Shown: positions 1-64,000 of the stretch, one piece after another
Numbering within the stretch: the first letter of the stretch is position 1
Layout: every line of letters starts with the position of its first letter
DNA from: Microbacterium salitolerans
GTDB lineage: Bacteria > Actinomycetota > Actinomycetes > Actinomycetales > Microbacteriaceae
Length of the DNA stretch: 64,000 bases
Assembly: GCF_019720895.1 (NCBI RefSeq)
Contig: NZ_JAHKSH010000005.1
Location: 62,001 to 126,000 of the forward strand
Reading direction: 5' to 3'
The notes under the pieces: model-generated
The model's input: the letters and a program-made list of their open reading frames with translations, nothing else
Told to the model about the DNA's origin: nothing
The model's database searches: none
Program-made: the position numbers and the translations under genes

Positions 1-387
1 TGCGATCGAGAGCACCGTGACGACGATCTGCACCTCGTTGCGGAGACCGCCGACGAACGAGGGGCGCAGAGGCCGGTCGATGAGGCGGCAGACCAGGATC
101 GCGTCGGTCGAGGGGCGACCCTCGCGACGGAAGAACGAGCCGGGGATCTTGCCGGCGGCGTAGGAACGCTCCTCGACGTCGACCGTCAGCGGGAAGAAGT
201 CGAATCCCTCGCGGGGGTGCTTGCCGGCGCTGGTCGCCGACAGGAGCATCGTCTCCTCGTCGAGGTATGCCGCGACGGCACCCTGCGCCTGCTGCGCGAG
301 GCGACCGGTCTCGAAGCGGATCGTGCGGGTGCCGAAGCGGCCGTTGTCGAGAACGGTCTCCGCGGCGGTGATCTCAGGACCTTCCAA
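1..387 (-). CDS. pnp: Polyribonucleotide nucleotidyltransferase (PNPase), N-terminal part only
   Basis: Phosphorolytic 3'-5' exoribonuclease that degrades mRNA and can add tails. Only the first 129 codons are present; the gene runs off the left edge. The reading starts [19 protein letters not shown] and continues with [19 protein letters not shown] and the [20 protein letters not shown] block, which matches the start of the first RNase PH domain of PNPase. The start is TTG (385-387), chosen because AAGGAG lies about 10 nt upstream and because it gives the family's usual N terminus. In most actinobacteria pnp directly follows rpsO; here rpsO is 8.8 kb upstream, so pnp needs its own promoter. 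I could not identify a convincing one in 388-590. Confidence 0.95.
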
Positions 388-546
388 GAGGTCTCTCCTT
401 CTGTCGTGCCCGCGTCGTGCGGGCGCTGAAAGGAGCAGGAGCGAGGAGTGACGTGCTGGCCACCAGGAGAAATCCACCGGACGCGCCGGGAGACCACTTC
501 TAGGGACCAGCTCCTGCGAGCCTGCTCCGCGGGTGTTGAATTGTGA

Positions 547-561
547 ATCCGTCAGACGGAT
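547..561. terminator. Short palindrome downstream of the GT4-SGNH gene
   Basis: ATCCGTC and GACGGAT flank a single A. It lies about 30 nt past the stop of the glycosyltransferase gene and upstream of pnp. The one-base centre means the RNA hairpin would lose its inner pairs, so this may be a weak terminator or a protein-binding site. Confidence 0.3.
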
Positions 562-590
562 CCCCCGTCAGCCTATCAGCGCGGCGCCGA

Positions 591-2576
591 TCAGAGGGCG
601 GGGGCTCCGTCGGACCCCTGACGCTCATCATCCCGCCGACGGCCGGGCACGATGACATAGTCGCCGTGCTTCGCGACCATGCCGTCGCCGGCCCGGCGGC
701 CGTGGAGACGCCGCCAGATCCACGGGAGCGCGTGACCCGTGAGCCACGGGCGCCCGTCGCCATCGACGTCGGTGTGGAGCGCATCGTCGAGGTCGGCGAG
801 GGCGACCGCATCCGGGATCCCGAGCACCTCCGCCGCTCGATACGACAGCAGTCGGTGTCCGCGCGACGCGAGATGGACCCGGTCCTCGGCGAACATCTCG
901 AGCGCCGTCAACTCGGGCAGCGCCTCGACGTCGACGAGCATCGACTCCGTCTCACGGGCGACGCGGCGCAGTTCGTGAGCGAAGCGCGCGAAGCGTCCCT
1001 GCATCACGCGCACCGACCGCCGCCGCGGCAGGAAGGGCGTCACGAGAAGGACATCGGCGCCGGACTCCCGGAGCCGGACGACGCCCTGCTCGAGCTCGCG
1101 CGCGGTCCGCTCGGGATCCGCCATGTGTCCGATGAGGTCGTTGGAACCCATGAACACGGCCGCGAGGTCGGGCTTCAGGTCGAGGGCGGCGGGGATCTGA
1201 TCCTCGATGAGGTCGCGCACGCGCCGGCTGCGCACGGCGAGGTTGGCGTAGCGGAAGTCCTCTCCGGCGCTCTCGGCGAGCATCGTCGCCAGACGATCGG
1301 CCCAGCCGCGGTACTGCCCGCTCTCCATGCGCGAGGTGTCGCAGAGGCCCTCCGTCAGCGAATCGCCCAGCGCGACGAACTGACGCCAGCTGCGGCGCTC
1401 AACCGGGGCGACAGGTGCGAGGGGGCGCGTCGCGGATCGCACGACGAGGCTGTCGTCGAAGCCGCGCAGGCGCGTCGCCTCGACGTAGTGGCCGACCAGC
1501 TGCTCTGTGAGCGCGCCCCACGTGCGCGCGCGCACGCCCTCGCGCGCCGCCTCGCCGAACGAGCGGCGCTTCGCCTCGTCGCCCAGCAGGTCCTCGACGC
1601 GCGCGCGGAGATCCTCGAGATCGCCCGGCGTGTAGAGCCACCCGTCGATCGAGCTGCGCACGAGGTCGACGGGCCCCCCGGATCCCGTGGCGACGACCGG
1701 GACGCCGCTCGAGAGCGCCTCCTGCACCGTCTGACAGAAGGTCTCGGACTCGCCGGGATGCACGAAGACGTCGAAGCTCGCGACGGCGCGACCGAGGTCG
1801 TCGCCGAGGAAGCCCGTGAAGACGGCGTCCGGGAGCTCGCGCTCGAGGCGCGCCCGCTCCGGGCCGTCCCCGACGATGACGAGGCGCGTGCCCGGCAGAT
1901 CCGCGAGCACGCGCAGATCCTCCACCTGCTTCTCCGGGGCCAGGCGCCCCACGTATCCGACGATCCGCTCGCCGGGCGCGATCTGCGCACGCCAGTCGTC
2001 GTCGCGGCGCGCGGGTGAGAACCGCTCCGCGTCCACACCCCGCCCCCATCGCCACAGCCGGTCGACGTCGAGGGCGGCGAGCTGCTGCTCCGCCGCGGTC
2101 GACGGCACGAGCGAGAGCGTCGCCCTCCGGTGCAGGCGGGCGACGTGCGCCTCCGCGAGGGCCGCGACACCGGGGACGCCGTACTTGGCGGTGTAGGCGA
2201 CGATGTCGGTCTGATAGATCGCGACCGTCGGGATCCCGAGGCCGTCGGCTGCGACGAGCCCCTGCCACCCGAGGACGGCGGGCGAGGCGAGGTGGACGAC
2301 GTCCGGCCGGTAACCCGCGAGGATCCGCCGCAGCTGAGCGACGGGGGCGAGGGCGACGCGCACCTCGGGATAGCTCGGCAGCGGCACCGAGGTGAGGAGC
2401 GCCGTCTCGCTCGGCATCTCGACGCCCGCCACCCCGTCCGGCTGGCCCGACGCCTTCGGCGCGATGACGAGGGTGTCGTGACCGAGCGCCTTCAGGTGGC
2501 GCACGACCTGGAGCACGGAGTTCGTGACCCCGTTCATGTGCGGGAGATAGCTCTCGGCGACGATCGCGACTCGCAT
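591..2576 (-). CDS. GT4 glycosyltransferase fused to SGNH/GDSL hydrolase
   Basis: A 661-residue two-domain protein. The first ~385 residues form a GT-B fold GT4 glycosyltransferase: it opens MRVAIVAESYLPHMNGVTNS, has the GYVGRLAPEKQVE donor-binding segment and the E-x7-E motif in GESETFCQTVQEALSSG. From about residue 400 a GDSL/SGNH esterase follows, with block I GDSLTEG, block III GSND and block V DRVHL (Asp-x-x-His). No signal peptide, so both activities are probably cytoplasmic. The GT part resembles PimB/MgtA-type mannosyl or glucuronosyl transferases; the substrate is unknown. The start at 2576 gives the GT4 N terminus; an upstream in-frame extension lacks one. A CATTCT box lies 6 nt before the ATG. 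The order GT then SGNH suggests sugar transfer coupled to deacylation of a glycolipid or polymer, which is inference. Confidence 0.88.
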   Translation of the reverse strand: MRVAIVAESYLPHMNGVTNSVLQVVRHLKALGHDTLVIAPKASGQPDGVAGVEMPSETALLTSVPLPSYPEVRVALAPVAQLRRILAGYRPDVVHLASPAVLGWQGLVAADGLGIPTVAIYQTDIVAYTAKYGVPGVAALAEAHVARLHRRATLSLVPSTAAEQQLAALDVDRLWRWGRGVDAERFSPARRDDDWRAQIAPGERIVGYVGRLAPEKQVEDLRVLADLPGTRLVIVGDGPERARLERELPDAVFTGFLGDDLGRAVASFDVFVHPGESETFCQTVQEALSSGVPVVATGSGGPVDLVRSSIDGWLYTPGDLEDLRARVEDLLGDEAKRRSFGEAAREGVRARTWGALTEQLVGHYVEATRLRGFDDSLVVRSATRPLAPVAPVERRSWRQFVALGDSLTEGLCDTSRMESGQYRGWADRLATMLAESAGEDFRYANLAVRSRRVRDLIEDQIPAALDLKPDLAAVFMGSNDLIGHMADPERTARELEQGVVRLRESGADVLLVTPFLPRRRSVRVMQGRFARFAHELRRVARETESMLVDVEALPELTALEMFAEDRVHLASRGHRLLSYRAAEVLGIPDAVALADLDDALHTDVDGDGRPWLTGHALPWIWRRLHGRRAGDGMVAKHGDYVIVPGRRRDDERQGSDGAPAL

Positions 2577-2582
2577 GGGGCC

Positions 2583-2588
2583 AGAATG
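2583..2588 (-). promoter_or_regulatory. Possible leaderless -10 box for the GT4-SGNH gene
   Basis: CATTCT read on the minus strand ends 6 nt before the ATG at 2576. It keeps the A at position 2 and the T at position 6 of TANNNT but lacks the first T, so it is weaker than others in the window. Confidence 0.4.
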
Positions 2589-2732
2589 ACGTGCGCGCCC
2601 CGCCCAGAAAGCCGGAAACGGGCGCCTTCGCGAGATGTTCACGGCGTGCATCCGACTGTTCAGCGGCTGGCTCCCGCTGTTCACCGTCGGTTCGCCCGCG
2701 GTTCTCCCGCGGCGAGCCGGCCGTGCGCGCAC

Positions 2733-2778
2733 GCGTCCGCCGTGCGCCTCTGCGATGTCAGAGACGCACGGCGGACGC
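2733..2778 (-). terminator. Strong hairpin terminator after the GH59-like gene
   Basis: A 14-bp perfect outer stem (2733-2746 with 2765-2778), one C/A mismatch, then a 5-bp inner stem CTCTG/CAGAG around a 6-nt loop. No U tract follows, as is common in high-GC actinobacteria. It lies between the stop at 2806 and the next minus-strand gene. Confidence 0.75.
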
Positions 2779-2805
2779 ATGGTCGCGCGACAGCGCCGCG
2801 GTGCG

Positions 2806-5800
2806 CTACGGCACGGCGTCGTACGAGACGTCGCCCGCGTACTCCGTGCCGTCGGCGCCGATTCCCGTCACCGTGATCGAGCCCGCGGCCAGCTCGCCCG
2901 AGCGCGTGTTCACCCGCGCCGACTCGGTCTCGCCCGGCCCCACCGTCATCTCCCGCGTGCCGAACTCGGTCGACACCGTGACATCGGCCGCGGTGTCGTC
3001 CGGGTTGTGCACCGTGGCGACGAGGTGCACGAACGGGCCGTGCCTGCGCGTCTCGACGCTCGGCTCGAGGTCCAGGTGCTCCGCCTCCTCGCCCGCCACC
3101 GCGAGCCACGAGATCACCGGATCGGAGGTCCCCGCTCCCTCGCTCGTGACCAGGTAGTCGACGGTCGCCGCCTCGTCCAGCGTGAACGTCAGATCCGCCG
3201 ACACGCGGTCGTTCGCCCCCGACAGATCGATGTCGCTCGTCGCGAGCTGCTCCCCGTCGACCGACACCGACTGGATCATCGGGCGCGTGACACCCCACCA
3301 CTCGGCGAATCCCGCGGTGAGCGTGTATGTGCCCGCTTCCAGCGGCAGCCGATAGCTCAGGTCGGAGGTGTCCTGCCAGAGCCCCGTCGAGTACTTGTCA
3401 CCGAGGTCGGCGCTGCCCTTCACGTGCATGCCGTCCGGACGGTGGCCCCACTCGCCGGCGCCCGCGGACGCGCGGTCGGCGACGTCGTTGCGCAGATCGG
3501 GGAAGGAACCCTCCACGGCCAGATACTGCGGGGACTCCTCGCCGGCGCCCGAGTCGACGTAGTACCGGATGCCCTCCGGCACGACCTCGTACTCGGCCTC
3601 GACAGCGGTCGTCTCGTCGATCATCCCGCGCACGGCGAGCGTCTCATAGGCAGTGCGGGAGGCGTCGACCGACTCCTCATCCCACGTCACGGCACGCTCG
3701 GTGCCGTCGACGACCACGGTCTCGGGAAGCTCCGCGTCCGCGGAGACCGCACCGGCGAGGCCGATCTCCTCGACCTCGACGGCGTCGAGCTGCTCGGCCG
3801 CGCGGTCGAGACGCTCGGCGAGGCCGTTCGCCCCCTCCGTGTCGAGGCCATGGGCCAGCGGATCCGCCGCGGCCGCGCGGGCGTGGGCCAGCGTCGTCTC
3901 CACGAGGGCCCACTTGTCCGGATCCTTCCCGTCGCCGGTGAGCTCCTCCGCCTCGGCGATCGCGTCGGTCAGCCTCGACGCATCCGCCTGCTCGGCGTCG
4001 GCCATCCGCTTCACGACGCCCACGGCATCGATGTTGAATTCGGCATCGTCGGCCGTCTCGAACCGCACCGTGTGCTCGCCGTCTGGCAGTCCGCGCAGCC
4101 GCAGCGCGGTCTTCTCCGACCCCGCCTGCTGCGTCGGCGCACCGGTCAGGATGCGCTCTCCGTCGACCGTGACGTCGAACGTGGTCTCGCCCGAGTTGCT
4201 GCCGATGAGGTCGAGCCCCGTGCCGGTGAAGGCGTACGTCATGCTCGCGCCCTGCCCCGTGGTGAGCGAACGGGTCCGCTGCCACTCGTACATGCTCTGG
4301 CCGTTGACGTGCTGCCAACCGTCGTCGAACTGGAGCACGGGTTCGGACGAGTCCGCCCAGCTGACCTGGTGCATGCCGTCGACGACATCGGTGTAGTACG
4401 GCGTATAGCCGTCGATCGGCGTGACCCGCAGATTGTCGAACTGCACGAACGAGAAGCTCGAGCCGAGCTGGATGCGGCCGGTGGCCTGGGGCGACGGGTC
4501 GACGTACTCACCGACCTCGACGCCGTTGACGAGTGCGGTGTAGGTGTCGCCCGCCACTCGGACGGCGATCGTGTTCCACACATCGGGTCCGGTCGCGAAG
4601 CCGGCGTCGGGAGCATCCGCCGTGCGGCCTTCGGCCACCGTCTCACCGTAGCGCTGCAGTGACCACGCCCCGTCCGGATCGAGCCGGAGCTCCGCGGCCG
4701 ATACGTTCTGCCCGTTCGAGGTGCCGCCCTGCTCGCGCGCTCCGATCGAGGCGTACTGATCATCGCCCGGCTCGAACAGCACGTCGGCCGACGCGGTGTA
4801 GTTCGCCCATCGGAAGTCGCCGATCGTCGTCTTCGGGTCGCCTCCGTTCCAGGCACCGCCGACCATGTCGGGGCCGATCTGCTGGCGCAGCACGCGACCG
4901 TGCTCGGTGTCGTCCGTCGCGACGGACTCGAACGCGCCGTTGGTGTCGTGCGTGTACCGCGGCGTCGCACCGGCGTCCTCGACCCCGGCGCCCGGCGTGC
5001 CCTCCGGCTTCGGCTTCGCGCCGCGGGACTCGAGATATCCCTCATCCGAGTCGACGAGCTCTCCGCTGTCCGGGTCGTACGTGACGATCGCGCCCTTCTC
5101 GTCGTAGTCGAAGTCATCGGCATAGATCACGCCGTCGTCGACGACGCCGTTGTCTGTGCCCGTCGCGTCCGTGTCGAGCACGTCGCGACCGCCGTCCTCT
5201 GCGGTGTGCTCGGGCGCCGTCGGAAGCCGGTTGCCCGCGCCCTCCCTCGGCACGAGCGCGCCGTCGTCGCCCACCGTGGCCTGATCGAGCGTCGTCGCGG
5301 TGACCGCGGACCACGGCTCGACGGTCACCGTGTAGGTGCCCGCTGCGTCGGGCTGCAGCTCGGCGACGGGCGAGACGTAGTCTGCGTCGTAGGCCTCACC
5401 ATCGTCGGCGGCGCGCGACTGCCACACCTCCATCGTCGCGTCGTCGCCCAGACCGAGGTCGCTCGCGGTGATCTCGTACGTGCGGGTATACGAGCTGTCG
5501 TTGACGATCACCGTCGAGAAGTCGGACGCATCAGGGGCGGCGAGGGTCGTGTACGAGTTCCCCCCGGCCAGGGCGCCGCTGGGCGGGTTGCCGCGCCCGA
5601 GCGTGCTGTCGGAGGCCTGCGGGATCGCTCGCCAGATGCCGTTCGCGTCGGCGTCGCCGGTGGGGTTCTCCCACCCGAGCTGCGCGAACTGCGTGAAGTG
5701 CTGGAGGACGGCGAGCCCCGCGTCGTAGTACAGCCATCCCGACCAAGGATCGCGGGCGCTTACGAGCTCCTTCGAGGAGTACTGGAACCCGTCGTAGAAC

Positions 5801-6921
5801 GAGCCGATGGCCGGCTGGTAGATCGTCATGGTGCGGCGCGACGCATCGAATCCGGTCGTGATCCAGTTCGCCATCTCGAGCGGACCGTTCACACCGCCCA
5901 TGTCGGTGCCTGTCCCGCCGGCGCCGTCGTCGTTGGTGTTGTTGGGCCGGTCCGCCGAGTTCGAGAACGTCGCCTGTCCCTCGGAGTTCCACACCTCCAT
6001 GTCCAGCTCCTCGGCGGCACGCGTCATGTTGCCGTTGCCGTCGTCTGCGCTGCTGTAGTGGAAGGCGGCGATGTCGACCGCGTCGCGCAGCGTCGCATCG
6101 TCCGGATCCGTCAGTCGGTCGCCGAAGTCGGTCGGGGGCGTGCCGACGGTGTCACCTGCGACGGTCTGGATCGCCTGGAAGAGCGCGCGCTCCTCGTCCG
6201 ACACGTATCCGTTGTTCGGGTCGTCGGCGGTCACGCCTTCGTACCCGGCCTCGTCCGCGGCCACCTGCGCCGAGAACTCGACGAAGACGCCCTCATCGGG
6301 GTCGTGGGTCTCGTTGTGGTCGGGGTTGATCGAGTCGACCATGATGCCGTACTCGCGGTACGCCGCGAGGGCCGTGTTCTTGAACCAGATGTACTCGTCA
6401 GCCTTGTCCGTCACCCAGGCGGGGGTGGTCCAGCGCAGGAGACTCAGATGGATGTCGCCGTCCGCGACGCGCTCTGCGTCGGCGGCGAGCTGGAATCCGG
6501 GTTCGCGCTGCACGTTCGGATACTCATCGCGGCCGCGCATGGTCGACGCGTTCGGACCGGTCGAGGTGTTGCGGTCGTTGCCCATCTCGATCTTGACGGT
6601 GTTCATGATCGGGCGCTCGCCGCCGTAGAGCACCTCGAGGAGCTCCCAGTACTTCTCCGGCTGCTCGGCCTTGTAGTCCATCAGCAGCGAGCTGGTCGAG
6701 TTCGCCGACAGCACGCCGAACCCCTTGAACGTGAGTCCGTTGCGATTCTCCGCGGCCGCGGCGACGTCGGCGCCGGTGACGGCGACCGAGACGACGTCCT
6801 CCGGCGCCGCGGTCGCGACGCTCGGCGTCACGAGCGCGCCGACGACGGCGACCGCGGTCGCCCCTGCGGCGAGCACCCGGCCTCGTGCTCGGCCGGTGAT
6901 CGGTGGGCATGGTCGTGTCAT
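2806..6921 (-). CDS. Secreted multi-domain glycoside hydrolase, GH59 (galactosylceramidase)-like
   Basis: A 1371-residue exported protein. The signal peptide (residues 1 to ~38) has RARGR, a hydrophobic core and an ATAA cleavage region. The catalytic part has the GH59-like opening FKGFGVLSANSTSSLLMDY and MNTVKIEMGNDRNTS. Candidate acid/base is Glu204 in DHNE, and candidate nucleophile is Glu314 in VWNSEGQATF, matching the clan GH-A pattern. Downstream lie a LamG-like segment around 'SADVLFEPGDDQYASIG', a galactose-binding-like module ending 'FNIDAVGVV', a FIVAR-like helical stretch, a bacterial Ig-like 4 repeat (VTWDEESVDASRTAYET) and a C-terminal carbohydrate-binding-like module. The likely target is a beta-galactoside of a plant or host glycan or glycolipid. 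The start at 6921 is preceded by GAGGG; a longer in-frame reading to 7047 lacks a signal sequence at its end. GH30 or GH5 relatives are the alternative. Confidence 0.78.
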   Translation of the reverse strand: MTRPCPPITGRARGRVLAAGATAVAVVGALVTPSVATAAPEDVVSVAVTGADVAAAAENRNGLTFKGFGVLSANSTSSLLMDYKAEQPEKYWELLEVLYGGERPIMNTVKIEMGNDRNTSTGPNASTMRGRDEYPNVQREPGFQLAADAERVADGDIHLSLLRWTTPAWVTDKADEYIWFKNTALAAYREYGIMVDSINPDHNETHDPDEGVFVEFSAQVAADEAGYEGVTADDPNNGYVSDEERALFQAIQTVAGDTVGTPPTDFGDRLTDPDDATLRDAVDIAAFHYSSADDGNGNMTRAAEELDMEVWNSEGQATFSNSADRPNNTNDDGAGGTGTDMGGVNGPLEMANWITTGFDASRRTMTIYQPAIGSFYDGFQYSSKELVSARDPWSGWLYYDAGLAVLQHFTQFAQLGWENPTGDADANGIWRAIPQASDSTLGRGNPPSGALAGGNSYTTLAAPDASDFSTVIVNDSSYTRTYEITASDLGLGDDATMEVWQSRAADDGEAYDADYVSPVAELQPDAAGTYTVTVEPWSAVTATTLDQATVGDDGALVPREGAGNRLPTAPEHTAEDGGRDVLDTDATGTDNGVVDDGVIYADDFDYDEKGAIVTYDPDSGELVDSDEGYLESRGAKPKPEGTPGAGVEDAGATPRYTHDTNGAFESVATDDTEHGRVLRQQIGPDMVGGAWNGGDPKTTIGDFRWANYTASADVLFEPGDDQYASIGAREQGGTSNGQNVSAAELRLDPDGAWSLQRYGETVAEGRTADAPDAGFATGPDVWNTIAVRVAGDTYTALVNGVEVGEYVDPSPQATGRIQLGSSFSFVQFDNLRVTPIDGYTPYYTDVVDGMHQVSWADSSEPVLQFDDGWQHVNGQSMYEWQRTRSLTTGQGASMTYAFTGTGLDLIGSNSGETTFDVTVDGERILTGAPTQQAGSEKTALRLRGLPDGEHTVRFETADDAEFNIDAVGVVKRMADAEQADASRLTDAIAEAEELTGDGKDPDKWALVETTLAHARAAAADPLAHGLDTEGANGLAERLDRAAEQLDAVEVEEIGLAGAVSADAELPETVVVDGTERAVTWDEESVDASRTAYETLAVRGMIDETTAVEAEYEVVPEGIRYYVDSGAGEESPQYLAVEGSFPDLRNDVADRASAGAGEWGHRPDGMHVKGSADLGDKYSTGLWQDTSDLSYRLPLEAGTYTLTAGFAEWWGVTRPMIQSVSVDGEQLATSDIDLSGANDRVSADLTFTLDEAATVDYLVTSEGAGTSDPVISWLAVAGEEAEHLDLEPSVETRRHGPFVHLVATVHNPDDTAADVTVSTEFGTREMTVGPGETESARVNTRSGELAAGSITVTGIGADGTEYAGDVSYDAVP

Positions 6922-7017
6922 GTCGTTCCCTCTGCGTGTCACGGGCGGCGTCGTCGCCGCCGCACGGCCGCGCCGTCGCTCAGGCGTCGCGCGGGCAACT
7001 GCGTCGTTGCCTGCCCC

Positions 7018-7064
7018 AGTAGAGGGGCACGCCCGGACACCGGTCAAGGGAAACGAACACGTTC
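7018..7064 (-). promoter_or_regulatory. Promoter with adjacent palindrome upstream of the GH59-like gene
   Basis: On the minus strand, TTGACC (7042-7047) and TCTACT (7018-7023) are 18 bp apart and make a plausible sigma-70-type promoter. GAAC-AC-GTTC (7055-7064) sits just upstream of the -35 box and may be a regulator site. Confidence 0.5.
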
Positions 7065-7082
7065 AATCCGGTTGGGTCCGAG

Positions 7083-7096
7083 TCGAACAATTTCGA
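7083..7096. promoter_or_regulatory. Inverted repeat TCGAA-N4-TTCGA
   Basis: Perfect 5-bp arms around CAAT, about 36 bp upstream of the predicted -35 box of the GH59-like gene. Size and place suit a LacI- or GntR-type operator, but no regulator gene is adjacent. Confidence 0.35.
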
Positions 7097-7112
7097 GCGT
7101 GATTGCGGCGGA

Positions 7113-7763
7113 TCAGCCGCGCGGCAGGTTCGTCAGCAGGTCCGCGAACGATCCCCCCTCGCCGAGGTACGCCTCCGGGCTGTACGGATCCGCTCGACGC
7201 TCCTGAGCTCCGCCGACGATGCGCTCCGCGAGCTCGCGCGCCCCGCGGTCGACGCGCTTCTGCAGCGGCGCCACCTGATCGGCGCTCTCCCCCCAGTCCG
7301 CGCTCGCCGCGAAGACCGCGGTCGACACGGGCTCGGCGTGCAGGTACGTGAGGACGGGGCGGATCGCGTAGTCGAGCGCGAGCGAGTGCCGCGGCGTTCC
7401 CGCGGTGGCACCGATGAGAACGGGTGTGCCATCGAGCGCGTCGCGGTCGAGCACGTCGAGCCAGCTCTTGAACAGACCCGAGTATCCCGCCTGGAAGATC
7501 GGCGTCACGACGATCAGCGCGTCGGCCGCCGACACGTCGGCGTTCATCTCGGCGAGCGCCGTCGGAGCGAAGCCGGTCAGCATGCTGTTCGTGATGTCGT
7601 GGGCCACGTCGCGCAGCTCATGCACGCTCGCTGCGGCCTCGATGCCGCGCTCGCCCAGCTGGTGCGTCGCCGAGATCAGGAGCCTGTCGGCGAGCATGCG
7701 GCTCGACGACGGGTCCGAGAGCCCTGCCGAGACGACGGAGATCCGCACCGATTCGGATGTCAC
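7113..7763 (-). CDS. NAD(P)H-dependent FMN reductase, CE1759 type
   Basis: A 216-residue flavodoxin-fold reductase predicted to supply reduced FMN to the neighbouring monooxygenase. Visible features: IRISVVSAGLSDPSSSRMLADR (phosphate-binding loop region with SSSR) and the ALIVVTPIFQAGYSGLFKSW segment typical of NADPH-dependent FMN reductases, then 'GTPVLIGATAGTPRH'. The family is known as the reductase half of an LLM duo. Its GTG start overlaps the stop of the monooxygenase gene by 4 bp (GTGA), so translation is probably coupled and the two are made in step. Soluble, no signal peptide. Confidence 0.9.
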   Translation of the reverse strand: MTSESVRISVVSAGLSDPSSSRMLADRLLISATHQLGERGIEAAASVHELRDVAHDITNSMLTGFAPTALAEMNADVSAADALIVVTPIFQAGYSGLFKSWLDVLDRDALDGTPVLIGATAGTPRHSLALDYAIRPVLTYLHAEPVSTAVFAASADWGESADQVAPLQKRVDRGARELAERIVGGAQERRADPYSPEAYLGEGGSFADLLTNLPRG

Positions 7764-8998
7764 CGGTCTGCCGCCTTCCCGAACGCGGAGACCTCGGGCT
7801 GCGCGGTCGCATCCTGGTACGGAGAGCCGCCCGTCACGTTGTCGCCGCGGTTGTCGTTCGGACGCGGCTGCCGCGCCGGCCCGTCGCCGTACTTCTCGGC
7901 GACGCGACGCGCGTGCGTGGGGGCGTCGGGGACGTTCGCCGGGCGATCCTTCCGCAGCTCCCGGCGAAGTACGGGGACGACGTCCTCACCGAGGAAGTCG
8001 ATCTGCTCGAGCACCATCTTGAGCGGCAGGCCCGCGTGGTCCATGAGGAACAGCTGGCGCTGGTAGTCACCGAAAGTCTCGCGCATCGATGCGTAGCGGT
8101 CGATCACCTGCTGCGGAGATCCCACGGTGAGGGGCGTCATCTCCGTGAAGTCCTCCATCGTCGGACCGTTCCCGTATACGGGTGCGCTGTCGAAGTACGG
8201 ACGGAACCTGTCGACGGCGTCCTGCGAGTTCCTCGCCATGAACGCCTGCCCGCCGAGACCGACGATCGCCTGCTCGGGAGCGCCGTGACCGTAGTGCGCA
8301 AACCGCTGGCGATACAGGTCGATGAGCCGCTGGTAGTGCTCTTTCGGCCAGAAGATGTTGTTCGCGAAGAACCCGTCGCCGTAGTAAGCGGCCTGCTCGG
8401 CGATCTCGGGCGTGCGAATGGATCCGTGCCACACGAACGGCGGCACGTCATCGAGTGGACGCGGCGTCGAGGTGAAGCCGCTGAGCGCCGTGCGGAACTT
8501 CCCGTCCCAGTCGACGACGTCCTCGCGCCAGAGTCGATGCAGCAGGTTGTAGCTCTCGATCGCGAGGGGAAGGCCCTGGCGGATGTCCTTTCCGAACCAG
8601 GGATACACGGGCCCCGTGTTGCCGCGCCCCATGACGAGGTCGACGCGCCCACCGGCGAGGTGCTGCAGCATCGCGTAGTCCTCGGCGACCTTCACGGGAT
8701 CGTTCGTCGTGATGAGCGTCGTCGCCGTCGAGAGGATGATGCGCTCGGTCTGCGCCGCGATGTACGCGAGCGTCGTCGTCGGCGACGACGAGAAGAACGG
8801 CGGATTGTGGTGCTCGCCGATCGCGAAGACGTCGAGACCGGCCTCCTCCGCGTGCCTCGCGATCGTCGTGATGTCGCGAATCCGCTCGGCCTCGCTCGGC
8901 GTCTGCCCCGTCACGGGGTTGCGCGTGATGTCGCTGACGGAGAAGAGCCCGAACTGCATGCCCTTCCAGCTCTCGGCTCCCGCTGTCTGCTCACTCAT
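7760..8998 (-). CDS. LLM-class flavin-dependent monooxygenase, CE1758 type
   Basis: A 412-residue bacterial luciferase-like TIM-barrel enzyme that should use FMNH2 from its partner reductase to oxygenate an unknown organic or sulfur compound. It shows MQFGLFSVSDITRNP, the AIGEHHNPPFFSSSP segment, ILSTATTLITTNDPVKVAED and the LVMGRGNTGPVYPW flavin region. The C-terminal ~50 residues are Pro/Gly/Asn-rich and likely disordered. Start at 8998 (MSEQTAG) is preceded by AAGGGAAG; a longer in-frame reading to 9133 runs into the rpsO terminator. First gene of a two-gene operon with the FMN reductase. Confidence 0.92.
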   Translation of the reverse strand: MSEQTAGAESWKGMQFGLFSVSDITRNPVTGQTPSEAERIRDITTIARHAEEAGLDVFAIGEHHNPPFFSSSPTTTLAYIAAQTERIILSTATTLITTNDPVKVAEDYAMLQHLAGGRVDLVMGRGNTGPVYPWFGKDIRQGLPLAIESYNLLHRLWREDVVDWDGKFRTALSGFTSTPRPLDDVPPFVWHGSIRTPEIAEQAAYYGDGFFANNIFWPKEHYQRLIDLYRQRFAHYGHGAPEQAIVGLGGQAFMARNSQDAVDRFRPYFDSAPVYGNGPTMEDFTEMTPLTVGSPQQVIDRYASMRETFGDYQRQLFLMDHAGLPLKMVLEQIDFLGEDVVPVLRRELRKDRPANVPDAPTHARRVAEKYGDGPARQPRPNDNRGDNVTGGSPYQDATAQPEVSAFGKAADR

Positions 8999-9042
8999 GG
9001 TGTGCTTCCCTTCGTCGCGGGTGGATCCGCGAAAGTTCATGC

Positions 9043-9061
9043 GACTGAATATACATGAGTC
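9043..9061. promoter_or_regulatory. Imperfect palindrome upstream of the monooxygenase operon
   Basis: GACT and AGTC half-sites 11 bp apart surround an AT-rich centre (GAATATACATG) that stands out from its GC-rich setting. It overlaps the place where the operon's promoter should be, so it may be a MarR- or TetR-type operator. No cognate regulator is adjacent. Confidence 0.35.
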
Positions 9062-9120
9062 AACGTCGAGACGTCGAGAGTATTCCGCGCCCACCCCTGG
9101 GAGTCGCCTGCACGCACGAA

Positions 9121-9149
9121 GAAGCCGCCCCACACCGTGGGACGGCTTC
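9121..9149 (-). terminator. Hairpin terminator after rpsO
   Basis: GAAGCCG pairs with CGGCTTC, then after one mismatch CCCAC pairs with GTGGG around a 3-nt loop. It lies 45 nt past the rpsO stop and is followed on the minus strand by TTCG, a weak U-rich start. It would insulate rpsO from the monooxygenase operon. Confidence 0.8.
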
Positions 9150-9193
9150 TCAGAAGTCAGATTGAACGCTGGTGCGCTCTCACCACCTGGTGC

Positions 9194-9463
9194 TCAGCGA
9201 CGGAGGCCGAGACGCTCGATCAGCGCACGGTAGCGCTGAATGTCCGTCTTCTGCACGTACGTGAGCAGGCGGCGACGCTGGCCGACCAGCAGGAACAGGC
9301 CACGGCGCGAGTGGTGGTCGTGCTTGTGGCCCTTCAGGTGCTCGGTGAGGTCGCTGATGCGACGCGTCAGGAGAGCGACCTGCACCTCGGGGGATCCGGT
9401 GTCACCGGGGTGCGTCGCGTACTCTTCGATGATCGACTTCTTGACGTCTGCTTCCAGTGCCAT
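9194..9463 (-). CDS. rpsO: 30S ribosomal protein S15
   Basis: An 89-residue protein of full family length, binding 16S rRNA in the platform of the small subunit. Diagnostic stretches are [35 protein letters not shown] and [12 protein letters not shown]. The ATG is preceded by AAAGGGG. It has its own promoter and its own terminator, and is therefore monocistronic here. In relatives it is normally followed by pnp, with which it shares processing control; here four unrelated genes intervene. Confidence 0.98.
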
Positions 9464-9519
9464 AGAACGATCCCCTTTCGTGTCGTTGCGCGGCGCCCGT
9501 CACCTGATGCGACGAGCTC

Positions 9520-9547
9520 TCTTTATCCGCGGCCGATGAAACGGCAA
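9520..9547 (-). promoter_or_regulatory. rpsO promoter
   Basis: TTGCCG (9542-9547) and TAAAGA (9520-9525) on the minus strand, 16 bp apart, about 55 nt upstream of the rpsO start. Good match for a vegetative sigma-70 promoter. Confidence 0.55.
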
Positions 9548-9603
9548 CTGCTCAAGAATACCCCATGACGGCCACCTGCGCCCCCAGAGTCCTCCCAGAC
9601 GAC

Positions 9604-9637
9604 GGATCCCCGCCCCGCCGAAGCGGGACGGGGATCC
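9604..9637 (-). terminator. Hairpin terminator after yceI
   Basis: GGATCCCCG pairs with CGGGGATCC; after one mismatch CCCGC pairs with GCGGG around CGAA. It begins 16 nt past the yceI stop. Confidence 0.8.
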
Positions 9638-9652
9638 GGATCCTCGCGATGC

Positions 9653-10201
9653 CTACGCCTGCAGCGCACCCTGAAGGTCGAGGGTGATCTTGACATCCTT
9701 GCCGACGAGGACGCCGCCGGTCTCGAGCGATGCGTTCCACGTCAGCCCGAAGCTCTCGCGGTCGATCTTCCCCACAGCCGTCGCGCCGGCCTTGTAGTTA
9801 CCCCATGGGTCGGTGCCGAAGCCGCCGAGCTCGAGCTCGAACGTGACGGGCTTGGTCACGCCCTTGATCGTGAGGTCGCCGTCGACGAGGACGTCATCGC
9901 CATCGGCGCGAACTGCCGTGCTCTCGAACGTCATGTAAGGGAACTTCTCCGCGTCGAAGAAGTCCTCGCCGCGCAGGTGCGCGTCACGCCCGTCGTCGCC
10001 CGTGTCGATCGAGGCGACCTCGACCTTCGCCGCGACGGATGCCTCGAGCACGTTCTCGGGAAGCGTGATCGTCGCCTCCTTGACCGCGAACTGGCCGCGG
10101 ACCTTCGAGATCATCATGTGGCGGACTTCGAAGCCGACCTCGCTGTGGGCCGGGTCGAGAACGTAGGTGCCTGCCTTGTAGCCGGGGATGTCGAGTGTCA
10201 T
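9653..10201 (-). CDS. YceI family protein
   Basis: A 182-residue lipocalin-like beta-barrel of the YceI family, which binds polyisoprenoid or other long hydrophobic molecules. Characteristic stretches: GTYVLDPAHSEVGFEVRHMM, the F/Y-rich EDFFDAEKFPYMTFEST and LTIKGVTKPVTFELEL. No signal peptide, so this version is cytoplasmic, as in many actinobacteria. AGGAG precedes the ATG. It is monocistronic, with a promoter upstream and a hairpin after the stop. The exact ligand cannot be told from sequence. Confidence 0.93.
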   Translation of the reverse strand: MTLDIPGYKAGTYVLDPAHSEVGFEVRHMMISKVRGQFAVKEATITLPENVLEASVAAKVEVASIDTGDDGRDAHLRGEDFFDAEKFPYMTFESTAVRADGDDVLVDGDLTIKGVTKPVTFELELGGFGTDPWGNYKAGATAVGKIDRESFGLTWNASLETGGVLVGKDVKITLDLQGALQA

Positions 10202-10260
10202 GAGTGCTCCTGACGATGTCGGGGTCGGATCCGCTGGTCGCGGTGACGAGCAACAGAATA

Positions 10261-10289
10261 ATCATGCATGCGCATGGAAATCAAGTCAA
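10261..10289 (-). promoter_or_regulatory. yceI promoter
   Basis: TTGACT (10284-10289) and CATGAT (10261-10266) on the minus strand, 17 bp apart, about 60 nt before the start codon. The AT-rich element around TGTATTCAC just upstream resembles the centre of the palindrome before the monooxygenase operon, though the match is short. Confidence 0.45.
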
Positions 10290-10334
10290 GTGAATACAAC
10301 TGAAACAGTCCGCAACACGCCGATGACGCACGAA

Positions 10335-10363
10335 GGGCGGGCCCGGAGGATCCGGACCCGCCC
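10335..10363 (-). terminator. Hairpin terminator after the FKBP gene
   Basis: GGGCGGG pairs with CCCGCCC; after one mismatch CCGGA pairs with TCCGG around a 3-nt loop. Starts 14 nt past the stop codon of the prolyl isomerase gene. Confidence 0.8.
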
Positions 10364-10377
10364 CTGTCTCACCTGCG

Positions 10378-10743
10378 TCAGGCCGACTCGATGAGGTCGA
10401 TGATGAAGATGAGGGTCTTGCCGCTGAGGAAGTGCCCGGCGTTTCCGTAGGCGAGCTCGGGCGGCACCGTGAGCTGACGGCGTCCGCCGGCCTTCATGCC
10501 GGGAATGCCCTCCTGCCAGCCCTTGATGAGCATGCCGAGCGGGAACTGCGCGGGCTCGCCGCGGTTCCAGGAGGAGTCGAACTCCTCACCCGTGTCGTAG
10601 TCGACGCCCGCGTAGTGGATCGTCACGGTCGCGCCGGCCTTGGCCTCGGCGCCATCGCCCACGATGATGTCGCGGATCTCGAGCTCGGCGGGCGCGGGCC
10701 CCTCGGGGGCGTCGAACTCGGGCTTCGTGCGGTCTGCAGTCAT
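10378..10743 (-). CDS. FKBP-type peptidyl-prolyl cis-trans isomerase
   Basis: A 121-residue single-domain FKBP that speeds proline isomerisation during folding in the cytoplasm. Core features: VTIHYAGVDYDTGEEFDSSW, FPLGMLIKGWQEGIPGMKAG, RRQLTVPPELAYG and FIIDLIE, with the hydrophobic pocket residues of active FKBPs (Tyr, Asp, Trp, Tyr). No signal peptide or lipobox, unlike the second FKBP at 52-53 kb. Start chosen at the second of two ATGs (MTADRTKP) because GGAG lies 5-8 nt upstream; the first would add three residues. Monocistronic by its terminator. Confidence 0.93.
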   Translation of the reverse strand: MTADRTKPEFDAPEGPAPAELEIRDIIVGDGAEAKAGATVTIHYAGVDYDTGEEFDSSWNRGEPAQFPLGMLIKGWQEGIPGMKAGGRRQLTVPPELAYGNAGHFLSGKTLIFIIDLIESA

Positions 10744-10872
10744 GGACTCCATCCAACCTGCTGGCGCGCACGGCGTCAAAGGACCGAGCCGGATCCCTCA
10801 GCGGATCCATACCCTCGCAACGCCCTCACACAGAGAACCAGCGCCCGGGTCTCGGCGATGCCGGAGGACTCT

Positions 10873-10907
10873 CGAGGCGCTGGTCTATGACTACAGAATG
10901 CGCCTCG
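10873..10907 (-). terminator. Possible terminator after the PrsW gene
   Basis: CGAGGCGC and GCGCCTCG form an 8-bp stem with a 19-nt loop, 46 nt past the protease stop codon. The long loop makes this less certain than the other terminators. Confidence 0.4.
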
Positions 10908-10952
10908 CAGCACAGGTTGTCAACGGATTTCTCGATGTCGAGATCCGGCGCG

Positions 10953-12170
10953 TCACCGTGCAGCCGGCGCGAGCAGCTCTGCCCGTCGCCGCATCATGCG
11001 CGCGAGCAGCACGTGCTCGTCGTACGCCGCCTTCGGGTCGCGCCCCGTGAGCGCGCGATGTCGAGCGCCCGCGAGCCTCGCGCCGTCGTGGATGAAGCGC
11101 TTGAGCACGCCGCGCCGCCCGCCTGGCAGCGTGGCGGCCCAGGCGAGCCCGGCTCGGCGCCCCGCGCGCGTCGACAGCATGTCGGCTTCCTGGGGAGTGA
11201 ACCACCCCGCCCGCACGTAGTCGTCCAGCGCGACGCGACGGATGCGCAGCTCTTCGCGGCGGATCCGGATGGCGCCCGTCACGAAGATGGCGAACAGGGG
11301 CATCTGCACCACGACGTACGGGATCAGGAAGCCGGCGAAGACGGACGACGCGTTCCAGATCATGTGCAGGAGGATCGCCCCGGCGAGTCCCGCCAGCCAG
11401 GGCAGAAGCACATTCTTCCCGCGCCGCACCGCCAGTCCCACTGCGAAGCCGCACACGGCGGTGAACATGATGTGCGCGAACGGCGACAGGACGGCGCGCA
11501 GAAAGAACGTGTGCGTCATGTCCGAGATGCCGCCGAGGAAGAGCGAGTCGACGAAGTACTTGATGTTCTCGACGAATGCGAAGCCGGCCCCCACGAGGCC
11601 GCCGTACACGATGCCGTCGAGCGCGCCGTCGAACGTGCGGCGCCCCATCGCGAGGATGAGGAGGATCCCGATGCACTTGAGGAGCTCTTCGACGATCGGC
11701 GCGCGCACGACCGGTCCGAACCAGGAGCTCGCGAGGACCTCGGGCCAGACGATCGCGATCGCCGTGCCGATGATGAGCGTGAGGATGATCGACACGCCGC
11801 CGCCCCAGGCGGCGGCGAACACGAGGAGTGCACGGGGCTCCGGCTCCCAGCGATCGAGCCAGACGAGCGCGAGGACGACGGCCGCGAACGGGATGAGGGC
11901 CAGGAGGAACGGGATCACCGGCGCCACGAGTCCGTAGCTCACGACGAAGAACGCGATCGTCGCGACGGCGAACAGCCCGAGCACCGCCCAGAGCCACGGC
12001 CACACGCGACGCCCCTGGCGGACCAGCTCGGGCTCGGGACGCGGGGCGACGGCGATGTGCGGCTCGGCCGCGGGCGCTTCCCCGATCGGGGCGCCCGGCG
12101 CATGCAGGGGCTGGGCGAAAGCGCTCTGATAGCTCGGCTGCGCGCCGGAGGTGCGAGGGATGTGCGGCAT
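10953..12170 (-). CDS. PrsW family intramembrane metalloprotease
   Basis: A 405-residue polytopic membrane protein of the glutamic-type CPBP/PrsW (M82) family, which in Bacillus cuts an anti-sigma factor. About 50 polar, Pro/Ala-rich residues precede the first membrane helix (WPWLWAVLGLFAVATIAFF). Conserved sites are all visible: VEELLK (EExxK) near residue 165, the FAFVENIKYF segment (FxxxE) and two His-containing helices (PFAHIMFTA and LLHMIWN). The C-terminal ~100 residues are cytosolic and basic. No anti-sigma factor gene is adjacent, so its substrate is unknown. A TAGGAT box 7 nt upstream of the ATG supports this start over a longer in-frame reading to 12497. Confidence 0.9.
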   Translation of the reverse strand: MPHIPRTSGAQPSYQSAFAQPLHAPGAPIGEAPAAEPHIAVAPRPEPELVRQGRRVWPWLWAVLGLFAVATIAFFVVSYGLVAPVIPFLLALIPFAAVVLALVWLDRWEPEPRALLVFAAAWGGGVSIILTLIIGTAIAIVWPEVLASSWFGPVVRAPIVEELLKCIGILLILAMGRRTFDGALDGIVYGGLVGAGFAFVENIKYFVDSLFLGGISDMTHTFFLRAVLSPFAHIMFTAVCGFAVGLAVRRGKNVLLPWLAGLAGAILLHMIWNASSVFAGFLIPYVVVQMPLFAIFVTGAIRIRREELRIRRVALDDYVRAGWFTPQEADMLSTRAGRRAGLAWAATLPGGRRGVLKRFIHDGARLAGARHRALTGRDPKAAYDEHVLLARMMRRRAELLAPAAR

Positions 12171-12177
12171 CCTCGCG

Positions 12178-12183
12178 ATCCTA
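12178..12183 (-). promoter_or_regulatory. Leaderless -10 box for the PrsW gene
   Basis: TAGGAT on the minus strand, 7 nt before the ATG at 12170, facing away from the FAA hydrolase promoter. Confidence 0.6.
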
Positions 12184-12224
12184 TTCCTCCCGCACGCACG
12201 CGGGAGTCTCACCGGCCGCGCCGA

Positions 12225-12230
12225 TAGGCT
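12225..12230 (+). promoter_or_regulatory. Leaderless -10 box for the FAA hydrolase gene
   Basis: TAGGCT, 7 nt before the ATG at 12238. No Shine-Dalgarno lies between. Confidence 0.6.
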
Positions 12231-12237
12231 GGTGACC

Positions 12238-13107
12238 ATGCGTTTCGCCCACGTGCGCCTCCCCGGCGCCGATGCCCCAGAACTCGCCCACGTCACCGAC
12301 GCCGGGGTGCTTCCCGTCGCGCAGCTCGTCGACGGCGGCCCGCGCACGCTCGAGCAGCTGCTCGCCGGCGGATCCGCGCTTCTCGATGCGGTCCGCTCGG
12401 CGGGCGATGCCTTCTCCGGCGAGCGCACCCCGACCGCCGACGTGACGTTCGCGGCCGCCGTCACCGCTCCCCCGTCGATCATGGCCGTCGGCCTCAACTA
12501 CGGCGCGCACGCGGGCGAGCTCAACCTCAAGAGCGACGACACCCCGACGGTGTTCACGCTGTGGCCCAACTCCCTCGCCGGCCACGAGGGCACCACGACG
12601 TGGTCGCGTGCTCAGAGCGAATCGGTCGACTACGAGGCCGAGCTCGGCGTCATCATCGGATCGCCCACCAAGAACGTCTCCGAAGAGGAGGCGCTCGACC
12701 ACGTGTTCGGCTACACGGTGGTCAACGACATCTCGGCACGCAACATCCAGTACTCCGAGGCGCAGTGGTGCCGCTGCAAGTCGCTCGACGGCTTCACGCC
12801 CGTCGGCCCGTACGTCGTCACGGCCGACGAGATCCCCGACCCGCAGGCCCTCTCGATCTGGACCCGCGTCGACGGCGAGCTGCTGCAGGACGCGACGACG
12901 GGCCAGATGATCCGCTCGGTCGCGAAGCTCATCTCGCACCTCTCGCAGGGCATCACGCTGCTGCCCGGCACGCTCATCTCGACGGGCTCGCCCGGCGGCT
13001 CCGGCTACTCGCGCACGCCGCAGGTCCTGCTGCAGGACGGATCCACCGTGACGGTGGGCGTGGAGGGCGTCGGCGAGCTGACGACCCACTGCCGCACAGT
13101 CGCCTGA
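12238..13107 (+). CDS. Fumarylacetoacetate hydrolase (FAH) family protein
   Basis: A 289-residue metal-dependent hydrolase or isomerase of the FAH superfamily, acting on acylpyruvates or 2-oxo acids from aromatic breakdown, or as oxaloacetate tautomerase or decarboxylase. Visible: PPSIMAVGLNYGAHAGE, metal-ligand region VDYEAELGVIIG, FGYTVVNDISARN, CKSLDGFTPVGPYVVTADEI and GTLISTGSPGGSG. The N-terminal ~75 residues form the small extra domain usual in this subgroup. Neighbours give no pathway, so the substrate stays open. Start at 12238 is set by the TAGGCT box and the family N terminus MRFAHVRL; an in-frame extension to 12151 exists. Confidence 0.9.
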   Translation: MRFAHVRLPGADAPELAHVTDAGVLPVAQLVDGGPRTLEQLLAGGSALLDAVRSAGDAFSGERTPTADVTFAAAVTAPPSIMAVGLNYGAHAGELNLKSDDTPTVFTLWPNSLAGHEGTTTWSRAQSESVDYEAELGVIIGSPTKNVSEEEALDHVFGYTVVNDISARNIQYSEAQWCRCKSLDGFTPVGPYVVTADEIPDPQALSIWTRVDGELLQDATTGQMIRSVAKLISHLSQGITLLPGTLISTGSPGGSGYSRTPQVLLQDGSTVTVGVEGVGELTTHCRTVA

Positions 13108-13119
13108 CGACGGACATGC

Positions 13120-13149
13120 GAGAGCCCCGGCCCTGTGGCCGGGGCTCTC
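13120..13149. terminator. Bidirectional terminator between the FAH gene and aspA
   Basis: GAGAGCCCCGGCC pairs perfectly (13 bp) with GGCCGGGGCTCTC around CTGT. The flanking genes converge, so it can stop both transcripts. Confidence 0.88.
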
Positions 13150-13155
13150 ATCGTG

Positions 13156-14601
13156 TCACGGGAGGTCCTCCGGGGAGATGACCGAGACCGCCGTCGTGAT
13201 CGGCTCGAGGCCCGAGAGCCGCTCGGGGCGCAGCTGCTTGTCGACCTGCGCGCGATCCATGAGGCCGGCGTCGACGACGAGATCGCCGACGTCGCGTCCT
13301 GTGAGCAGCGCCGTCTTCGCGAGCGCGGCGGCCGACGAGTAGCCGATGAACGGCGTGAGCGCCGTGATCACGCCGACGCTCCGGCCGACCATCGCGCCGA
13401 GGCGCTCCGTGTTCGCCGTGATGCCGTCGACGCAGTTCACGCGCAGCGTGCGCATGGCCTGGCGCATCCAGATGATCGACTGGAACAGCGAGTGGGCGAT
13501 GACCGGCTCGAACGCGTTGAGCTGGAGCTGCCCCGACTCGACGGCCATCGTGACGGTCGTGTCCGCGCCCGCGACGGCGAACGCCACCTGGTTGACGACC
13601 TCGGGGATCACGGGATTGACCTTGCCCGGCATGATGCTCGAGCCCGCCTGCCTCGCCGGGAGGTTGATCTCGCCGAATCCCGCCTGCGGGCCCGACGAGA
13701 GCAGCCGCAGGTCGTTGCAGATCTTCGACAGCTTCATCGCGGTGCGCTTGATCGACCCGGAGAACGACATGAACGCGCCCGTGTCGCTCGTCGCCTCGAT
13801 GAGGTCGCGCGCCGTGCGGAGCGGCAGACCGGAGATCTCGGCGAGGTGCACGCGCACCGCATCGGCGTAGCCGCGCGTCACGTTGATGCCCGTGCCGATC
13901 GCCGTCGCGCCCATGTTGATCTCGAGAAGGAGCTTCGAGTTGTCCGTCTGGCGGTGCCAGTCCTCGCTGAGCGTGTTGGCGAAGCCCTGGAACTCCTGGC
14001 CGAGCGTCATCGGCACGGCATCCTGGAGCTGCGTGCGCCCGACCTTGAGGATGTCGTGGAACTCCGTGCCCTTGCGCCCGAATGCGCGACGCAGCTCGTC
14101 GAGCTCATCGAGCGCCGAGACGTGCGCGAGCAGGACCCCGATCTTGAGGGCCGTCGGGTACACGTCGTTCGTGGACTGCGAACGGTTCGTATGGTCGGTC
14201 GGCGACAGGTAGGCGTAGTCGCCCTTCTCGCGCCCGGCCATCTCGAGCGCGATGTTCGTGATGACCTCGTTCGCGCACATATTGGTCGACGTGCCCGCGC
14301 CGCCCTGGATGACCCCGACGGTGAACTCCTCGTGGAACTCTCCGTCGATCACCCGCTGGGCCGCGCGATCGATGAGGTCGGCCCGCACGTCGTCGATGTC
14401 GCCCAGCTGCCTGTTGGCACGGACGGCCGCCTGCTTCACCATCGCGAGACCCGTGATGAGCTCGGGGTAGACCGAGATCGGGCGCTTCGTGATGTCGAAG
14501 TTCTCCTGTGCACGGAGGGTGTGGATCCCCCAATAGGCGTCGGCGGGGATCTCCCGCGAGCCCAGGGAGTCGGTTTCGGTTCGCGTCTTCGCGGATTCCA
14601 T
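13156..14601 (-). CDS. aspA: Aspartate ammonia-lyase
   Basis: A 481-residue enzyme of the fumarase/aspartase superfamily, converting L-aspartate to fumarate and ammonia in the cytosol as a homotetramer. The superfamily signature GSSIMPGKVNPV is present, with the mobile SS loop that carries the catalytic Ser. Also seen are QGGAGTSTNMCANEVI, DHTNRSQSTNDVYPT and the VGRTQLQDAVP region. The Gln in TQLQDAVPM and the N-terminal reading IPADAYWGIHTLRAQENFDI favour aspartase over class II fumarase, though fumarase cannot be fully excluded from sequence alone. A TACGCT box ends 7 nt before the ATG. Confidence 0.9.
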   Translation of the reverse strand: MESAKTRTETDSLGSREIPADAYWGIHTLRAQENFDITKRPISVYPELITGLAMVKQAAVRANRQLGDIDDVRADLIDRAAQRVIDGEFHEEFTVGVIQGGAGTSTNMCANEVITNIALEMAGREKGDYAYLSPTDHTNRSQSTNDVYPTALKIGVLLAHVSALDELDELRRAFGRKGTEFHDILKVGRTQLQDAVPMTLGQEFQGFANTLSEDWHRQTDNSKLLLEINMGATAIGTGINVTRGYADAVRVHLAEISGLPLRTARDLIEATSDTGAFMSFSGSIKRTAMKLSKICNDLRLLSSGPQAGFGEINLPARQAGSSIMPGKVNPVIPEVVNQVAFAVAGADTTVTMAVESGQLQLNAFEPVIAHSLFQSIIWMRQAMRTLRVNCVDGITANTERLGAMVGRSVGVITALTPFIGYSSAAALAKTALLTGRDVGDLVVDAGLMDRAQVDKQLRPERLSGLEPITTAVSVISPEDLP

Positions 14602-14608
14602 GCCGTTC

Positions 14609-14614
14609 AGCGTA
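14609..14614 (-). promoter_or_regulatory. Leaderless -10 box for aspA
   Basis: TACGCT on the minus strand, 7 nt before the ATG at 14601. Confidence 0.5.
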
Positions 14615-14701
14615 TGTCGCGGATCCTCTCGACACGCTGGCCTCGGGGGCGAAACTCAGCTTCCCGAGCAGACACCGCGGACCTTGCTCTTCCCGAGGCC
14701 G

Positions 14702-15592
14702 TCAGGCGCGCTTCCGGGAGAAGAACTCGAGTCGCTCCTCCGGCGCCATCGCGTCGACTCGGCGGTACCACTCCGGCGTGAAGAACGCGGCCGGGTCGGC
14801 GGCGTCGACCGGCACGACCGTCGACGTGACCTGGTCGTCGTAGACGTGCACCAGGTGAAACGACTGCCCGGCGTCCATGCCGTTGACCTCGCGCGCCGGC
14901 CGGGCGACATCCATCGTGTAGCAGCTGGCTGCGGCGACGAACGTCGGGATCCCGTGGAAGGAACCGCTCATCGAGTAGTGCAGGTGCCCCGCGAGGATCG
15001 CGCGCACGTCGGAGCCCTCGATCGCCTCCGCGAAGCGCGGCTGGTCACGGAGCTCGAGGATGTCGAACATCGGGATGTGGCTCGGCAGCGGCGGATGGTG
15101 CAGCGCAAGGATCGTTCCCCGCGGGGCGTCTTCTGCGAGCTGCGCCTCGAGCCATTCGAGCTGGGCGTCGTCGAGCGCGCCGTGGTGCCATCCCGGCACG
15201 GATGAGTCGAGCGCGATGAGACGCAGTCCACCCAGATCCCACGCTCGCACGATCGCGTCCTGGGTCGCCTTCTCGCCGAGGAGATCGCGCCGCATGGCGG
15301 GGCGCTCGTCGTGATTGCCCGCGACCCACGCGACGGGGACCCCCATGCGCGCGGCGACGGGATCGACCAGATCCTTCAGCTCCCGGTACGCGCCGGGCTC
15401 GCCGAGGTCGGCGAGGTCGCCCGTGAAGACGAGCGCATCGGCTCGGTCGAGCTGCTCGATGCGCGCGAGCAGCGCGGAGAGGTTCGCCGTCGTGTCGTAG
15501 CGGCCGCCCAGTCGGGCATCGCCCGCGAGCAGGTGGGTGTCGCTGACGTGGACGATCGTGCGCGCCGCGGGCGCGTGCTGGCCGTACTGCAT
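14702..15592 (-). CDS. Calcineurin-like metallophosphoesterase (CpdA/Icc type)
   Basis: A 296-residue dimetal phosphoesterase. All signature blocks are present: VHVSDTHLL (D-x-H), FTGDLADLG (GD), AGNHDERP (GNHD), ALHHPPLP and AGHLHYS (GHLH). This set and the length match the class III cAMP phosphodiesterase group (CpdA/Icc, Rv0805), which hydrolyse cyclic nucleotides or related phosphodiesters. No signal peptide. The exact substrate is unproven. The promoter faces away from the S9 peptidase gene; the 53-bp gap holds both -10 boxes. Confidence 0.88.
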   Translation of the reverse strand: MQYGQHAPAARTIVHVSDTHLLAGDARLGGRYDTTANLSALLARIEQLDRADALVFTGDLADLGEPGAYRELKDLVDPVAARMGVPVAWVAGNHDERPAMRRDLLGEKATQDAIVRAWDLGGLRLIALDSSVPGWHHGALDDAQLEWLEAQLAEDAPRGTILALHHPPLPSHIPMFDILELRDQPRFAEAIEGSDVRAILAGHLHYSMSGSFHGIPTFVAAASCYTMDVARPAREVNGMDAGQSFHLVHVYDDQVTSTVVPVDAADPAAFFTPEWYRRVDAMAPEERLEFFSRKRA

Positions 15593-15598
15593 GCGGCC

Positions 15599-15604
15599 AG
15601 GCTA
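15599..15604 (-). promoter_or_regulatory. Leaderless -10 box for the metallophosphoesterase gene
   Basis: TAGCCT on the minus strand, exactly 6 nt before the ATG at 15592. Confidence 0.65.
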
Positions 15605-15633
15605 TCGGCGGCTCGCGACCAGCGGGCATCACC

Positions 15634-15639
15634 TAGCGT
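15634..15639 (+). promoter_or_regulatory. Leaderless -10 box for the S9 peptidase gene
   Basis: TAGCGT, exactly 6 nt before the GTG at 15646. Confidence 0.65.
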
Positions 15640-15645
15640 GGGTGG

Positions 15646-17796
15646 GTGACTTCCGACGCATCCGCTCCCGTGAGCCCGTCCGCCCCGATCGCCCAGAAGG
15701 TTCCCGTGCGGCGCACGCATCACGGCGACGCCTTCGTGGATCCCTACGAGTGGATGCGCGACAAGGAGTCGCCCGAGCTCGTCCGGCATCTGGAGGCCGA
15801 GAACGCGTATGCCGACGCCGCGCTGGCCCATCTCGAGCCGCTGCGCGAGAAGATCTTCCAGGAAATCAAGGGCCGAGTCCGCGAGTCCGATCTGTCGGTT
15901 CCCGTGCGACAGGGTGACTGGTGGTACTACGGGCGCTCGATCAAGGGGCAGCAGTACGGCCTGCAGTGCCGCGCGCCGATCGCCTCGGCCGACGACTGGA
16001 CGCCGCCGAATCTGACCGCCGAGCAGGACGTCCCCGGCGAGCAGGTGCTGCTCGACGCCAACATCGAGGCCGAGGGCGAGGAGTTCTTCTCGCTCGGCGC
16101 GTTCAGCGTGACGACCGACGGATCCCGCCTGCTCTGGGGCGTCGATGTCCGGGGAGACGAGCGCTACCTCGTGCGCGTGCGCGACATCGCCACGGGGGAG
16201 ATGCTGCCCGACGTGCTCGAGGAGATCGGCGCCGGCGCGCAGTTCACGCCCGACGGATCCTTCATCCTCTACTCGACCGTCGACGAGGCCTGGCGCCCGG
16301 ACCGGGTGTGGCTGCACCGCGTCGGCGACCCGACGCGCGAGCACGACGTCGAGATCTTCCACGAACCCGATGAGGCCTTCTGGGTCGGCGCGGGGTTCAC
16401 CCGCAGCGATCAGTTCCTCGAGATCGTGTCGGCGTCGAACACGACGAGCGCCGTCGACATGATCCGCACGGCCGACGTCCCCCGGCTCTACGCCGGCGGC
16501 GACGACGTCGATTCGATCTCCGTCTTCTCCCGCGACGAGCACGTCGAGTACTCCGTCGACCATGCGGTCATCGACGGGCGCGACTGGCTCTACGTGCTGC
16601 ACAATCAGGGCGCGCAGGACTTCACCCTCGTCCGCCTTCCGGCAGACGACGAGAACGCGACGCCAGAGACCGTCATCTCCCACCGCCAGGGAGTGCGCCT
16701 CGAGGACGTCGACTGCCTGCGCGACTTCGCGGTGGTCGAGTACCGCTCAGGCGGGATCCCCCGAGTCGGGATCCTCGACTACGCGACGCACGAGGTGCGG
16801 GAGATCGCGTTCGACGAACCGCTGTTCACCGCCGGCTCCGCCGGCAACCCCGAGTGGGAGCAGCCGACCGTACGTCTGCACTTCGGATCCTTCGTCACAC
16901 CCGGCACGGTGTACGACTACGACGTCGCGTCGCACGAGCTGCACCTGCGCAAGCGCGCGACGATCCTCGGCGACTACTCCCCCGACGACTACGGCCAGGA
17001 GCGCCTCTGGGTACCCGCCGGCGACGGCACGGAGATCCCGGTGTCCCTCGTCTGGAAGCGCTCGTTCGGCGCCCCCGGATCCGCCCCTCGCCCCGTCCAC
17101 CTGTACGGCTACGGCGCATACGAGCACTCGATCGACCCCGCGTTCTCGACAGCGCGCCTGTCGCTGCTCGATCGCGGCGTCGTCTTCGCGATCGCGCACG
17201 TGCGCGGCGGCGGCGAGATGGGCCGCGCCTGGTACGAGGGCGGCAAGCTGACGCACAAGCGCAACAGCTTCACCGACTTCGTCGACGTCGCTCGCCATCT
17301 CGTGAACGGCGGCTATACGACGCCCGCGCAGATCGTCGCCGAGGGCGGATCCGCAGGCGGCCTTCTGATGGGCGCGATCGCCAACCTCGCGCCGGAGATG
17401 TTCGGCGGCGTGCTCGCGGACGTGCCGTTCGTCGACACGCTCACGACGATCCTGGATCCGTCGCTCCCCCTGACCGTCATCGAGTGGGAGGAGTGGGGCG
17501 ACCCGCTGCACGATCCCGATGTCTACGCCTACATGAAGTCGTACTCGCCGTACGAGAACGTGCGCGAGGGCGTGCACTACCCGCGGATCCTCGCGATGAC
17601 GTCGCTCAACGACACGCGCGTGTACTACGTGGAGCCGGCCAAGTGGGTGCAGCGCCTGCGCGAGGTCGGCGCCGACGTGCTGCTGAAGTGCGAGATGGTC
17701 GCCGGACACGGCGGCGTGAGCGGCCGATACAACGCGTGGCACGAGCGCGCCTTCCAGCTCGCCTGGATGCTCGACGTGCTCGGCATCCGGGACTAG
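15646..17796 (+). CDS. ptrB: S9A family oligopeptidase (protease II, PtrB type)
   Basis: A 716-residue cytoplasmic serine oligopeptidase. The N-terminal ~420 residues form the beta-propeller that limits access to short peptides, and the rest is an alpha/beta-hydrolase domain. The triad can be placed: Ser569 in EGGSAGGL, Asp656 in TSLNDTRV and His688 in AGHGG. Protease II (after Lys/Arg) is favoured over prolyl oligopeptidase by the FVDTLTTILDPSLPLTVIEW segment and the DPYEWMRDKESPEL start. Length matches oligopeptidase B. GTG start, with a leaderless promoter; the convergent pfkA shares its terminator. Confidence 0.94.
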   Translation: MTSDASAPVSPSAPIAQKVPVRRTHHGDAFVDPYEWMRDKESPELVRHLEAENAYADAALAHLEPLREKIFQEIKGRVRESDLSVPVRQGDWWYYGRSIKGQQYGLQCRAPIASADDWTPPNLTAEQDVPGEQVLLDANIEAEGEEFFSLGAFSVTTDGSRLLWGVDVRGDERYLVRVRDIATGEMLPDVLEEIGAGAQFTPDGSFILYSTVDEAWRPDRVWLHRVGDPTREHDVEIFHEPDEAFWVGAGFTRSDQFLEIVSASNTTSAVDMIRTADVPRLYAGGDDVDSISVFSRDEHVEYSVDHAVIDGRDWLYVLHNQGAQDFTLVRLPADDENATPETVISHRQGVRLEDVDCLRDFAVVEYRSGGIPRVGILDYATHEVREIAFDEPLFTAGSAGNPEWEQPTVRLHFGSFVTPGTVYDYDVASHELHLRKRATILGDYSPDDYGQERLWVPAGDGTEIPVSLVWKRSFGAPGSAPRPVHLYGYGAYEHSIDPAFSTARLSLLDRGVVFAIAHVRGGGEMGRAWYEGGKLTHKRNSFTDFVDVARHLVNGGYTTPAQIVAEGGSAGGLLMGAIANLAPEMFGGVLADVPFVDTLTTILDPSLPLTVIEWEEWGDPLHDPDVYAYMKSYSPYENVREGVHYPRILAMTSLNDTRVYYVEPAKWVQRLREVGADVLLKCEMVAGHGGVSGRYNAWHERAFQLAWMLDVLGIRD

Positions 17797-17807
17797 TCCG
17801 ACGCGAC

Positions 17808-17846
17808 AGGAGGGGGTGGAGGCGCACAGCGCCTCCACCCCCTCCT
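17808..17846. terminator. Bidirectional terminator between ptrB and pfkA
   Basis: An 18-bp perfect stem; the inner arms are GGAGGGGGTGGAGGCGC (17809-17825) and its complement at 17829-17845, around an ACA loop. The genes converge here. Confidence 0.9.
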
Positions 17847-17862
17847 CGCTGGGTCGTGTGGG

Positions 17863-18891
17863 TCAGCCGAACAGCGCCGCGGCCTCGTCGAATCGCTGCT
17901 GCGGGACCTCGTTGAGCTCGCCGAGCGCCTCGTCGAACGAGACGCGCGCGATGTCGGTGCCCTTCATCGCGACCATCTGTCCCCACGCCCCCTCGACGAC
18001 CGCGTCGGCGGCGTGGAGGCCCAGACGCGTCGCGAGCACGCGGTCGAACGCCGAGGGCGACCCGCCGCGCTGGATGTGGCCGAGCACGGTCGAGCGGGTC
18101 TCGATGCCGGTCTTCTGCTCGATCATCGGGGCGAGCACTTCGCCGATGCCGCCCAGGCGCGGACGGTTGAACGCGTCGAGCCCTTTGTCGGAGTAGGCCT
18201 CTTCCTGTCCCTTGAGCTTGAAGCCCTCGGCCACGACCACGAGCGGCGCACGGCCGCGCTCGCTCGCGCTCTCCACCTGCTCGCAGATCTCCTCGATTGT
18301 GAGGGGGACCTCGGGGATGCAGATGATGTGCGCGCCGGCCGCCATCCCCGAATGGAGGGCGATCCAGCCGACGTGGCGTCCCATGACCTCGGCCACCATG
18401 CAGCGCTGGTGCGAGTCGCCCGTCGTCCGCAGGCGGTCCATCGCCTCGGAGGCGATGTTCACGGCCGTGTCGAAGCCGAACGAGTAGTCGGTGGCTCGCA
18501 GGTCGTTGTCGATCGTCTTCGGGACGCCGACCACGGGGACGCCGTCGTTCCACAGGCGGTTGGCCGCCGCGAGCGTGCCCTCGCCGCCGATCGCGATGAC
18601 GCCGTCGAGCTTGTGGCCCCACATCGTCTTCTTGATGTTGTCGGCGCCGCCGCGGTCGCCCTCGTACGGGTTCGTGCGGCTGGTCCCGAGGATCGTGCCG
18701 CCGACCTTCGACAGGCCCTTCACATCGCGGCGCTGCAGGGGGAAGAAGTCGGCGTCGACGAGGCCCCGCCAGCCATCGCGGATGCCGACGAAGTCGATGC
18801 CGTACTTGCGCGAGCCCTTGAGGACTGCTGCGCGGATGACGGCGTTGAGGCCTGGGCAGTCGCCGCCCGAGGTGAGGATCCCGATCTTCAT
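17863..18891 (-). CDS. pfkA: 6-phosphofructokinase
   Basis: A 342-residue glycolytic enzyme phosphorylating fructose 6-phosphate. Motifs: LTSGGDCPGLNAVIR at the N terminus, IGGEGTLAAANRL, VPKTIDNDLRATDYSFGFDTA and CMVAEVMGRHVGWIA. The residue that separates donors is Gly (GGEGT), as in ATP enzymes, where pyrophosphate enzymes have Asp. The Lys in PKTIDNDL is shared with pyrophosphate and long-chain actinobacterial types. ATP is the likelier donor. Start ATG at 18891 with a TAGTGT box 7 nt upstream. Confidence 0.95.
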   Translation of the reverse strand: MKIGILTSGGDCPGLNAVIRAAVLKGSRKYGIDFVGIRDGWRGLVDADFFPLQRRDVKGLSKVGGTILGTSRTNPYEGDRGGADNIKKTMWGHKLDGVIAIGGEGTLAAANRLWNDGVPVVGVPKTIDNDLRATDYSFGFDTAVNIASEAMDRLRTTGDSHQRCMVAEVMGRHVGWIALHSGMAAGAHIICIPEVPLTIEEICEQVESASERGRAPLVVVAEGFKLKGQEEAYSDKGLDAFNRPRLGGIGEVLAPMIEQKTGIETRSTVLGHIQRGGSPSAFDRVLATRLGLHAADAVVEGAWGQMVAMKGTDIARVSFDEALGELNEVPQQRFDEAAALFG

Positions 18892-18898
18892 GAGTTCG

Positions 18899-18904
18899 AC
18901 ACTA
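18899..18904 (-). promoter_or_regulatory. Leaderless -10 box for pfkA
   Basis: TAGTGT on the minus strand, 7 nt before the ATG at 18891. It lies between the helicase stop and pfkA, so pfkA need not depend on the helicase transcript. Confidence 0.6.
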
Positions 18905-18959
18905 TTGCCTCACAGCTCACGACGCACAGCGACGGCCCGGGAGTTCACGCGCGCCGCGC

Positions 18960-21110
18960 TCAGGATCCGAGTTCGTCGCGCAGGAGCGACTTGAGAGCCG
19001 CCAGCTGCACCGACTCGACGGCGTCGTCGCCCGTCTTCTCGCCGTCGAGTGCCCGCGCCGCGAGACCCTCCTTCTGGTCGATGAGCTCGGCGATCTTCTG
19101 GTCGATCGTGTGCGCCGCGATGATGCGCCACGCCGTGACCGGCTCGTCCTGGCCGATGCGGTGCACACGGTCGATCGCCTGCGTCTGCTCGGCCGCCGTC
19201 CAGCTCAGCTCGGCGAGCACGACGTTCGACGCCGCCTGCAGGTTGACGCCGACGCCGGCAGCCGTGAGCGAGCAGACGGCGATCCCGACCTCGGGGTCGT
19301 CGTTGAAGGCGTCGATCGCCTGCTGGCGGGACGTGGTGCTCTGCTCCCCGCGGATGGAGACCGACGAGATGCCCGCCTCCTTGAACTGCTTCTCGGCCTG
19401 ATCCATGACGTCGATGTGCTTCGCGAAGAAGACCACCTTGCCGACGGACCGCACGAGCTGCGCCGCGTAGTCGGCGGCCAGCTGAGCCTTGCCCTGGCCG
19501 ATGCGGCGCACCATCGTGAAGACGTTGTCGCCGTCGCCTCCCGCGGCGCGCGACTCCTCGAGCTCCCCCATCGCCACGAGGTGCACGATGTCCTCGTCGA
19601 TCTCGCCGGGTTCGAGGCCGCGGTCGCCGCGCGCCTCGAGGATGCGGCGATAGCGGGCCGCGAGGCGCCGCGCGAGCTCGCGCTCCGCCTGAGCGATCGA
19701 GCGGCCGAACTCGTCGTCGAGCTGCACGGGCATGTCTGCCACGAGCTTGTCGGGCAGGTCGCGCGCGACGTCCTTCTTGCGGCGGCGGACGATGCCCAGG
19801 TCGATGACCGCCTGGCGGGCGGCCGGATAGAACGACTTGTCGGCGGGCGTGTAGCCCGTGGCGTCGAGGCGATCCATGAGCTCGGCGCCGGGCTTGGTGC
19901 CGTCGGTCCAGCCGAGGAAGCGCCAGATGGCGTCGAAGTCCTCGACGTCGTTGATGAGCGGGGTGCCGGTCAGCGCCATCATGAGCGGGTTGCCGTCCGG
20001 CGTCGTGTCGCGCACGCGCTGGGACAGGGCGAGCACGTTCTGCGAGCGCTGCGACGAGAGGTTCTTGATGAAGTGCGCCTCGTCGACGACCATGCCGCGC
20101 AGCCCCACCTCGGCGAGCCAGCCGAGATGGCGGTCGAGGATCTCGTAGTTGACGATGAAGACGTCGGCGAATGCATCGATGTCGTGGCCGTCGCCCATGA
20201 TCACGCTGGCCGTGCGCTGGGGCGTCCACCGCTCGACCTCGCGCGCCCAGTTCATCTTCACGACGTTGGGCACGACGACGAGCAGCGGGTACGCGTTCGC
20301 AACCGACGCCGCGAGCACCGACTGGGCCGTCTTGCCGAGGCCCGGCTCATCGGCGAGCAGGAAGCTGCGGTGGCCCTCGCGGACCGATTCGAGGAAGCGC
20401 GACTGATGCGGCATGACGGTGAGCCCGCGCGGGGAGAGCCGGTCGAACTCGGGAATCTCGGGCAGCGGCATGACGGCCGGGCCGCCGCCGGCGCCCTGTG
20501 CGAATGACTTGTAGAGCGGTCCCATGAGCTCCCAGTCGTCGAGGCGATGACGGGAGTGCGGCGTCGGCTCGAGGCGGGCGGGATCCGGCGCGAGGAAGGG
20601 ATTCGACTCGATGCGCGCGTCGACCTGCGACGGACGGACCGCGCGCTCGGACGCGACAGCCGGCACGATCGACTGCTGCGCGACGGGCTTCGCATCGTCG
20701 ATCACGAGCTCCTCCGGCGCGAGCTCGACGCCCGCGTCGAGCAGCCAGTCGCGGCGCATGCGCTTCGCGACCGGTGTCGTCGCCTGGTCGACCTCGAGCA
20801 GCTGGATCAGCGACGTGTCGCGCGCCGCCGTCTTCGCCAGGATCGTCGCGACGCCGTCGAGGCGCTTGAGCAGATCCGCGCGTCCGGCGTCGCCCAGCGA
20901 TGCGTCGGCCTTCACGCGAGCTCGCTCCTCGCGGACGAGGAACGCGATCACCTGGAACTTGACGCGGTTCGTCGGCCCGAGCTTGTTCTTCTGGGCCTTC
21001 GCCTCGACCTCGCGCACCTTGCGCGCGAGGATCGGGATGATGGGCGCCTCGTCATCGCGACGGGCGGACGAGGACTTCTTGCGCTGTCGCGCGGGCGCCG
21101 TGGTCGGCAT
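18960..21110 (-). CDS. SNF2-family DEAD/H-box helicase
   Basis: A 716-residue superfamily 2 ATPase that likely moves along double-stranded DNA in repair or transcription recycling. About 240 residues of charged N-terminal region precede the core. Walker A is ADEPGLGKTAQS, Walker B VVDEAHFIKN (DEAH), motif III ALTGTPLIN, and the C-terminal lobe has VVFFAKHIDVMDQ, CSLTAAGVGVNLQAA and motif VI QAIDRVHRIGQ. The arrangement resembles HepA/SMARCAL1-type proteins. A strong Shine-Dalgarno AGGAGG precedes the ATG. Its transcript runs toward pfkA, 68 bp downstream. Confidence 0.9.
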   Translation of the reverse strand: MPTTAPARQRKKSSSARRDDEAPIIPILARKVREVEAKAQKNKLGPTNRVKFQVIAFLVREERARVKADASLGDAGRADLLKRLDGVATILAKTAARDTSLIQLLEVDQATTPVAKRMRRDWLLDAGVELAPEELVIDDAKPVAQQSIVPAVASERAVRPSQVDARIESNPFLAPDPARLEPTPHSRHRLDDWELMGPLYKSFAQGAGGGPAVMPLPEIPEFDRLSPRGLTVMPHQSRFLESVREGHRSFLLADEPGLGKTAQSVLAASVANAYPLLVVVPNVVKMNWAREVERWTPQRTASVIMGDGHDIDAFADVFIVNYEILDRHLGWLAEVGLRGMVVDEAHFIKNLSSQRSQNVLALSQRVRDTTPDGNPLMMALTGTPLINDVEDFDAIWRFLGWTDGTKPGAELMDRLDATGYTPADKSFYPAARQAVIDLGIVRRRKKDVARDLPDKLVADMPVQLDDEFGRSIAQAERELARRLAARYRRILEARGDRGLEPGEIDEDIVHLVAMGELEESRAAGGDGDNVFTMVRRIGQGKAQLAADYAAQLVRSVGKVVFFAKHIDVMDQAEKQFKEAGISSVSIRGEQSTTSRQQAIDAFNDDPEVGIAVCSLTAAGVGVNLQAASNVVLAELSWTAAEQTQAIDRVHRIGQDEPVTAWRIIAAHTIDQKIAELIDQKEGLAARALDGEKTGDDAVESVQLAALKSLLRDELGS

Positions 21111-21293
21111 GCTCCTCCTGAGCGTTGATCACCGCGGGCCGTGAAGCCGGCGGGCCGTGAGATCGTGCGTCCGCGGAACAGGGCGCAGGACCTGCCATGG
21201 TCGAGCGCGAGCCGGAGAGCCCGGCCGAAGTGCGCCGCGGGTGACGACGGACAGTCTACGCCATGTCGCGGCGTGTCCGCGGATTCTCGCAGG

Positions 21294-21299
21294 TAGCCT
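21294..21299 (+). promoter_or_regulatory. Leaderless -10 box for deoC
   Basis: TAGCCT, exactly 6 nt before the ATG at 21306. Confidence 0.65.
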
Positions 21300-21305
21300 G
21301 GGGAT

Positions 21306-22025
21306 ATGGCAGTCGAGCTCACAGAAGCACACGTCGCGCAGGCGATCGATCACGCGATCCTCAAGCCCAACTTCACGCGGGCGGAGGTCGATCGCGAGCT
21401 CGACATCGCGGCCGAGTGGGGCGTCTTCAGCGTCTGCGTGCGCCCATCCGACATCCCCTACGCCGTGAAGCGCCTCGACGGCACGGGCGTCGCGGTCGGC
21501 ACCGTCATCGGCTTCCCGCACGGCACCACGTCGTCGGCCGCGAAGGTCGCCGAGCTGCGGCAGGCAAAGGCAGACGGCGCGATCGAGTTCGACATGGTGA
21601 TCCACATCGGCGGCCTCCTCTCGCGCGAGGACGAGCGCGTCGTCGACGACATCCGTGCGGTCGTCGAGGCGGCCGACGGATCCGTGTCGAAGGTGATCCT
21701 CGAGACCAGCTTCCTCGACGACGAGCAGATCGCGCGCGGCTCGCGACTCACCGAGCAGGGCGGCGCGACGTTCGTCAAGACGTCGACCGGATTCGCAGGC
21801 GGCGGCGCGACCATCGAGCACGTGTCGCTCATGCGTGCGAGCGTCTCCCCCGCGGTCCAGGTCAAGGCCTCGGGCGGCGTGCGCGGCCTCGAGGCGGCAG
21901 AGGCGATGCTCGCGGCCGGTGCGACGCGGCTCGGAACGAGCGCCAGCGCGACGATCCTCGGCGAGCTGCGCGCCCGCACCTCCGGCCTCACGGCGACCCT
22001 CTCCGAGGACTCCTCGAGCTACTGA
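21306..22025 (+). CDS. deoC: Deoxyribose-phosphate aldolase
   Basis: A 239-residue class I aldolase splitting 2-deoxyribose 5-phosphate to glyceraldehyde 3-phosphate and acetaldehyde in deoxynucleoside salvage. The TIM-barrel landmarks are present: IDHAILKPNFT, TVIGFPHGTTSSAAKVAE, IEFDMVIHIGGL, the Schiff-base Lys158 in FVKTSTGFAGGGAT and the second lysine in VKASGGVRG. Full length for the family. It stands alone, without deoA or deoD nearby. The convergent ribF ends 7 bp away with no room for a separate terminator. Confidence 0.95.
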   Translation: MAVELTEAHVAQAIDHAILKPNFTRAEVDRELDIAAEWGVFSVCVRPSDIPYAVKRLDGTGVAVGTVIGFPHGTTSSAAKVAELRQAKADGAIEFDMVIHIGGLLSREDERVVDDIRAVVEAADGSVSKVILETSFLDDEQIARGSRLTEQGGATFVKTSTGFAGGGATIEHVSLMRASVSPAVQVKASGGVRGLEAAEAMLAAGATRLGTSASATILGELRARTSGLTATLSEDSSSY

Positions 22026-22032
22026 GCGGGCG

Positions 22033-23007
22033 TCAGCGCAGCAGCTCGCGCGCACGATCGACATCGCTCCGCATCTGCGCGATGAGCGGCTCGAGGCCGT
22101 CGAAGGCGACCATGCCGCGGATCCACGCGACGAACTCGACGTCGACGCTGCGGTCGTAGAGGTCGAGGTCGTCGCGATCGATCACGTGCGCCTCGACGAC
22201 GCGCTGCGGGACGTCGTCGAAGGTCGGGTTCGTCCCGACCGAGATCGCCGCGGGATAGCGCGACCCCGTCCCCAGCTCGCCCTCGGGGCGGCGCACGATG
22301 AGCCAACCCGCGTAGACGCCGTCAGCGGGCACGAAGCCCGCGAGGTCGGGCGCGAGATTCGCGGTCGGGAAGCCGAGTTCGCGCCCGCGCTGGAGTCCGT
22401 GCACGACCTCGCCGCGCACCGCGTGGCTGCGGCCGAGCAGCTTCGCCGCCCGCTCGACGTCGCCCTCGCTCAGCAGCTCGCGGATCCACGTCGACGAGAC
22501 GCGCCTGCCCGCATCGGCGCCCGCGGCCGCGGCGCTCGCGACGTCGCGCATCTTCTCGACCGTGAACCCGTGCTCCGCTCCCATGCGGCGCAGCAGGTCG
22601 ACATCGCCCGCGCCGTGCGCGCCGAAGCGGAAGTCCTCCCCGACGAGCACGCGCTGCGTGCGCAGCCCCTCGACGAGATAACGCATCACGAAATCCTCAG
22701 CCGGAACGGACGCGAGCGCCTCATCGAAGGTCAGGACGAGCGCGGCGTCGAGGCCGGTTGCCGCGAGGAGATCGATCTTCTGCTCGACGCCGACGACCTG
22801 CTCCGGACACCGCTCCGGGGCGATCGTCGCCAGCGGATTGCGGTCGAAGGTGACCGCGACCGTGCGCGCGTCGCGCGACGCGGCATCGACGAGGAGCTTC
22901 TCGACGATGGCGCGATGACCCGCGTGGAGACCGTCGAACTTGCCGATCGCGACGACGCTCTCGCCGAAGTCGCTCGGGATCGACGAGGCGTCGCGGAAGA
23001 CGATCAC
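22033..23007 (-). CDS. ribF: Bifunctional riboflavin kinase / FAD synthetase
   Basis: A 324-residue enzyme that makes FMN and then FAD. The N-terminal adenylyltransferase domain shows AIGKFDGLHAGHRAIVEKL (G-x-F-D-G-x-H-x-G-H) and SSTWIRELLSEGDVERA. The C-terminal kinase domain shows GRELGFPTANL and GVYAGW with SVGTNPTFDD. The GTG start at 23007 overlaps the stop of the upstream membrane-protein gene by 4 bp (GTGA), so the two are translated together. In relatives it sits between truB and rpsO; here two small membrane-protein genes lie between truB and ribF. Confidence 0.95.
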   Translation of the reverse strand: MIVFRDASSIPSDFGESVVAIGKFDGLHAGHRAIVEKLLVDAASRDARTVAVTFDRNPLATIAPERCPEQVVGVEQKIDLLAATGLDAALVLTFDEALASVPAEDFVMRYLVEGLRTQRVLVGEDFRFGAHGAGDVDLLRRMGAEHGFTVEKMRDVASAAAAGADAGRRVSSTWIRELLSEGDVERAAKLLGRSHAVRGEVVHGLQRGRELGFPTANLAPDLAGFVPADGVYAGWLIVRRPEGELGTGSRYPAAISVGTNPTFDDVPQRVVEAHVIDRDDLDLYDRSVDVEFVAWIRGMVAFDGLEPLIAQMRSDVDRARELLR

Positions 23008-23432
23008 GCGGCGCGCTCCGTGTGCGGCGGGCGATGGGCGCGGAGGTACCACATCCCGAGGACCGGCAGAACCAGCGGGATCCACACGTAGCCGGCCCCG
23101 TACAGCGACCAGACCGTCGCGTCGGCATGGAAGACATCGGGCATCGCCCAGCTGAGCGTGCCGATCACCAGGACGCCCACCAGCTCGAACGCGACCGCGA
23201 TCTGCGCGATGCGATGCCACGTGCCGCTGCGCGACAGCAGCAGTGCGACGGTGGCGAGGATGTACACCACTGCCGCGAGTGCGCTCAGCAGATACGGAAC
23301 AGGCGCCTCGTCGAACCGGCCGACGATCTGCACGAACGAGCGGCCCGTGGCGGCGAGCGCCATGACCGCGTACACGAAGGTGAGAACGGTTCCGACGCCC
23401 GTGATGCGGCGCCCCGAGACGGTGTCAGGCAT
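23004..23432 (-). CDS. Small four-helix membrane protein upstream of ribF
   Basis: A 142-residue protein of unknown function with four predicted membrane helices: VLTFVYAVMALAAT, LLSALAAVVYILATVALLL, AFELVGVLVIGTLSWAM and WIPLVLPVLGMWYL. The tail is basic and His/Arg-rich (RAHRPPHTERAA). Its end overlaps ribF by 4 bp, suggesting coupled translation. The start at 23432 (MPDTVSGRR) was chosen because TACAAT lies 9 nt upstream and a longer in-frame reading adds only a low-complexity stretch. A role in flavin transport is possible only by position and is not supported by any motif. Confidence 0.75.
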   Translation of the reverse strand: MPDTVSGRRITGVGTVLTFVYAVMALAATGRSFVQIVGRFDEAPVPYLLSALAAVVYILATVALLLSRSGTWHRIAQIAVAFELVGVLVIGTLSWAMPDVFHADATVWSLYGAGYVWIPLVLPVLGMWYLRAHRPPHTERAA

Positions 23433-23441
23433 ATCGGTTCG

Positions 23442-23447
23442 ATTGTA
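23442..23447 (-). promoter_or_regulatory. -10 box of the small membrane protein-ribF operon
   Basis: TACAAT on the minus strand, near-consensus, 9 nt before the ATG at 23432. The leader would be only 2-3 nt. Confidence 0.5.
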
Positions 23448-23566
23448 GTCGGCGCGTCCGACGCGAGCGTCTCGCCGATGCCGCTGCGGCACAGCGGCGG
23501 AAGGAGTGCGTTCCGGGTGCGCGTGTCGATCTCCGAGGCGCCGACGGCACCCCGCGCGCGAGTCGC

Positions 23567-23935
23567 TCACGCGATCTGCACGGTCCAGATGACGTGCATG
23601 CGGTAGATCATGACCGCGACGGCCAGCGCGAGCACCCCCATGACGACGACGCTCCACCGGCCGCGATCGACGAACGCCCACACGATTCCTCCGACGGGGA
23701 GGATCGCGGCGGACACGAGATACGTCCAGAACTCGAGCAGGCTTCCCGTCGGAACGTTGCCGACGAGCGGGGCGACGATGGCCAGGACGATCTGCGCGAG
23801 CAGCAGGAGCTGGACGAGGATCAGGGACCCGACCGAGACGTCACCGGGGCGCCGGCCGACGAGGCCGAGCACGATGCAGAGCGCGCCCGCGGCGCACGCG
23901 ATCGCGATCTGCGCGATCGTGAACCAGAGGATCAT
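23567..23935 (-). CDS. Small four-helix membrane protein overlapping truB
   Basis: A 122-residue protein of unknown function with four hydrophobic segments: FTIAQIAIACAAGALCIVLG, LILVQLLLLAQIVLAIVAPL, LVSAAILPVGGIVWAFV and WSVVVMGVLALAVAVMIYRM. Its ATG overlaps the truB stop by 4 bp (ATGA), so it is probably translated from the truB mRNA. Size and layout resemble the other small membrane protein before ribF, but the sequences do not look alike. No function proposed. Confidence 0.75.
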   Translation of the reverse strand: MILWFTIAQIAIACAAGALCIVLGLVGRRPGDVSVGSLILVQLLLLAQIVLAIVAPLVGNVPTGSLLEFWTYLVSAAILPVGGIVWAFVDRGRWSVVVMGVLALAVAVMIYRMHVIWTVQIA

Positions 23936-24819
23936 CGCTGCCGTTCCGGCATGTTCATGACGCTCTTCATCGCCGAGCCGCGACGCTCCACGACGCCGAC
24001 GAGCTCGCCGTCCGGGTCGATCGCCGCGCGCTGCCCGTCGAATGACTCGGGCACGTCCGTGCGCTTGCCGTGCCGCAGGTCGCGCGCCGTATCAGCCGGC
24101 ACATCGATGCGGCCGAGCACGAGCGCCGCCGCGTCGGCCGGCGAGGTGAGGGTCGCATCCGCGATCTCGTCGACGACGGCCGCCCCCGCGACCTCGAACC
24201 GCCCCACGTGCGTCCGGCGCAGCATCGTGAGATGGCCGCCGACGCCGAGATCCGCTCCGAGGTCCCGTGCGAGAGCGCGGATGTACGTGCCGGAGGAGCA
24301 CACGACCTCGACGTCGAGCTCGATCGCGTCCTCCGCGCGACGCACGTCGGCGACGTCGAAGCGGGAGATGACCACGTCGCGTGCCTTCAGCTGCACGTCC
24401 TCCCCCGCGCGCACGCGGTCGTATGCGCGCTTCCCGTCGACCTTGATCGCCGACACGGCGCTCGGGATCTGGGAGATCTCCCCCGTCAGCGCCGCGACGC
24501 CTGCGCGGATCCGCTCCTCCGTCACCCGCGCGATCGCCTCCGACGATGCCACCCCGACGATGTCGCCGTCGGCGTCGTCGCTCGTGGTCGTCTGGCCGAG
24601 ACGGATCGTGGCGCGGTAGGTCTTGCCGAGGCCGACGATGAACGTGAGCAGCCGGGTCGCACCTTCGACCCCGACGATCAGGAGCCCCGTCGCCAGGGGG
24701 TCGAGCGTTCCCGCGTGCCCCACCTTGCGCGTCCCGAGAGCCCTGCGCGTGCGGGCGACGACGTCGTGACTCGTGATTCCCTGCGGCTTGTCGACCAGCA
24801 GGATCCCGGATTCGGCCAT
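23932..24819 (-). CDS. truB: tRNA pseudouridine-55 synthase
   Basis: A 295-residue enzyme converting U55 in the T-loop of tRNAs. Recognised by GILLVDKPQGITSHDVVAR, VGHAGTLDPLATGLLIVGVEGATRL with catalytic Asp in GTLDP, TYRATIRLGQTT and VVCSSGTYIRALARDLG. The C-terminal part is the actinobacterial extension. Two ATGs are possible (24825 and 24819). The second, MAESGILL, is chosen because the TAGGCT box then sits 7 nt upstream; from the first it would be 1 nt. Confidence 0.95.
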   Translation of the reverse strand: MAESGILLVDKPQGITSHDVVARTRRALGTRKVGHAGTLDPLATGLLIVGVEGATRLLTFIVGLGKTYRATIRLGQTTTSDDADGDIVGVASSEAIARVTEERIRAGVAALTGEISQIPSAVSAIKVDGKRAYDRVRAGEDVQLKARDVVISRFDVADVRRAEDAIELDVEVVCSSGTYIRALARDLGADLGVGGHLTMLRRTHVGRFEVAGAAVVDEIADATLTSPADAAALVLGRIDVPADTARDLRHGKRTDVPESFDGQRAAIDPDGELVGVVERRGSAMKSVMNMPERQR

Positions 24820-24826
24820 GTACATC

Positions 24827-24836
24827 AGCCTATTCT
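24827..24836. promoter_or_regulatory. Overlapping divergent -10 boxes of truB and the GNAT gene
   Basis: TAGGCT for truB on the minus strand (24827-24832) and TATTCT for the GNAT gene on the plus strand (24831-24836) share two base pairs. Each is 6-7 nt from its start codon. The two promoters cannot be occupied together. Confidence 0.6.
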
Positions 24837-24842
24837 GGGTCG

Positions 24843-25307
24843 ATGCCTGCTTCCTCCGAACCCGCTCTCCGCACCGCTCGCGTGCGGGAGATGGACCCCG
24901 TCACCCTGTACCGCCTTCTTCAGCTGCGGGTCGACGTGTTCGTCGTCGAGCAGGAGTGCCCGTACCCCGAGCTCGATGGCCGCGACCTCGAGCCCGACGC
25001 CCTCCTTCTGTGGTTCGAGGCGGCGGGCGAGGTGCTCGCGACCGTGCGCCTCCTGCACGACGGCGACGAGCGGCGCATCGGCCGCGTCGCGACGTCGAGG
25101 GCCGCACGCGGACGCGGCCTGGCCGCCGACCTCATGCGCGAGGCGGTGCGCCTCGCGGGCGGCCGCACCGTGCGCCTCGACGCGCAGGCGCACCTGCAGT
25201 ACTGGTACGCGCGGTTCGGCTTCGCGGTCAGCGGAGCCGAGTTCCTGGAAGACGGGATCCCCCACGTGCCCATGGTCGGGCGAGCCGCCGACAGCGCGGC
25301 ACGCTAG
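24843..25307 (+). CDS. GNAT family N-acetyltransferase (ElaA-like)
   Basis: A 154-residue acyltransferase close to the ElaA subgroup, as judged by LYRLLQLRVDVFVVEQECPYPELDG near the N terminus. The acetyl-CoA loop is VATSRAARGRGLAADLM (R-x-x-G-x-G/A), and the C-terminal QYWYARFGFAVSG is the usual end of the fold. The acceptor is unknown. Leaderless start, exactly 6 nt after TATTCT. Convergent with the TetR gene, 5 bp apart. Confidence 0.88.
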   Translation: MPASSEPALRTARVREMDPVTLYRLLQLRVDVFVVEQECPYPELDGRDLEPDALLLWFEAAGEVLATVRLLHDGDERRIGRVATSRAARGRGLAADLMREAVRLAGGRTVRLDAQAHLQYWYARFGFAVSGAEFLEDGIPHVPMVGRAADSAAR

Positions 25308-25312
25308 GTCGA

Positions 25313-25969
25313 TCAGCGGCCGACGCGGCGCTCAAGGCCGTCGAGAATGAGGTCGAGACCATCGGCGAACCAGTTGCGGTCGGCCGCGGGCGCGGGAGCG
25401 GCGATGAGCTGGCGCAGGTGAGGGAGCGCCGAGAGTTCGACGTCGTGGAGGCGCTCACGCCAGGCGGCGCCCGGATCGGAGCCGGCTGCGGAGGACTCGC
25501 CGAGCGCGATGCGGGCGCTTCCGTGGACGTAGTGATTGATGGTCATGACCCCGCGCGCCGCGTCCGCGCCGGAGATGCCGGCGTCTTCGAGGACATCGAG
25601 CGCCCATTCCATCGCGGCGAGTGACGCGGTGCCGAACGGCGGCGTGACCGTCGCGGTCGCGGCGAGCATCCAGGGGTGCGCGGAGAACGAGGCGCGGTCC
25701 TGTTCGGCGAGAGCGTGCATGCAGCCGCGCCAGTCGAGGCCCGCGCGGTCGGGGTAGGCGAAGTCGGTCGTCACTCGCTCGACCATCGCGGCGACGAGGT
25801 CGTCCTTGTCCGAGACGTGACGGTAGAGCGACATCGCTCCGGTTCGGAGCTGCCCGGCGACACGGCTCATCGTCACCGCCTCGAGGCCGCCGTCGTCCGC
25901 GAGGCCGATCGCCGCGTCGACGATCCGCTCACGCGACAGGGGACCGGACGGGCCGACTCGTGGACTCAT
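25313..25969 (-). CDS. TetR/AcrR family transcriptional repressor
   Basis: A 218-residue regulator. The N-terminal helix-turn-helix reads RERIVDAAIGLADDGGLEAVTM followed by VAGQLRTGAMSLYRHVSDKDDL, the canonical TetR DNA-binding domain. The rest is a helical ligand-binding domain of the TetR_C_1 (tetracycline-repressor-like) kind. GGGAGG precedes the ATG. It is divergent from the MFS pump gene, with an 86-bp intergenic region that holds a long palindrome, so it most likely represses that pump and itself. The inducer is unknown. Confidence 0.92.
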   Translation of the reverse strand: MSPRVGPSGPLSRERIVDAAIGLADDGGLEAVTMSRVAGQLRTGAMSLYRHVSDKDDLVAAMVERVTTDFAYPDRAGLDWRGCMHALAEQDRASFSAHPWMLAATATVTPPFGTASLAAMEWALDVLEDAGISGADAARGVMTINHYVHGSARIALGESSAAGSDPGAAWRERLHDVELSALPHLRQLIAAPAPAADRNWFADGLDLILDGLERRVGR

Positions 25970-25986
25970 AGCGCACCTCCCTCGTC

Positions 25987-25992
25987 AGTCTA
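25987..25992 (-). promoter_or_regulatory. -10 box for the TetR gene
   Basis: TAGACT on the minus strand, 17 nt before the ATG at 25969. The region 17-18 bp upstream is covered by the second operator-like site. Confidence 0.4.
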
Positions 25993-26040
25993 TTGCGTTG
26001 CGTACGCCATACGCTATCGTTGCGTATTCAATACGCAACG
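25993..26040. promoter_or_regulatory. Twin TetR operators and MFS promoter
   Basis: A perfect 23-bp palindrome at 26018-26040 has arms CGTTGCGTATT and AATACGCAACG around a single C. A degenerate copy at 25997-26017 shares GTTGCGTA and ATACGC at the same spacing. The MFS promoter TTGCGT (25993-25998) and TATCGT (26015-26020), 16 bp apart, lies across both, so repressor binding would block it. Confidence 0.75.
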
Positions 26041-26055
26041 CTGATCGGAGATCGC

Positions 26056-27591
26056 ATGTCCACCTCTCGAACTCCTGCGGCGACGGATCGAGCACGATGG
26101 CTCGGGCTCGCCGTCCTGACTCTGCCCGTGATCCTGACCTCGATGGACATCACGATCCTGCACATCGCGATCCCCACGCTCGCCCGAGAACTCGAGCCCT
26201 CCGCCAGCCAGATGCTGTGGATTCTCGACGCCTACGGCTTCCTGCTCGCCGGGCTGCTGATCGTGATGGGAAACATCGGCGATCGCATCGGCCGACGCCG
26301 GCTCCTGTTGATCGGTGCAGTCATCTTCGGCGGTGCCTCCGCCGTGGCGGCGTTCTCGCCGACTCCGGAGATCCTCATCATGGCGCGGGCGCTCATGGGC
26401 GTCGGAGGGGCGACGCTGATGCCGTCGACCCTCTCGCTGATCCGGAACATGTTCACCGATCCGGCGGAGCGCACGAAGGCGATCGGGATCTGGACGGCGA
26501 GCCTGTCCGCGGGCATCGCCCTCGGTCCGATCGTCGGCGGCCTGCTGCTGGAGGTGCTGTGGTGGGGATCGGTGTTCCTCGTGAACGTCCCCGTGATCGT
26601 CGCCCTTCTGATCGTCGCGCCGCTCGTCATCCCGGAGTATCGCCACGCGCAGCCCGGTCGGCTCGACCTGGTGAGCGTCGTCCTCGCGTTCGCCGCGATC
26701 CTGCCCGTCGTGTGGGCGGCCAAGGCGGCCGCCGAGGACCTCACGCTGTCGGCCCCCGCCTGGGTCGCGTGCGGCATCGGCGTGTTCGCCGGGGCGATGT
26801 TCGCGGTTCGGCAGCACCGGATCGCGAGCCCGCTGGTCGACATCTCTCTGTTCGCCCATCCACGATTCGCGGGAGCGATCATCGGGGCGGGGCTGGCGAT
26901 GTTCGCGCTCGTCGGCGTCATGCTCTTCCAGGCCCAGTACCTGCAGCTCGTCGCCGGGCTCTCCCCGATCGTCGCGGGACTGGCGATCCTGCCGGTCATG
27001 ATCGCCGTCGGCGCGACGGCGATCATGGCCTCGCCGCTCGTGCGGCGCTTCGGCTACGCGGCCGTGTTCGGTGCGGGGGCGACCGTCGCCGCGGCCGGCA
27101 TGCTCGCCTTCAGCGGGGTGCCCGCCGACGGAGGCCTGCCGCTGGCGATCGTCGCCTCCGCGTTCATCGGGGCCGGCATCGCGCCGATGATGACCCTCGC
27201 GACGGACGTCGTCGTCGGATCCTCACCTCCCGGGCGCTCCGGTGCGGCCGCCGCGCTCTCCGAGACGGCGAGCGAGTTCGGCGCCGCCCTGGGAGTCGCC
27301 GTCCTGGGATCGATCGGGTCCGCGCTGTACCGCTCGCAGGTGCTCGAAGGGGTACCCGACGACGTTCCCGCGGAGGCGGCCGAGGCGATCGGATCGAGCC
27401 TGGGGGCGGCACTCGGGGTGGCGGAGCGGCTCCCGTCCGACATCGCCGTGCAGCTCGCCGATCTCGCGCGTCACGCCTTCGTCGACGGCCTCAGCGTCGC
27501 ATCCGTCGTCGGGAGCGTCCTTCTCGTCACGGCGGCGATCGTCTGCCCGCTTCTGATCCATCGCGGTCGAGAGCGCGGATCTCTCGACTGA
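26056..27591 (+). CDS. MFS drug efflux transporter, DHA2 (14-helix) family
   Basis: A 511-residue proton-coupled exporter of the QacA/LfrA/EmrB type. Motif A is GNIGDRIGRRRLLLIG, the N-terminal helix has LDAYGF (WxxxAY-type) and motif C is in GIALGPIVGGLL. The Asp in ILTSMDITILHIAIPTL lies in helix 1, as in DHA2 pumps. Long C-terminal helices follow the pattern of 14 membrane spans. CGGAG precedes the ATG at 26056; an in-frame extension to 25993 would run through the operator and is unlikely. Divergent TetR gene probably controls it. Substrate unknown. Confidence 0.93.
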   Translation: MSTSRTPAATDRARWLGLAVLTLPVILTSMDITILHIAIPTLARELEPSASQMLWILDAYGFLLAGLLIVMGNIGDRIGRRRLLLIGAVIFGGASAVAAFSPTPEILIMARALMGVGGATLMPSTLSLIRNMFTDPAERTKAIGIWTASLSAGIALGPIVGGLLLEVLWWGSVFLVNVPVIVALLIVAPLVIPEYRHAQPGRLDLVSVVLAFAAILPVVWAAKAAAEDLTLSAPAWVACGIGVFAGAMFAVRQHRIASPLVDISLFAHPRFAGAIIGAGLAMFALVGVMLFQAQYLQLVAGLSPIVAGLAILPVMIAVGATAIMASPLVRRFGYAAVFGAGATVAAAGMLAFSGVPADGGLPLAIVASAFIGAGIAPMMTLATDVVVGSSPPGRSGAAAALSETASEFGAALGVAVLGSIGSALYRSQVLEGVPDDVPAEAAEAIGSSLGAALGVAERLPSDIAVQLADLARHAFVDGLSVASVVGSVLLVTAAIVCPLLIHRGRERGSLD

Positions 27592-27612
27592 GCGACGCGC
27601 GTGCTCGCTCCG

Positions 27613-28278
27613 CTACGCGCAGGCCTCGTATGCGGGCTCTTCGCCTGACAGCACCGAGACCGAAACGGCGCCGTCGTAGCCCTCGACGTACGTGAATGTC
27701 ATGTCGACGTCGCCCTCGGCCACGGCGACGAACGACCGCCCCTGGATCACGGATGCGACCTCGGCCGCGTCGTCGTACGTGCTGAGGACCTCGGACTTCG
27801 TCGAACCGAGGCCGAGCCCCTCCTCGGTGCGCGGGCCCACGCCCATCGTGTCGCCGTTCCACCCGATGCTGACCTCGACGATCTCGTCTGTGCCGTCGTA
27901 GCGGTCCTTGATGACGAGGATGTCGTAGGCGTTGTCGGAGGCGGCGCCGTACGCCACGCCATCGCACAGCGGGCCGACGTTCGTCGTCTTGATGTCGTCG
28001 ATGGCCGAATCGAAGTCGGCGCCGACATCGACGGGCCCGATGCCCTGCTCGGTGATGACCCACGAATCGGGGTCCTCCGGGTCATCGCGCCGCGTGTCGG
28101 GCTCGGACGTCGGCGTCGGCGTGATGATGTCGGCCGTGGCCGGGGTCGACGCGGTCGGGTCGGGCGAGGACGGCTCCGAAACCGTCGGGACCGGTGTCGT
28201 GCACGCCGCGAGAAGTCCCGCTCCGACGAGAAGCGCCGCCGCCGTCGCGACTGCTCGTCGTCCGTGCCTGTGCACCAT
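27613..28278 (-). CDS. Lipoprotein of unknown function
   Basis: A 221-residue exported lipoprotein. Signal peptide with RHGRR, a hydrophobic stretch and lipobox LLAAC, acylated at about residue 26. A Pro/Ser/Thr-rich linker of about 45 residues follows, then a folded, acidic domain (ITEQGIGPVDVGADFDSAI ... SVLSGEEPAYEACA) with two Cys that may pair. No family recognised. GGAGG is 8 nt from the ATG at 28278. Convergent with the MFS gene, so it is a separate unit; the divergent gene is mutY. Confidence 0.85.
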   Translation of the reverse strand: MVHRHGRRAVATAAALLVGAGLLAACTTPVPTVSEPSSPDPTASTPATADIITPTPTSEPDTRRDDPEDPDSWVITEQGIGPVDVGADFDSAIDDIKTTNVGPLCDGVAYGAASDNAYDILVIKDRYDGTDEIVEVSIGWNGDTMGVGPRTEEGLGLGSTKSEVLSTYDDAAEVASVIQGRSFVAVAEGDVDMTFTYVEGYDGAVSVSVLSGEEPAYEACA

Positions 28279-28381
28279 CGTTCCTCCGGGTTCCGTGATC
28301 GCGAATTCCACCTCCGGGAACGTTACGCGGCTCAGGACACGAGCGGATCACGAAAGGGGGCGGTTTCACAACCGTTCGATC

Positions 28382-28402
28382 ACGATCACCTGATCGTAAG
28401 AT
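28382..28402 (+). promoter_or_regulatory. Operator-like palindrome overlapping the mutY -10 box
   Basis: ACGATCA-CC-TGATCGT (28382-28397), 7-bp perfect arms. Its last base is the first base of TAAGAT (28397-28402), which sits exactly 6 nt before the mutY ATG. A protein bound there would block the promoter. Confidence 0.55.
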
Positions 28403-28408
28403 GACCGG

Positions 28409-29281
28409 ATGCCATCCACGGATCTCTCGTCCATCCTGGTGCCCTGGTATCAGCGCGAGGCGCGCGACCTCCCCTGGCGTCGCGAGGGCTTCGGCGCGTG
28501 GGGAACGCTCGTCAGCGAGTTCATGCTGCAGCAGACGCCCGTCGCCCGCGTGATCCCGCTGCTCACCGCGTGGCTCGAGCGGTGGCCGACACCGGCGGAT
28601 CTCGCGGACGCGGCGCCGGCGGATGCCGTCGAGCAGTGGGCGAACCTCGGCTATCCGCGGCGCGCGCTCTGGCTCCACCGCGCGGCCGTCGAGATTCGGG
28701 ACCGCCACGACGGCGTCGTCCCGCGCGACGTCGACGCGCTGCTCGCGCTCACGGGGATCGGCGACTACACGGCGCGCGCCGTCGCCGTCTTCGCCTACGG
28801 CGACCGCCATCCCGTCGTCGACACGAACACGCGACGCGTGCTGGCCCGCGCGATCGAGAGCAGGGCGCATCCCGGTGTCGCCCATCGCCGCGACCTCGCC
28901 GTGATGGCGAGTCTCCTCCCGGAGGACGCCGAGGCCGCCGCGGTCATGAACGCGGCCGTCATGGAACTCGGTCAGACCGTGTGCACGGCCCGCTCGCCCC
29001 GGTGCTCCGCATGCCCGATCCGGCACCGCTGCGCCTGGGTGGCCGCCGGCTCCCCCGAGACGCCCGATCTGCGACGACGGCAGGCGAAGTACGAGGGCAG
29101 CGACCGGCAGGCGCGCGGAATCGCGCTGAAGGCCCTGCGGGACGCCTCTCCCCGCGCGATCCCGCTCGACGCCCTCCTGGCCGACTGGCACGACCCCTCC
29201 CAGCGCGACCGCGCTCTCGCGTCGCTGTTCGACGACGGTCTCATCGTCCCGGACGGCGAGCTCGTCTCCCTCCCGCGCTGA
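28409..29281 (+). CDS. mutY: A/G-specific adenine glycosylase
   Basis: A 290-residue base-excision repair enzyme removing adenine mispaired with 8-oxoguanine. Seen: PWYQREARDLPWR, catalytic Glu in VSEFMLQQTPVARV, helix-hairpin-helix LTGIGDYTARAV, catalytic Asp in PVVDTNTRRVL and the [4Fe-4S] cluster Cys-x6-Cys-x2-Cys-x5-Cys in CTARSPRCSACPIRHRC. It ends about 60 residues after the cluster, so the NUDIX-like C-terminal domain found in E. coli MutY is absent; short forms of this kind occur in actinobacteria. Leaderless start. Confidence 0.93.
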   Translation: MPSTDLSSILVPWYQREARDLPWRREGFGAWGTLVSEFMLQQTPVARVIPLLTAWLERWPTPADLADAAPADAVEQWANLGYPRRALWLHRAAVEIRDRHDGVVPRDVDALLALTGIGDYTARAVAVFAYGDRHPVVDTNTRRVLARAIESRAHPGVAHRRDLAVMASLLPEDAEAAAVMNAAVMELGQTVCTARSPRCSACPIRHRCAWVAAGSPETPDLRRRQAKYEGSDRQARGIALKALRDASPRAIPLDALLADWHDPSQRDRALASLFDDGLIVPDGELVSLPR

Positions 29282-29323
29282 TGACGATGGGCCGCACTCC
29301 GTCGGAGTGCGGCCCATCGTCAT
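29281..29323. terminator. Bidirectional terminator between mutY and rbfA
   Basis: A 20-bp perfect inverted repeat (29281-29300 with 29304-29323) around a 3-nt loop. It starts at the last base of the mutY stop codon and serves both converging genes. Confidence 0.9.
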
Positions 29324-29335
29324 CTCGTGCCCTGA

Positions 29336-29773
29336 TCAGGCGTCGCGGTCGTCCTCGTCGTCGTGACGGTACGGATCCGCATCGCCGGCGTATGTTGCGT
29401 TCGCCGCGAGTCCGTGCACCTGCTCATCCTGCTCATGCGCCTTGCGCAGCAGCTCCGTGAGGTGCGAGGCCTCCTCGGGAAGCGCGTCGGCGAAGAACTC
29501 GAGCGTGGGCGTCAGACGCGTATTGAGCCCGCGGCCGACCTCGCTGCGGAGCAGACCCGTCGCGGCCTTCAGCGCCGCCGCCGTTCCCTCGCGCTCCTCG
29601 TCGGTTCCATAGACCGTGTAGAACACCGAGGCGTTCTGCAGGTCGCCCGTCACGCGCACGTCGGTGATCGTGACGAAGCCGAGCCGCGGATCCCGAAGGC
29701 CCTTCTGCAGGCGCTCCGACAGAATCACGCGAATGCGGTCCGCCACACGGGCACGTCGTTCGAATCCGGCCAT
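29336..29773 (-). CDS. rbfA: 30S ribosome-binding factor A
   Basis: A 145-residue maturation factor that binds the 30S head/platform junction and helps 16S 5' processing. Family stretches: RRARVADRIRVILSERLQKGLRDPRLGFVTITDV, SVFYTVYG and TPTLEFFADALPEEASHLTELL. An acidic 20-residue tail (DADPYRHDDEDDRDA) is added. Last gene of the nusA-ylxR-infB-rbfA run; a hairpin lies between it and infB. Confidence 0.95.
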   Translation of the reverse strand: MAGFERRARVADRIRVILSERLQKGLRDPRLGFVTITDVRVTGDLQNASVFYTVYGTDEEREGTAAALKAATGLLRSEVGRGLNTRLTPTLEFFADALPEEASHLTELLRKAHEQDEQVHGLAANATYAGDADPYRHDDEDDRDA

Positions 29774-29796
29774 GATGTCCCCCTTCCGGGACGATC

Positions 29797-29829
29797 CTGC
29801 CGGGCGCCCCGTGAGGAGGCGCCCGGCAG
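29797..29829 (-). terminator. Hairpin between infB and rbfA
   Basis: CTGCCGGGCGCC pairs perfectly (12 bp) with GGCGCCCGGCAG around a 9-nt loop. It may end part of the infB transcripts or protect their 3' end; rbfA would then rely on read-through or its own promoter. Confidence 0.6.
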
Positions 29830-29858
29830 ATCCTTCAGCTGAGAGTGAGGCTACGCGA

Positions 29859-32675
29859 TCAGGTGCGCGGCTTCTCGACCATCTCGATGGTCTCGACCTC
29901 GTCGCCGATCTGGATGTCGTTGTACTTTCCGAGCCCGATACCGGCCTCGAAGTCGGTCTTCACCTCGGTCACGTCGTCCTTGAAGCGACGCAGCGACTCG
30001 ATGGCGAGGCCATCGGCCAGCACGACGCCGTCGCGGATGACGCGCGCCTTGGCATTGCGCGTGATCGTTCCCGACCGCACGATGACACCGGCGATGTTGC
30101 CGACCTTCGACGAGCGGAAGACCTCGCGGATCTCTGCGAGACCCGACTGGACCTCCTCGTACTCCGGCTTGAGCATGCCCTTGAGCGATGCTTCGACATC
30201 GTCGATCGCGTTGTAGATGACGTTGTAGAAGCGGACGTCCACGCCCTCGCGCTGAGCTGCTTCGCGTGCCTTCGTATCCGGACGCACGTTGAAGCCGAGC
30301 ACGATCGCGTTGTCGATCGTGGCGAGGTTGATGTCGCTCTCGGTGATGGCACCCACACCGCGGTGGATGATACGCAGCTGGACGCTGTCATCGACCTCGA
30401 TCTTCAGGAGCGACTCCTCGAGCGCCTCGACGGCACCCGAGACGTCACCCTTGATGATGAGGTTGAGCGACTCGACCTTGCCCTCCTCGAGAGCCTTCGT
30501 GAAGTCCTCGAGCGACATGCGCTTGCGGGCCTTCGCGAGAGCCGCGTTGCGCTCAGCCGCTTCACGCTTCTCAGCGATCTGACGAGCCGTGCGGTCATCC
30601 TCGGGAACGAGGAACAGGTCGCCGGCGCGGGGCACCGAGTTCAGACCCTGCACCTGGACCGGACGCGACGGAGCCGCCTCCTGGACGCGCTCGCCGTGCT
30701 CGTCGATCATCGCGCGGACGCGGCCGTAGGCCGTTCCGGCGACGATCGGGTCGCCGACGCGGAGCGTGCCGCCCTGCACGAGAACGGTCGCGATGGATCC
30801 GCGCCCCTTGTCGAGCTTGGCCTCGATCGCGATGCCGCGCGCCTCCTTGTGGGGGTTCGCGCGGAGGTCGAGACCGGCGTCAGCCGTGAGCAGGACCGCT
30901 TCGAGCAGGTCCTTGATGCCCGTGTTCTGACGAGCCGACACGTCGACGAACATGACGTCTCCGCCGTACTCCTCGGCCACCAGTCCGTACTCGGTGAGCT
31001 GCGAGCGCACCTTCGCCGGGTTGGCATCGGGCTTGTCGACCTTGTTGACCGCCACGACGACCGGCACGCCGGCCGCCTGTGCGTGGTTCAGCGCCTCGAC
31101 CGTCTGCGGCATGATGCCGTCGTCGGCCGCGACCACGAGGATGGCGATGTCGGTGACATCGGCACCACGTGCACGCATGGCGGTGAACGCCTCGTGACCC
31201 GGGGTGTCGATGAACGTGATCGCACGCTCGTGCTCTTCGTGCTCGGTCCAGATCTGGTAGGCGCCGATGTGCTGGGTGATGCCACCGGCCTCGCCCTCGA
31301 TCACGCTGGTGTCGCGGATCGCGTCGAGAAGGCGCGTCTTACCGTGGTCGACGTGACCCATGACGGTGACCACGGGAGGACGGATCTCGAGGTTCTCGTC
31401 GTCCTCCTCGAGCTCCTCCTGCTCGAGGTTGAGGCCGAAGCTCTCGAGGAGCTCCTTGTCCTCGTCCTCGGGCGAGACGACCTCGACCTTGTAGCCGATC
31501 TCGGCGCCGAGCACCTCGAACGTCGACTCGTCGAGCGATTCCGTCGCCGTCGCCATCTCACCGAGGTGGAACAGCACCGTCACCAGGTTTCCGGGCTGAA
31601 CCGGAACACCGTGCATCTGCTCGAGCTTCTCGGCGAAGTCGGCGATCGATGCGCCGCGGCGCATCCGGACGATCGTGTTGCCGTCGCCCTTGGGAACCTT
31701 GACGCCGCCGACGACAGGCGCCTGCCTCATCTCGAATTCCTGGCGCTTCGCGCGACGCGACTTCCGCTGCTTCGACTTGCCGCCGCCCTTGCCGAACGCG
31801 CCGGCCGTGCCGCCGCGACGACCACCGGGACCGGGGCGGCCGCTGAAGCCGCCGGCGGGACGCACGCCCGGACCGCGCTGCTGGAACGGCGCGCCGCCGG
31901 CACCACCGGCACCGGGACGACCGCCACCGGGTCCGCCCGGACGACCTCGACCGCCGGGACCGCCGGGGCGACCAGGCTTCGGGGCGCCGGGGCGCGGAGC
32001 CTGCGGCTTGGGGGGACGAGGGATGTTGCCGGGCGTCGGACGCTGCCCCATGCCCTGCTGCGAGGCGAAGGGGTTGTTTCCGGGACGCGGGCCGCCGGGG
32101 CGCTTGCCCATTCCCTGCTCAGACGAGTAGGGGTTGTTGCCGGGACGCGCCTGGCCGGGCTTGGGAGGACCGGACTTCGCTCCGCCGGGCTTGGGGGCGC
32201 CGGGCGTCGGCGTGCCGGGCTTGGGCGCACTCGAACCAGGTGACGGGGCGCTTGAACCGGGCTGCGGGGCGCTCGACCCGGGCTGCGGGGCGCTCGACTC
32301 CGACTGCGGGGCGCTCGACTCCGACTGCGGGGCGCTCGAACCGGGCTGCGGGGCCGAGGACTCGGCCTTCTCAGCCGGCTTCTCGTCGGCCTTGGGCTTG
32401 GCCGGACCGGGCTTGGGGCCCGGCTTCGGAGCGCCCTGTGCGCCGGGGCGCGCGGGCGCCGGGCGGCCGCCGGGCTGGGGCGCCGGCTTCTTCTGCTCGG
32501 CGGGCTTCGCGGGTCCGTCGGACTCGAACGCGGCGCGCAGCTTGCGCGCGACGGGGGGTTCGACCGTCGACGACGGGCTCTTCACGAACTCTCCGAGCTC
32601 CTTGAGCTTGGCAAGCGCCGTCTTGCTGTCGACGCCGAGTTCGGCCGCGATCTCATGTACGCGTGGTTTTGCCAC
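29859..32675 (-). CDS. infB: Translation initiation factor IF-2
   Basis: A 938-residue GTPase placing fMet-tRNA on the 30S subunit. The N-terminal IF2_N motif ([22 protein letters not shown]) is followed by ~300 residues rich in Pro, Gly, Ser and Arg, including seven heptad repeats, then a basic [17 protein letters not shown] hinge. The G domain has G1 [12 protein letters not shown] near residue 440, G3 DTPGHEAF and G4 [10 protein letters not shown], and a second IF2_N-like helix region ([15 protein letters not shown]) precedes it. The C-terminal barrels and the tRNA-binding domain are full length. Follows ylxR on the same strand. Confidence 0.97.
32211..32357 (-). repeat. 21-bp tandem repeat in infB encoding SAP(Q/S/K)xxS heptads
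   Basis: Seven in-frame 21-bp units, decaying at the downstream end, encode [14 protein letters not shown] (twice), SAPQPGS (twice), SAPSPGS and SAPKPGT. Two adjacent units are near-identical in DNA, a sign of recent slippage. The repeat lies in the disordered linker of IF-2. Confidence 0.85.
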
Positions 32676-32734
32676 AATTCTCCTGTCTGGGCGGCCTGCC
32701 CCGGACAGGGCAGACCTCTAAAGGCGGACGGGTC

Positions 32735-33007
32735 TCATTTCGAGCCGTTCACTTGATTTCCATAGCTGTTCAGCCGTTCCTCGAGTGTCTGCGTATCGAG
32801 CGGTCCCGACACACGGAGTGCTCGCACGAATGCGCGCCGCTGGAGAGCCAGCTCCAGGCACGTGCGCGTCGGGTGAACCCACGCGCCCCTCCCCGGCATC
32901 GATGCACGCTCGTCGATGACGAGGTGGGATTCGATGGCGACGATCCGCAGAAGTGCGGTTCGGGAAGCACGCGTGCGACAACCAACGCACGTTCGTACGG
33001 CATCCAT
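32735..33007 (-). CDS. ylxR: YlxR/RnpM family protein (DUF448)
   Basis: A 90-residue nucleic-acid-binding protein. Signature: TCVGCRTRASRTALLRIV at the N terminus with the CxGC pair, then GRGAWVHPTRTCLELALQRRAF. In Bacillus the homologue binds RNase P RNA and modulates it. The gene sits between nusA and infB, its near-universal place. Small gaps on both sides fit one transcript. Confidence 0.93.
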   Translation of the reverse strand: MDAVRTCVGCRTRASRTALLRIVAIESHLVIDERASMPGRGAWVHPTRTCLELALQRRAFVRALRVSGPLDTQTLEERLNSYGNQVNGSK

Positions 33008-33042
33008 CTTACACGCCTCGCTCTGAGCGGCCGCGCCGCGTG

Positions 33043-34032
33043 TCAGTCCTCTTCGAGGATGCTGTCGGGCTGGATGTCGATCTTCGCCCCCGTGAGCTTG
33101 GCCGCGAGGCGGGCGTTCTGCCCCTCCTTGCCGATCGCCAGCGACAGCTGATAATCGGGGACGAGAGCGCGCACGGCCTTCGTCTTCTCATCGAGCACGA
33201 AGCTCGAGCTGACCTTGGCAGGCGACAGGGCATGCGCGACGAACGACGCGAGGTCGCTGTCGTAGTCGACGATGTCGATCTTCTCGCCCGCCAGCTCGTC
33301 CTGGACGGCGCGGACGCGACGTCCGAGCTCGCCGATGCACGAACCCTTCGCATTGATCGACGGATCGTTCGCGATCACCGCCATCTTCGTGCGGTGGCCC
33401 GCCTCGCGCGCCATCGATGTGATCTCGACCAGCCCGGACGCGATCTCGGGAACCTCGAGCGCGAACAGCTTGCGCACGAGACCGGGGTGCGTGCGCGAGA
33501 CCGTGATCGCCGGCCCCTTGGCCCCGCGACCGACGCTCGTCACGTAGACGCGGATGCGGGATCCGTGCGTGTACTCCTCACCGGGGACCTGCTCCTCCGG
33601 CGGAAGAATCGCCTCGACGGTGCCGAGATCGACGTGGATCATGCGCGGGTTCGGCCCCTGCTGCACGATGCCGGCGACGATGTCGCCCTCCTTGCCGCGG
33701 AACTCACCCAGCACGGCGTCGTCGGCGAGGTCGCGCAGACGCTGGCTGATGACCTGCTTCGCGGCGTAGGCGGCGATGCGCCCGAAGTCCTCGGGGTTCT
33801 GCTCCTCTTCGCCGACGATCGCACCCTCGTCGTCGGTCACGGGGACGAGCACCGCGACATGTCCCGTCTTGCGGTCGAGTTCGGCCCGCGCCCCCTCGGG
33901 GGGCTCTCCGGTCTGGGTGACGTGCTTGGCGAACGCCGTCAGCACGGCCTGTTCGATGATCCCTGCCAGCTCGTCGAACGGAATCTCTTTCTCACGCTCG
34001 ATCGAACGCAGCAATGCCAGATCGATGTCCAC
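33043..34032 (-). CDS. nusA: Transcription termination/antitermination factor NusA
   Basis: A 329-residue RNA-polymerase-associated factor. Order: N-terminal domain (IDLALLRSIEREKEIPFDELAGII), S1 domain (GKEGDIVAGIVQQ), KH1 (SVGRGAKGPAITVSRTHPGLVRKLF) and KH2 (KGSCIGELGRRVRAVQDELAGEKIDIV). It lacks the acidic repeats of E. coli NusA, as usual in actinobacteria. The GTG start at 34032 (MDIDLALL) has GGGAGG 6 nt upstream; an ATG 14 codons earlier has no such signal. rimP, normally just upstream, is absent here. Confidence 0.95.
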   Translation of the reverse strand: MDIDLALLRSIEREKEIPFDELAGIIEQAVLTAFAKHVTQTGEPPEGARAELDRKTGHVAVLVPVTDDEGAIVGEEEQNPEDFGRIAAYAAKQVISQRLRDLADDAVLGEFRGKEGDIVAGIVQQGPNPRMIHVDLGTVEAILPPEEQVPGEEYTHGSRIRVYVTSVGRGAKGPAITVSRTHPGLVRKLFALEVPEIASGLVEITSMAREAGHRTKMAVIANDPSINAKGSCIGELGRRVRAVQDELAGEKIDIVDYDSDLASFVAHALSPAKVSSSFVLDEKTKAVRALVPDYQLSLAIGKEGQNARLAAKLTGAKIDIQPDSILEED

Positions 34033-34112
34033 AGCGGCCTCCCTATTCAGCTCTCCCACCGACGCAGAGTTCACGCCGATATCTGCTCGAGCTTACCGGA
34101 TCGCTCCCGGCA

Positions 34113-35627
34113 TCACTCTGTGTGCCCGTGCAGGTGGTCTCGGTGCTTCTCGGCCTGGCTGCGCCTCGTGGGGAGGTCGATCGGCCCAGTGACGGAGTCG
34201 GCGTCCTCCCAGCAGCTGATGCCCGTCACGTCCGGCATGAGCGCGCGCGTGAAGACGGGATCCAGCCCCTCGCGCCGCTGCTGCGTGTAGTCCTTGAGAA
34301 GGCGGAACACGAGCCCCGACAGGAGAGCGACGGCGACGAGGTTGATCACGGCCATGACGCCCATCACCGCATCGGCCGTCGTCCACACGAGACTCGCCGA
34401 CACGACGGATCCCGCGAGGACGGCGAGCACCACGAGGATCCGGAACGTCGTCAGCACGGAGCTCTTCGACGAGATGAACTCCATGCTCGACTGGCCGTAG
34501 TAGTAGTTCCCGATGATCGAGCTGAACGCGAGGAGGAACACCACGATCGCGAGGGCGACCGACGCCCAGCTTCCGAGCGATGTCGTGAGCGCCGTCTCGG
34601 TGAGCTCGATCCCGCTGAGCCCGTCCCGCTCAAGAGGAACGGCCACGAGGATGATGAACGCCGTGATCGAGCACACGATCATGGTGTCGAAGTACACGCC
34701 GAGCGACTGCACGAGCCCCTGCTTGACCGGGTGCGTGACGGCGGCGGAGGCGCCGGCGTTCGGGGCGGATCCGAGGCCCGCCTCATTCGAGAACATCCCC
34801 CGCTTCACGCCGGTCATGATGATCTGCCCGAGAGTCGCGCCGAGGACCTCGTTGAACCCGAACGCCTCGGTGAAGATCGACGTGATCGCCGCGGGGAGCT
34901 GCTCGATGTTCATGACGATCACCGCGAGGCCGAGCAGCAGGAACGCGAGCGCCATGAGCGGCACGAGCGCCTGGGTGACGTGCGCGATGCGACGCACTCC
35001 GCCGAAGACGACGAGTGCGGTGAGCACCGCCGTGACGATGCCGACGCCGAGAGGAACCCAGCTGCCCTCGGGGCCGCCGAGCGTCGAGAGCGCCGACGTC
35101 ATCGTCACGGCGATCGTGTTCGCCTGCAGGGCGCTGAATGCGAACGGGAAGCAGAAGATGAGGATCACGGCGAACAGCACGCCCATCCAGCGTGCGCCGA
35201 GACCACGCGACATGTAATAGGCGGGCCCCCCATGGAAGCCGTCGCGGCCGCGCTCCTTGAAGAGCTGCGCGAGCGACGACTCCGCGAACGCCGAGGCCGC
35301 TCCGATCGTCGCCATGAGCCACATCCAGAACACCGCACCGGGGCCGCCTACGGCGATCGCCGTGCCGACGCCCGCGATGTTGCCGGTGCCCACGCGCGAC
35401 GCGGCCGACATCGTGAACGCCTGGAACGCGGACACGGACTGCGGCTTGCCGCTCTCGTCGCGGGGCGTCTTGTCGGTGAGCGTGCGGAACATCTCGGGGA
35501 TCAGGCGCAGCTGCACAGCGCCGCTGCGCACCGTGAGATAGATGCCGAGCACCGCGACGATGGGGAGAACGATCCAGGTCCAGAGAAGGTCGCCGCCTCC
35601 GGCGAGCCAGGATTCCACGGCAGTCAT
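34113..35627 (-). CDS. Sodium:alanine/glycine symporter (AGCS family)
   Basis: A 504-residue Na+-coupled amino-acid importer with about 11 membrane helices. The AGCS signature region GTGNIAGVGTAIAVGGPGAVFWMW is complete, followed by HGGPAYYMSRGLG and GMFSNEAGLGSAPNA. The last ~45 residues are hydrophilic and His-rich at the very end (HRDHLHGHTE). A TACTGT box 5 nt before the ATG gives it its own promoter. It sits where rimP is found in relatives; the link with nusA is position only. Confidence 0.93.
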   Translation of the reverse strand: MTAVESWLAGGGDLLWTWIVLPIVAVLGIYLTVRSGAVQLRLIPEMFRTLTDKTPRDESGKPQSVSAFQAFTMSAASRVGTGNIAGVGTAIAVGGPGAVFWMWLMATIGAASAFAESSLAQLFKERGRDGFHGGPAYYMSRGLGARWMGVLFAVILIFCFPFAFSALQANTIAVTMTSALSTLGGPEGSWVPLGVGIVTAVLTALVVFGGVRRIAHVTQALVPLMALAFLLLGLAVIVMNIEQLPAAITSIFTEAFGFNEVLGATLGQIIMTGVKRGMFSNEAGLGSAPNAGASAAVTHPVKQGLVQSLGVYFDTMIVCSITAFIILVAVPLERDGLSGIELTETALTTSLGSWASVALAIVVFLLAFSSIIGNYYYGQSSMEFISSKSSVLTTFRILVVLAVLAGSVVSASLVWTTADAVMGVMAVINLVAVALLSGLVFRLLKDYTQQRREGLDPVFTRALMPDVTGISCWEDADSVTGPIDLPTRRSQAEKHRDHLHGHTE

Positions 35628-35632
35628 GTCGG

Positions 35633-35638
35633 ACAGTA
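35633..35638 (-). promoter_or_regulatory. Leaderless -10 box for the AGCS symporter
   Basis: TACTGT on the minus strand, 5 nt before the ATG at 35627. Confidence 0.5.
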
Positions 35639-35670
35639 TGGCCGCAGTCAGCTGGGTCGCACCAGGGTGC

Positions 35671-35710
35671 GAACGGGCCCCACCTCGCGTCGGCGAGGTG
35701 GGGCCCGTTC
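35671..35710 (-). terminator. Hairpin terminator after the secreted nuclease gene
   Basis: An 18-bp perfect stem, GAACGGGCCCCACCTCGC with its complement at 35693-35710, around GTCG. It starts 12 nt past the nuclease stop. Confidence 0.9.
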
Positions 35711-35722
35711 AGCGATGCGGGA

Positions 35723-38527
35723 TCAGCAGGCGCCCAGCGACTCCCATGGGCCGTGCTTCCCCGCGGGATTCTGGTTGCGCGTCCACCACTGCGCCTCGAA
35801 CACCTCGCCGCCGCGCGTCACGTGCTCGCCGCCCTCGTATACCTGCGAACGCGTCCAGGACGCGATATCGCCCTGCTCGCAGGCGACGATCTCGCCCTGT
35901 TCCATCCAGGATCCCCAGGGCGTCGTGCCCGGCTTCTCGGTCGTCCACCACTGGGCGACGTACGTCGCTCCCTTGTGCGAGACGATGTCGCCGTCGGTGT
36001 AGACGTCGCCGCGCGTCCACTCGGCCGCCGGCTGCTCGGTCTCGGGCGCCTCGATGCCGACGAGGATCGGGTTGTGGTCGCTCGCGCGGAACACCGACTC
36101 GTCATACAGCAGCGTCGCGTTGTAGTTGTAGCGGCTGTATTCGTAGCCCACCTGCTCCTGGGCGTTGATCTGCCACACGTCGACGCCGGTGACGAGATCC
36201 ATGGCCGACTCGTTCGCGAAGACGTGGTCGAGGGATCCGTCCTGACCGTCGTAGTTGTACGTCGCCTCGCCGCCGTTGAGCGCGTAGTTGAGGTTCGTGA
36301 ATCCCCCGGCCTCGATCGCACGCGCGGGATCCTCCGCCGCGTAGGCGTTGAAGTCTCCCGCGAGGAACACGCTGTCGATGTCTGTGAGCTCCTGCACCTC
36401 GGCCGAGTACTCGACGAGGGCCTCGGCCTGCGCGACGCGGTCGGGGTTGGCATTGCCCTGGCCCGTGCCGTCGTCGGTGCCGGACCCCTTCGACTTGAAG
36501 TGGTTCGCCGACACGAGGAACGCGTCGTCGTCGTCCGCTCCCGCAGCCTTGAAGCCCTGGAACAGCGGTTCGCGCGCGTTGTGGAAGGCGGGGTCGCCTG
36601 TGAGGATGTGCGACGCGCCCACGAGCTCGACGTCGGCCGTGCGGAAGATGAAGGCGTTGCGGATCACATCCTCGTCGGACGGCACGCCCTCGGGGCTCGC
36701 GGCGTAGCTCCACACGCCCTCGCCGTCCTTCTCGTTGAGGGCGGCGACGAGCGTCTCGACGGCGACGTCGCGGTCCTTGCCGTAGTGCGACGAGTTCTCG
36801 ATCTCCTCGAGCGAGACGACCGACGCGCCGGTCCCGCTGATCGCATTCACGATCTTCGTCTCCTGGCGCTCGAAGCTCTCGGCCGTGGCCGCTCCGCGCG
36901 GACCGTTCGGCTCGCACCGGTTCGCGCCGATCGGCGTGCCCTCGCGGTCGTCGTACGTCGTGCAGGTGCCGAGCCCCTCGGCGACGAACTCCTCGGCCGT
37001 CGTCGGGAAGTAGTTCAGGACGTTGAAGGTCGCGAGCGTCAGGTCTCCCCCGACGTCCGCCGGTGCCGCGTTCTCGACGCGCTCATCGGAGAACGTCACG
37101 ACATCGGAGCCGTCGCCGGAGATCGGCGTCGTGGGCTGCAGCGCCCAGCCGCCGTAGCGGTAGTCGAGGACGAACGGCTGCTCGAACGCGACCTGCGCCC
37201 CGACGCGCACCGGGCTGTCGGTCGTCAGGTAGGACAGCGGCACGTCGGTCCGGCTGGAGAAATTCGTGCTGCGCGCGTCATCGAGCGTGATCGACTTCGC
37301 GGCGTTCTCGCGCTGCGCCTGCTCGATCGCCTGCACGTCGTGCGGGTCGATGTCGGCCGTGGGCTGACGCAGCGTCTCCTCGCCGACGGCGAGCCCGAAG
37401 GATCCGTAGAAGTTCGCGTCGTAGTTGTCGGTGACCGTGAACGGCGCCTCGACATGGACGAGCTCGCTCTGGTGCGCGTGCTTGCCCTCGTCGGTCGCGA
37501 CGGCCTCCCAGTCGGTCAGGGGCTCGACGTCGCCGAGATCCTCGTCGAGCACGACGATGTCGTCGACCGTGATCTCGGTGAGGCCGTCGTACTCGCTCAC
37601 CTCGCCCGAGACGCGCACGCTCTCGCCGATCTCGGCGCGGGCGCTGTCGCCCCACGCGAAGATCGCGTCGGACGCGCCGTCGGTCGGGTCGCCCGCCGGA
37701 TCCTGCATTGTGAACCCGTTGAAGCCGCCCTCTCGCCAATCGGCCGTGACGACGCCCTCGACGACGACCGTCTGCCCCTGCATCTCGGAGGCGTCGCCCG
37801 TGCCCTGCACCTCGGCGATCGTCGCCTCGACGACCGGCTCGTCGGTGGGGTCGGGCGTCGGCTCGGGCTCGCCCGGTGCGTCGCCCTCGCCGGCCGCGTT
37901 CGTCGGCGCCGGCGCGCCGACGGCGAAGTCGGCGGAGTTGTCATCGGTGTCGGCGCCGCCCTCGGCGCGCGACGCGCTCGTCGTGTTGCTGAGGCTCGGC
38001 GTCGCCGCGCCCTCGAACGAGACGGCGGATCCGTAGCCGACCATGTCGACGAGCCCTTCCGCGCCCGCGATGTCGCCCTCCGCGCCGTCGAACTGGCCGG
38101 TGCCCTCGTAGAGGTAGACACGCCCGTTCGATCCCGACAGCGCAAGCGAGCCGGTCTGGTCGGGCGCGGGAAGCGCCTGACTGCCGCCGCTGCCCTGGGC
38201 GAGCTGCACGAGGAAGTGCCCGCCCGGCTCGACAACGCCGTCGAGGTCGAGCGCGCCTCCCGATCCGCCGGCCGCCGACTTGTACTCGAGCCTCAGCTCG
38301 GCGAGGTCGACCGCCTCATCCGTCGGGTTGAACAGCTCGACGAAGTCGTGCGTGAGCGTGGCGCCGCTGTTGCCGCCGCCCCCGTAGACCTCGCTGATGA
38401 CGAGGCCGGAGCCGTCGGGAGCGGCGACGGCCGCCGTGGGTAGCGCGACGAGGCCGCTTGCGATGAGGCTGGCCCCGAGAAGGGCCGCCGCACCGCGCCG
38501 CGCGTGAGGTCGTGTCTTCGATGACAT
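35723..38527 (-). CDS. ExeM/NucH-type extracellular nuclease with chitin-binding modules
   Basis: A 934-residue exported nuclease. Signal peptide (RPHARRG, hydrophobic core, AVAAPDG), then a lamin-tail domain (LVISEVYGGGGNSGATLTHD ... VELFNPTDEAVDL), an OB-fold region as in ExeM (GQTVVVEGVVTADWREGGFN), and the endonuclease/exonuclease/phosphatase domain with LATFNVLNYF, VVSLEEIENSS, NHFKSKG, AGDFNAY and a final RASDHNPILVGI. Two CBM5/12 modules end the protein: WTRGDVYTDGDIVSHKG ... AQWWT and WTRSQVYEGGEHVTRGG ... AQWWT. It should degrade extracellular DNA while bound to chitin or a similar glycan. The ATG at 38527 has AGGAG 10 nt upstream. Confidence 0.9.
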   Translation of the reverse strand: MSSKTRPHARRGAAALLGASLIASGLVALPTAAVAAPDGSGLVISEVYGGGGNSGATLTHDFVELFNPTDEAVDLAELRLEYKSAAGGSGGALDLDGVVEPGGHFLVQLAQGSGGSQALPAPDQTGSLALSGSNGRVYLYEGTGQFDGAEGDIAGAEGLVDMVGYGSAVSFEGAATPSLSNTTSASRAEGGADTDDNSADFAVGAPAPTNAAGEGDAPGEPEPTPDPTDEPVVEATIAEVQGTGDASEMQGQTVVVEGVVTADWREGGFNGFTMQDPAGDPTDGASDAIFAWGDSARAEIGESVRVSGEVSEYDGLTEITVDDIVVLDEDLGDVEPLTDWEAVATDEGKHAHQSELVHVEAPFTVTDNYDANFYGSFGLAVGEETLRQPTADIDPHDVQAIEQAQRENAAKSITLDDARSTNFSSRTDVPLSYLTTDSPVRVGAQVAFEQPFVLDYRYGGWALQPTTPISGDGSDVVTFSDERVENAAPADVGGDLTLATFNVLNYFPTTAEEFVAEGLGTCTTYDDREGTPIGANRCEPNGPRGAATAESFERQETKIVNAISGTGASVVSLEEIENSSHYGKDRDVAVETLVAALNEKDGEGVWSYAASPEGVPSDEDVIRNAFIFRTADVELVGASHILTGDPAFHNAREPLFQGFKAAGADDDDAFLVSANHFKSKGSGTDDGTGQGNANPDRVAQAEALVEYSAEVQELTDIDSVFLAGDFNAYAAEDPARAIEAGGFTNLNYALNGGEATYNYDGQDGSLDHVFANESAMDLVTGVDVWQINAQEQVGYEYSRYNYNATLLYDESVFRASDHNPILVGIEAPETEQPAAEWTRGDVYTDGDIVSHKGATYVAQWWTTEKPGTTPWGSWMEQGEIVACEQGDIASWTRSQVYEGGEHVTRGGEVFEAQWWTRNQNPAGKHGPWESLGAC

Positions 38528-38693
38528 GCGAAGGGGTCTCCTGATGAGGTCGTCGGGTGAACCGGCGAGCGCCGGCGACTCCACGAGGGTGCCACCGGCG
38601 CGCTTCCGGATGCTTTCCCGCAGATGAACGGAACGGAAACTGGTCCGATCCTGCCCGTCATCTGCCGCCCAGGGAAGGCCCCTTCGTCGTTCG

Positions 38694-40460
38694 TCAGGCG
38701 GTGAGTCGCGCGAGCGCGTCGGCGAGCGGCATCGTCGCTCGGTCGCCCGACCGGCGATCCCAGAGCTCGACCTCGCCGTCCTTCGCGCCGCGTCCGACCA
38801 CGACGAGCTGCGGCATGCCGAGCATCTCGGCGTCGCCGAACTTCACGCCCGGCGAGACCTTGGGGCGATCATCGAGCAGGACCTCCCTGCCTGCCGCCTC
38901 AAGGCCCGCGACGAGCTCGTCGGCGAGGTCGTAGGCCTCCTGCCCCTTGCCGGTGGCCACGACATGGATGTCGAACGGCGCGACCGGCTCCGGCCAGATG
39001 AGCCCCTTGTCGTCGCTGAGCAGCTCGGCCATGATCGCCAGGACGCGCGTGACGCCGAAGCCGTACGAGCCCATCGTGACGGTGACCTGCTTGCCGTTCT
39101 CGTCGAGCACCTTGAGCCCGAGCGCCTCGGCGTACTTGCGACCGAGCTGGAAGACGTGTCCGATCTCCATGCCGCGCTCGAGCGTGACGGGACCGGATCC
39201 GTCGGGAGCCGGGTCGCCTTCGCGCACGTTCGCGACCTCGACGACGCCGTCGGCGGAGAAGTCGCGGCCCGCGACGAGACCGTGGACGTGGCGATCGGCG
39301 GCATTCGCACCGGTGATCCAGACCGTGCCCTCGACGACGCGCGGATCGAGCAGGTAGCGGATGCCCGAGGCCGACTCCTCGCCGAGCACGGCACCCGACT
39401 CGGACCAGGGGCCAATGAACCCCCGGACCAGCTGCGGGTGCTTCGCGAGATCCTCCGGCGTCGCGGCCTCGACCGCCGCGCCGTGGAAGGCGACCTCGGC
39501 GCGCTTGTCGTCGATCTCGCGGTCGCCGGGGAGACCGACGACGACGACCTCGCGGTCGCCGCCCGCGGGCGTCACCGCGAGGACGACGTTCTTGAGAGTG
39601 TGCGCCGCCGTCCAGCCGCCCGCGGGCGCTCCGGCGACGACGTCGTTCGCGTGGGACACGAGCGTCGCGATCGTCGTCGTGCCCGGCGAGTCGAAGACCG
39701 TGGGAGCGGGCCGGTCGTCGAACGGGACCGGGTCGGGGACGACGGTCGTGAACGCCTCGACGTTCGCCGTGTAGCCGCCCGCGCTGCGCACGAAGGTGTC
39801 CTCTCCCACCGGCGTCGGGTGCAGGAACTCCTCGCTGCGGGATCCGCCCATCGCTCCCGCGTCGGCGTCGACGATCTCGTACTCGATGCCGAGGCGCTGG
39901 AAGATGCGCTCGTAGGCGTCGCGCTGAGCCTGGTAGCTGTCGTCGAGGCCGGCGTCGGTGTGGTCGAACGAGTACGCGTCCTTCATCGTGAACTCGCGTC
40001 CGCGCAGCAGGCCCGCGCGCGGGCGCGCCTCGTCGCGGTACTTGTCCTGGATCTGGTAGATCGTGAGCGGCAGGTCCTTGTAGGACGTGCAGAGGTCCTT
40101 CACGAGCAGCGTGAAGGCCTCCTCGTGCGTCGGCGCGAGCAGATAGTCGGCGTCCCTGCGATCCTTGAGGCGGAACAGGGCGTCGCCGTATTCGTCCCAG
40201 CGGCCCGTCTGCTCGTAGGGCTCACGCGGCATCAGGGCCGGGAAGTGCACCTCCTGCGCACCCGCGGCCTCCATCTCCTCGCGGACGATGCGCTCGATCT
40301 TCGCCTTCACCTTGAGCCCCAGCGGGAGCCAGGCGAAGATGCCGGGCGCCTGGCGGCGGATGTACCCCGCGCGCACGAGCAGCTTGTGACTGCGCACCTC
40401 GGCGTCGGAGGGATCTTCACGGAGGGTGCGAACGAACAGCTTCGAGAGACGAGTGACCAC
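38694..40460 (-). CDS. proS: Prolyl-tRNA synthetase
   Basis: A 588-residue class II synthetase of the bacterial (ProRS1) kind. Class II motif 1 and 2 regions: [29 protein letters not shown] and [24 protein letters not shown]; motif 3 [16 protein letters not shown]. Between them lies an editing domain (YbaK/INS) of ~180 residues that removes Ala-tRNA(Pro). A C-terminal anticodon-binding domain follows. GTG start with TAGACT exactly 6 nt upstream, so leaderless. Confidence 0.96.
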
Positions 40461-40466
40461 GGGATG

Positions 40467-40472
40467 AGTCTA
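40467..40472 (-). promoter_or_regulatory. Leaderless -10 box for proS
   Basis: TAGACT on the minus strand, exactly 6 nt before the GTG at 40460. Confidence 0.65.
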
Positions 40473-40533
40473 GGCCGGGCCCCTGGCAAACGACGCGCAG
40501 GAGCGCGCGAGAACGCATCCGCGCGCGGCTGGG

Positions 40534-40539
40534 TAGCGT
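40534..40539 (+). promoter_or_regulatory. Leaderless -10 box for the LLM oxidoreductase
   Basis: TAGCGT, exactly 6 nt before the ATG at 40546. Confidence 0.65.
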
Positions 40540-40545
40540 GAGGGC

Positions 40546-41439
40546 ATGAAGTTCTCGCTCTGGCTCCCCGCGAATCTGCCCTGGCGCGAGCTGCGCGCCG
40601 CCGCCCTGCATGCCGAGGCCGCGGGGTGGCGCGGAGTCTGGCTCGAAGACCATTTCATGGACAACACGGCAGAGCCCAACGACGGCTCCCGCGGCGAATG
40701 CCTCACGCAGCTGTCCGCGCTCGCCGCCGTCACCGAGCGCGTGCGCCTCGGCTCGATGGTTCTCGGCAACACGTACCGCTCCCCCGCGATCGTCGCGAAG
40801 CAGGCGGCGGCCCTGAGCGACATCGCGGACGGACGGTTCGTTCTCGGGATGGGCGCCGGGTGGCAGGAGAACGAGCACCGCGCGTTCGGTATCGAGTACG
40901 GGGACGTGCCGAGCCGGATCCGCTGGTTCCGCGAGGGACTCGAGGTCATCACGCGCCTGCGCGACGAGGAGTTCGTCGATCACTCCGGCGAGCGCTACGC
41001 CCTCGAGCGCGCGTCGCTGAACCCGCGGCCGCACGGGAGCCTGCCGGTCCTCGTCGGAGGCAAGGGCGAGAAGGTCATGCCGAAGATCGTCGCGCGCTAC
41101 GCGGACGAGTGGAACATGTGGTCGACGCCCGACCTCTTCTCCCGCAAGAACGCCATCTTCACGACGGCGCTCGAGACCGCGGGCCGATCGTCGTCGTCGC
41201 TCTGGCGCACGACACAGGCGCTGGTGTTCTTCGACGACGCCGAGAAGGCCGCGGCCGTGAACGCGAAGGGACGCCCTGCGATCGGCGGGTCGTCGCAGCA
41301 GCTCGTCGACCTCATGGGCGCATACGCCGCGGCGGGCGTCGACGAGTTCCTTCTGCCGGTGACGGCTCTGACGGACGCCTCGGCGATCGCCGATGCGTCC
41401 GACCGCTTCCTCGCCGAGGTCGCGGCGAAGGTCGAGTGA
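40546..41439 (+). CDS. LLM-class oxidoreductase, likely F420-dependent
   Basis: A 297-residue TIM-barrel flavin/F420-type enzyme. It shows MKFSLWLPANLPWREL, GWRGVWLEDHFM, ERVRLGSMVLGNTYRSPAIVAK and GRFVLGMGAGWQENEHRAFGI. The length and the GAGWQENEH block fit actinobacterial F420-dependent LLM families rather than FMN luciferase-like ones, though FMN use cannot be excluded. Substrate unknown. A VOC protein follows in the same direction 58 bp later, possibly a paired function. Separate from the LLM duo at 7-9 kb. Confidence 0.85.
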   Translation: MKFSLWLPANLPWRELRAAALHAEAAGWRGVWLEDHFMDNTAEPNDGSRGECLTQLSALAAVTERVRLGSMVLGNTYRSPAIVAKQAAALSDIADGRFVLGMGAGWQENEHRAFGIEYGDVPSRIRWFREGLEVITRLRDEEFVDHSGERYALERASLNPRPHGSLPVLVGGKGEKVMPKIVARYADEWNMWSTPDLFSRKNAIFTTALETAGRSSSSLWRTTQALVFFDDAEKAAAVNAKGRPAIGGSSQQLVDLMGAYAAAGVDEFLLPVTALTDASAIADASDRFLAEVAAKVE

Positions 41440-41497
41440 GAGCCACGGCGCCGGCCGACCTCTTGCGCCGCGCGGATCCGCCCCGCACGATGGCGAG

Positions 41498-41926
41498 ATG
41501 ACCGCCGCCATGGATCCCCGCATCAGCCTCGTCACGCTCGTCGTCGACGACGTCGAGCGCAGCCGCTCCTTCTACGTCGACGGCCTCGGCTGGCCGGCGG
41601 AGCTGATCGTGCCCGGCGAGGTGCTCATGATCCGCGTCGGCACGCGACAGATCCTCTCGCTGTGGCAGCGCGACAAGGCGCAGGCAGAGCTGGGCGAGAT
41701 CGCCCGGGGCGAGGGAGCGCCGCCCCTCACCCTGGCGCACAACGTCGCCTCGCGCGCCGACGTCGACGCGGCCGTGGAGGTCGCGCGTCGGGCCGGCGCG
41801 ACGATCGTCGCCGAACCGCTCGCGCGCGAGTGGGGCGGCTACTCGGCCTACATCGCGGATCCCGACGGGTTCCGGTGGGAGATCGCGCACAACCCCGGCC
41901 CGCTCGGAGACTCCCTGCTGCCGTGA
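41498..41926 (+). CDS. VOC family (glyoxalase/bleomycin-resistance fold) protein
   Basis: A 142-residue protein with two beta-alpha-beta-beta-beta modules: ISLVTLVVDDVERSRSFYVDGLGWPAE and PLTLAHNVASRADVDAAVEVARRAGATI, ending SAYIADPDGFRWEIAHNPG. The fold covers glyoxalases, dioxygenases and resistance proteins. The first module lacks an obvious metal His at its start, while the last segment carries the usual Glu (WEIAHNP). Function open. Start at 41498: a CACGAT box lies exactly 6 nt upstream. Confidence 0.85.
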   Translation: MTAAMDPRISLVTLVVDDVERSRSFYVDGLGWPAELIVPGEVLMIRVGTRQILSLWQRDKAQAELGEIARGEGAPPLTLAHNVASRADVDAAVEVARRAGATIVAEPLAREWGGYSAYIADPDGFRWEIAHNPGPLGDSLLP

Positions 41927-41939
41927 GGCGACGCTCGCG

Positions 41940-43091
41940 CTATGCGGTGATGACCTGCGCCGTGCCGGGAGCCGCGTCGGGACCCATCTCGTCGGCGAGG
42001 CGGTTCGCCTCCTGGATCAGCGTCTCGACGATGTCGGCCTCGGGCACCGTCTTGATGACCTCGCCCTTGACGAAGATCTGGCCCTTGCCGTTGCCGCTCG
42101 CGACGCCGAGGTCGGCGTCGCGCGCCTCGCCCGGCCCGTTGACGACGCAGCCCATGACCGCGACGCGCAGCGGCACCGTCATGTCCTTGAGGCCCTCGGT
42201 CACGTCGTCGGCGAGCGTGTAGACGTCGACCTGCGCGCGACCGCACGACGGGCACGACACGATCTCGAGCGTGCGCTCGCGCAGGTTGAGCGACTGCAGG
42301 ATCTGATGGCCGACCTTGACCTCCTCAGCCGGCGGAGCCGACAGCGAGACGCGGATCGTGTCGCCGATGCCCTCGCCGAGGAGGATGCCGAACGCCGTCG
42401 CCGATTTGATCGTGCCCTGGAACGCCGGGCCCGCCTCGGTCACGCCGAGGTGGAGCGGCCAGTCGCCGCGTTCGGCGAGCATGCGGTACGCCTGCACCAT
42501 CACGACGGGATCGTTGTGCTTGACGGAGATCTTGAAGTCGTGGAAGTCGTGCTCCTCGAAGAGCGACGCCTCCCAGACCGCCGACTCGACGAGCGCCTCG
42601 GGCGTCGCCTTGCCGTACTTCTCGAGCAGACGCCGGTCGAGGGATCCGGCGTTGACGCCGATGCGCAGGCTCACTCCCGCGTCCTGCGCCGCCTTCGCGA
42701 TCTCGCCGACCTTGTCGTCGAACCTGCGGATGTTGCCGGGGTTGACGCGCACAGCGCCGCAGCCGGCGTCGATCGCCTCGAAGACGTACTTCGGCTGGAA
42801 GTGGATGTCGGCGATGACGGGGATCTGGCTCTTCATCGCGATGATCTTGAGCGCCTCCGCGTCCTTGTCGGTCGGACACGCGACGCGCACGATCTCGCAG
42901 CCCGACGCCGTCAGCTCGGCGATCTGCTGCAGCGTGGCGTTGATGTCGTGCGTCTTCGTCGTGGTCATCGACTGCACGCTCACGGGGGCGTCGCCGCCGA
43001 CGGCGACTTTGCCCACGTCGATCTTCCGCGACTTGCGACGCGGGGCGAGGGTCACGGGAACGCGGGGCACACCGAGGTTCACTGCTGGCAC
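41940..43091 (-). CDS. ispG: 4-hydroxy-3-methylbut-2-enyl diphosphate synthase
   Basis: A 383-residue [4Fe-4S] enzyme, the penultimate MEP-pathway step. TIM-barrel parts include [30 protein letters not shown] and VRVNPGNI; the C-terminal cluster ligands are Cys in [13 protein letters not shown] and [17 protein letters not shown]. The GTG start at 43091 ([12 protein letters not shown]) is chosen because TAGGCT lies 7 nt upstream; much longer in-frame readings extend into the trp leader region. With dxr 8 kb away it makes the second MEP gene in the window. Convergent with the VOC gene. Confidence 0.95.
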
Positions 43092-43098
43092 GTCCCCC

Positions 43099-43104
43099 AG
43101 CCTA
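43099..43104 (-). promoter_or_regulatory. Leaderless -10 box for ispG
   Basis: TAGGCT on the minus strand, 7 nt before the GTG at 43091. Confidence 0.6.
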
Positions 43105-43131
43105 CGCCGCGACGCCCGATGCGACCCGCAG

Positions 43132-43161
43132 TTGCGGGGATCCACAGCCGGTGTGTAGCGT
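43132..43161 (+). promoter_or_regulatory. Promoter of the trp leader
   Basis: TTGCGG (43132-43137) and TAGCGT (43156-43161), 18 bp apart. The -10 box ends 7 nt before the leader-peptide GTG, so the RNA should begin at or within a base of that codon. Confidence 0.65.
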
Positions 43162-43168
43162 CTGGTTC

Positions 43169-43207
43169 GTGTTCGCGATTCAGACCTGGTGGTGGCTCGC
43201 TCTCTAG
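43169..43207 (+). CDS. trpL: trp operon leader peptide
   Basis: A 12-residue peptide, [12 protein letters not shown], with three consecutive Trp codons (TGG TGG TGG) and a TAG stop. GTG start 7 nt after a TAGCGT box, with no Shine-Dalgarno possible on a leaderless RNA. The Trp run near the end is the classical sensor of charged tRNA(Trp). An attenuator hairpin begins 26 nt after the stop, and the fused anthranilate synthase gene follows. Assignment rests on the Trp run, position and structures. Confidence 0.88.
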
Positions 43208-43259
43208 GCGGCCCCCTTCGCGAACCTTCGAAGAACGACCGTCGATCCCGGCGGTCGTT
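43207..43259 (+). promoter_or_regulatory. Transcription attenuator of the anthranilate synthase gene
   Basis: The terminator stem is AACGACCGTC (43234-43243) with GGCGGTCGTT (43250-43259): 10 pairs with one G-U, a 6-nt loop and TTT at the end. A second GGCGG directly after the leader Trp codons (43207-43211) can pair with CCGTC (43239-43243) instead, which would break the terminator when ribosomes stall on Trp codons. Confidence 0.7.
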
Positions 43260-43305
43260 TCGCGTATGCGGGGCCTCCGCCTGAACCACACGAAGTGAGT
43301 CCCAG

Positions 43306-45267
43306 ATGGCAGAGAACCCCGCCGCCCTCCTGTCCGCGCTCGCCGCCGACCCGCAGAGATCGTTCGCGCTCCTCGCGCGCGACGGCGCGTCCACCGTGGA
43401 GGTGCTGACAGGCGACGTCGTCGACGTCGATCTGCTCGCCGACATCCCCCTCGCGGATCCGTCCGGCGCGCCCCGTGAGGTGCTCGCGATGGTGCCGTTC
43501 GGACAGGTCCGCGAGCGCGGATTCGACGCGCGCCCCGACGACGACGCTCCCCTGCGCTGCCTGCTGGTCGACGCACACGACTCCTTCCCCGCGTCCGACG
43601 TCATCGACGCTCTCCCGCACGACGAGATCCCGCTCGCGGACGCGGGCTTCGACATCGCCGACGACGACTACGCCGAGACCGTGCGCACCGTGATCCGCGA
43701 CGAGATCGGACGCGGCGAGGGCGCGAACTTCGTCATCCGCCGCGACTACACGGCATCGGTCGAGGCCGACCCTCGCGTCGCCGCGCTCACGTGGTTCCGC
43801 GCACTGCTCGAGCACGAGCGCGGCGCGTACTGGACGTTCGCGATCGTCACGCCCGGACACATCGCCGTCGGCGCGAGTCCGGAGGCGCACGTGACCGCCG
43901 TCTCGGACGGATCCGCCGATGCCCGCACCGTGACCATGAATCCCATCTCCGGTACATTCCGCCACCCCGCCGGCGGGGCGACGGCCGAGACGCTCGGTGC
44001 CTTCCTCCGCGACGCGAAGGAGACCGAGGAGCTGTTCATGGTCGTCGACGAGGAGCTCAAGATGATGAGCGCCGTCTGCAGCGACGGCGGACGCATCACC
44101 GGCCCGCACCTCAAGGAGATGTCGCGCCTCACGCACACGGAGTACGTCCTGAGCGGAAACTCGAAGCTGGATCCCCGCGAGATCCTGCGCGAGACGATGT
44201 TCGCGCCGACCGTCACGGGCTCGCCCATGCAGAACGCGTGCGCCGTCATCCGCCGCCACGAGCACGCCCCGCGGGGCTACTACTCCGGCGTCGCCGCGCT
44301 GTTCACCCCGCGCGAGGGCGGGCACGACCTCGACGCGCCGATCCTCATCCGCACGGCGTACATCGAGAACGGCCGCCTGCGCGTCCCCGCCGGGGCCACC
44401 CTCGTTCGCCACAGCGACCCGTACGGCGAGGTCAGCGAGACGCACGGCAAGGCGGCGGGCGTCCTCGGCGCGATCGGGGCGATCCCGCGCGCCGTCACCA
44501 CCGTCGCGGGGACCGACGACGACGCCCCGCGAGCAGAGCGGGCGCAGCTGGCCGACGACCCCGAGATCGCCGAGCTGCTCTCCTCGCGCAACGCCCGACT
44601 CGCGTCGTTCTGGCTCGACGACCAGTCCCACGCCGCGGCGGCCCCGCCGCTCGCGGGGCGTCGCGCCGTCGTCGTCGATGCCGAGGACCGCTTCACGACG
44701 ATGCTCGCCCACCAGCTGCGGCGCCTCGGCATCGCCGTCGAGATCGTCCCCTGGAGCGCGGCCTCCGACGACGTCGTCGATGCGGCGGAGCTCATCGTGG
44801 CCGGTCCGGGGCCCGGCGACCCGCGCGACATCGAGAGCCCGCGGATCCGCCGGCTTCGCGAGATCGTCGCGCGCCGCGTCGCCGGGCGCGCTCCTCTGCT
44901 CGCGGTGTGCCTCAGCCATCAGGTCCTCGCGGATCGTCTCGGCATCGAGATCGCGCCGCTCGACAGTCCGCACCAGGGCCTGCAGCTCACGGTCGACCTG
45001 TTCGGAGAACCTGCCGCGATCGGGTTCTACAACACCTTCACCGCCCGCGTCCTGCCCGGCGTCACGCGCCTCACGCCGAGCGAGCACCGCTGCGGTCTCG
45101 TCGGCGAGGTCCAGATCGCGGCCACCGAGCGCGGCGACGTGCACGCGCTGCGCGGCGCCGGCTTCGCGAGCGTGCAGGGGCACCTCGAGTCGATTCTGTC
45201 GCGCGACGGGATCCGCACCCTCGAGCGCCTCGTGACCCACGCGCTGCGAGGTAGCGTGGAGGCGTGA
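43306..45267 (+). CDS. Fused anthranilate synthase (TrpE-TrpG type, PhzE-like)
   Basis: A 653-residue protein joining a chorismate-utilising domain (residues 1 to ~430) and a class I glutamine amidotransferase domain (from ~445). The first shows [38 protein letters not shown] and [12 protein letters not shown]; the second has catalytic Cys535 in AVCLSHQ and His-Glu in VQGHLES. Together they make anthranilate (or 2-amino-2-desoxyisochorismate) from chorismate and glutamine. Sequence is closer to PhzE-type fusions, but the Trp-rich leader and attenuator argue for tryptophan supply. A fused trpEG under a trp attenuator is known from Streptomyces. The ATG has only a weak Shine-Dalgarno. Confidence 0.88.
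45252..45257 (+). promoter_or_regulatory. Leaderless -10 box for the FAD oxidoreductase
   Basis: TAGCGT lies inside the 3' end of the anthranilate synthase gene, exactly 6 nt before the GTG at 45264. Confidence 0.6.
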
Positions 45268-46676
45268 CCAGTTTCGACGTCGACGCCGTGGTGGTGGGGT
45301 CGGGCCCGAATGGCCTCGTCGCCGCCGTCACGCTCGCCGAGGCGGGCTGGCGCGTCGTCGTCATCGAGGCGCAGGACACCCCCGGCGGCGGACTGCGCAC
45401 CGACGAGGTGACGCTGCCCGGATTCCGCCACGATCACTGCGCGTCGACGCATCCCATGGGGGTCGCGAGCCCGGCGTTCCGCGCACTCGGCCTCGAGCGC
45501 GAGGGCCTGCGGTTCGCGCAGTCGGACGTCGCCCTCGGGCACCCCATCGCTCCCGGATCATCCGGCCTCCTCCTGCGCGACGTCGACCGCACCGCGGCGG
45601 GGTTCGGCGCCGACGAGAAGCTCTGGCGCGCCGTCGTCGGCACCTTCGGGAAGCGCTGGGAGCCCCTGTCGCGCGGCATCATGAACCCGCTGCGCCCGAA
45701 CCTCGACGTGCTCGCACTGGGGGCGACGAGCGTGTGGCCCACCACCTGGATCCTCCGCGCCCTGCGCGACGAGCGCACCCGCGCGGTCGTCGCGGGTCTC
45801 GCGGCGCACTCCATCCTCGATCTGAAGCAGCCCGCCGCCGCCCTCGTCGGCGTCGCGCTCGGCGCCTTCGCGCACGGCGTCGGCTGGCCCGTCGCGGTCG
45901 GCGGATCCCAGTCGATCGCCGACGCGCTCATCGCACGACTGCGTGCGCTCGGAGGAGAGCTCGTGACGGGAGAGCGCGTCACGAGCATCGACCGCCTGCC
46001 GAGCGCACGCGCCGTGCTGCTCGACACGTCGCCGCGCGATGCGCTGAGGATCGCCGGCCACCGCATGGCGCCGCGCTATGCGCGCGCTCTCGCGAGCCTG
46101 CGCCACGGCCCCGGCGTCTACAAGGTCGACTGGGCCCTCGACGGGCCGGTGCCCTGGGCGGATCCGTCGATCGCCGACGCCGGCTTCCTGCACCTCGGCG
46201 GCACGGCCGGCGAGGTCGTCCGCGCCGAGCACGAGGTCGCGCGCGGCCGCGTTCCCGACGAGCCGTTCCTGCTCATGTCGCAGGCCTCCGCCGTGGATCC
46301 GTCTCGTGCGCCCGCGGGGAAGGCGGCCTTCGGCGGGTACTGCCACGTGCCGGCGGGCTTCGACGGCGACATCACCGACGCGATCGAGCGGCGCGTCGAG
46401 CACTTCGCGCCCGGCTTCCGCGAGCGGATCCTCGCGCGCCATGTGACGGATCCGGACGCGATGGAGGCCCACAACGCGAACCTCGTCGCGGGGAACATCG
46501 ACGGCGGATCCCCCGATCTGCGTCAGCTCCTCGCCCGGCCCACGCTCTCGCTGACCCCGTGGGCCACGGGAGACGCGCACGTCTTCTTCTGCTCCGCCTC
46601 GACGGTCCCCGGCCCCGGCGTGCACGGGATGTCCGGCCGCCTCGCGGCGCAGACCGCGCTCGCGCGACTGGGGTGA
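45264..46676 (+). CDS. NAD(P)/FAD-dependent oxidoreductase (phytoene desaturase-like)
   Basis: A 470-residue flavoprotein. The dinucleotide-binding motif is VVVGSGPNGLVAAVTLAEAGWRVVVIEAQDTPGGGLR (GxGxxG with the GG doublet and final Arg), as in the carotenoid/phytoene desaturase and CrtI-like superfamily. The C-terminal FCSASTVPGPGVHGMSGRLAAQTAL is the matching flavin-binding end. Substrate unknown; no carotenoid genes are adjacent. Its GTG overlaps the anthranilate synthase stop by 4 bp, so it could be translated from that mRNA or from its own leaderless promoter. Confidence 0.88.
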   Translation: MTSFDVDAVVVGSGPNGLVAAVTLAEAGWRVVVIEAQDTPGGGLRTDEVTLPGFRHDHCASTHPMGVASPAFRALGLEREGLRFAQSDVALGHPIAPGSSGLLLRDVDRTAAGFGADEKLWRAVVGTFGKRWEPLSRGIMNPLRPNLDVLALGATSVWPTTWILRALRDERTRAVVAGLAAHSILDLKQPAAALVGVALGAFAHGVGWPVAVGGSQSIADALIARLRALGGELVTGERVTSIDRLPSARAVLLDTSPRDALRIAGHRMAPRYARALASLRHGPGVYKVDWALDGPVPWADPSIADAGFLHLGGTAGEVVRAEHEVARGRVPDEPFLLMSQASAVDPSRAPAGKAAFGGYCHVPAGFDGDITDAIERRVEHFAPGFRERILARHVTDPDAMEAHNANLVAGNIDGGSPDLRQLLARPTLSLTPWATGDAHVFFCSASTVPGPGVHGMSGRLAAQTALARLG

Positions 46677-46873
46677 GAGCGCGCGGTCAGCGCGCGGCTC
46701 CGGGCGCCGCAGCGCGGATCCTCCACACCGTCTGGACCACGATGCGCCGGCATCGATACGCTCACGAGCAGGCGTTCGGAGACCCGCTCCACGCGAGGCT
46801 CCGACGCCCGCGCCGTCTCGCCTGATTCGGCGCGATGCCGTTCCCGTGATCGACGACGATGAACAGGAATCAC

Positions 46874-48010
46874 ATGACTCGCTCCCCCGCTCCCTCCCGT
46901 CGCCGCGCGACGATCGCCCTCGCCTCGGCGGTCGCTCTCGGCGCTCCCCTCGCCGCAGCGGTGCCCGCCGCCGCGGATCCCTCCTTCCCCGATACCGGGG
47001 GCACAACGCCCACATCGTCGATCCTCGACTACGACGACGTGGTCGCGGAGCTCGACAAGCTCGAGCGCACCTCGCGATTCGGCGTCGACGCATTCACGCT
47101 CGCCGAGGTCGGCACCGAGGTGAGCACCTCCGAGCAGGGGCGCGATCTCCACGTCGCGACGGTCGGCGACGGCCCCGAGAGCATCTGGCTGCAGGGCCGG
47201 ATCCACGGCAACGAGCCGTACGGCGCCGAGTCGCTCCTCGCGATCCTCAAGGAGCTCGGTCGGAACGGATCCGCGGAATGGGATCTGCTGCGTGAGAAGT
47301 ACACGTTCCACGTCATCCCGATGTACAACCCGGACGGCTCCGAGGCGAACATCCGTCACACGATCCTCGAGGACACGGGCGACCGCATCGACCTCAACCG
47401 GGACTGGCAGCCCGGAGAGTTCGTGGCCGACGAGTCGGTCGCGTTCTACGAGTACTGGACGATGGTCGACCCCGCGCTCGCGATCGACATCCACCACCAG
47501 GGCCTCAAGACCGAGCACGGCACGGGCGACGACGTGACGATGTCGCTCGGCGTCTCGCTCGCCCCCGGCGGGCCGACGCTCCCGGGCATCGCGGACGGAG
47601 CGTACGACGTGCTCACGCGCCAGCTGCACGTGCACGTCTTCGACGAGCTCGACGCCCTCGGCTACGCGAACGTCGATCGCTATCAGGTGGGCGGCGATCT
47701 CGAGATCGACATCCACGGCGGCGTCGTGTCGGCGATGATGCTCGGGCTCGACGAGTTCGGCCTGAACCCCGAAGGCCACAGCCACCCCACCATCTTCTTC
47801 GAGACGAGCGGGAACACATCCGATGGCAGCCTCGGGCAGAAGGCGCGGGGTCGCTCGATCCAGCAGAACATCGTGGCGGTGCGCACCGCACTCGTGGGCT
47901 TCGCCACCGGCGAGGCGCAGGCGGAGGATCCCGCCCGCTGGGACGACATCCCCCACGCCCCCACGACCGGCTACCAGACCGACGACGGCGTCGTGCCGAT
48001 CTCGTTCTGA
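46874..48010 (+). CDS. Secreted M14 zinc carboxypeptidase
   Basis: A 378-residue exported metallopeptidase. Signal peptide: SPAPSRRRATIALASAVALGA up to about residue 35. Zinc ligands His111 and Glu114 are in QGRIHGNEPYGAES; the third is in AIDIHHQGL. The catalytic Glu is in TIFFETSGN. It would trim C-terminal residues from peptides or peptidoglycan stems outside the cell. AGGAA is 5 nt from the ATG at 46874; another ATG 15 bp upstream lacks such a signal. A possible hairpin in its leader pairs 46771-46781 with 46799-46808. Confidence 0.88.
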   Translation: MTRSPAPSRRRATIALASAVALGAPLAAAVPAAADPSFPDTGGTTPTSSILDYDDVVAELDKLERTSRFGVDAFTLAEVGTEVSTSEQGRDLHVATVGDGPESIWLQGRIHGNEPYGAESLLAILKELGRNGSAEWDLLREKYTFHVIPMYNPDGSEANIRHTILEDTGDRIDLNRDWQPGEFVADESVAFYEYWTMVDPALAIDIHHQGLKTEHGTGDDVTMSLGVSLAPGGPTLPGIADGAYDVLTRQLHVHVFDELDALGYANVDRYQVGGDLEIDIHGGVVSAMMLGLDEFGLNPEGHSHPTIFFETSGNTSDGSLGQKARGRSIQQNIVAVRTALVGFATGEAQAEDPARWDDIPHAPTTGYQTDDGVVPISF

Positions 48011-48022
48011 CACCTCGTCTCC

Positions 48023-48053
48023 GCGGCCGCGTCCTCCTCGAGGGCGCGGCCGC
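48023..48053. terminator. Bidirectional terminator between the M14 gene and rseP
   Basis: GCGGCCGCG pairs with CGCGGCCGC (9 bp), with a few more pairs inside. The flanking genes converge. Confidence 0.8.
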
Positions 48054-48056
48054 GCT

Positions 48057-49355
48057 CTATCCCGCGCCCAGGAGGTCGACGGGGTTGAAGATGTCGGCGG
48101 CGAAGAGGAGCGCGCCCATGCCGATCATGAGCACGACGACGACGAGCGTGAGCGGCACGAGCCGGGTCGCGTCGGCGGGCTTCGGCGCGGGCCGGCCCGT
48201 CAGCTTCGCGAACAGGCGCTTGATCCCGTCCCAGAGCGCGACGACGACGTGACCGCCGTCGAGGGGCAGCAGCGGGATGAGGTTGAACACCATGAGCGCG
48301 ATGTTGAGGGACCCGAGCAGGCTGAGCATGACGGCGACGCGCTCGATGATCGGGGCCTCCGTCGCCGCGACCTCGCCCGCGATCCGGCCGACGCCGATGA
48401 CGCTGATGGGCCCGTCGGGGTCGCGCTCGCCGCCCGTGAAGAGGTCGACGGCCGTGTCGTACAGGCGCACGGGGAGCTCGACGATGATGCCGGCGACGGC
48501 GCCGACGTTGTCGAACGCGGCCTCCGCGCCCATGTAGATCGGCTGGCGCACGCGCTCCGTCGTGGGGCTGAACCCGACGAAGCCGACCTCGGCGGTCACC
48601 TGCTCACCCGACGCGTCGACGTAGTCGTTCGTCGCGAGGACGGGCGTGACGCGGAGCGTCTCCGAGGATCCGTCGCGATCGACCACGACGTCGATCGCCT
48701 CGCCGGGGTGGTCGCGGACGATCGCGGACGCCTCCGCGAACGTCGAGACCGATGTGCCGTCGACGGACGTGATCACGTCGCCGGGTTCGAGCCCGGCGGC
48801 CGCGGCCGGGGATGCGGGGTCGTCGGGCGCGCACTCCGTCTGGGTGGATCCGGCGGGCAGGACGCACTCGGACACGCTTGCGACGGTCGTCGTCGACTGC
48901 TGCAGGCCGATGCCGCTGAACAGGATCGAGAAGATGAGGACGGCGAGGACGAGGTTCATGAACGGGCCGCCCAGCATGACGACGACCCGCTTCCACGTCG
49001 CCTGCCGGTACAGCACGCGCGTGTCGCCCGCCTCGGTGATCGTCTCGTCGTTGGCGGCGCGGGCGTCCTGCACGAGGGTCGACCACAGGCGCTTCTTCGC
49101 TCCCTCGGCCTGCGGACTCGGCGGATACATGCCCGCGATCGAGATGAAGCCACCGAGAGGAAGCGCCTTGAACCCGTACTCGGTCTCGCCCATCTGCCTC
49201 GACCACAGGGTCGGACCGAAGCCGATCATGTACTGGCCGACCCGCACGCCGAAGGCCTTGGCGGGCACGATGTGCCCCAGCTCGTGCAGGGCGATCGAGA
49301 CGGCGAGCCCGACGAGCATGACGAGCACGCCGACGATGAAGGCGATGACGGCCAT
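48057..49355 (-). CDS. rseP: Site-2 intramembrane zinc metalloprotease (RseP/Rip1 type)
   Basis: A 432-residue membrane protease for regulated intramembrane proteolysis of anti-sigma factors. Zinc site His24-Glu25-x-x-His28 (HELGH) lies in the first helix; the second half of the site is FNLIPLLPLDGGH near the C terminus. A PDZ domain sits between (AAGLEPGDVITSVDGTSVSTF). Its ATG overlaps the MurE-like stop by one base (TGATG), giving coupled translation. It follows FKBP lipoprotein, dxr and the MurE-like gene, all on the minus strand. Confidence 0.94.
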   Translation of the reverse strand: MAVIAFIVGVLVMLVGLAVSIALHELGHIVPAKAFGVRVGQYMIGFGPTLWSRQMGETEYGFKALPLGGFISIAGMYPPSPQAEGAKKRLWSTLVQDARAANDETITEAGDTRVLYRQATWKRVVVMLGGPFMNLVLAVLIFSILFSGIGLQQSTTTVASVSECVLPAGSTQTECAPDDPASPAAAAGLEPGDVITSVDGTSVSTFAEASAIVRDHPGEAIDVVVDRDGSSETLRVTPVLATNDYVDASGEQVTAEVGFVGFSPTTERVRQPIYMGAEAAFDNVGAVAGIIVELPVRLYDTAVDLFTGGERDPDGPISVIGVGRIAGEVAATEAPIIERVAVMLSLLGSLNIALMVFNLIPLLPLDGGHVVVALWDGIKRLFAKLTGRPAPKPADATRLVPLTLVVVVLMIGMGALLFAADIFNPVDLLGAG

Positions 49356-50998
49356 CAGTCGTCTTCGTACGGGTTGGGCCAGACGCGGTCGGGGGCGGGC
49401 CAGCCGGCGGCGATGAGCGCGCGGCGCGACAGCTCACGCGCCGAGTAGCCCCACTGGACGCCCTCGATGTCCCGGTAGTTCTGGTGACCGGGCCCGGCCC
49501 AGAGGATCGCGTCGCCGGGGCCGGCGAGGGAGACGGCGGCCACGACCGCGCGCTCGGGCGGCGAGACCTCGTGGATCTCGTGATCCGGATCCGTCGCCCG
49601 CGCGCCCGCGAGCAGCTGCTGACGGATCGACGCGGCATCCTCGTGTCGCGGGTGGTGATCGGTGATGACCACGACGTCGCTGCCCTCGACCGCCGTGCGT
49701 CCCATGTCGTGGCGCTTGGTCGCATCGCGATCGCCGTCGGCGCCGAAGAGCATGATCGTGCGACCGGGCGTCACCCGGCGCACGGCCGCGAGGGTCTTCT
49801 CGAACGCGTCGGGCGTGTGGCCGAAGTCGACGAACACGGCGGGACCCTCGGTCCCGGAGACGAGCTGCGTGCGGCCGGGAACCCAGGCGATGAGCCCGCC
49901 GTCGCGCTCGAGCGCATCGCGGATCCTCTCCCACGGGTAGCCCGCTTCGAGCAGCATGACGACGCAGAGGCCGGCGTTCGAGGCCATGTGGGCGCCGATC
50001 ACGGGCACGGTCGTCTCGAGCACCCGCCCGTCCGGGCCCGACAGGCGGAACGACGTCCCCTGCTGGCGCTCGGCCGTGATCTCGACGATCCAGTCGGCGC
50101 GCTCGGCGAGCCCGCGGTCGGCCGCGATCTCGGGAGTGGCGATCGTCGTGACGGGCACCTCGGTGTCGGCGAGGATCCGGGACCCCGGCGCCGAGTCGAG
50201 CGAGACGACCGCGCGCTTCGCATGCGCGGCGGTGAACAGCGGCGCCTTCGCCGCGTAGTACGCCTCCATGTCGCCGTAGTCGTCGAGGTGGTCGTGGCTG
50301 AGATTCGTGAAGGCCATGACGTCGAAGACGACGCCGTCGACGCGATGGCGAGTGACGGCCTGGGCGCTGACCTCGATCGCGACGGCCTCGACGTCGGCCT
50401 CGCGCATGCGCGCGAGCTGCGCATGGAACTCCGTGGCCTCGGGGCTCGTGAGCCCGGCCACGACGCGTTCGCCCGCGACGACGCGCTCGGCGGAGGTCGA
50501 GGCGCCGGCGACGACGCCGATCTGAGTGAGCAGCCCCTCGAGGAGGTGCGTGACGCTCGTCTTCCCGTTCGTGCCGGTCGTGCCGAGCAGGAGAGGGAGA
50601 TCATCGGACGCGGTGGTGCGATTGACCCATGCGGCCGCCTCCGAGAGCACGGCCCGCGGGCTCTCGACGACGACGATCGGGAGCCCCGTCGCAGCGGCGA
50701 TCTCTGCCCCCTCGTCGTCGGTGAGGACGGCGACCGCTCCGCGTTCCGCGGCGGCGGCCGCGAACTCGGCGCCGTGGCGGTTCGCGCCGCGGATCCCGAC
50801 GAACACCTCGCCCGGCACGAGATCGCTCGACGAGAGCGTGATTCCGCGGATCGACGTGTCGGGGTCCCCTCTCAGCTCACCGTCGAGCCGCGCGGCGAGG
50901 TCTCCGACGCGGCGCTCGGCGGGATGCTCCGGCCGGAGCATGGTGGGGGCCGTGCGCCGGACGCGCGGCAGCTGGGTGAGGTCGATGTCCGAGGTCAC
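49355..50998 (-). CDS. MurE-like Mur ligase (UDP-MurNAc-dipeptide amino acid ligase family)
   Basis: A 547-residue ATP-dependent ligase with the three-domain Mur layout. P-loop LLGTTGTNGKTSVTHLLEGL; the carbamylated Lys region AYYAAKAPLF; the ADP-binding AHMASNAGLCVVMLL; and GRTIMLFGADGDRDATKRHDMGR. The substrate motif that reads DNPR in meso-diaminopimelate enzymes is here HHPR (ITDHHPRHEDA), so diaminopimelate is unlikely as substrate. B-type peptidoglycan of Microbacteriaceae, with ornithine, lysine or diaminobutyrate, may explain this. GTG start, 14 nt past the dxr stop. It may be a paralogue of murE in the dcw cluster. Confidence 0.82.
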   Translation of the reverse strand: MTSDIDLTQLPRVRRTAPTMLRPEHPAERRVGDLAARLDGELRGDPDTSIRGITLSSSDLVPGEVFVGIRGANRHGAEFAAAAAERGAVAVLTDDEGAEIAAATGLPIVVVESPRAVLSEAAAWVNRTTASDDLPLLLGTTGTNGKTSVTHLLEGLLTQIGVVAGASTSAERVVAGERVVAGLTSPEATEFHAQLARMREADVEAVAIEVSAQAVTRHRVDGVVFDVMAFTNLSHDHLDDYGDMEAYYAAKAPLFTAAHAKRAVVSLDSAPGSRILADTEVPVTTIATPEIAADRGLAERADWIVEITAERQQGTSFRLSGPDGRVLETTVPVIGAHMASNAGLCVVMLLEAGYPWERIRDALERDGGLIAWVPGRTQLVSGTEGPAVFVDFGHTPDAFEKTLAAVRRVTPGRTIMLFGADGDRDATKRHDMGRTAVEGSDVVVITDHHPRHEDAASIRQQLLAGARATDPDHEIHEVSPPERAVVAAVSLAGPGDAILWAGPGHQNYRDIEGVQWGYSARELSRRALIAAGWPAPDRVWPNPYEDD

Positions 50999-51011
50999 GA
51001 GACCGATTCTC

Positions 51012-52097
51012 TCAGCGCGACGCGAGGATCCGCTGATCGGCGGCCCCGCGCGCCCATCGTTCGGCTTCAGCGAGCGTCTCGAGCGTGAGCTCCCCGGGCG
51101 CGTCGTGCTGCTGGACGACCTCCTCGACCATGTCGACGATCTCGGTGAATCCGATGCGCTTCTCGTGGAACGCGTCGACCGCCTGCTCGTTCGCGGCGTT
51201 GTACACGGCCGGGAATGTGCCCGCCGCCTGGCCGACCTGACGCGCGAGACGCACGGCGGGGAACGCCTCATCGTCGAGCGGCAGGAACTCCCACGACTGC
51301 GCGGCGGTCCAGTCGATCGGCTCGTCGACGTCGGCGAGGCGCGCGGGCCACGACAGCCCGAGCGCGATCGGCACGAGCATGCGGGGCGGACCCGCCTGCG
51401 CGATCGTCGATCCGTCGCGGAACTCCACCATCGAGTGGATCATCTGCTGCGGGTGCACGACGACCTCGATCGCGTCATAGGCCACGTCGAACAGCAGATG
51501 CGCCTCGATGACCTCGAGGCCCTTGTTGACGAGGGTCGCGGAGTTCGTCGTGATGACGCGCCCCATGGAGAAGTTCGGGTGCTTCAGCGCATCCGCCGGA
51601 GTCACCGAGGCGAGCTCCGCGCGCGAGCGCCCGCGGAACGGACCGCCCGACGCCGTCACGACGAGACGCCGGACCTCTCCGCGCTCGCCCGATCGCAGCG
51701 CCTGCGCGATGGCGGAGTGCTCGGAGTCGACCGGCACGATCTGCCCGGGACGCGCGATCCCCTTGACGAGGTCACCGCCGACGATGAGCGACTCCTTGTT
51801 GGCGAGCGCGAGCGTGCGCCCCGCGTGGAGCGCGGCGAGCGTCGGGCCCAGCCCGACGGATCCGGTGATCCCGTTGAGGACGACATCGGCCTCGACGTCG
51901 CGCACGAGCTGCGCGGATTCCTCCGCGCCGAGCGCCGTGTGCACGACGCCGAACTCCGCGGCCTGCTCGGCGAGGAGCGCGGCATTCGAGCCCGTCGCGA
52001 GGCCGACGAGGTCGAACCGGTCGGGGTTGCGCCGGATGACGTCGAGCGCCTGCGTGCCGATGGACCCGCTGGACCCGAGGACGATGACGGAGCGCAT
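51012..52097 (-). CDS. dxr: 1-deoxy-D-xylulose 5-phosphate reductoisomerase
   Basis: A 361-residue NADPH-dependent enzyme, first committed MEP-pathway step. N-terminal nucleotide-binding VLGSSGSIGTQALDVI, then LALANKESLIVGG, the metal/substrate region VPVDSEHSAIAQAL, TASGGPFRGRS and HPNFSMGRVITTNSATLVNKGLEVIEAHLLF. Full length. Four bases separate its ATG from the stop of the FKBP lipoprotein gene, so translation is likely coupled. Confidence 0.96.
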   Translation of the reverse strand: MRSVIVLGSSGSIGTQALDVIRRNPDRFDLVGLATGSNAALLAEQAAEFGVVHTALGAEESAQLVRDVEADVVLNGITGSVGLGPTLAALHAGRTLALANKESLIVGGDLVKGIARPGQIVPVDSEHSAIAQALRSGERGEVRRLVVTASGGPFRGRSRAELASVTPADALKHPNFSMGRVITTNSATLVNKGLEVIEAHLLFDVAYDAIEVVVHPQQMIHSMVEFRDGSTIAQAGPPRMLVPIALGLSWPARLADVDEPIDWTAAQSWEFLPLDDEAFPAVRLARQVGQAAGTFPAVYNAANEQAVDAFHEKRIGFTEIVDMVEEVVQQHDAPGELTLETLAEAERWARGAADQRILASR

Positions 52098-52101
52098 GGC
52101 G

Positions 52102-53076
52102 TTACTGCGCCGCGGTTCCCTCAGGCGTGCGCATCGTGCCGAGGATGTCGACGACGAAGATCAGCGTCTCGTCCTGCAGCTCGTGCCCGTCGCTGGCCCC
52201 GTAGCCCTCCGAGGGCGGGATGACGGCGACGACCTGCGAGCCGACCTTCTGCCCGACGAGCGCCTTCGTGAAGCCCTCGATCACCCCAGACGTCGGGAAC
52301 GACGTCGGCGCGCCACGCGACCAGCTCGAGTCGAACTCGGAGCCGTCGGAGGCCTTGACGCCGAGGTACTGCACGAAGACGGTGTCGCCGTCCTGCACCT
52401 CGTCGCCGTCGCCGACCATCGAGTCGGCGAGCTCGGTCGTCTCGGGCGTCTCGAAGCCGTCGGGCACGGTGACGGTGGGGGTGCCGTCGTCGGCCGTCTC
52501 GAGCGCGGGGAAGCCGTCGGGGAGATCCTGAGGTTCGCCCGTGGCCTGCGTCGGGACCGACTCGAAGAAGTCGAGGACATACACCTGCGATGGGTACGCC
52601 GTGCCGTCCTCGGCCGTCTGGCCCGGGAACGTGAACGCCACGCGCGTGCCGGGCGTCGCGCAGCCGAGCGCCTGACCGAAGATGTTGTCGGCCGTCACCG
52701 CGGCCGGGAGCGACGACGCCTCGTCGTACCCTTCGGACCCCATCTTCTCGCCGGACTCGCCGTCGTACACGGTCGCGCCGTAGCTGATGTAGTCGCCGGC
52801 CTCGAGCGGATCGCCCTCGCCCTCGACGATGACAGTGCGCTCGATCTCCGCCATCTCGAGCGGCGCCTCGAACGTCGCCTCGGCCTCCTCTCCGACCTCG
52901 CCCGTGACCTCGATCGACGAGACGGCATCGCCCTCGGGTGCTGCCGCGTCGCACAGGCTCGCGGGAGCCTCGGTCCCGTCCGCCTCGGGATCGCCGGACT
53001 GATCGGACGAGCAGCCCGCGAGTGCGAGCGCCGCGACAGCGGCAGTGGACAGGATCGCAAGAGAGCGACGACGCAC
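52102..53076 (-). CDS. Lipoprotein with FKBP-type prolyl isomerase domain
   Basis: A 324-residue exported lipoprotein. Signal peptide RRRSLAILSTAAVAALALAG with lipobox LAGC at residue ~22. Two FKBP-like segments: an N-terminal degenerate one (YISYGATVYDGESGEKMGS) lacking clear catalytic residues, and a C-terminal complete one (VFVQYLGVKASDGSEFDSSW, GVIEGFTKALVGQKVGS, IPPSEGYGASD, LIFVVDILG). It should fold proteins at the outer face of the membrane. The GTG start has AGAGG upstream. First gene of the run to dxr, MurE-like and rseP. Confidence 0.9.
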   Translation of the reverse strand: MRRRSLAILSTAAVAALALAGCSSDQSGDPEADGTEAPASLCDAAAPEGDAVSSIEVTGEVGEEAEATFEAPLEMAEIERTVIVEGEGDPLEAGDYISYGATVYDGESGEKMGSEGYDEASSLPAAVTADNIFGQALGCATPGTRVAFTFPGQTAEDGTAYPSQVYVLDFFESVPTQATGEPQDLPDGFPALETADDGTPTVTVPDGFETPETTELADSMVGDGDEVQDGDTVFVQYLGVKASDGSEFDSSWSRGAPTSFPTSGVIEGFTKALVGQKVGSQVVAVIPPSEGYGASDGHELQDETLIFVVDILGTMRTPEGTAAQ

Positions 53077-53194
53077 GGAAGACCTCTATTCCTCGGACGG
53101 ACCCGCCTATCCTCTCGCATCCGGGCTATGGATGGGCTGACCCGCGCTCATCCGCACGTCGCCACCGGATTCCCGCTCGGGCATGCGCGCGTTC

Positions 53195-53200
53195 TATCCT
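53195..53200 (+). promoter_or_regulatory. Leaderless -10 box for plsC
   Basis: TATCCT, exactly 6 nt before the ATG at 53207. Confidence 0.65.
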
Positions 53201-53206
53201 GGGATG

Positions 53207-53959
53207 ATGACCGAATCGCCCGAGGCCGCCTCCTCCACACCCAGCTGGGCGTATACCTTCGGGCGCATCGCTCTGGGGCCCATCGCCCGCGCCGTCTATC
53301 GTCCGCGCGTCGAGGGCAAGGAGCTGATCCCCGCTGACGGGCCCGTCATCTTCGCGAGCAACCACCTCTCCTTCATCGACTCGATCGCGATCCCGATCGC
53401 CGCCGCCCCGCGCGCCGTCCACTTCCTCGCGAAGTCGGAGTACTTCACCGGCACGGGGATCAAGGGCTGGTTCTCGCGCACGTTCTTCACGGCCGTCGGA
53501 GCCATGCCCGTCGACCGCGGCGCCGGCCAGGCGGCCATGGAGGCGCTCGACCAGCAGAAGCGGATCCTCGAGTCAGGCGCCGCCGTCGCGCTCCACCCCG
53601 AGGGGACGCGCTCCCGCGACGGACGTCTCTACAAGGGCCGCACCGGCGTCGCCTACCTCGCTCTCGAGACGGGTGCTCCCGTCGTGCCGATCGGGCTCAT
53701 CGGCACCGACAAGGTCATGCCCGTCGGGCAGAAGCTGCCGTCGCTCCGGCAGCGCGTCGACGTCAAGTTCGGCGCACCGCTCGATCTGTCGCACCACGGT
53801 CCGGCGAAGTCCGGCCGCGCGCGCCGCGCGGCGACGGACGAGATCATGTCGGCGATCCACGCGCTGTCCGGCCAGGAGCTCGCCGGAACCTACAACGAGC
53901 CGCCGGCGCAGGGCGCCGTCGAGAAGATCAAGCAGGTCCTCCCGCACGAGCGCAAGTAG
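53207..53959 (+). CDS. plsC: 1-acyl-sn-glycerol-3-phosphate acyltransferase
   Basis: A 250-residue membrane-associated acyltransferase making phosphatidic acid. Block I NHLSFID (H-x4-D), block III ALHPEGTRSRD and block IV APVVPIGLIG are all visible, with a phosphate-binding Arg in AVYRPRVEGKE nearby. Actinobacteria carry several paralogues, so the acceptor could differ. Start at 53207 (MTESPEAA) rather than an in-frame ATG at 53183, because of the TATCCT box exactly 6 nt upstream. Convergent with the OsmC gene, 5 bp apart. Confidence 0.9.
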   Translation: MTESPEAASSTPSWAYTFGRIALGPIARAVYRPRVEGKELIPADGPVIFASNHLSFIDSIAIPIAAAPRAVHFLAKSEYFTGTGIKGWFSRTFFTAVGAMPVDRGAGQAAMEALDQQKRILESGAAVALHPEGTRSRDGRLYKGRTGVAYLALETGAPVVPIGLIGTDKVMPVGQKLPSLRQRVDVKFGAPLDLSHHGPAKSGRARRAATDEIMSAIHALSGQELAGTYNEPPAQGAVEKIKQVLPHERK

Positions 53960-53964
53960 GGGCG

Positions 53965-54429
53965 TCAGCCGGCGGCGATCTCGGGTTCGACCTCAACGGG
54001 GAAGTTCACGCTGTTCGCGATGAAGCACCACGCGTGCGCGTCGTGATGCGCGGCAGACGCCTCGTCGATCATCGACGCCTCCGCGACCGTCACACGCGGA
54101 CGCAGGATGACCCGCTCGAAGCGTCCCGCGCTGCCCTCGAGCACCATCGAGCCCTCCGCGTCGTCGACGTACCCCGTCACGACGACACCGCGTGTCGTGC
54201 AGGCGTGCAGATACGAGAGCAGGTGACATTCGCTGAGCGCCGCGAGAAGCATGTCCTCGGGGTTCCATCGCGCGGGATCACCGCGGAAGGGGCGGTCGGC
54301 CGACGCGAGGATCTCGGGCTTCCCCTCGACGCGGATCGTCACATCGCGTCTGTAGTCGCGATAGCCGCTCGTGCCGGATCCGGTGTTTCCCGTCCACGTG
54401 GTGGACACGGCGTATCGGTGAGCGCTCAT
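53965..54429 (-). CDS. OsmC family peroxiredoxin-like protein
   Basis: A 154-residue thiol peroxidase of the OsmC/Ohr superfamily reducing organic hydroperoxides. The two redox cysteines lie in AALSECHLLSYLHAC and DAHAWCFIANSVNF, and the region NPEDMLLAALSECH is typical of the family. The N-terminal YRRDVTIRVEGKPEI is usual for YhfA-like members. A TACTCT box ends 7 nt before the ATG. Divergent from the asparaginase gene. Confidence 0.9.
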   Translation of the reverse strand: MSAHRYAVSTTWTGNTGSGTSGYRDYRRDVTIRVEGKPEILASADRPFRGDPARWNPEDMLLAALSECHLLSYLHACTTRGVVVTGYVDDAEGSMVLEGSAGRFERVILRPRVTVAEASMIDEASAAHHDAHAWCFIANSVNFPVEVEPEIAAG

Positions 54430-54436
54430 AGTGATG

Positions 54437-54456
54437 AGAGTACGTGTGCTTAGAGT
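54437..54456. promoter_or_regulatory. Divergent -10 boxes of osmC and asparaginase
   Basis: TACTCT on the minus strand (54437-54442, 7 nt before the osmC ATG) and TAGAGT on the plus strand (54451-54456, 6 nt before the asparaginase GTG). Predicted start points are only 34 bp apart, so the promoters should interfere. Confidence 0.55.
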
Positions 54457-54462
54457 GGATGA

Positions 54463-55464
54463 GTGCCTTCCTCCGCAGAGACCTTTCCCGCATCTGCCGC
54501 CGCCGAGCTCGCCGTCGTCGAGCGCGGTGGGTTCGTCGAATCCCGCCATGCCGGGTCGGCGATCGTGCTCGACTCCGATGGCTCCGTCGTCGCGTCGCAC
54601 GGCGACCCGTCGGCGCTCATCCTGCCGAGGTCGTCCCTGAAGCCGCTCCAGGCGATCGCCTCGGTGACGGCGGGGGCCGCGCTCGACGGGGAGCGTCTCG
54701 CGATCGCGACCGCCAGCCACAACGGCACCGATCGACACGCCGCGGTCGTGCGCGGCATGCTCGCCGACATCGGCCTCAGCGAGGACGCGCTGCTCTGCCC
54801 GCCCTCGTGGCCGGGCGACGCCGACACCCGCCATGAGCTCGTGCGCGATCGGGCCGAGAAGGCCGCCGTGCGCCACAACTGCTCGGGGAAGCACGCCGCG
54901 ATGCTGACGGCCTGCCGGGTGAACGGCTGGGACGTCGCCACCTACCTCGACCCCGCGCACCCCCTGCAGGTGCACATCCGCGAGGTGATCGAGCGCCTCA
55001 CGGGCGTCAAGACCGCCGGGTCCGTGATCGATGGCTGCGGCGCCCCGGTGCACGTCATGTCGCTCGAGGCCCTCGCGCGCGGCGTCCACCGCATCGGCGC
55101 GTCGTCGGAGAGCTCGCCGTTCGCACTGCACCGCGTCGCGGGCGCCCTCGTGCGCGCGGTCCGTGAGAACCCGTGGGTCATCGAGGGTCCCGGCGGAGAC
55201 GACACCCTCTCGATCGAGCGCTTCGGCGTCTTCTCGAAGAAGGGCGCTGAGGGCGTGCAGATCGTCATCGCCCCCGACGGCACGACCGTCGCACTCAAGA
55301 TGCTCGATGGCTCGAACCGCGCCGGCTCGCTCGTCGCGCTCGCGCTGCTCGCGCGCGCGGGGTCCCTCTCGGTGGCGGAGGTCGGCCAGGCGCTCGCCGA
55401 GCGCCCCGGCCTGCGCGTCCTCGGCGGTGGATCGCCGGTCGGGATCATCCGCTCGACCGTCTGA
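54463..55464 (+). CDS. Asparaginase, Rhizobium etli type II (class 3) family
   Basis: A 333-residue enzyme hydrolysing asparagine to aspartate and ammonia. It belongs to the family with a beta-lactamase-like Ser-Lys pair: ILPRSSLKPLQAIA (SxxK), ASHNGTDRHAAVVRGML, and HNCSGKHAAMLTACR, then IDGCGAPVHVMSLEALA and GGSPVGII. Length is typical. Leaderless GTG start. Convergent with the FtsK/EccC-like gene. Confidence 0.92.
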   Translation: MPSSAETFPASAAAELAVVERGGFVESRHAGSAIVLDSDGSVVASHGDPSALILPRSSLKPLQAIASVTAGAALDGERLAIATASHNGTDRHAAVVRGMLADIGLSEDALLCPPSWPGDADTRHELVRDRAEKAAVRHNCSGKHAAMLTACRVNGWDVATYLDPAHPLQVHIREVIERLTGVKTAGSVIDGCGAPVHVMSLEALARGVHRIGASSESSPFALHRVAGALVRAVRENPWVIEGPGGDDTLSIERFGVFSKKGAEGVQIVIAPDGTTVALKMLDGSNRAGSLVALALLARAGSLSVAEVGQALAERPGLRVLGGGSPVGIIRSTV

Positions 55465-55522
55465 CGCACCCATACGATCGTCCCCCTATGCCCGGCGCGG
55501 GGCGCGTCGTTCGCCGACATGC

Positions 55523-58363
55523 TCACGGGAGCACCACCCGTACGGGCGCATCGCCCGCTGCGACGAGCCAGGCGCGCGCCGCGCGCGGTCGTGCGTATGG
55601 GGGAAGGTCGCGCTCGCCGACGAGCGTGCGCAGATCGCTCGCGCAGTCGGCGCCGACGACCATGTCCCCCGCTGACCGCACGCGCTGCAGCAGGGCGTAC
55701 TGGCGCTGCCAGGCGTCCGCCTCCCCCGCGAGCACGAGCGGCGCCGCGGATCCGTCGGCCAGCGATTCCGGCGTGGACCCCGGGGGAACATCATCGATCA
55801 GAAGCACGTGCGCACGGTCCCCCCAGGCCGCTCGCAGGCCGCTCGCGCGGCGAGCGGCGGCGCGCAGCACCATCCCGGTCACGGGAGCGGTCGGGACCCA
55901 GCGCGACGGATCCGTCATCTCGTCGCGTGCGGGCACCCTTTCGGCATGCGCGAGCTGTACCTCCAGGCCGTCGACGACGGCTCGACCGGGTGACCGCTGC
56001 GCGTCGAACAGCGCACGGTCGGCACCCGCGGCAGTGTGATCGTGCACCGCGGGAAGAGCGAGGACGACCCGCCGCGGCAGCACATCGGCGATCTTCGAGA
56101 CCACGCCCGTGAGGCGCGCGACGGTGAGCACGATCGTCGTGCCCGTGGAGCCGGCGTCGCGCACGATCGCCTCGAGCCGCTCCCCCGCCGCCTGCGCGTA
56201 CTCGGTCGGGAACCGCGCCAGCAGCGCGTCGGCGTCGTCCACGACGAAGACGTCGGGCGGATCCGCGAGCGCCGCGTCGAGTGCATCCCACGCGCCCTCG
56301 CTGTCACGGGGGACAGCGATGACCCGGAGCCCTCGGCGGACGGAGCACTCGACGATCCACGCGGCGAGCGACGTCTTTCCCGAGCCCGCACCGCCGATGA
56401 CGAACAGTCCGCGATCGGCACCCGGCCGCACCGAGACCACGTGCTGGCGCTGCTCCGCGGGGTCGTCGGCGAGGCCGAACACGAGCCCTCCGTCATCTTC
56501 CTGCTGCGCATCGGGGCGCCACTCCACGGGAAGCTCTGGCAGGAGCGGCCCCTGCGCGGGCTCGACTCCCGCATAGCGCTCGGCGATCGCCGCGACGTCC
56601 TGCGCACGCGTGAGCGAGAAGCGCGCGATGCTCGCCGCCTGGTCGGAGGCCCGTCGGACATATCCCACCCCGCGATGAGCCGCGTCGCCGGGGATCCGCG
56701 TGGCGGCGTCCGAGCCGATGATCTGCGTGCTCTCCCGGTCCTCTGCGACCCGAAGACTGACCCGCAGCGGACAGTTCGCGATGAGGGCGTCGCGCAGGAC
56801 GCCTGCGGCGCGTTGGGTTCCCAGAACCAGATGCATTCCGAGCGCGCGCCCGCGCGCGGCCACGTCGGTGAACACAGCGTGCAGGTCGGGATGCTCCTGC
56901 AGCAGCGCCGCGAACTCGTCGACGACGATGACCAGGCGCGCGAGCCCGACCCTCGGGTCGGTGACATCTCTCGCGCCGGCGCCCGCGATCGCGCGCTCCC
57001 GACGCCGGATCTCGGCCCGGAGCCCCTCGACCGCGCGTCTGGCTCCGCCGCCGTCGAGGTCGGTCAGCACGCCGGAGACGTGCGGCAGGGCCCGCAGGTG
57101 CTCGAACGCCGTGCCGCCCTTGAAATCACCGAGCAGGAAGACGAGCTCGGAGGGTGATGTCGTCGCCGCGAGGGACGCGATCCAGGTGGTGAGGAACTCG
57201 CTCTTGCCCGCTCCGGTCGTGCCGACGACGACTGCGTGCGGACCATCCGCGACGAGATCCACCGTGACGATGGGCGGCTGCGCGTCGGATGCGTGAGGGC
57301 CGAGGCCGACGGCCGCCCGAAGCCCGGACGGGGCGACGTCAGCATCGTGCTCGTCACGGTCGCGCCGCGCGACGTGATCGAACGGGACAGGACCGTCCGG
57401 AAGGACGACGGCCGCGTGCGCATCACGCGCCGCCATCGTCTCGGCCACGGCCGCGGCCTGCGGCACCGAGATCGCCTCGAGCGCGAGGTCGACGTCGCCG
57501 CCATCGGCGACGAGGCGCCCGCGCAGCCCGGCGTCGACCTCGAGCAGCGCCGCGCATTCGTGCGGAACCGCCTCCCCCGGAACAGCCAGCGCGATGACCG
57601 CATCGATCTGCGCGGGGATCGGCTCTCCCGCGCGCACGACCGCCACCTGAGCGGCGTCGACGGCGACGTCGCTCGCCGCATGCGGAAGACCGTGCGCCCA
57701 GTCCTCGCCCAGCGGCTCCCCCACCAGCCGCACCGCAGACGGGGGATTCCGGACGCACAGCTGCAGCGCCAGCGCCCGCACGATCGCGCGCCCGGTGACG
57801 TCGTCGCCTCGCACGCAGATTCCGCCCTGCCACGGAACCGTGACAGGGGCGTTCTGCAGGACCGCGGCGTCGGTTCTCAGCTGCTCCGCCGAGGGCCCCT
57901 CGCCTCCGCTGACGACCACGACGCTCGGTGCCTCGCCCGTTCCGACCACCAGATCTCCGCGGCGTCGCCACGTCCACCCGTCGCGCCCCGCGGCACGGGC
58001 GACATCCGGCGCGGCCGCACACCGCAGGGAGCGCTCCTCGTCGTGTCGGCGGTCGACCTCTTCGCGCAGACGCACGCACGCCTGTTCGAGGTCGCGCTCC
58101 GCGCGTCGCCGGTCACGCCGGGCGCCGCGGGCGCCGTCGAGCAGCGACGCCACCGCCATGAACGGTCCGAGCGCCGCGAACCAGAGCATGAACATCGAGC
58201 CCGTGACCTGCCACATGACGACGGCGCCGATCACGGGGACGATCGAGGCCACCAGAGGGAAGGGCCGACGCGACGGCGGATCCGGCAGGTCGGGGAGCTC
58301 GAGCGGCTCGGCGAGGCGGCGCGTGGCGGGAGCGGCGGTGGTCTCGATGGGCGCAAACGACAT
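55523..58363 (-). CDS. FtsK/SpoIIIE-family ATPase resembling type VII secretion EccC/EssC
   Basis: A 946-residue membrane ATPase. Two helices near the N terminus (residues ~37-75: FPLVASIVPVIGAVVMW and LWFAALGPFMAVASLL) are followed by a coiled charged stretch. Domain 1 has Walker A GTTGAGKSEF (~residue 383) and Walker B LVIVVDEFAALL (~480), plus LVLGTQRAAGVLRDALIANC. Domain 2 has Walker A GGAGSGKTS (~662) and VFVVDDADALL. Layout matches EccC/EssC better than DNA translocases, since no gamma domain is seen. No WXG100 or other Ecc gene is adjacent. The upstream PP2C gene ends 114 bp before it. Confidence 0.88.
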   Translation of the reverse strand: MSFAPIETTAAPATRRLAEPLELPDLPDPPSRRPFPLVASIVPVIGAVVMWQVTGSMFMLWFAALGPFMAVASLLDGARGARRDRRRAERDLEQACVRLREEVDRRHDEERSLRCAAAPDVARAAGRDGWTWRRRGDLVVGTGEAPSVVVVSGGEGPSAEQLRTDAAVLQNAPVTVPWQGGICVRGDDVTGRAIVRALALQLCVRNPPSAVRLVGEPLGEDWAHGLPHAASDVAVDAAQVAVVRAGEPIPAQIDAVIALAVPGEAVPHECAALLEVDAGLRGRLVADGGDVDLALEAISVPQAAAVAETMAARDAHAAVVLPDGPVPFDHVARRDRDEHDADVAPSGLRAAVGLGPHASDAQPPIVTVDLVADGPHAVVVGTTGAGKSEFLTTWIASLAATTSPSELVFLLGDFKGGTAFEHLRALPHVSGVLTDLDGGGARRAVEGLRAEIRRRERAIAGAGARDVTDPRVGLARLVIVVDEFAALLQEHPDLHAVFTDVAARGRALGMHLVLGTQRAAGVLRDALIANCPLRVSLRVAEDRESTQIIGSDAATRIPGDAAHRGVGYVRRASDQAASIARFSLTRAQDVAAIAERYAGVEPAQGPLLPELPVEWRPDAQQEDDGGLVFGLADDPAEQRQHVVSVRPGADRGLFVIGGAGSGKTSLAAWIVECSVRRGLRVIAVPRDSEGAWDALDAALADPPDVFVVDDADALLARFPTEYAQAAGERLEAIVRDAGSTGTTIVLTVARLTGVVSKIADVLPRRVVLALPAVHDHTAAGADRALFDAQRSPGRAVVDGLEVQLAHAERVPARDEMTDPSRWVPTAPVTGMVLRAAARRASGLRAAWGDRAHVLLIDDVPPGSTPESLADGSAAPLVLAGEADAWQRQYALLQRVRSAGDMVVGADCASDLRTLVGERDLPPYARPRAARAWLVAAGDAPVRVVLP

Positions 58364-58477
58364 GTTCGCCAGACAAGCGGATACGAGCCCGCGCCGCCCG
58401 CTGATCAGCGCGATTGTGGAGAGATCGCACTGTTTCGTCGCCTGTGGACACGCTGCCTCGCGGCGACGCGCCGAGAC

Positions 58478-59314
58478 TCAGTCGTCGCGCGGGACGGTGT
58501 CACCCGCGGGCGCAGGCTCCAGCTCGGCCATGTCGACGACGATGATCGAGACGTTGTCGCGGCCGCCGTTGTCGAGCGCGGCCTTCATCATCGCGACGAC
58601 CGCATCGGCGGGGTCGGCGTTCTCGTGCAGGAAGTGCAGGATCCCGTAGTCGGTGAGCTCTTTCGTCAGCCCATCCGAGCAGACGACGTAGCGGTCGCCC
58701 TGCTGCACGTCGATGCGCACGTAGTCGGGCGACACCGCCTCGGTCGGGCCGACGGCGCGCGTGATGACATTGCTGTACGGGTGCGTCTCGGCCTCCTCCT
58801 CGCTGAGGCGGCCCGCGGTGACGAGCTCCTGCACCAGCGAGTGGTCCGTCGTAACCTGCATCAGCTGGTCGCCGCGCTGCAGGTAGACGCGCGAATCGCC
58901 GATGTTCATCGCCACGACCGACGCGCCGTCATCCGTCGGGTCGAGATAGACGCCCGTGAGCGTGGTGCCCGTGCCCTCGTCGGTGGCGTCCGGGTGGTCG
59001 GCGATGTCCTGCACGGCGTAGGTGAGCGCCTCATCGATCGCCGCGGGCGTGACGACGCCCTGCTCGGCGACGTGCTCCAGGCGACTGACGACGCTCTGGC
59101 TCGCGATCTCGCCTCCGACGTGTCCGCCCATGCCGTCGGCCACGACGAACATCGGGAACACCGTCAGGAAGGAATCCTGGTTGTTGTCGCGCTTGTGGCC
59201 CGCATCGGTGCTCCCGGCCCAGCGCAGGGTGAGCGAGGCGCCGTCTGGCAGCGAGAGAGCCTGAGAATGCGTCTCAGGTCGCTGCGGCGCCGCGGGAGTT
59301 GTCTCTTCTGGCAC
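58478..59314 (-). CDS. PP2C-family serine/threonine phosphatase (PstP-like)
   Basis: A 278-residue Mn2+/Mg2+-dependent phosphatase of the stage II sporulation E/PP2C group. Metal-binding motifs are RDNNQDSFLT, VADGMGGHVGGEIAS, GTGTTLTGV, NIGDSRVYLQRGDQL, VCSDGLTKEL and DNGGRDNVSIIVVDM. No membrane helix, unlike mycobacterial PstP. The GTG start at 59314 (MPEETTPAA) has AAAGG upstream; a longer in-frame reading lies in the previous gene. Likely partner of a serine/threonine kinase elsewhere; FtsK/EccC-like ATPase follows. Confidence 0.92.
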   Translation of the reverse strand: MPEETTPAAPQRPETHSQALSLPDGASLTLRWAGSTDAGHKRDNNQDSFLTVFPMFVVADGMGGHVGGEIASQSVVSRLEHVAEQGVVTPAAIDEALTYAVQDIADHPDATDEGTGTTLTGVYLDPTDDGASVVAMNIGDSRVYLQRGDQLMQVTTDHSLVQELVTAGRLSEEEAETHPYSNVITRAVGPTEAVSPDYVRIDVQQGDRYVVCSDGLTKELTDYGILHFLHENADPADAVVAMMKAALDNGGRDNVSIIVVDMAELEPAPAGDTVPRDD

Positions 59315-59399
59315 AGGCTGCCTTTCCGGGCGATGCGCACCGCCGACTGCGCGGCGCGTGACGTCCAGTCTATGGGGAGAACGGCCGTGAGACGTCAGT

Positions 59400-59430
59400 G
59401 ACCCCGCTCGACGAGTCGTCGCGCGGGGTC
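59400..59430 (-). terminator. Hairpin between the DUF5684-type gene and the PP2C gene
   Basis: GACCCCGC pairs with GCGGGGTC (8 bp), with a few inner pairs. It lies past the membrane-protein stop and would separate it from the phosphatase gene. Confidence 0.5.
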
Positions 59431-59466
59431 GCTGACGCCACGGGCCTCCTCGGAAGGAGGATCGCG

Positions 59467-60234
59467 TCAGGGCTGCTGCGGAGGCCGGGGAGGCGCGGGC
59501 GGGCCGTCCTGTGTGCCCGGCTGCTGCGGGGGCTGCTGCTGCGGCGACTGGGGAGGCGCCGGCGGCTGCGGTGCGGCGGGGGGCTGCTGACCGTAGGGCT
59601 GCTGTGGCGCAGCCGGCGGCTGCTGGCCGTAGGGCTGCTGCGGGTAGCCCGGCTGCTGACCGTAGGGCTGCTGCGGCTGACCCGGCTGCTGACCGTAGTT
59701 CGGCTGCGCGAAGCCGCCGACGACCTGGCTCGGGATGCCGTTCCACTGGGTCCGGTCGCCGAGGAAGCCGTTCCCGGCCCAGCCGGCCGGCTGCACCTGC
59801 GTGTTCCAGCGCGACTTGTCGAATGCCATGATTCCGAGCCAGACGATGGCCAGGAAGATGTAGAGCACGACCCATGCGCCCTGCTTCTGCAGCTTCAGAC
59901 CGATGCGGTAGGCCGCGATGATGAACAGCACCGAGACGAAGAGGCTGCCGATCCATCCGATGAAGTTCACCACCGGGATCGCACCGGCGAACACGAAGAA
60001 GATCAGCCACGGATTGATGTCGCCGAGCTTCAGGAAGATCATGCTGTTGTAGAACGGGATCCACGCACGCCACTTGCCCTCGACGCCCGCCTTCTCGAAG
60101 AGCTTCATGTAGAAGACCGCCGTGAGGACGTAGCCGCCGATGAGCAGAATCGGGACGATGATCAGCAGGAAGCCGAAGAGCGCGGCGAAGACGCTCTCAC
60201 CGTAGATGTCATACGAGCTGTAATCGTCGTACAT
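59467..60234 (-). CDS. DUF5684-type membrane protein with YGQQP-rich tail
   Basis: A 255-residue protein. Three or four membrane helices: FAALFGFLLIIVPILLIGGY, PWLIFFVFAGAIPVVNFIGW, LFVSVLFIIAAYRIGL and WVVLYIFLAIVWLGIMAF. Between them KAGVEGKWRAWIPFYNSMIFLKL is the DUF5684-like core. The C-terminal ~90 residues are Pro/Gln/Gly-rich with four YGQQP copies, probably disordered and cytosolic. Function unknown. GGGGGA precedes the ATG. Adjacent to PP2C and FtsK/EccC-like genes; no direct link to YaaA. Confidence 0.8.
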   Translation of the reverse strand: MYDDYSSYDIYGESVFAALFGFLLIIVPILLIGGYVLTAVFYMKLFEKAGVEGKWRAWIPFYNSMIFLKLGDINPWLIFFVFAGAIPVVNFIGWIGSLFVSVLFIIAAYRIGLKLQKQGAWVVLYIFLAIVWLGIMAFDKSRWNTQVQPAGWAGNGFLGDRTQWNGIPSQVVGGFAQPNYGQQPGQPQQPYGQQPGYPQQPYGQQPPAAPQQPYGQQPPAAPQPPAPPQSPQQQPPQQPGTQDGPPAPPRPPQQP

Positions 60235-60330
60235 GATGGTCCCCCATTGCTGTGTGATGATGGGCGACGATCGCGCCGCCTGGACTCAGCGTAGCGACCG
60301 ACCGCGCGGCCCCGCACGCCATTCCGGCGA

Positions 60331-60350
60331 AGTGGGCAGTTCTCCCCACT
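60331..60350 (-). terminator. Small hairpin after yaaA
   Basis: AGTGGG pairs with CCCACT around an 8-nt loop, 9 nt past the yaaA stop. Only six pairs, so weak. Confidence 0.4.
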
Positions 60351-60358
60351 CCGACCGC

Positions 60359-61114
60359 TCAGGTGCGTTCAATGAGGAGGATCTCACCGGGCGTCGCCGC
60401 GTCGCGCAGCGAGAAGCCCGCGCCGGAGGCCCAGGTGACGAGGTCGTCAAGACCAGAGATGTCCGGCGCATCCTGTGCGAGGGCGCGGGTGAAGAGACCC
60501 TTCGTCTTCTTGTTGAAGTGATTGAGCGCGCGAACTGCACCGTCGCCGCTCTCCGCCACGACGCGTACGTACGCCTGCGCAGGCCCTCCCGGCACGGGTC
60601 CGAGCGCGCGATAGGCCTCCGACCGCAGGTCGACGATCGGCCCATCGACACCATCGAGCGCGGCAGTCGTCGAGGACGACCAGTGCCGTTTGAGCGGGGG
60701 GAGCCCCGGAAGACGGTGCCCCGCGGAGAGACGGAATGCGGGAAGAGGATCCGTCGCGCCAACCGGGCCGAGAAGGGCCGTCTGGATGAGCGCATGCTCG
60801 CTGAGCCACGCCTGAGCACCCTCGTGGAGAGAGGCGGCGTCGAGGGCGTCGTAGAGCACGCCGGTGAATCGGTCGACGGCCCGCAGCGTGGGCGCCGTGC
60901 ACACCGTGCGGTTGACCGTCACCTCGTCTCGCTGCCGGTCGCTGAGCTTCAGCACCCGGCTCATCTCATCGGCATCCGACGCCAGCTCGAGGAGACCCCG
61001 AAGGGCCTCCTGTCGCTGCTCACGCAGTGGCGGTAGGGCGAGCGCATCGAGGTCGAGGGGTGGCCCCTCTCCCCCGGAGCGCTTCGTCTCGGAGGGGGGA
61101 AGCAGGAGAAGCAC
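60359..61114 (-). CDS. yaaA: YaaA family peroxide stress protein
   Basis: A 251-residue protein of the YaaA/DUF328 family, which in E. coli limits free iron during peroxide stress and binds DNA. Visible: LLLPPSETKRSGGEGPPLDLD, TAPTLRAVDRFTGVLYDAL, HALIQTALLGPVGATDPLPAFRL, VDLRSEAYRALGP and RALNHFNKKTKGLFTRAL. The GTG start has GAAGGA 8 nt upstream. It follows the ATP synthase operon but a strong terminator separates them. Confidence 0.9.
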   Translation of the reverse strand: MLLLLPPSETKRSGGEGPPLDLDALALPPLREQRQEALRGLLELASDADEMSRVLKLSDRQRDEVTVNRTVCTAPTLRAVDRFTGVLYDALDAASLHEGAQAWLSEHALIQTALLGPVGATDPLPAFRLSAGHRLPGLPPLKRHWSSSTTAALDGVDGPIVDLRSEAYRALGPVPGGPAQAYVRVVAESGDGAVRALNHFNKKTKGLFTRALAQDAPDISGLDDLVTWASGAGFSLRDAATPGEILLIERT

Positions 61115-61142
61115 GTCGAAGATCCTTCGTGAAGACAGACGA

Positions 61143-61176
61143 GACGGGGCGGGGATCCAAAGATCCCCGCCCCGTC
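61143..61176 (-). terminator. Terminator of the ATP synthase operon
   Basis: GACGGGGCGGGGATC pairs perfectly (15 bp) with its complement around CAAA. It starts 13 nt past the atpC stop. Confidence 0.92.
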
Positions 61177-61188
61177 GTCGGAGAAGCG

Positions 61189-61452
61189 TCAGGCCGCGAG
61201 CTTCGCGTGGCCCGCCACGATGTTGAGGTCGTCGCCGACCTCCATCGAGACGAAGCCGTCGCGCGCATCGGCGATCACCTTCGTGCCGTCGGCCTGCGTG
61301 ATGCGGACCTGGCCGTCGGCGAGGATCGCGAGCGTCGGCTCGTGACCGGCCATGAAGCCGATCTCGCCCTCGACGGTCTTCGCGACGACGAGAGTGGCCT
61401 CACCCGACCAGATCTGCGCCTCGGCCGACACCAGGTTCACGTGCAGAGCCAT
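61189..61452 (-). CDS. atpC: ATP synthase epsilon subunit (short form)
   Basis: An 87-residue central-stalk subunit. It has the N-terminal beta-sandwich (LHVNLVSAEAQIWSGEATLVV, GEIGFMAGHEPTLAIL, DGTKVIADARDGFVSMEVGDDLNIVAG) but ends there, without the C-terminal helical hairpin that inhibits ATP hydrolysis in E. coli. Short forms are known in several actinobacteria. Only two bases separate it from the atpD stop. Confidence 0.95.
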   Translation of the reverse strand: MALHVNLVSAEAQIWSGEATLVVAKTVEGEIGFMAGHEPTLAILADGQVRITQADGTKVIADARDGFVSMEVGDDLNIVAGHAKLAA

Positions 61453-61454
61453 GA

Positions 61455-62924
<1,470 letters not shown>

Positions 62925-63824
62925 CTAGGACGCCAGTGCGTCCGCGCCGCCGACGATCTCGGCGATCTGCTGCGTGATCTCGGCCTGACGCGCGTTGTTG
63001 CGCAGGCGGGTGTAGTCGGTGATGAGCTTGTCGGCGTTGTCGGAAGCCGACTTCATCGCCTTCTGCGTGGCCGCCTGCTTCGCAGCGGCGGACTGCAGGA
63101 GAGCGTTGAAGATGCGGCTCTGGATGTACACCGGCAGAAGCGCATCGAGAACCTCGGTGGCCTCCGGTTCGAACTCGTACAGCGGGAAGGTCTCGGCGAC
63201 GACAGGGCCTGCGGCCTCATCGGCGTCGACGACCTCGAGTGGCAGCAGGCGAACCGACTCGGGCTCCTGCACCATCATGCTGACGAAGCGGTTGTAGACG
63301 ACGTGGATCTCGTCGACCCCGCCCTCTGCCTCGTCGGTCTCATACGCCTGAACCAGCGCGTCGGCGATCTGAACCGCGGTGTCGAACGTCGGCACATCGG
63401 CCTCGCCGACCCACTCGTCAGCCGCTATCATCCGGCGGAACTGGAAGTAGCCGACGGCCTTGCGTCCGAAGAGGTAGAACGTGACGTCCTTGCCCTCCGA
63501 GCGCAGCAGCTCGGCGAGCTCCAGCGTCTCCTTGATGACCTGCGAGTTGAACGCGCCCGCGAGGCCGCGATCGCTCGTCATCACGAGGATCGCCGAGCGC
63601 GTGACCTTCTCGGGCTCGCGCGTGAGCGGGTGATCGATCGAGGTGTGCGTGGCGACAGCGGAGACCGCTCGCGTCACCGCGCGGGAGAAGGGCGACGACG
63701 CGCGAACGCGCGCCATCGCCTTCTGGATGCGCGAAGCCGCGATGAGCTCCATCGCCTTCGTGATCTTCTTGGTGGTCTGAGCAGAAGAGATCTTCTGCTT
63801 GTACTCCCTGAGTTGTGCGCCCAT
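62925..63824 (-). CDS. atpG: ATP synthase gamma subunit
   Basis: A 299-residue rotor subunit. Starts [35 protein letters not shown], the classical N-terminal coiled-coil helix, and ends [31 protein letters not shown], its C-terminal partner. Between lies the usual Rossmann-like domain ([19 protein letters not shown]). The 21-bp gap to atpA fits one operon. Confidence 0.97.
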
Positions 63825-63845
63825 GATGCGACTCCCTTGCGGGCG

Positions 63846-64000
63846 TTACGCCTTGCGGCCCTTGACGATCTGCTCCTGGCCGACGTCGTCGTGGTCCGCT
63901 GCGCGGTGCTCCTCGTGACCCGGGTCCGTGAGGTGAGCGCCGTCACCCTGCTGGAACTCGAGCACGAACTTGTCAATCGCGGCCTCCATGTCGGCGACCA
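63846..64000 (-). CDS. atpA: ATP synthase alpha subunit, C-terminal end only
   Basis: Only the last ~51 residues are present; the gene continues past the right edge. They read ADMEAAIDKFVLEFQQGD, typical of the end of F1 alpha, then an unusually His/Asp-rich tail (HLTDPGHEEHRAADHDD) and the final QEQIVKGRKA. Its place just before atpG confirms it. Confidence 0.9.
   Translation of the reverse strand, partial: VADMEAAIDKFVLEFQQGDGAHLTDPGHEEHRAADHDDVGQEQIVKGRKA

Follow-up and report, generated by a model that had tools for sequence, protein, structure and literature searches.

A probable leaderless trp attenuator, with a candidate helix at the RNA 5' end, upstream of a fused anthranilate synthase-like gene in Microbacterium salitolerans

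The region upstream of a fused anthranilate synthase-like gene of Microbacterium salitolerans probably carries a trp transcription attenuator of the classical, ribosome-mediated type, in which the RNA is leaderless. It was analysed within a window of 64,000 nucleotides (contig NZ_JAHKSH010000005.1, positions 62,001 to 126,000), the whole stretch of DNA to which our coordinates refer (Table 1). The geometry of promoter and start codon and its conservation, the leader peptide, and the complementarities with their covariation were computed here; from these we infer the transcript start, the termination and the response to Trp. The kind of element is already known: it is a Streptomyces-type leaderless trp attenuator, which our comparison extends to Microbacterium and further actinobacteria.

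Table 1. Parts of the putative attenuator and the gene downstream of it (positions in the window).
Feature	Position	Strand	Remark
Proposed -35 element TTGCGG	43132..43137	+	literal match, 18 bp from TAGCGT; not conserved
-10 box TAGCGT	43156..43161	+	ends 7 nt before the leader GTG at 43169
Leader ORF, GTG start, 12-residue peptide	43169..43207	+	RNA 5' end predicted at or adjoining the first base
P0 helix, 5' arm GUUCGCGA	43171..43178	+	
Three Trp codons (sensor)	43187..43195	+	
Segment 1, Trp codons and next bases	43188..43201	+	partner of segment 2 when no ribosome is bound
Segment 2, GGCGG	43207..43211	+	antiterminator first arm
Upper antiterminator helix	43216..43233	+	43216-43220 with 43229-43233, from folding
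P0 helix, 3' arm UCGCGAAC	43218..43225	+	
Terminator hairpin	43235..43258	+	43235-43244 with 43249-43258; short U run behind
Segment 3, CCGUC (DNA CCGTC)	43239..43243	+	antiterminator second arm
Fused anthranilate synthase-like gene	43306..45267	+	Chorismate_bind and GATase, 653 aa

An initial annotation had placed a promoter just ahead of a short GTG-initiated peptide, and its reading of the letters was confirmed: TAGCGT, the start codon and three Trp codons stand as described. The gene ispG is divergent, on the opposite strand. The two GGCGG copies were also found, the second at 43250-43254 in the 3' arm of the terminator; however, the first does not lie directly behind the Trp codons, as had been stated, but shares its first G with the TAG stop codon. 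A promoter scan of 43000-43400 with an E. coli-type consensus returned no promoter, and a U-tract terminator scan of the same interval recognised none, the hairpin at 43235-43258 included. No Rfam family, trp leaders among them, reached the gathering cut-off anywhere in the window, and 43100-43320 gave only two matches, both below cut-off.

We compared 198 upstream regions, made up of the M. salitolerans locus, 80 named genome contigs (the best 80 of 550), 19 loci from a phylum search and 98 family or class stretches (80 of the class-search matches listed and 18 of 20 from the family search); a few genomes are represented twice. Tandem Trp codons within a short ORF were present in 163 of them (154 distinct sequences). 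All 163 carry a TANNNT box that lies 6-8 nt ahead of this ORF, the in-frame start having been chosen partly by that box, whereas such a box precedes only 6 of 2,259 other ATG or GTG codons in the set of leader-bearing regions. When the start was chosen independently of the box, as the nearest ATG or GTG separated from the Trp run by 4 codons or more, the box was still in place in 140 of the 154 distinct sequences. None of 17 other codons with a comparable -10 box opens a tandem-Trp ORF. The promoter that had been proposed therefore stands in its -10 part, TAGCGT belonging to a conserved box, but not in its -35 part: TTGCGG is present, yet the best match to TTGACA averaged 2.66/6 against 2.69/6 at control positions (65 representatives). 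Shine-Dalgarno duplex energies separated leaders from genes weakly (medians -3.8 for leaders, -5.9 for genes and -2.9 for random positions), and at the M. salitolerans locus leader and gene alike gave -5.5.

RNA-seq reports leaderless transcription of the S. lividans leader trpL1, MFAHSTRNWWWTAHPAAH, before trpE (PMC8079986, excerpt). Streptomyces-type leaders of our set, MFAHSTQNWWWTAHPAAH (L096 and L161), have a gap of 7 nt and differ from trpL1 by one residue. The -10 spacing found here, close to the 6-7 nt or so expected of a leaderless start, agrees with that of S. lividans leaderless promoters. Because the -10 geometry is conserved and trpL1, near-identical to the leaders of L096 and L161, is reported leaderless, a leaderless start of the M. 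salitolerans leader, with the RNA 5' end predicted from these comparisons, appears well supported, and the comparison thus favours the leaderless leader ORF of the initial annotation. Such a start looks like the rule for the actinobacterial trp attenuator family. The same attenuator could alternatively be transcribed from a promoter further upstream, giving the leader ORF a 5' UTR and possibly a start at the in-frame GTG at 43151, upstream of the -10 box. That codon and the poor -35 would suit such an arrangement, which the fixed site of the -10 box in 163 of 163 regions and the leaderless report for trpL1 render quite unlikely.

A tandem-Trp leader was absent from 35 of the 198 regions, two of which (L034 and L036) have almost no upstream sequence. 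Eight regions (L185, L189, L192, L194, L195, L199, L202 and L203) contain no Trp leader and have TANNNT 6-8 nt before a long frame resembling the fused gene, as if the fused gene had turned leaderless and the attenuator had been lost. In L147, about 175 bases before the start of the match, the -10 box is kept and SWRP stands in place of the tandem Trp residues, a natural variant of the sensor.

The relatives share four complementary segments: a CCGCC-type segment behind the Trp codons (1), GGCGG at the stop (2), ACCGCC (3) and GGCGGU (4). At the M. salitolerans locus the CCGUC of segment 3 introduces a G-U pair into both the antiterminator and the terminator helix, and 1:2 pairing is weaker than in most relatives. 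Kutzneria (L074) shows a compensated change, GACGG in segment 2 with CCGUC in segments 1 and 3. For statistical tests we reduced the 163 regions with a leader to 65 representatives. In five of these (L014, L018, L025, L052 and L111) the terminator was missed by the hairpin finder; they were trimmed by hand for the P0 test described below and are not among the 60 that entered the 1:2, 2:3, fold-state, earlier-cut and fifth-segment tests. When partners were swapped among the 60 representatives, none of 5,000 permutations was as good as the true 1:2 pairing and 15 of 5,000 were as good as the true 2:3 pairing, the stacking energies in these, the P0 and the fifth-segment tests being approximate values.

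The RNA up to the terminator loop was then folded with a ribosome on the first Trp codon, without a ribosome, or with a ribosome at the stop. At least 3 antiterminator pairs were expected in 58/60 stalled RNAs, 6/60 free RNAs and 0/60 with the ribosome at the stop; the corresponding values for the M. salitolerans locus were 5.8, 0.0 and 0.0 pairs. The result depends on the cut point. When the cut was placed a few bases further upstream, at least 3 pairs were expected in 44/60 stalled and 3/60 free RNAs (24% and 7% for shuffled leaders), and the stalled M. salitolerans RNA had 0.8. At equilibrium, the full-length stalled RNA formed mostly the terminator, with medians of 10.0 terminator and 0.01 antiterminator pairs (11.2 and 2.1 at the M. 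salitolerans locus). Folding order must therefore matter: the antiterminator would form first and hold. This is likewise the case in the trp attenuator of E. coli, where the antiterminator forms first and then holds.

The state-dependent folds produce the switch. The plain fold of the whole of 43169-43306, which had been suggested as a check, does not stand out from RNA of the same composition (z -1.76; 13 of 200 shuffles were equally stable). The mutually exclusive pairings of the two GGCGG copies with CCGTC, proposed as antiterminator and terminator, are supported by both folding and swap tests. The antiterminator itself extends beyond the 5 bp that these motifs provide, since the arms of the upper helix can pair as well. 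The original reading as a Trp attenuator, a short tandem-Trp ORF before a likely gene of the Trp pathway with alternative antiterminator and terminator, is supported by comparison and folding together.

The CCGCC that follows the terminator was tried as a fifth pairing segment and rejected. With segment 4, 2,113 of 5,000 permutations were as good and shuffles gave p<=0.05 in 8/60 sequences; with segment 2 the numbers were 93 of 5,000 and 5/60. Statistics on the U run were set aside because U's of the stem had wrongly been counted in.

The Trp codons could also act through Rho-dependent termination or translational control, with no intrinsic terminator involved. The weak U run and the negative terminator scan would agree with this, as would mycobacterial cysteine leaders, described as lacking clear terminators (PMC1262725, excerpt) and as cases of translation attenuation (PMC13236596, excerpt). 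However, the relatives have a GC-rich hairpin that shares segment 3, and in several of them TTTT or a longer run stands behind it; we therefore consider such control unlikely and retain transcription attenuation at a putative intrinsic terminator as the preferred reading.

A segment just behind segment 2 can pair with roughly the first 10 nt of the RNA; at the M. salitolerans locus GUUCGCGA faces UCGCGAAC. We call this putative helix P0. Its arms differ elsewhere and still match: GUACGCGA/UCGCGUAC in Jiangella (L062), GUACGCA/UGCGUAC in Rhodococcus (L073), GUGAUCGCGA/UCGCGAUCAC in Embleya (L069), GUUUGCAA/UUGCAAAC in L109 and UGCGUUCG/CGAACGCG in L123. Since a MAFFT alignment of 43 leaders misaligned the 5' arm, permutation tests were used instead of a covariance model or pair counts. 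An initial complementarity test with unthinned relatives and a loose duplex model gave little contrast. Among the 65 representatives, true partners averaged -11.9 kcal/mol against -8.9 for permuted ones, and none of 20,000 permutations was as good (z -8.1). The same held within Microbacteriaceae (0/5,000) and outside them (0/5,000), groups that were assigned by locus number; the signal was weaker in Microbacterium alone (16/5,000) and in other Microbacteriaceae (16/5,000). Kinship among the sequences is only partly controlled. Against their own shuffles, 28 of 65 sequences reached p<=0.05, and many single cases are therefore unremarkable. The near-palindromic arms at the M. salitolerans locus, together with a partial third copy, TTTCGCG, after the terminator, might suggest DNA sites for a regulator and not an RNA helix. 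We regard this as very improbable, because elsewhere the arms are non-palindromic and yet complementary, as in TGCGTTCG/CGAACGCG (L123) and GTACGCA/TGCGTAC (L073); pairing in RNA is the reading that we follow here.

In folds of the free RNA at least 4 P0 pairs were expected in 45 of 60 sequences (42 of 60 with a later cut), compared with 14% of shuffled leaders and 12% when nt 4-13 alone were shuffled; seven of the 60 (L029, L063, L065, L072, L078, L080 and L093) had fewer than 0.5. P0 nests outside 1:2 and is incompatible with 2:3 in a simple fold. Blocking nt 1-13 raised the number of free RNAs with at least 3 antiterminator pairs from 3/60 to 9/60, and when nt 4-13 were shuffled 25% of free RNAs reached 3 such pairs. 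P0 therefore adds to the off state, yet 1:2 alone does much of that. The first Trp codon follows after 5-8 codons in 151 of 163 leaders, and this short distance would fit a checkpoint at P0, because a ribosome waiting at the Trp codons would extend back to about the 5' end of the RNA. We give even chances to the proposal that P0 is a conserved, covarying helix of actinobacterial trp attenuators, which would make loading of a ribosome on the 5' end before nt ~57 a checkpoint. The helix had been missed in the initial annotation, and it would make prompt ribosome loading matter.

The attenuator may be pictured as follows. RNA polymerase would start at or beside the GTG at 43169, and a ribosome would load on the bare 5' end and translate the 12-residue leader. 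When Trp-tRNA is low, the ribosome would stall on the Trp codons and, with an assumed footprint, cover everything between the 5' end and about nt 31-37, keeping both P0 and 1:2 open; GGCGG could then pair with CCGUC, allowing read-through into the fused anthranilate synthase gene. With ample Trp, a ribosome at the stop would free the 5' end and cover segment 2, so that the terminator would form from segments 3 and 4. With no ribosome, P0 and 1:2 would close, so that both the start region and segment 2 are hidden; the terminator would again form, which makes off the predicted default. A ribosome still unloaded when nt ~57 emerges would meet a paired start region, with the antiterminator opposed and transcription halted, if P0 affects initiation as we suppose.

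The protein encoded at 43306-45267 combines Chorismate_bind and glutamine amidotransferase domains. Of 41 NCBIfam families, none of the 25 listed reached its cut-off, and the nearest solved structure was 3r74, which we take to be PhzE, the maker of a related product. Besides the fused gene product, the genome encodes two other Chorismate_bind proteins, one resembling a PabAB fusion and one an isochorismate synthase. The canonical TrpE model NF010086 found no match in the genome at E 1e-100, and among 150 family genomes canonical TrpE was absent from 8 of 20 with the fused gene versus 9 of 130 without it. On this protein-level comparison the genome most likely has no anthranilate synthase other than the fused one, in keeping with a Trp attenuator ahead of its gene, and in Microbacterium canonical TrpE seems to have given way to a PhzE-like fused enzyme. 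One IGPS was found in the genome and no match to PRAI/TrpF. The flanks examined at the other two Chorismate_bind loci contained no short tandem-Trp leader on the coding strand. A CrtO/phytoene desaturase-like FAD oxidoreductase gene, its product below NCBIfam cut-offs, lies at 45264-46676, its first 4 nt shared with the end of the fused gene; it may belong to the attenuated transcript. A relative of it was found at one of the 80 named loci (the best 80 of 550), at L003:4289-5698, in flanks of at most 2 kb.

Coupling on a leaderless leader had been singled out as the novelty of this locus; precedents in S. lividans trpL1, Sinorhizobium meliloti trpL (PMC7298713, excerpt) and C. glutamicum ilvL (PMC11857589, excerpt) remove that claim. 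The S. lividans trpL1-trpE system shares a WWW leader, reported as leaderless, and a terminator between leader and trpE, and the excerpt describes no P0-like helix (PMC8079986); its leader is longer (18 aa), and in the Streptomyces-type relatives examined here segment 2 lies inside the leader ORF. The trp attenuators of S. venezuelae and Corynebacterium likewise have tandem or triple Trp codons and an antiterminator and terminator that share complementary triples, and the excerpt of that work mentions no leaderless start and no helix at the 5' end (Seliverstov et al. 2005, PMC1262725). In S. meliloti the attenuator RNA starts with the leader ATG, before trpE(G); unlike our case this is an Alphaproteobacterium, and leader RNA and peptide also work in trans (PMC7298713, excerpt). 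At ilvBNC of C. glutamicum a single nucleotide separates the ilvL transcript start from the start codon of the leader, and the H1 hairpin, like the proposed P0, is said to block leaderless initiation and to act as an antiantiterminator; that system differs in responding to branched-chain amino acids and in that H1 is also credited with a transcription pause which lets the ribosome load (PMC11857589, excerpt). Mycobacterial cysteine leaders share a leaderless short ORF with regulatory codons, but concern cysteine and translation attenuation (Canestrari et al. 2020, PMC13236596, excerpt).

In the open-licence literature we found nothing on such an attenuator in Microbacterium and no description of a P0-like helix in trp leaders. 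A helix that hides the first bases of the RNA thus seems undescribed for trp attenuators. According to a 2016 paper, a computer model of attenuation failed to reproduce control of S. venezuelae trpE by Trp unless RNA triplexes were included (PMC4833913, excerpt), and a 5'-end helix may be another missing part worth trying in that model. The value of the present finding is comparative, P0 giving a sharp, testable prediction of how leaderless initiation and attenuation would interlock.
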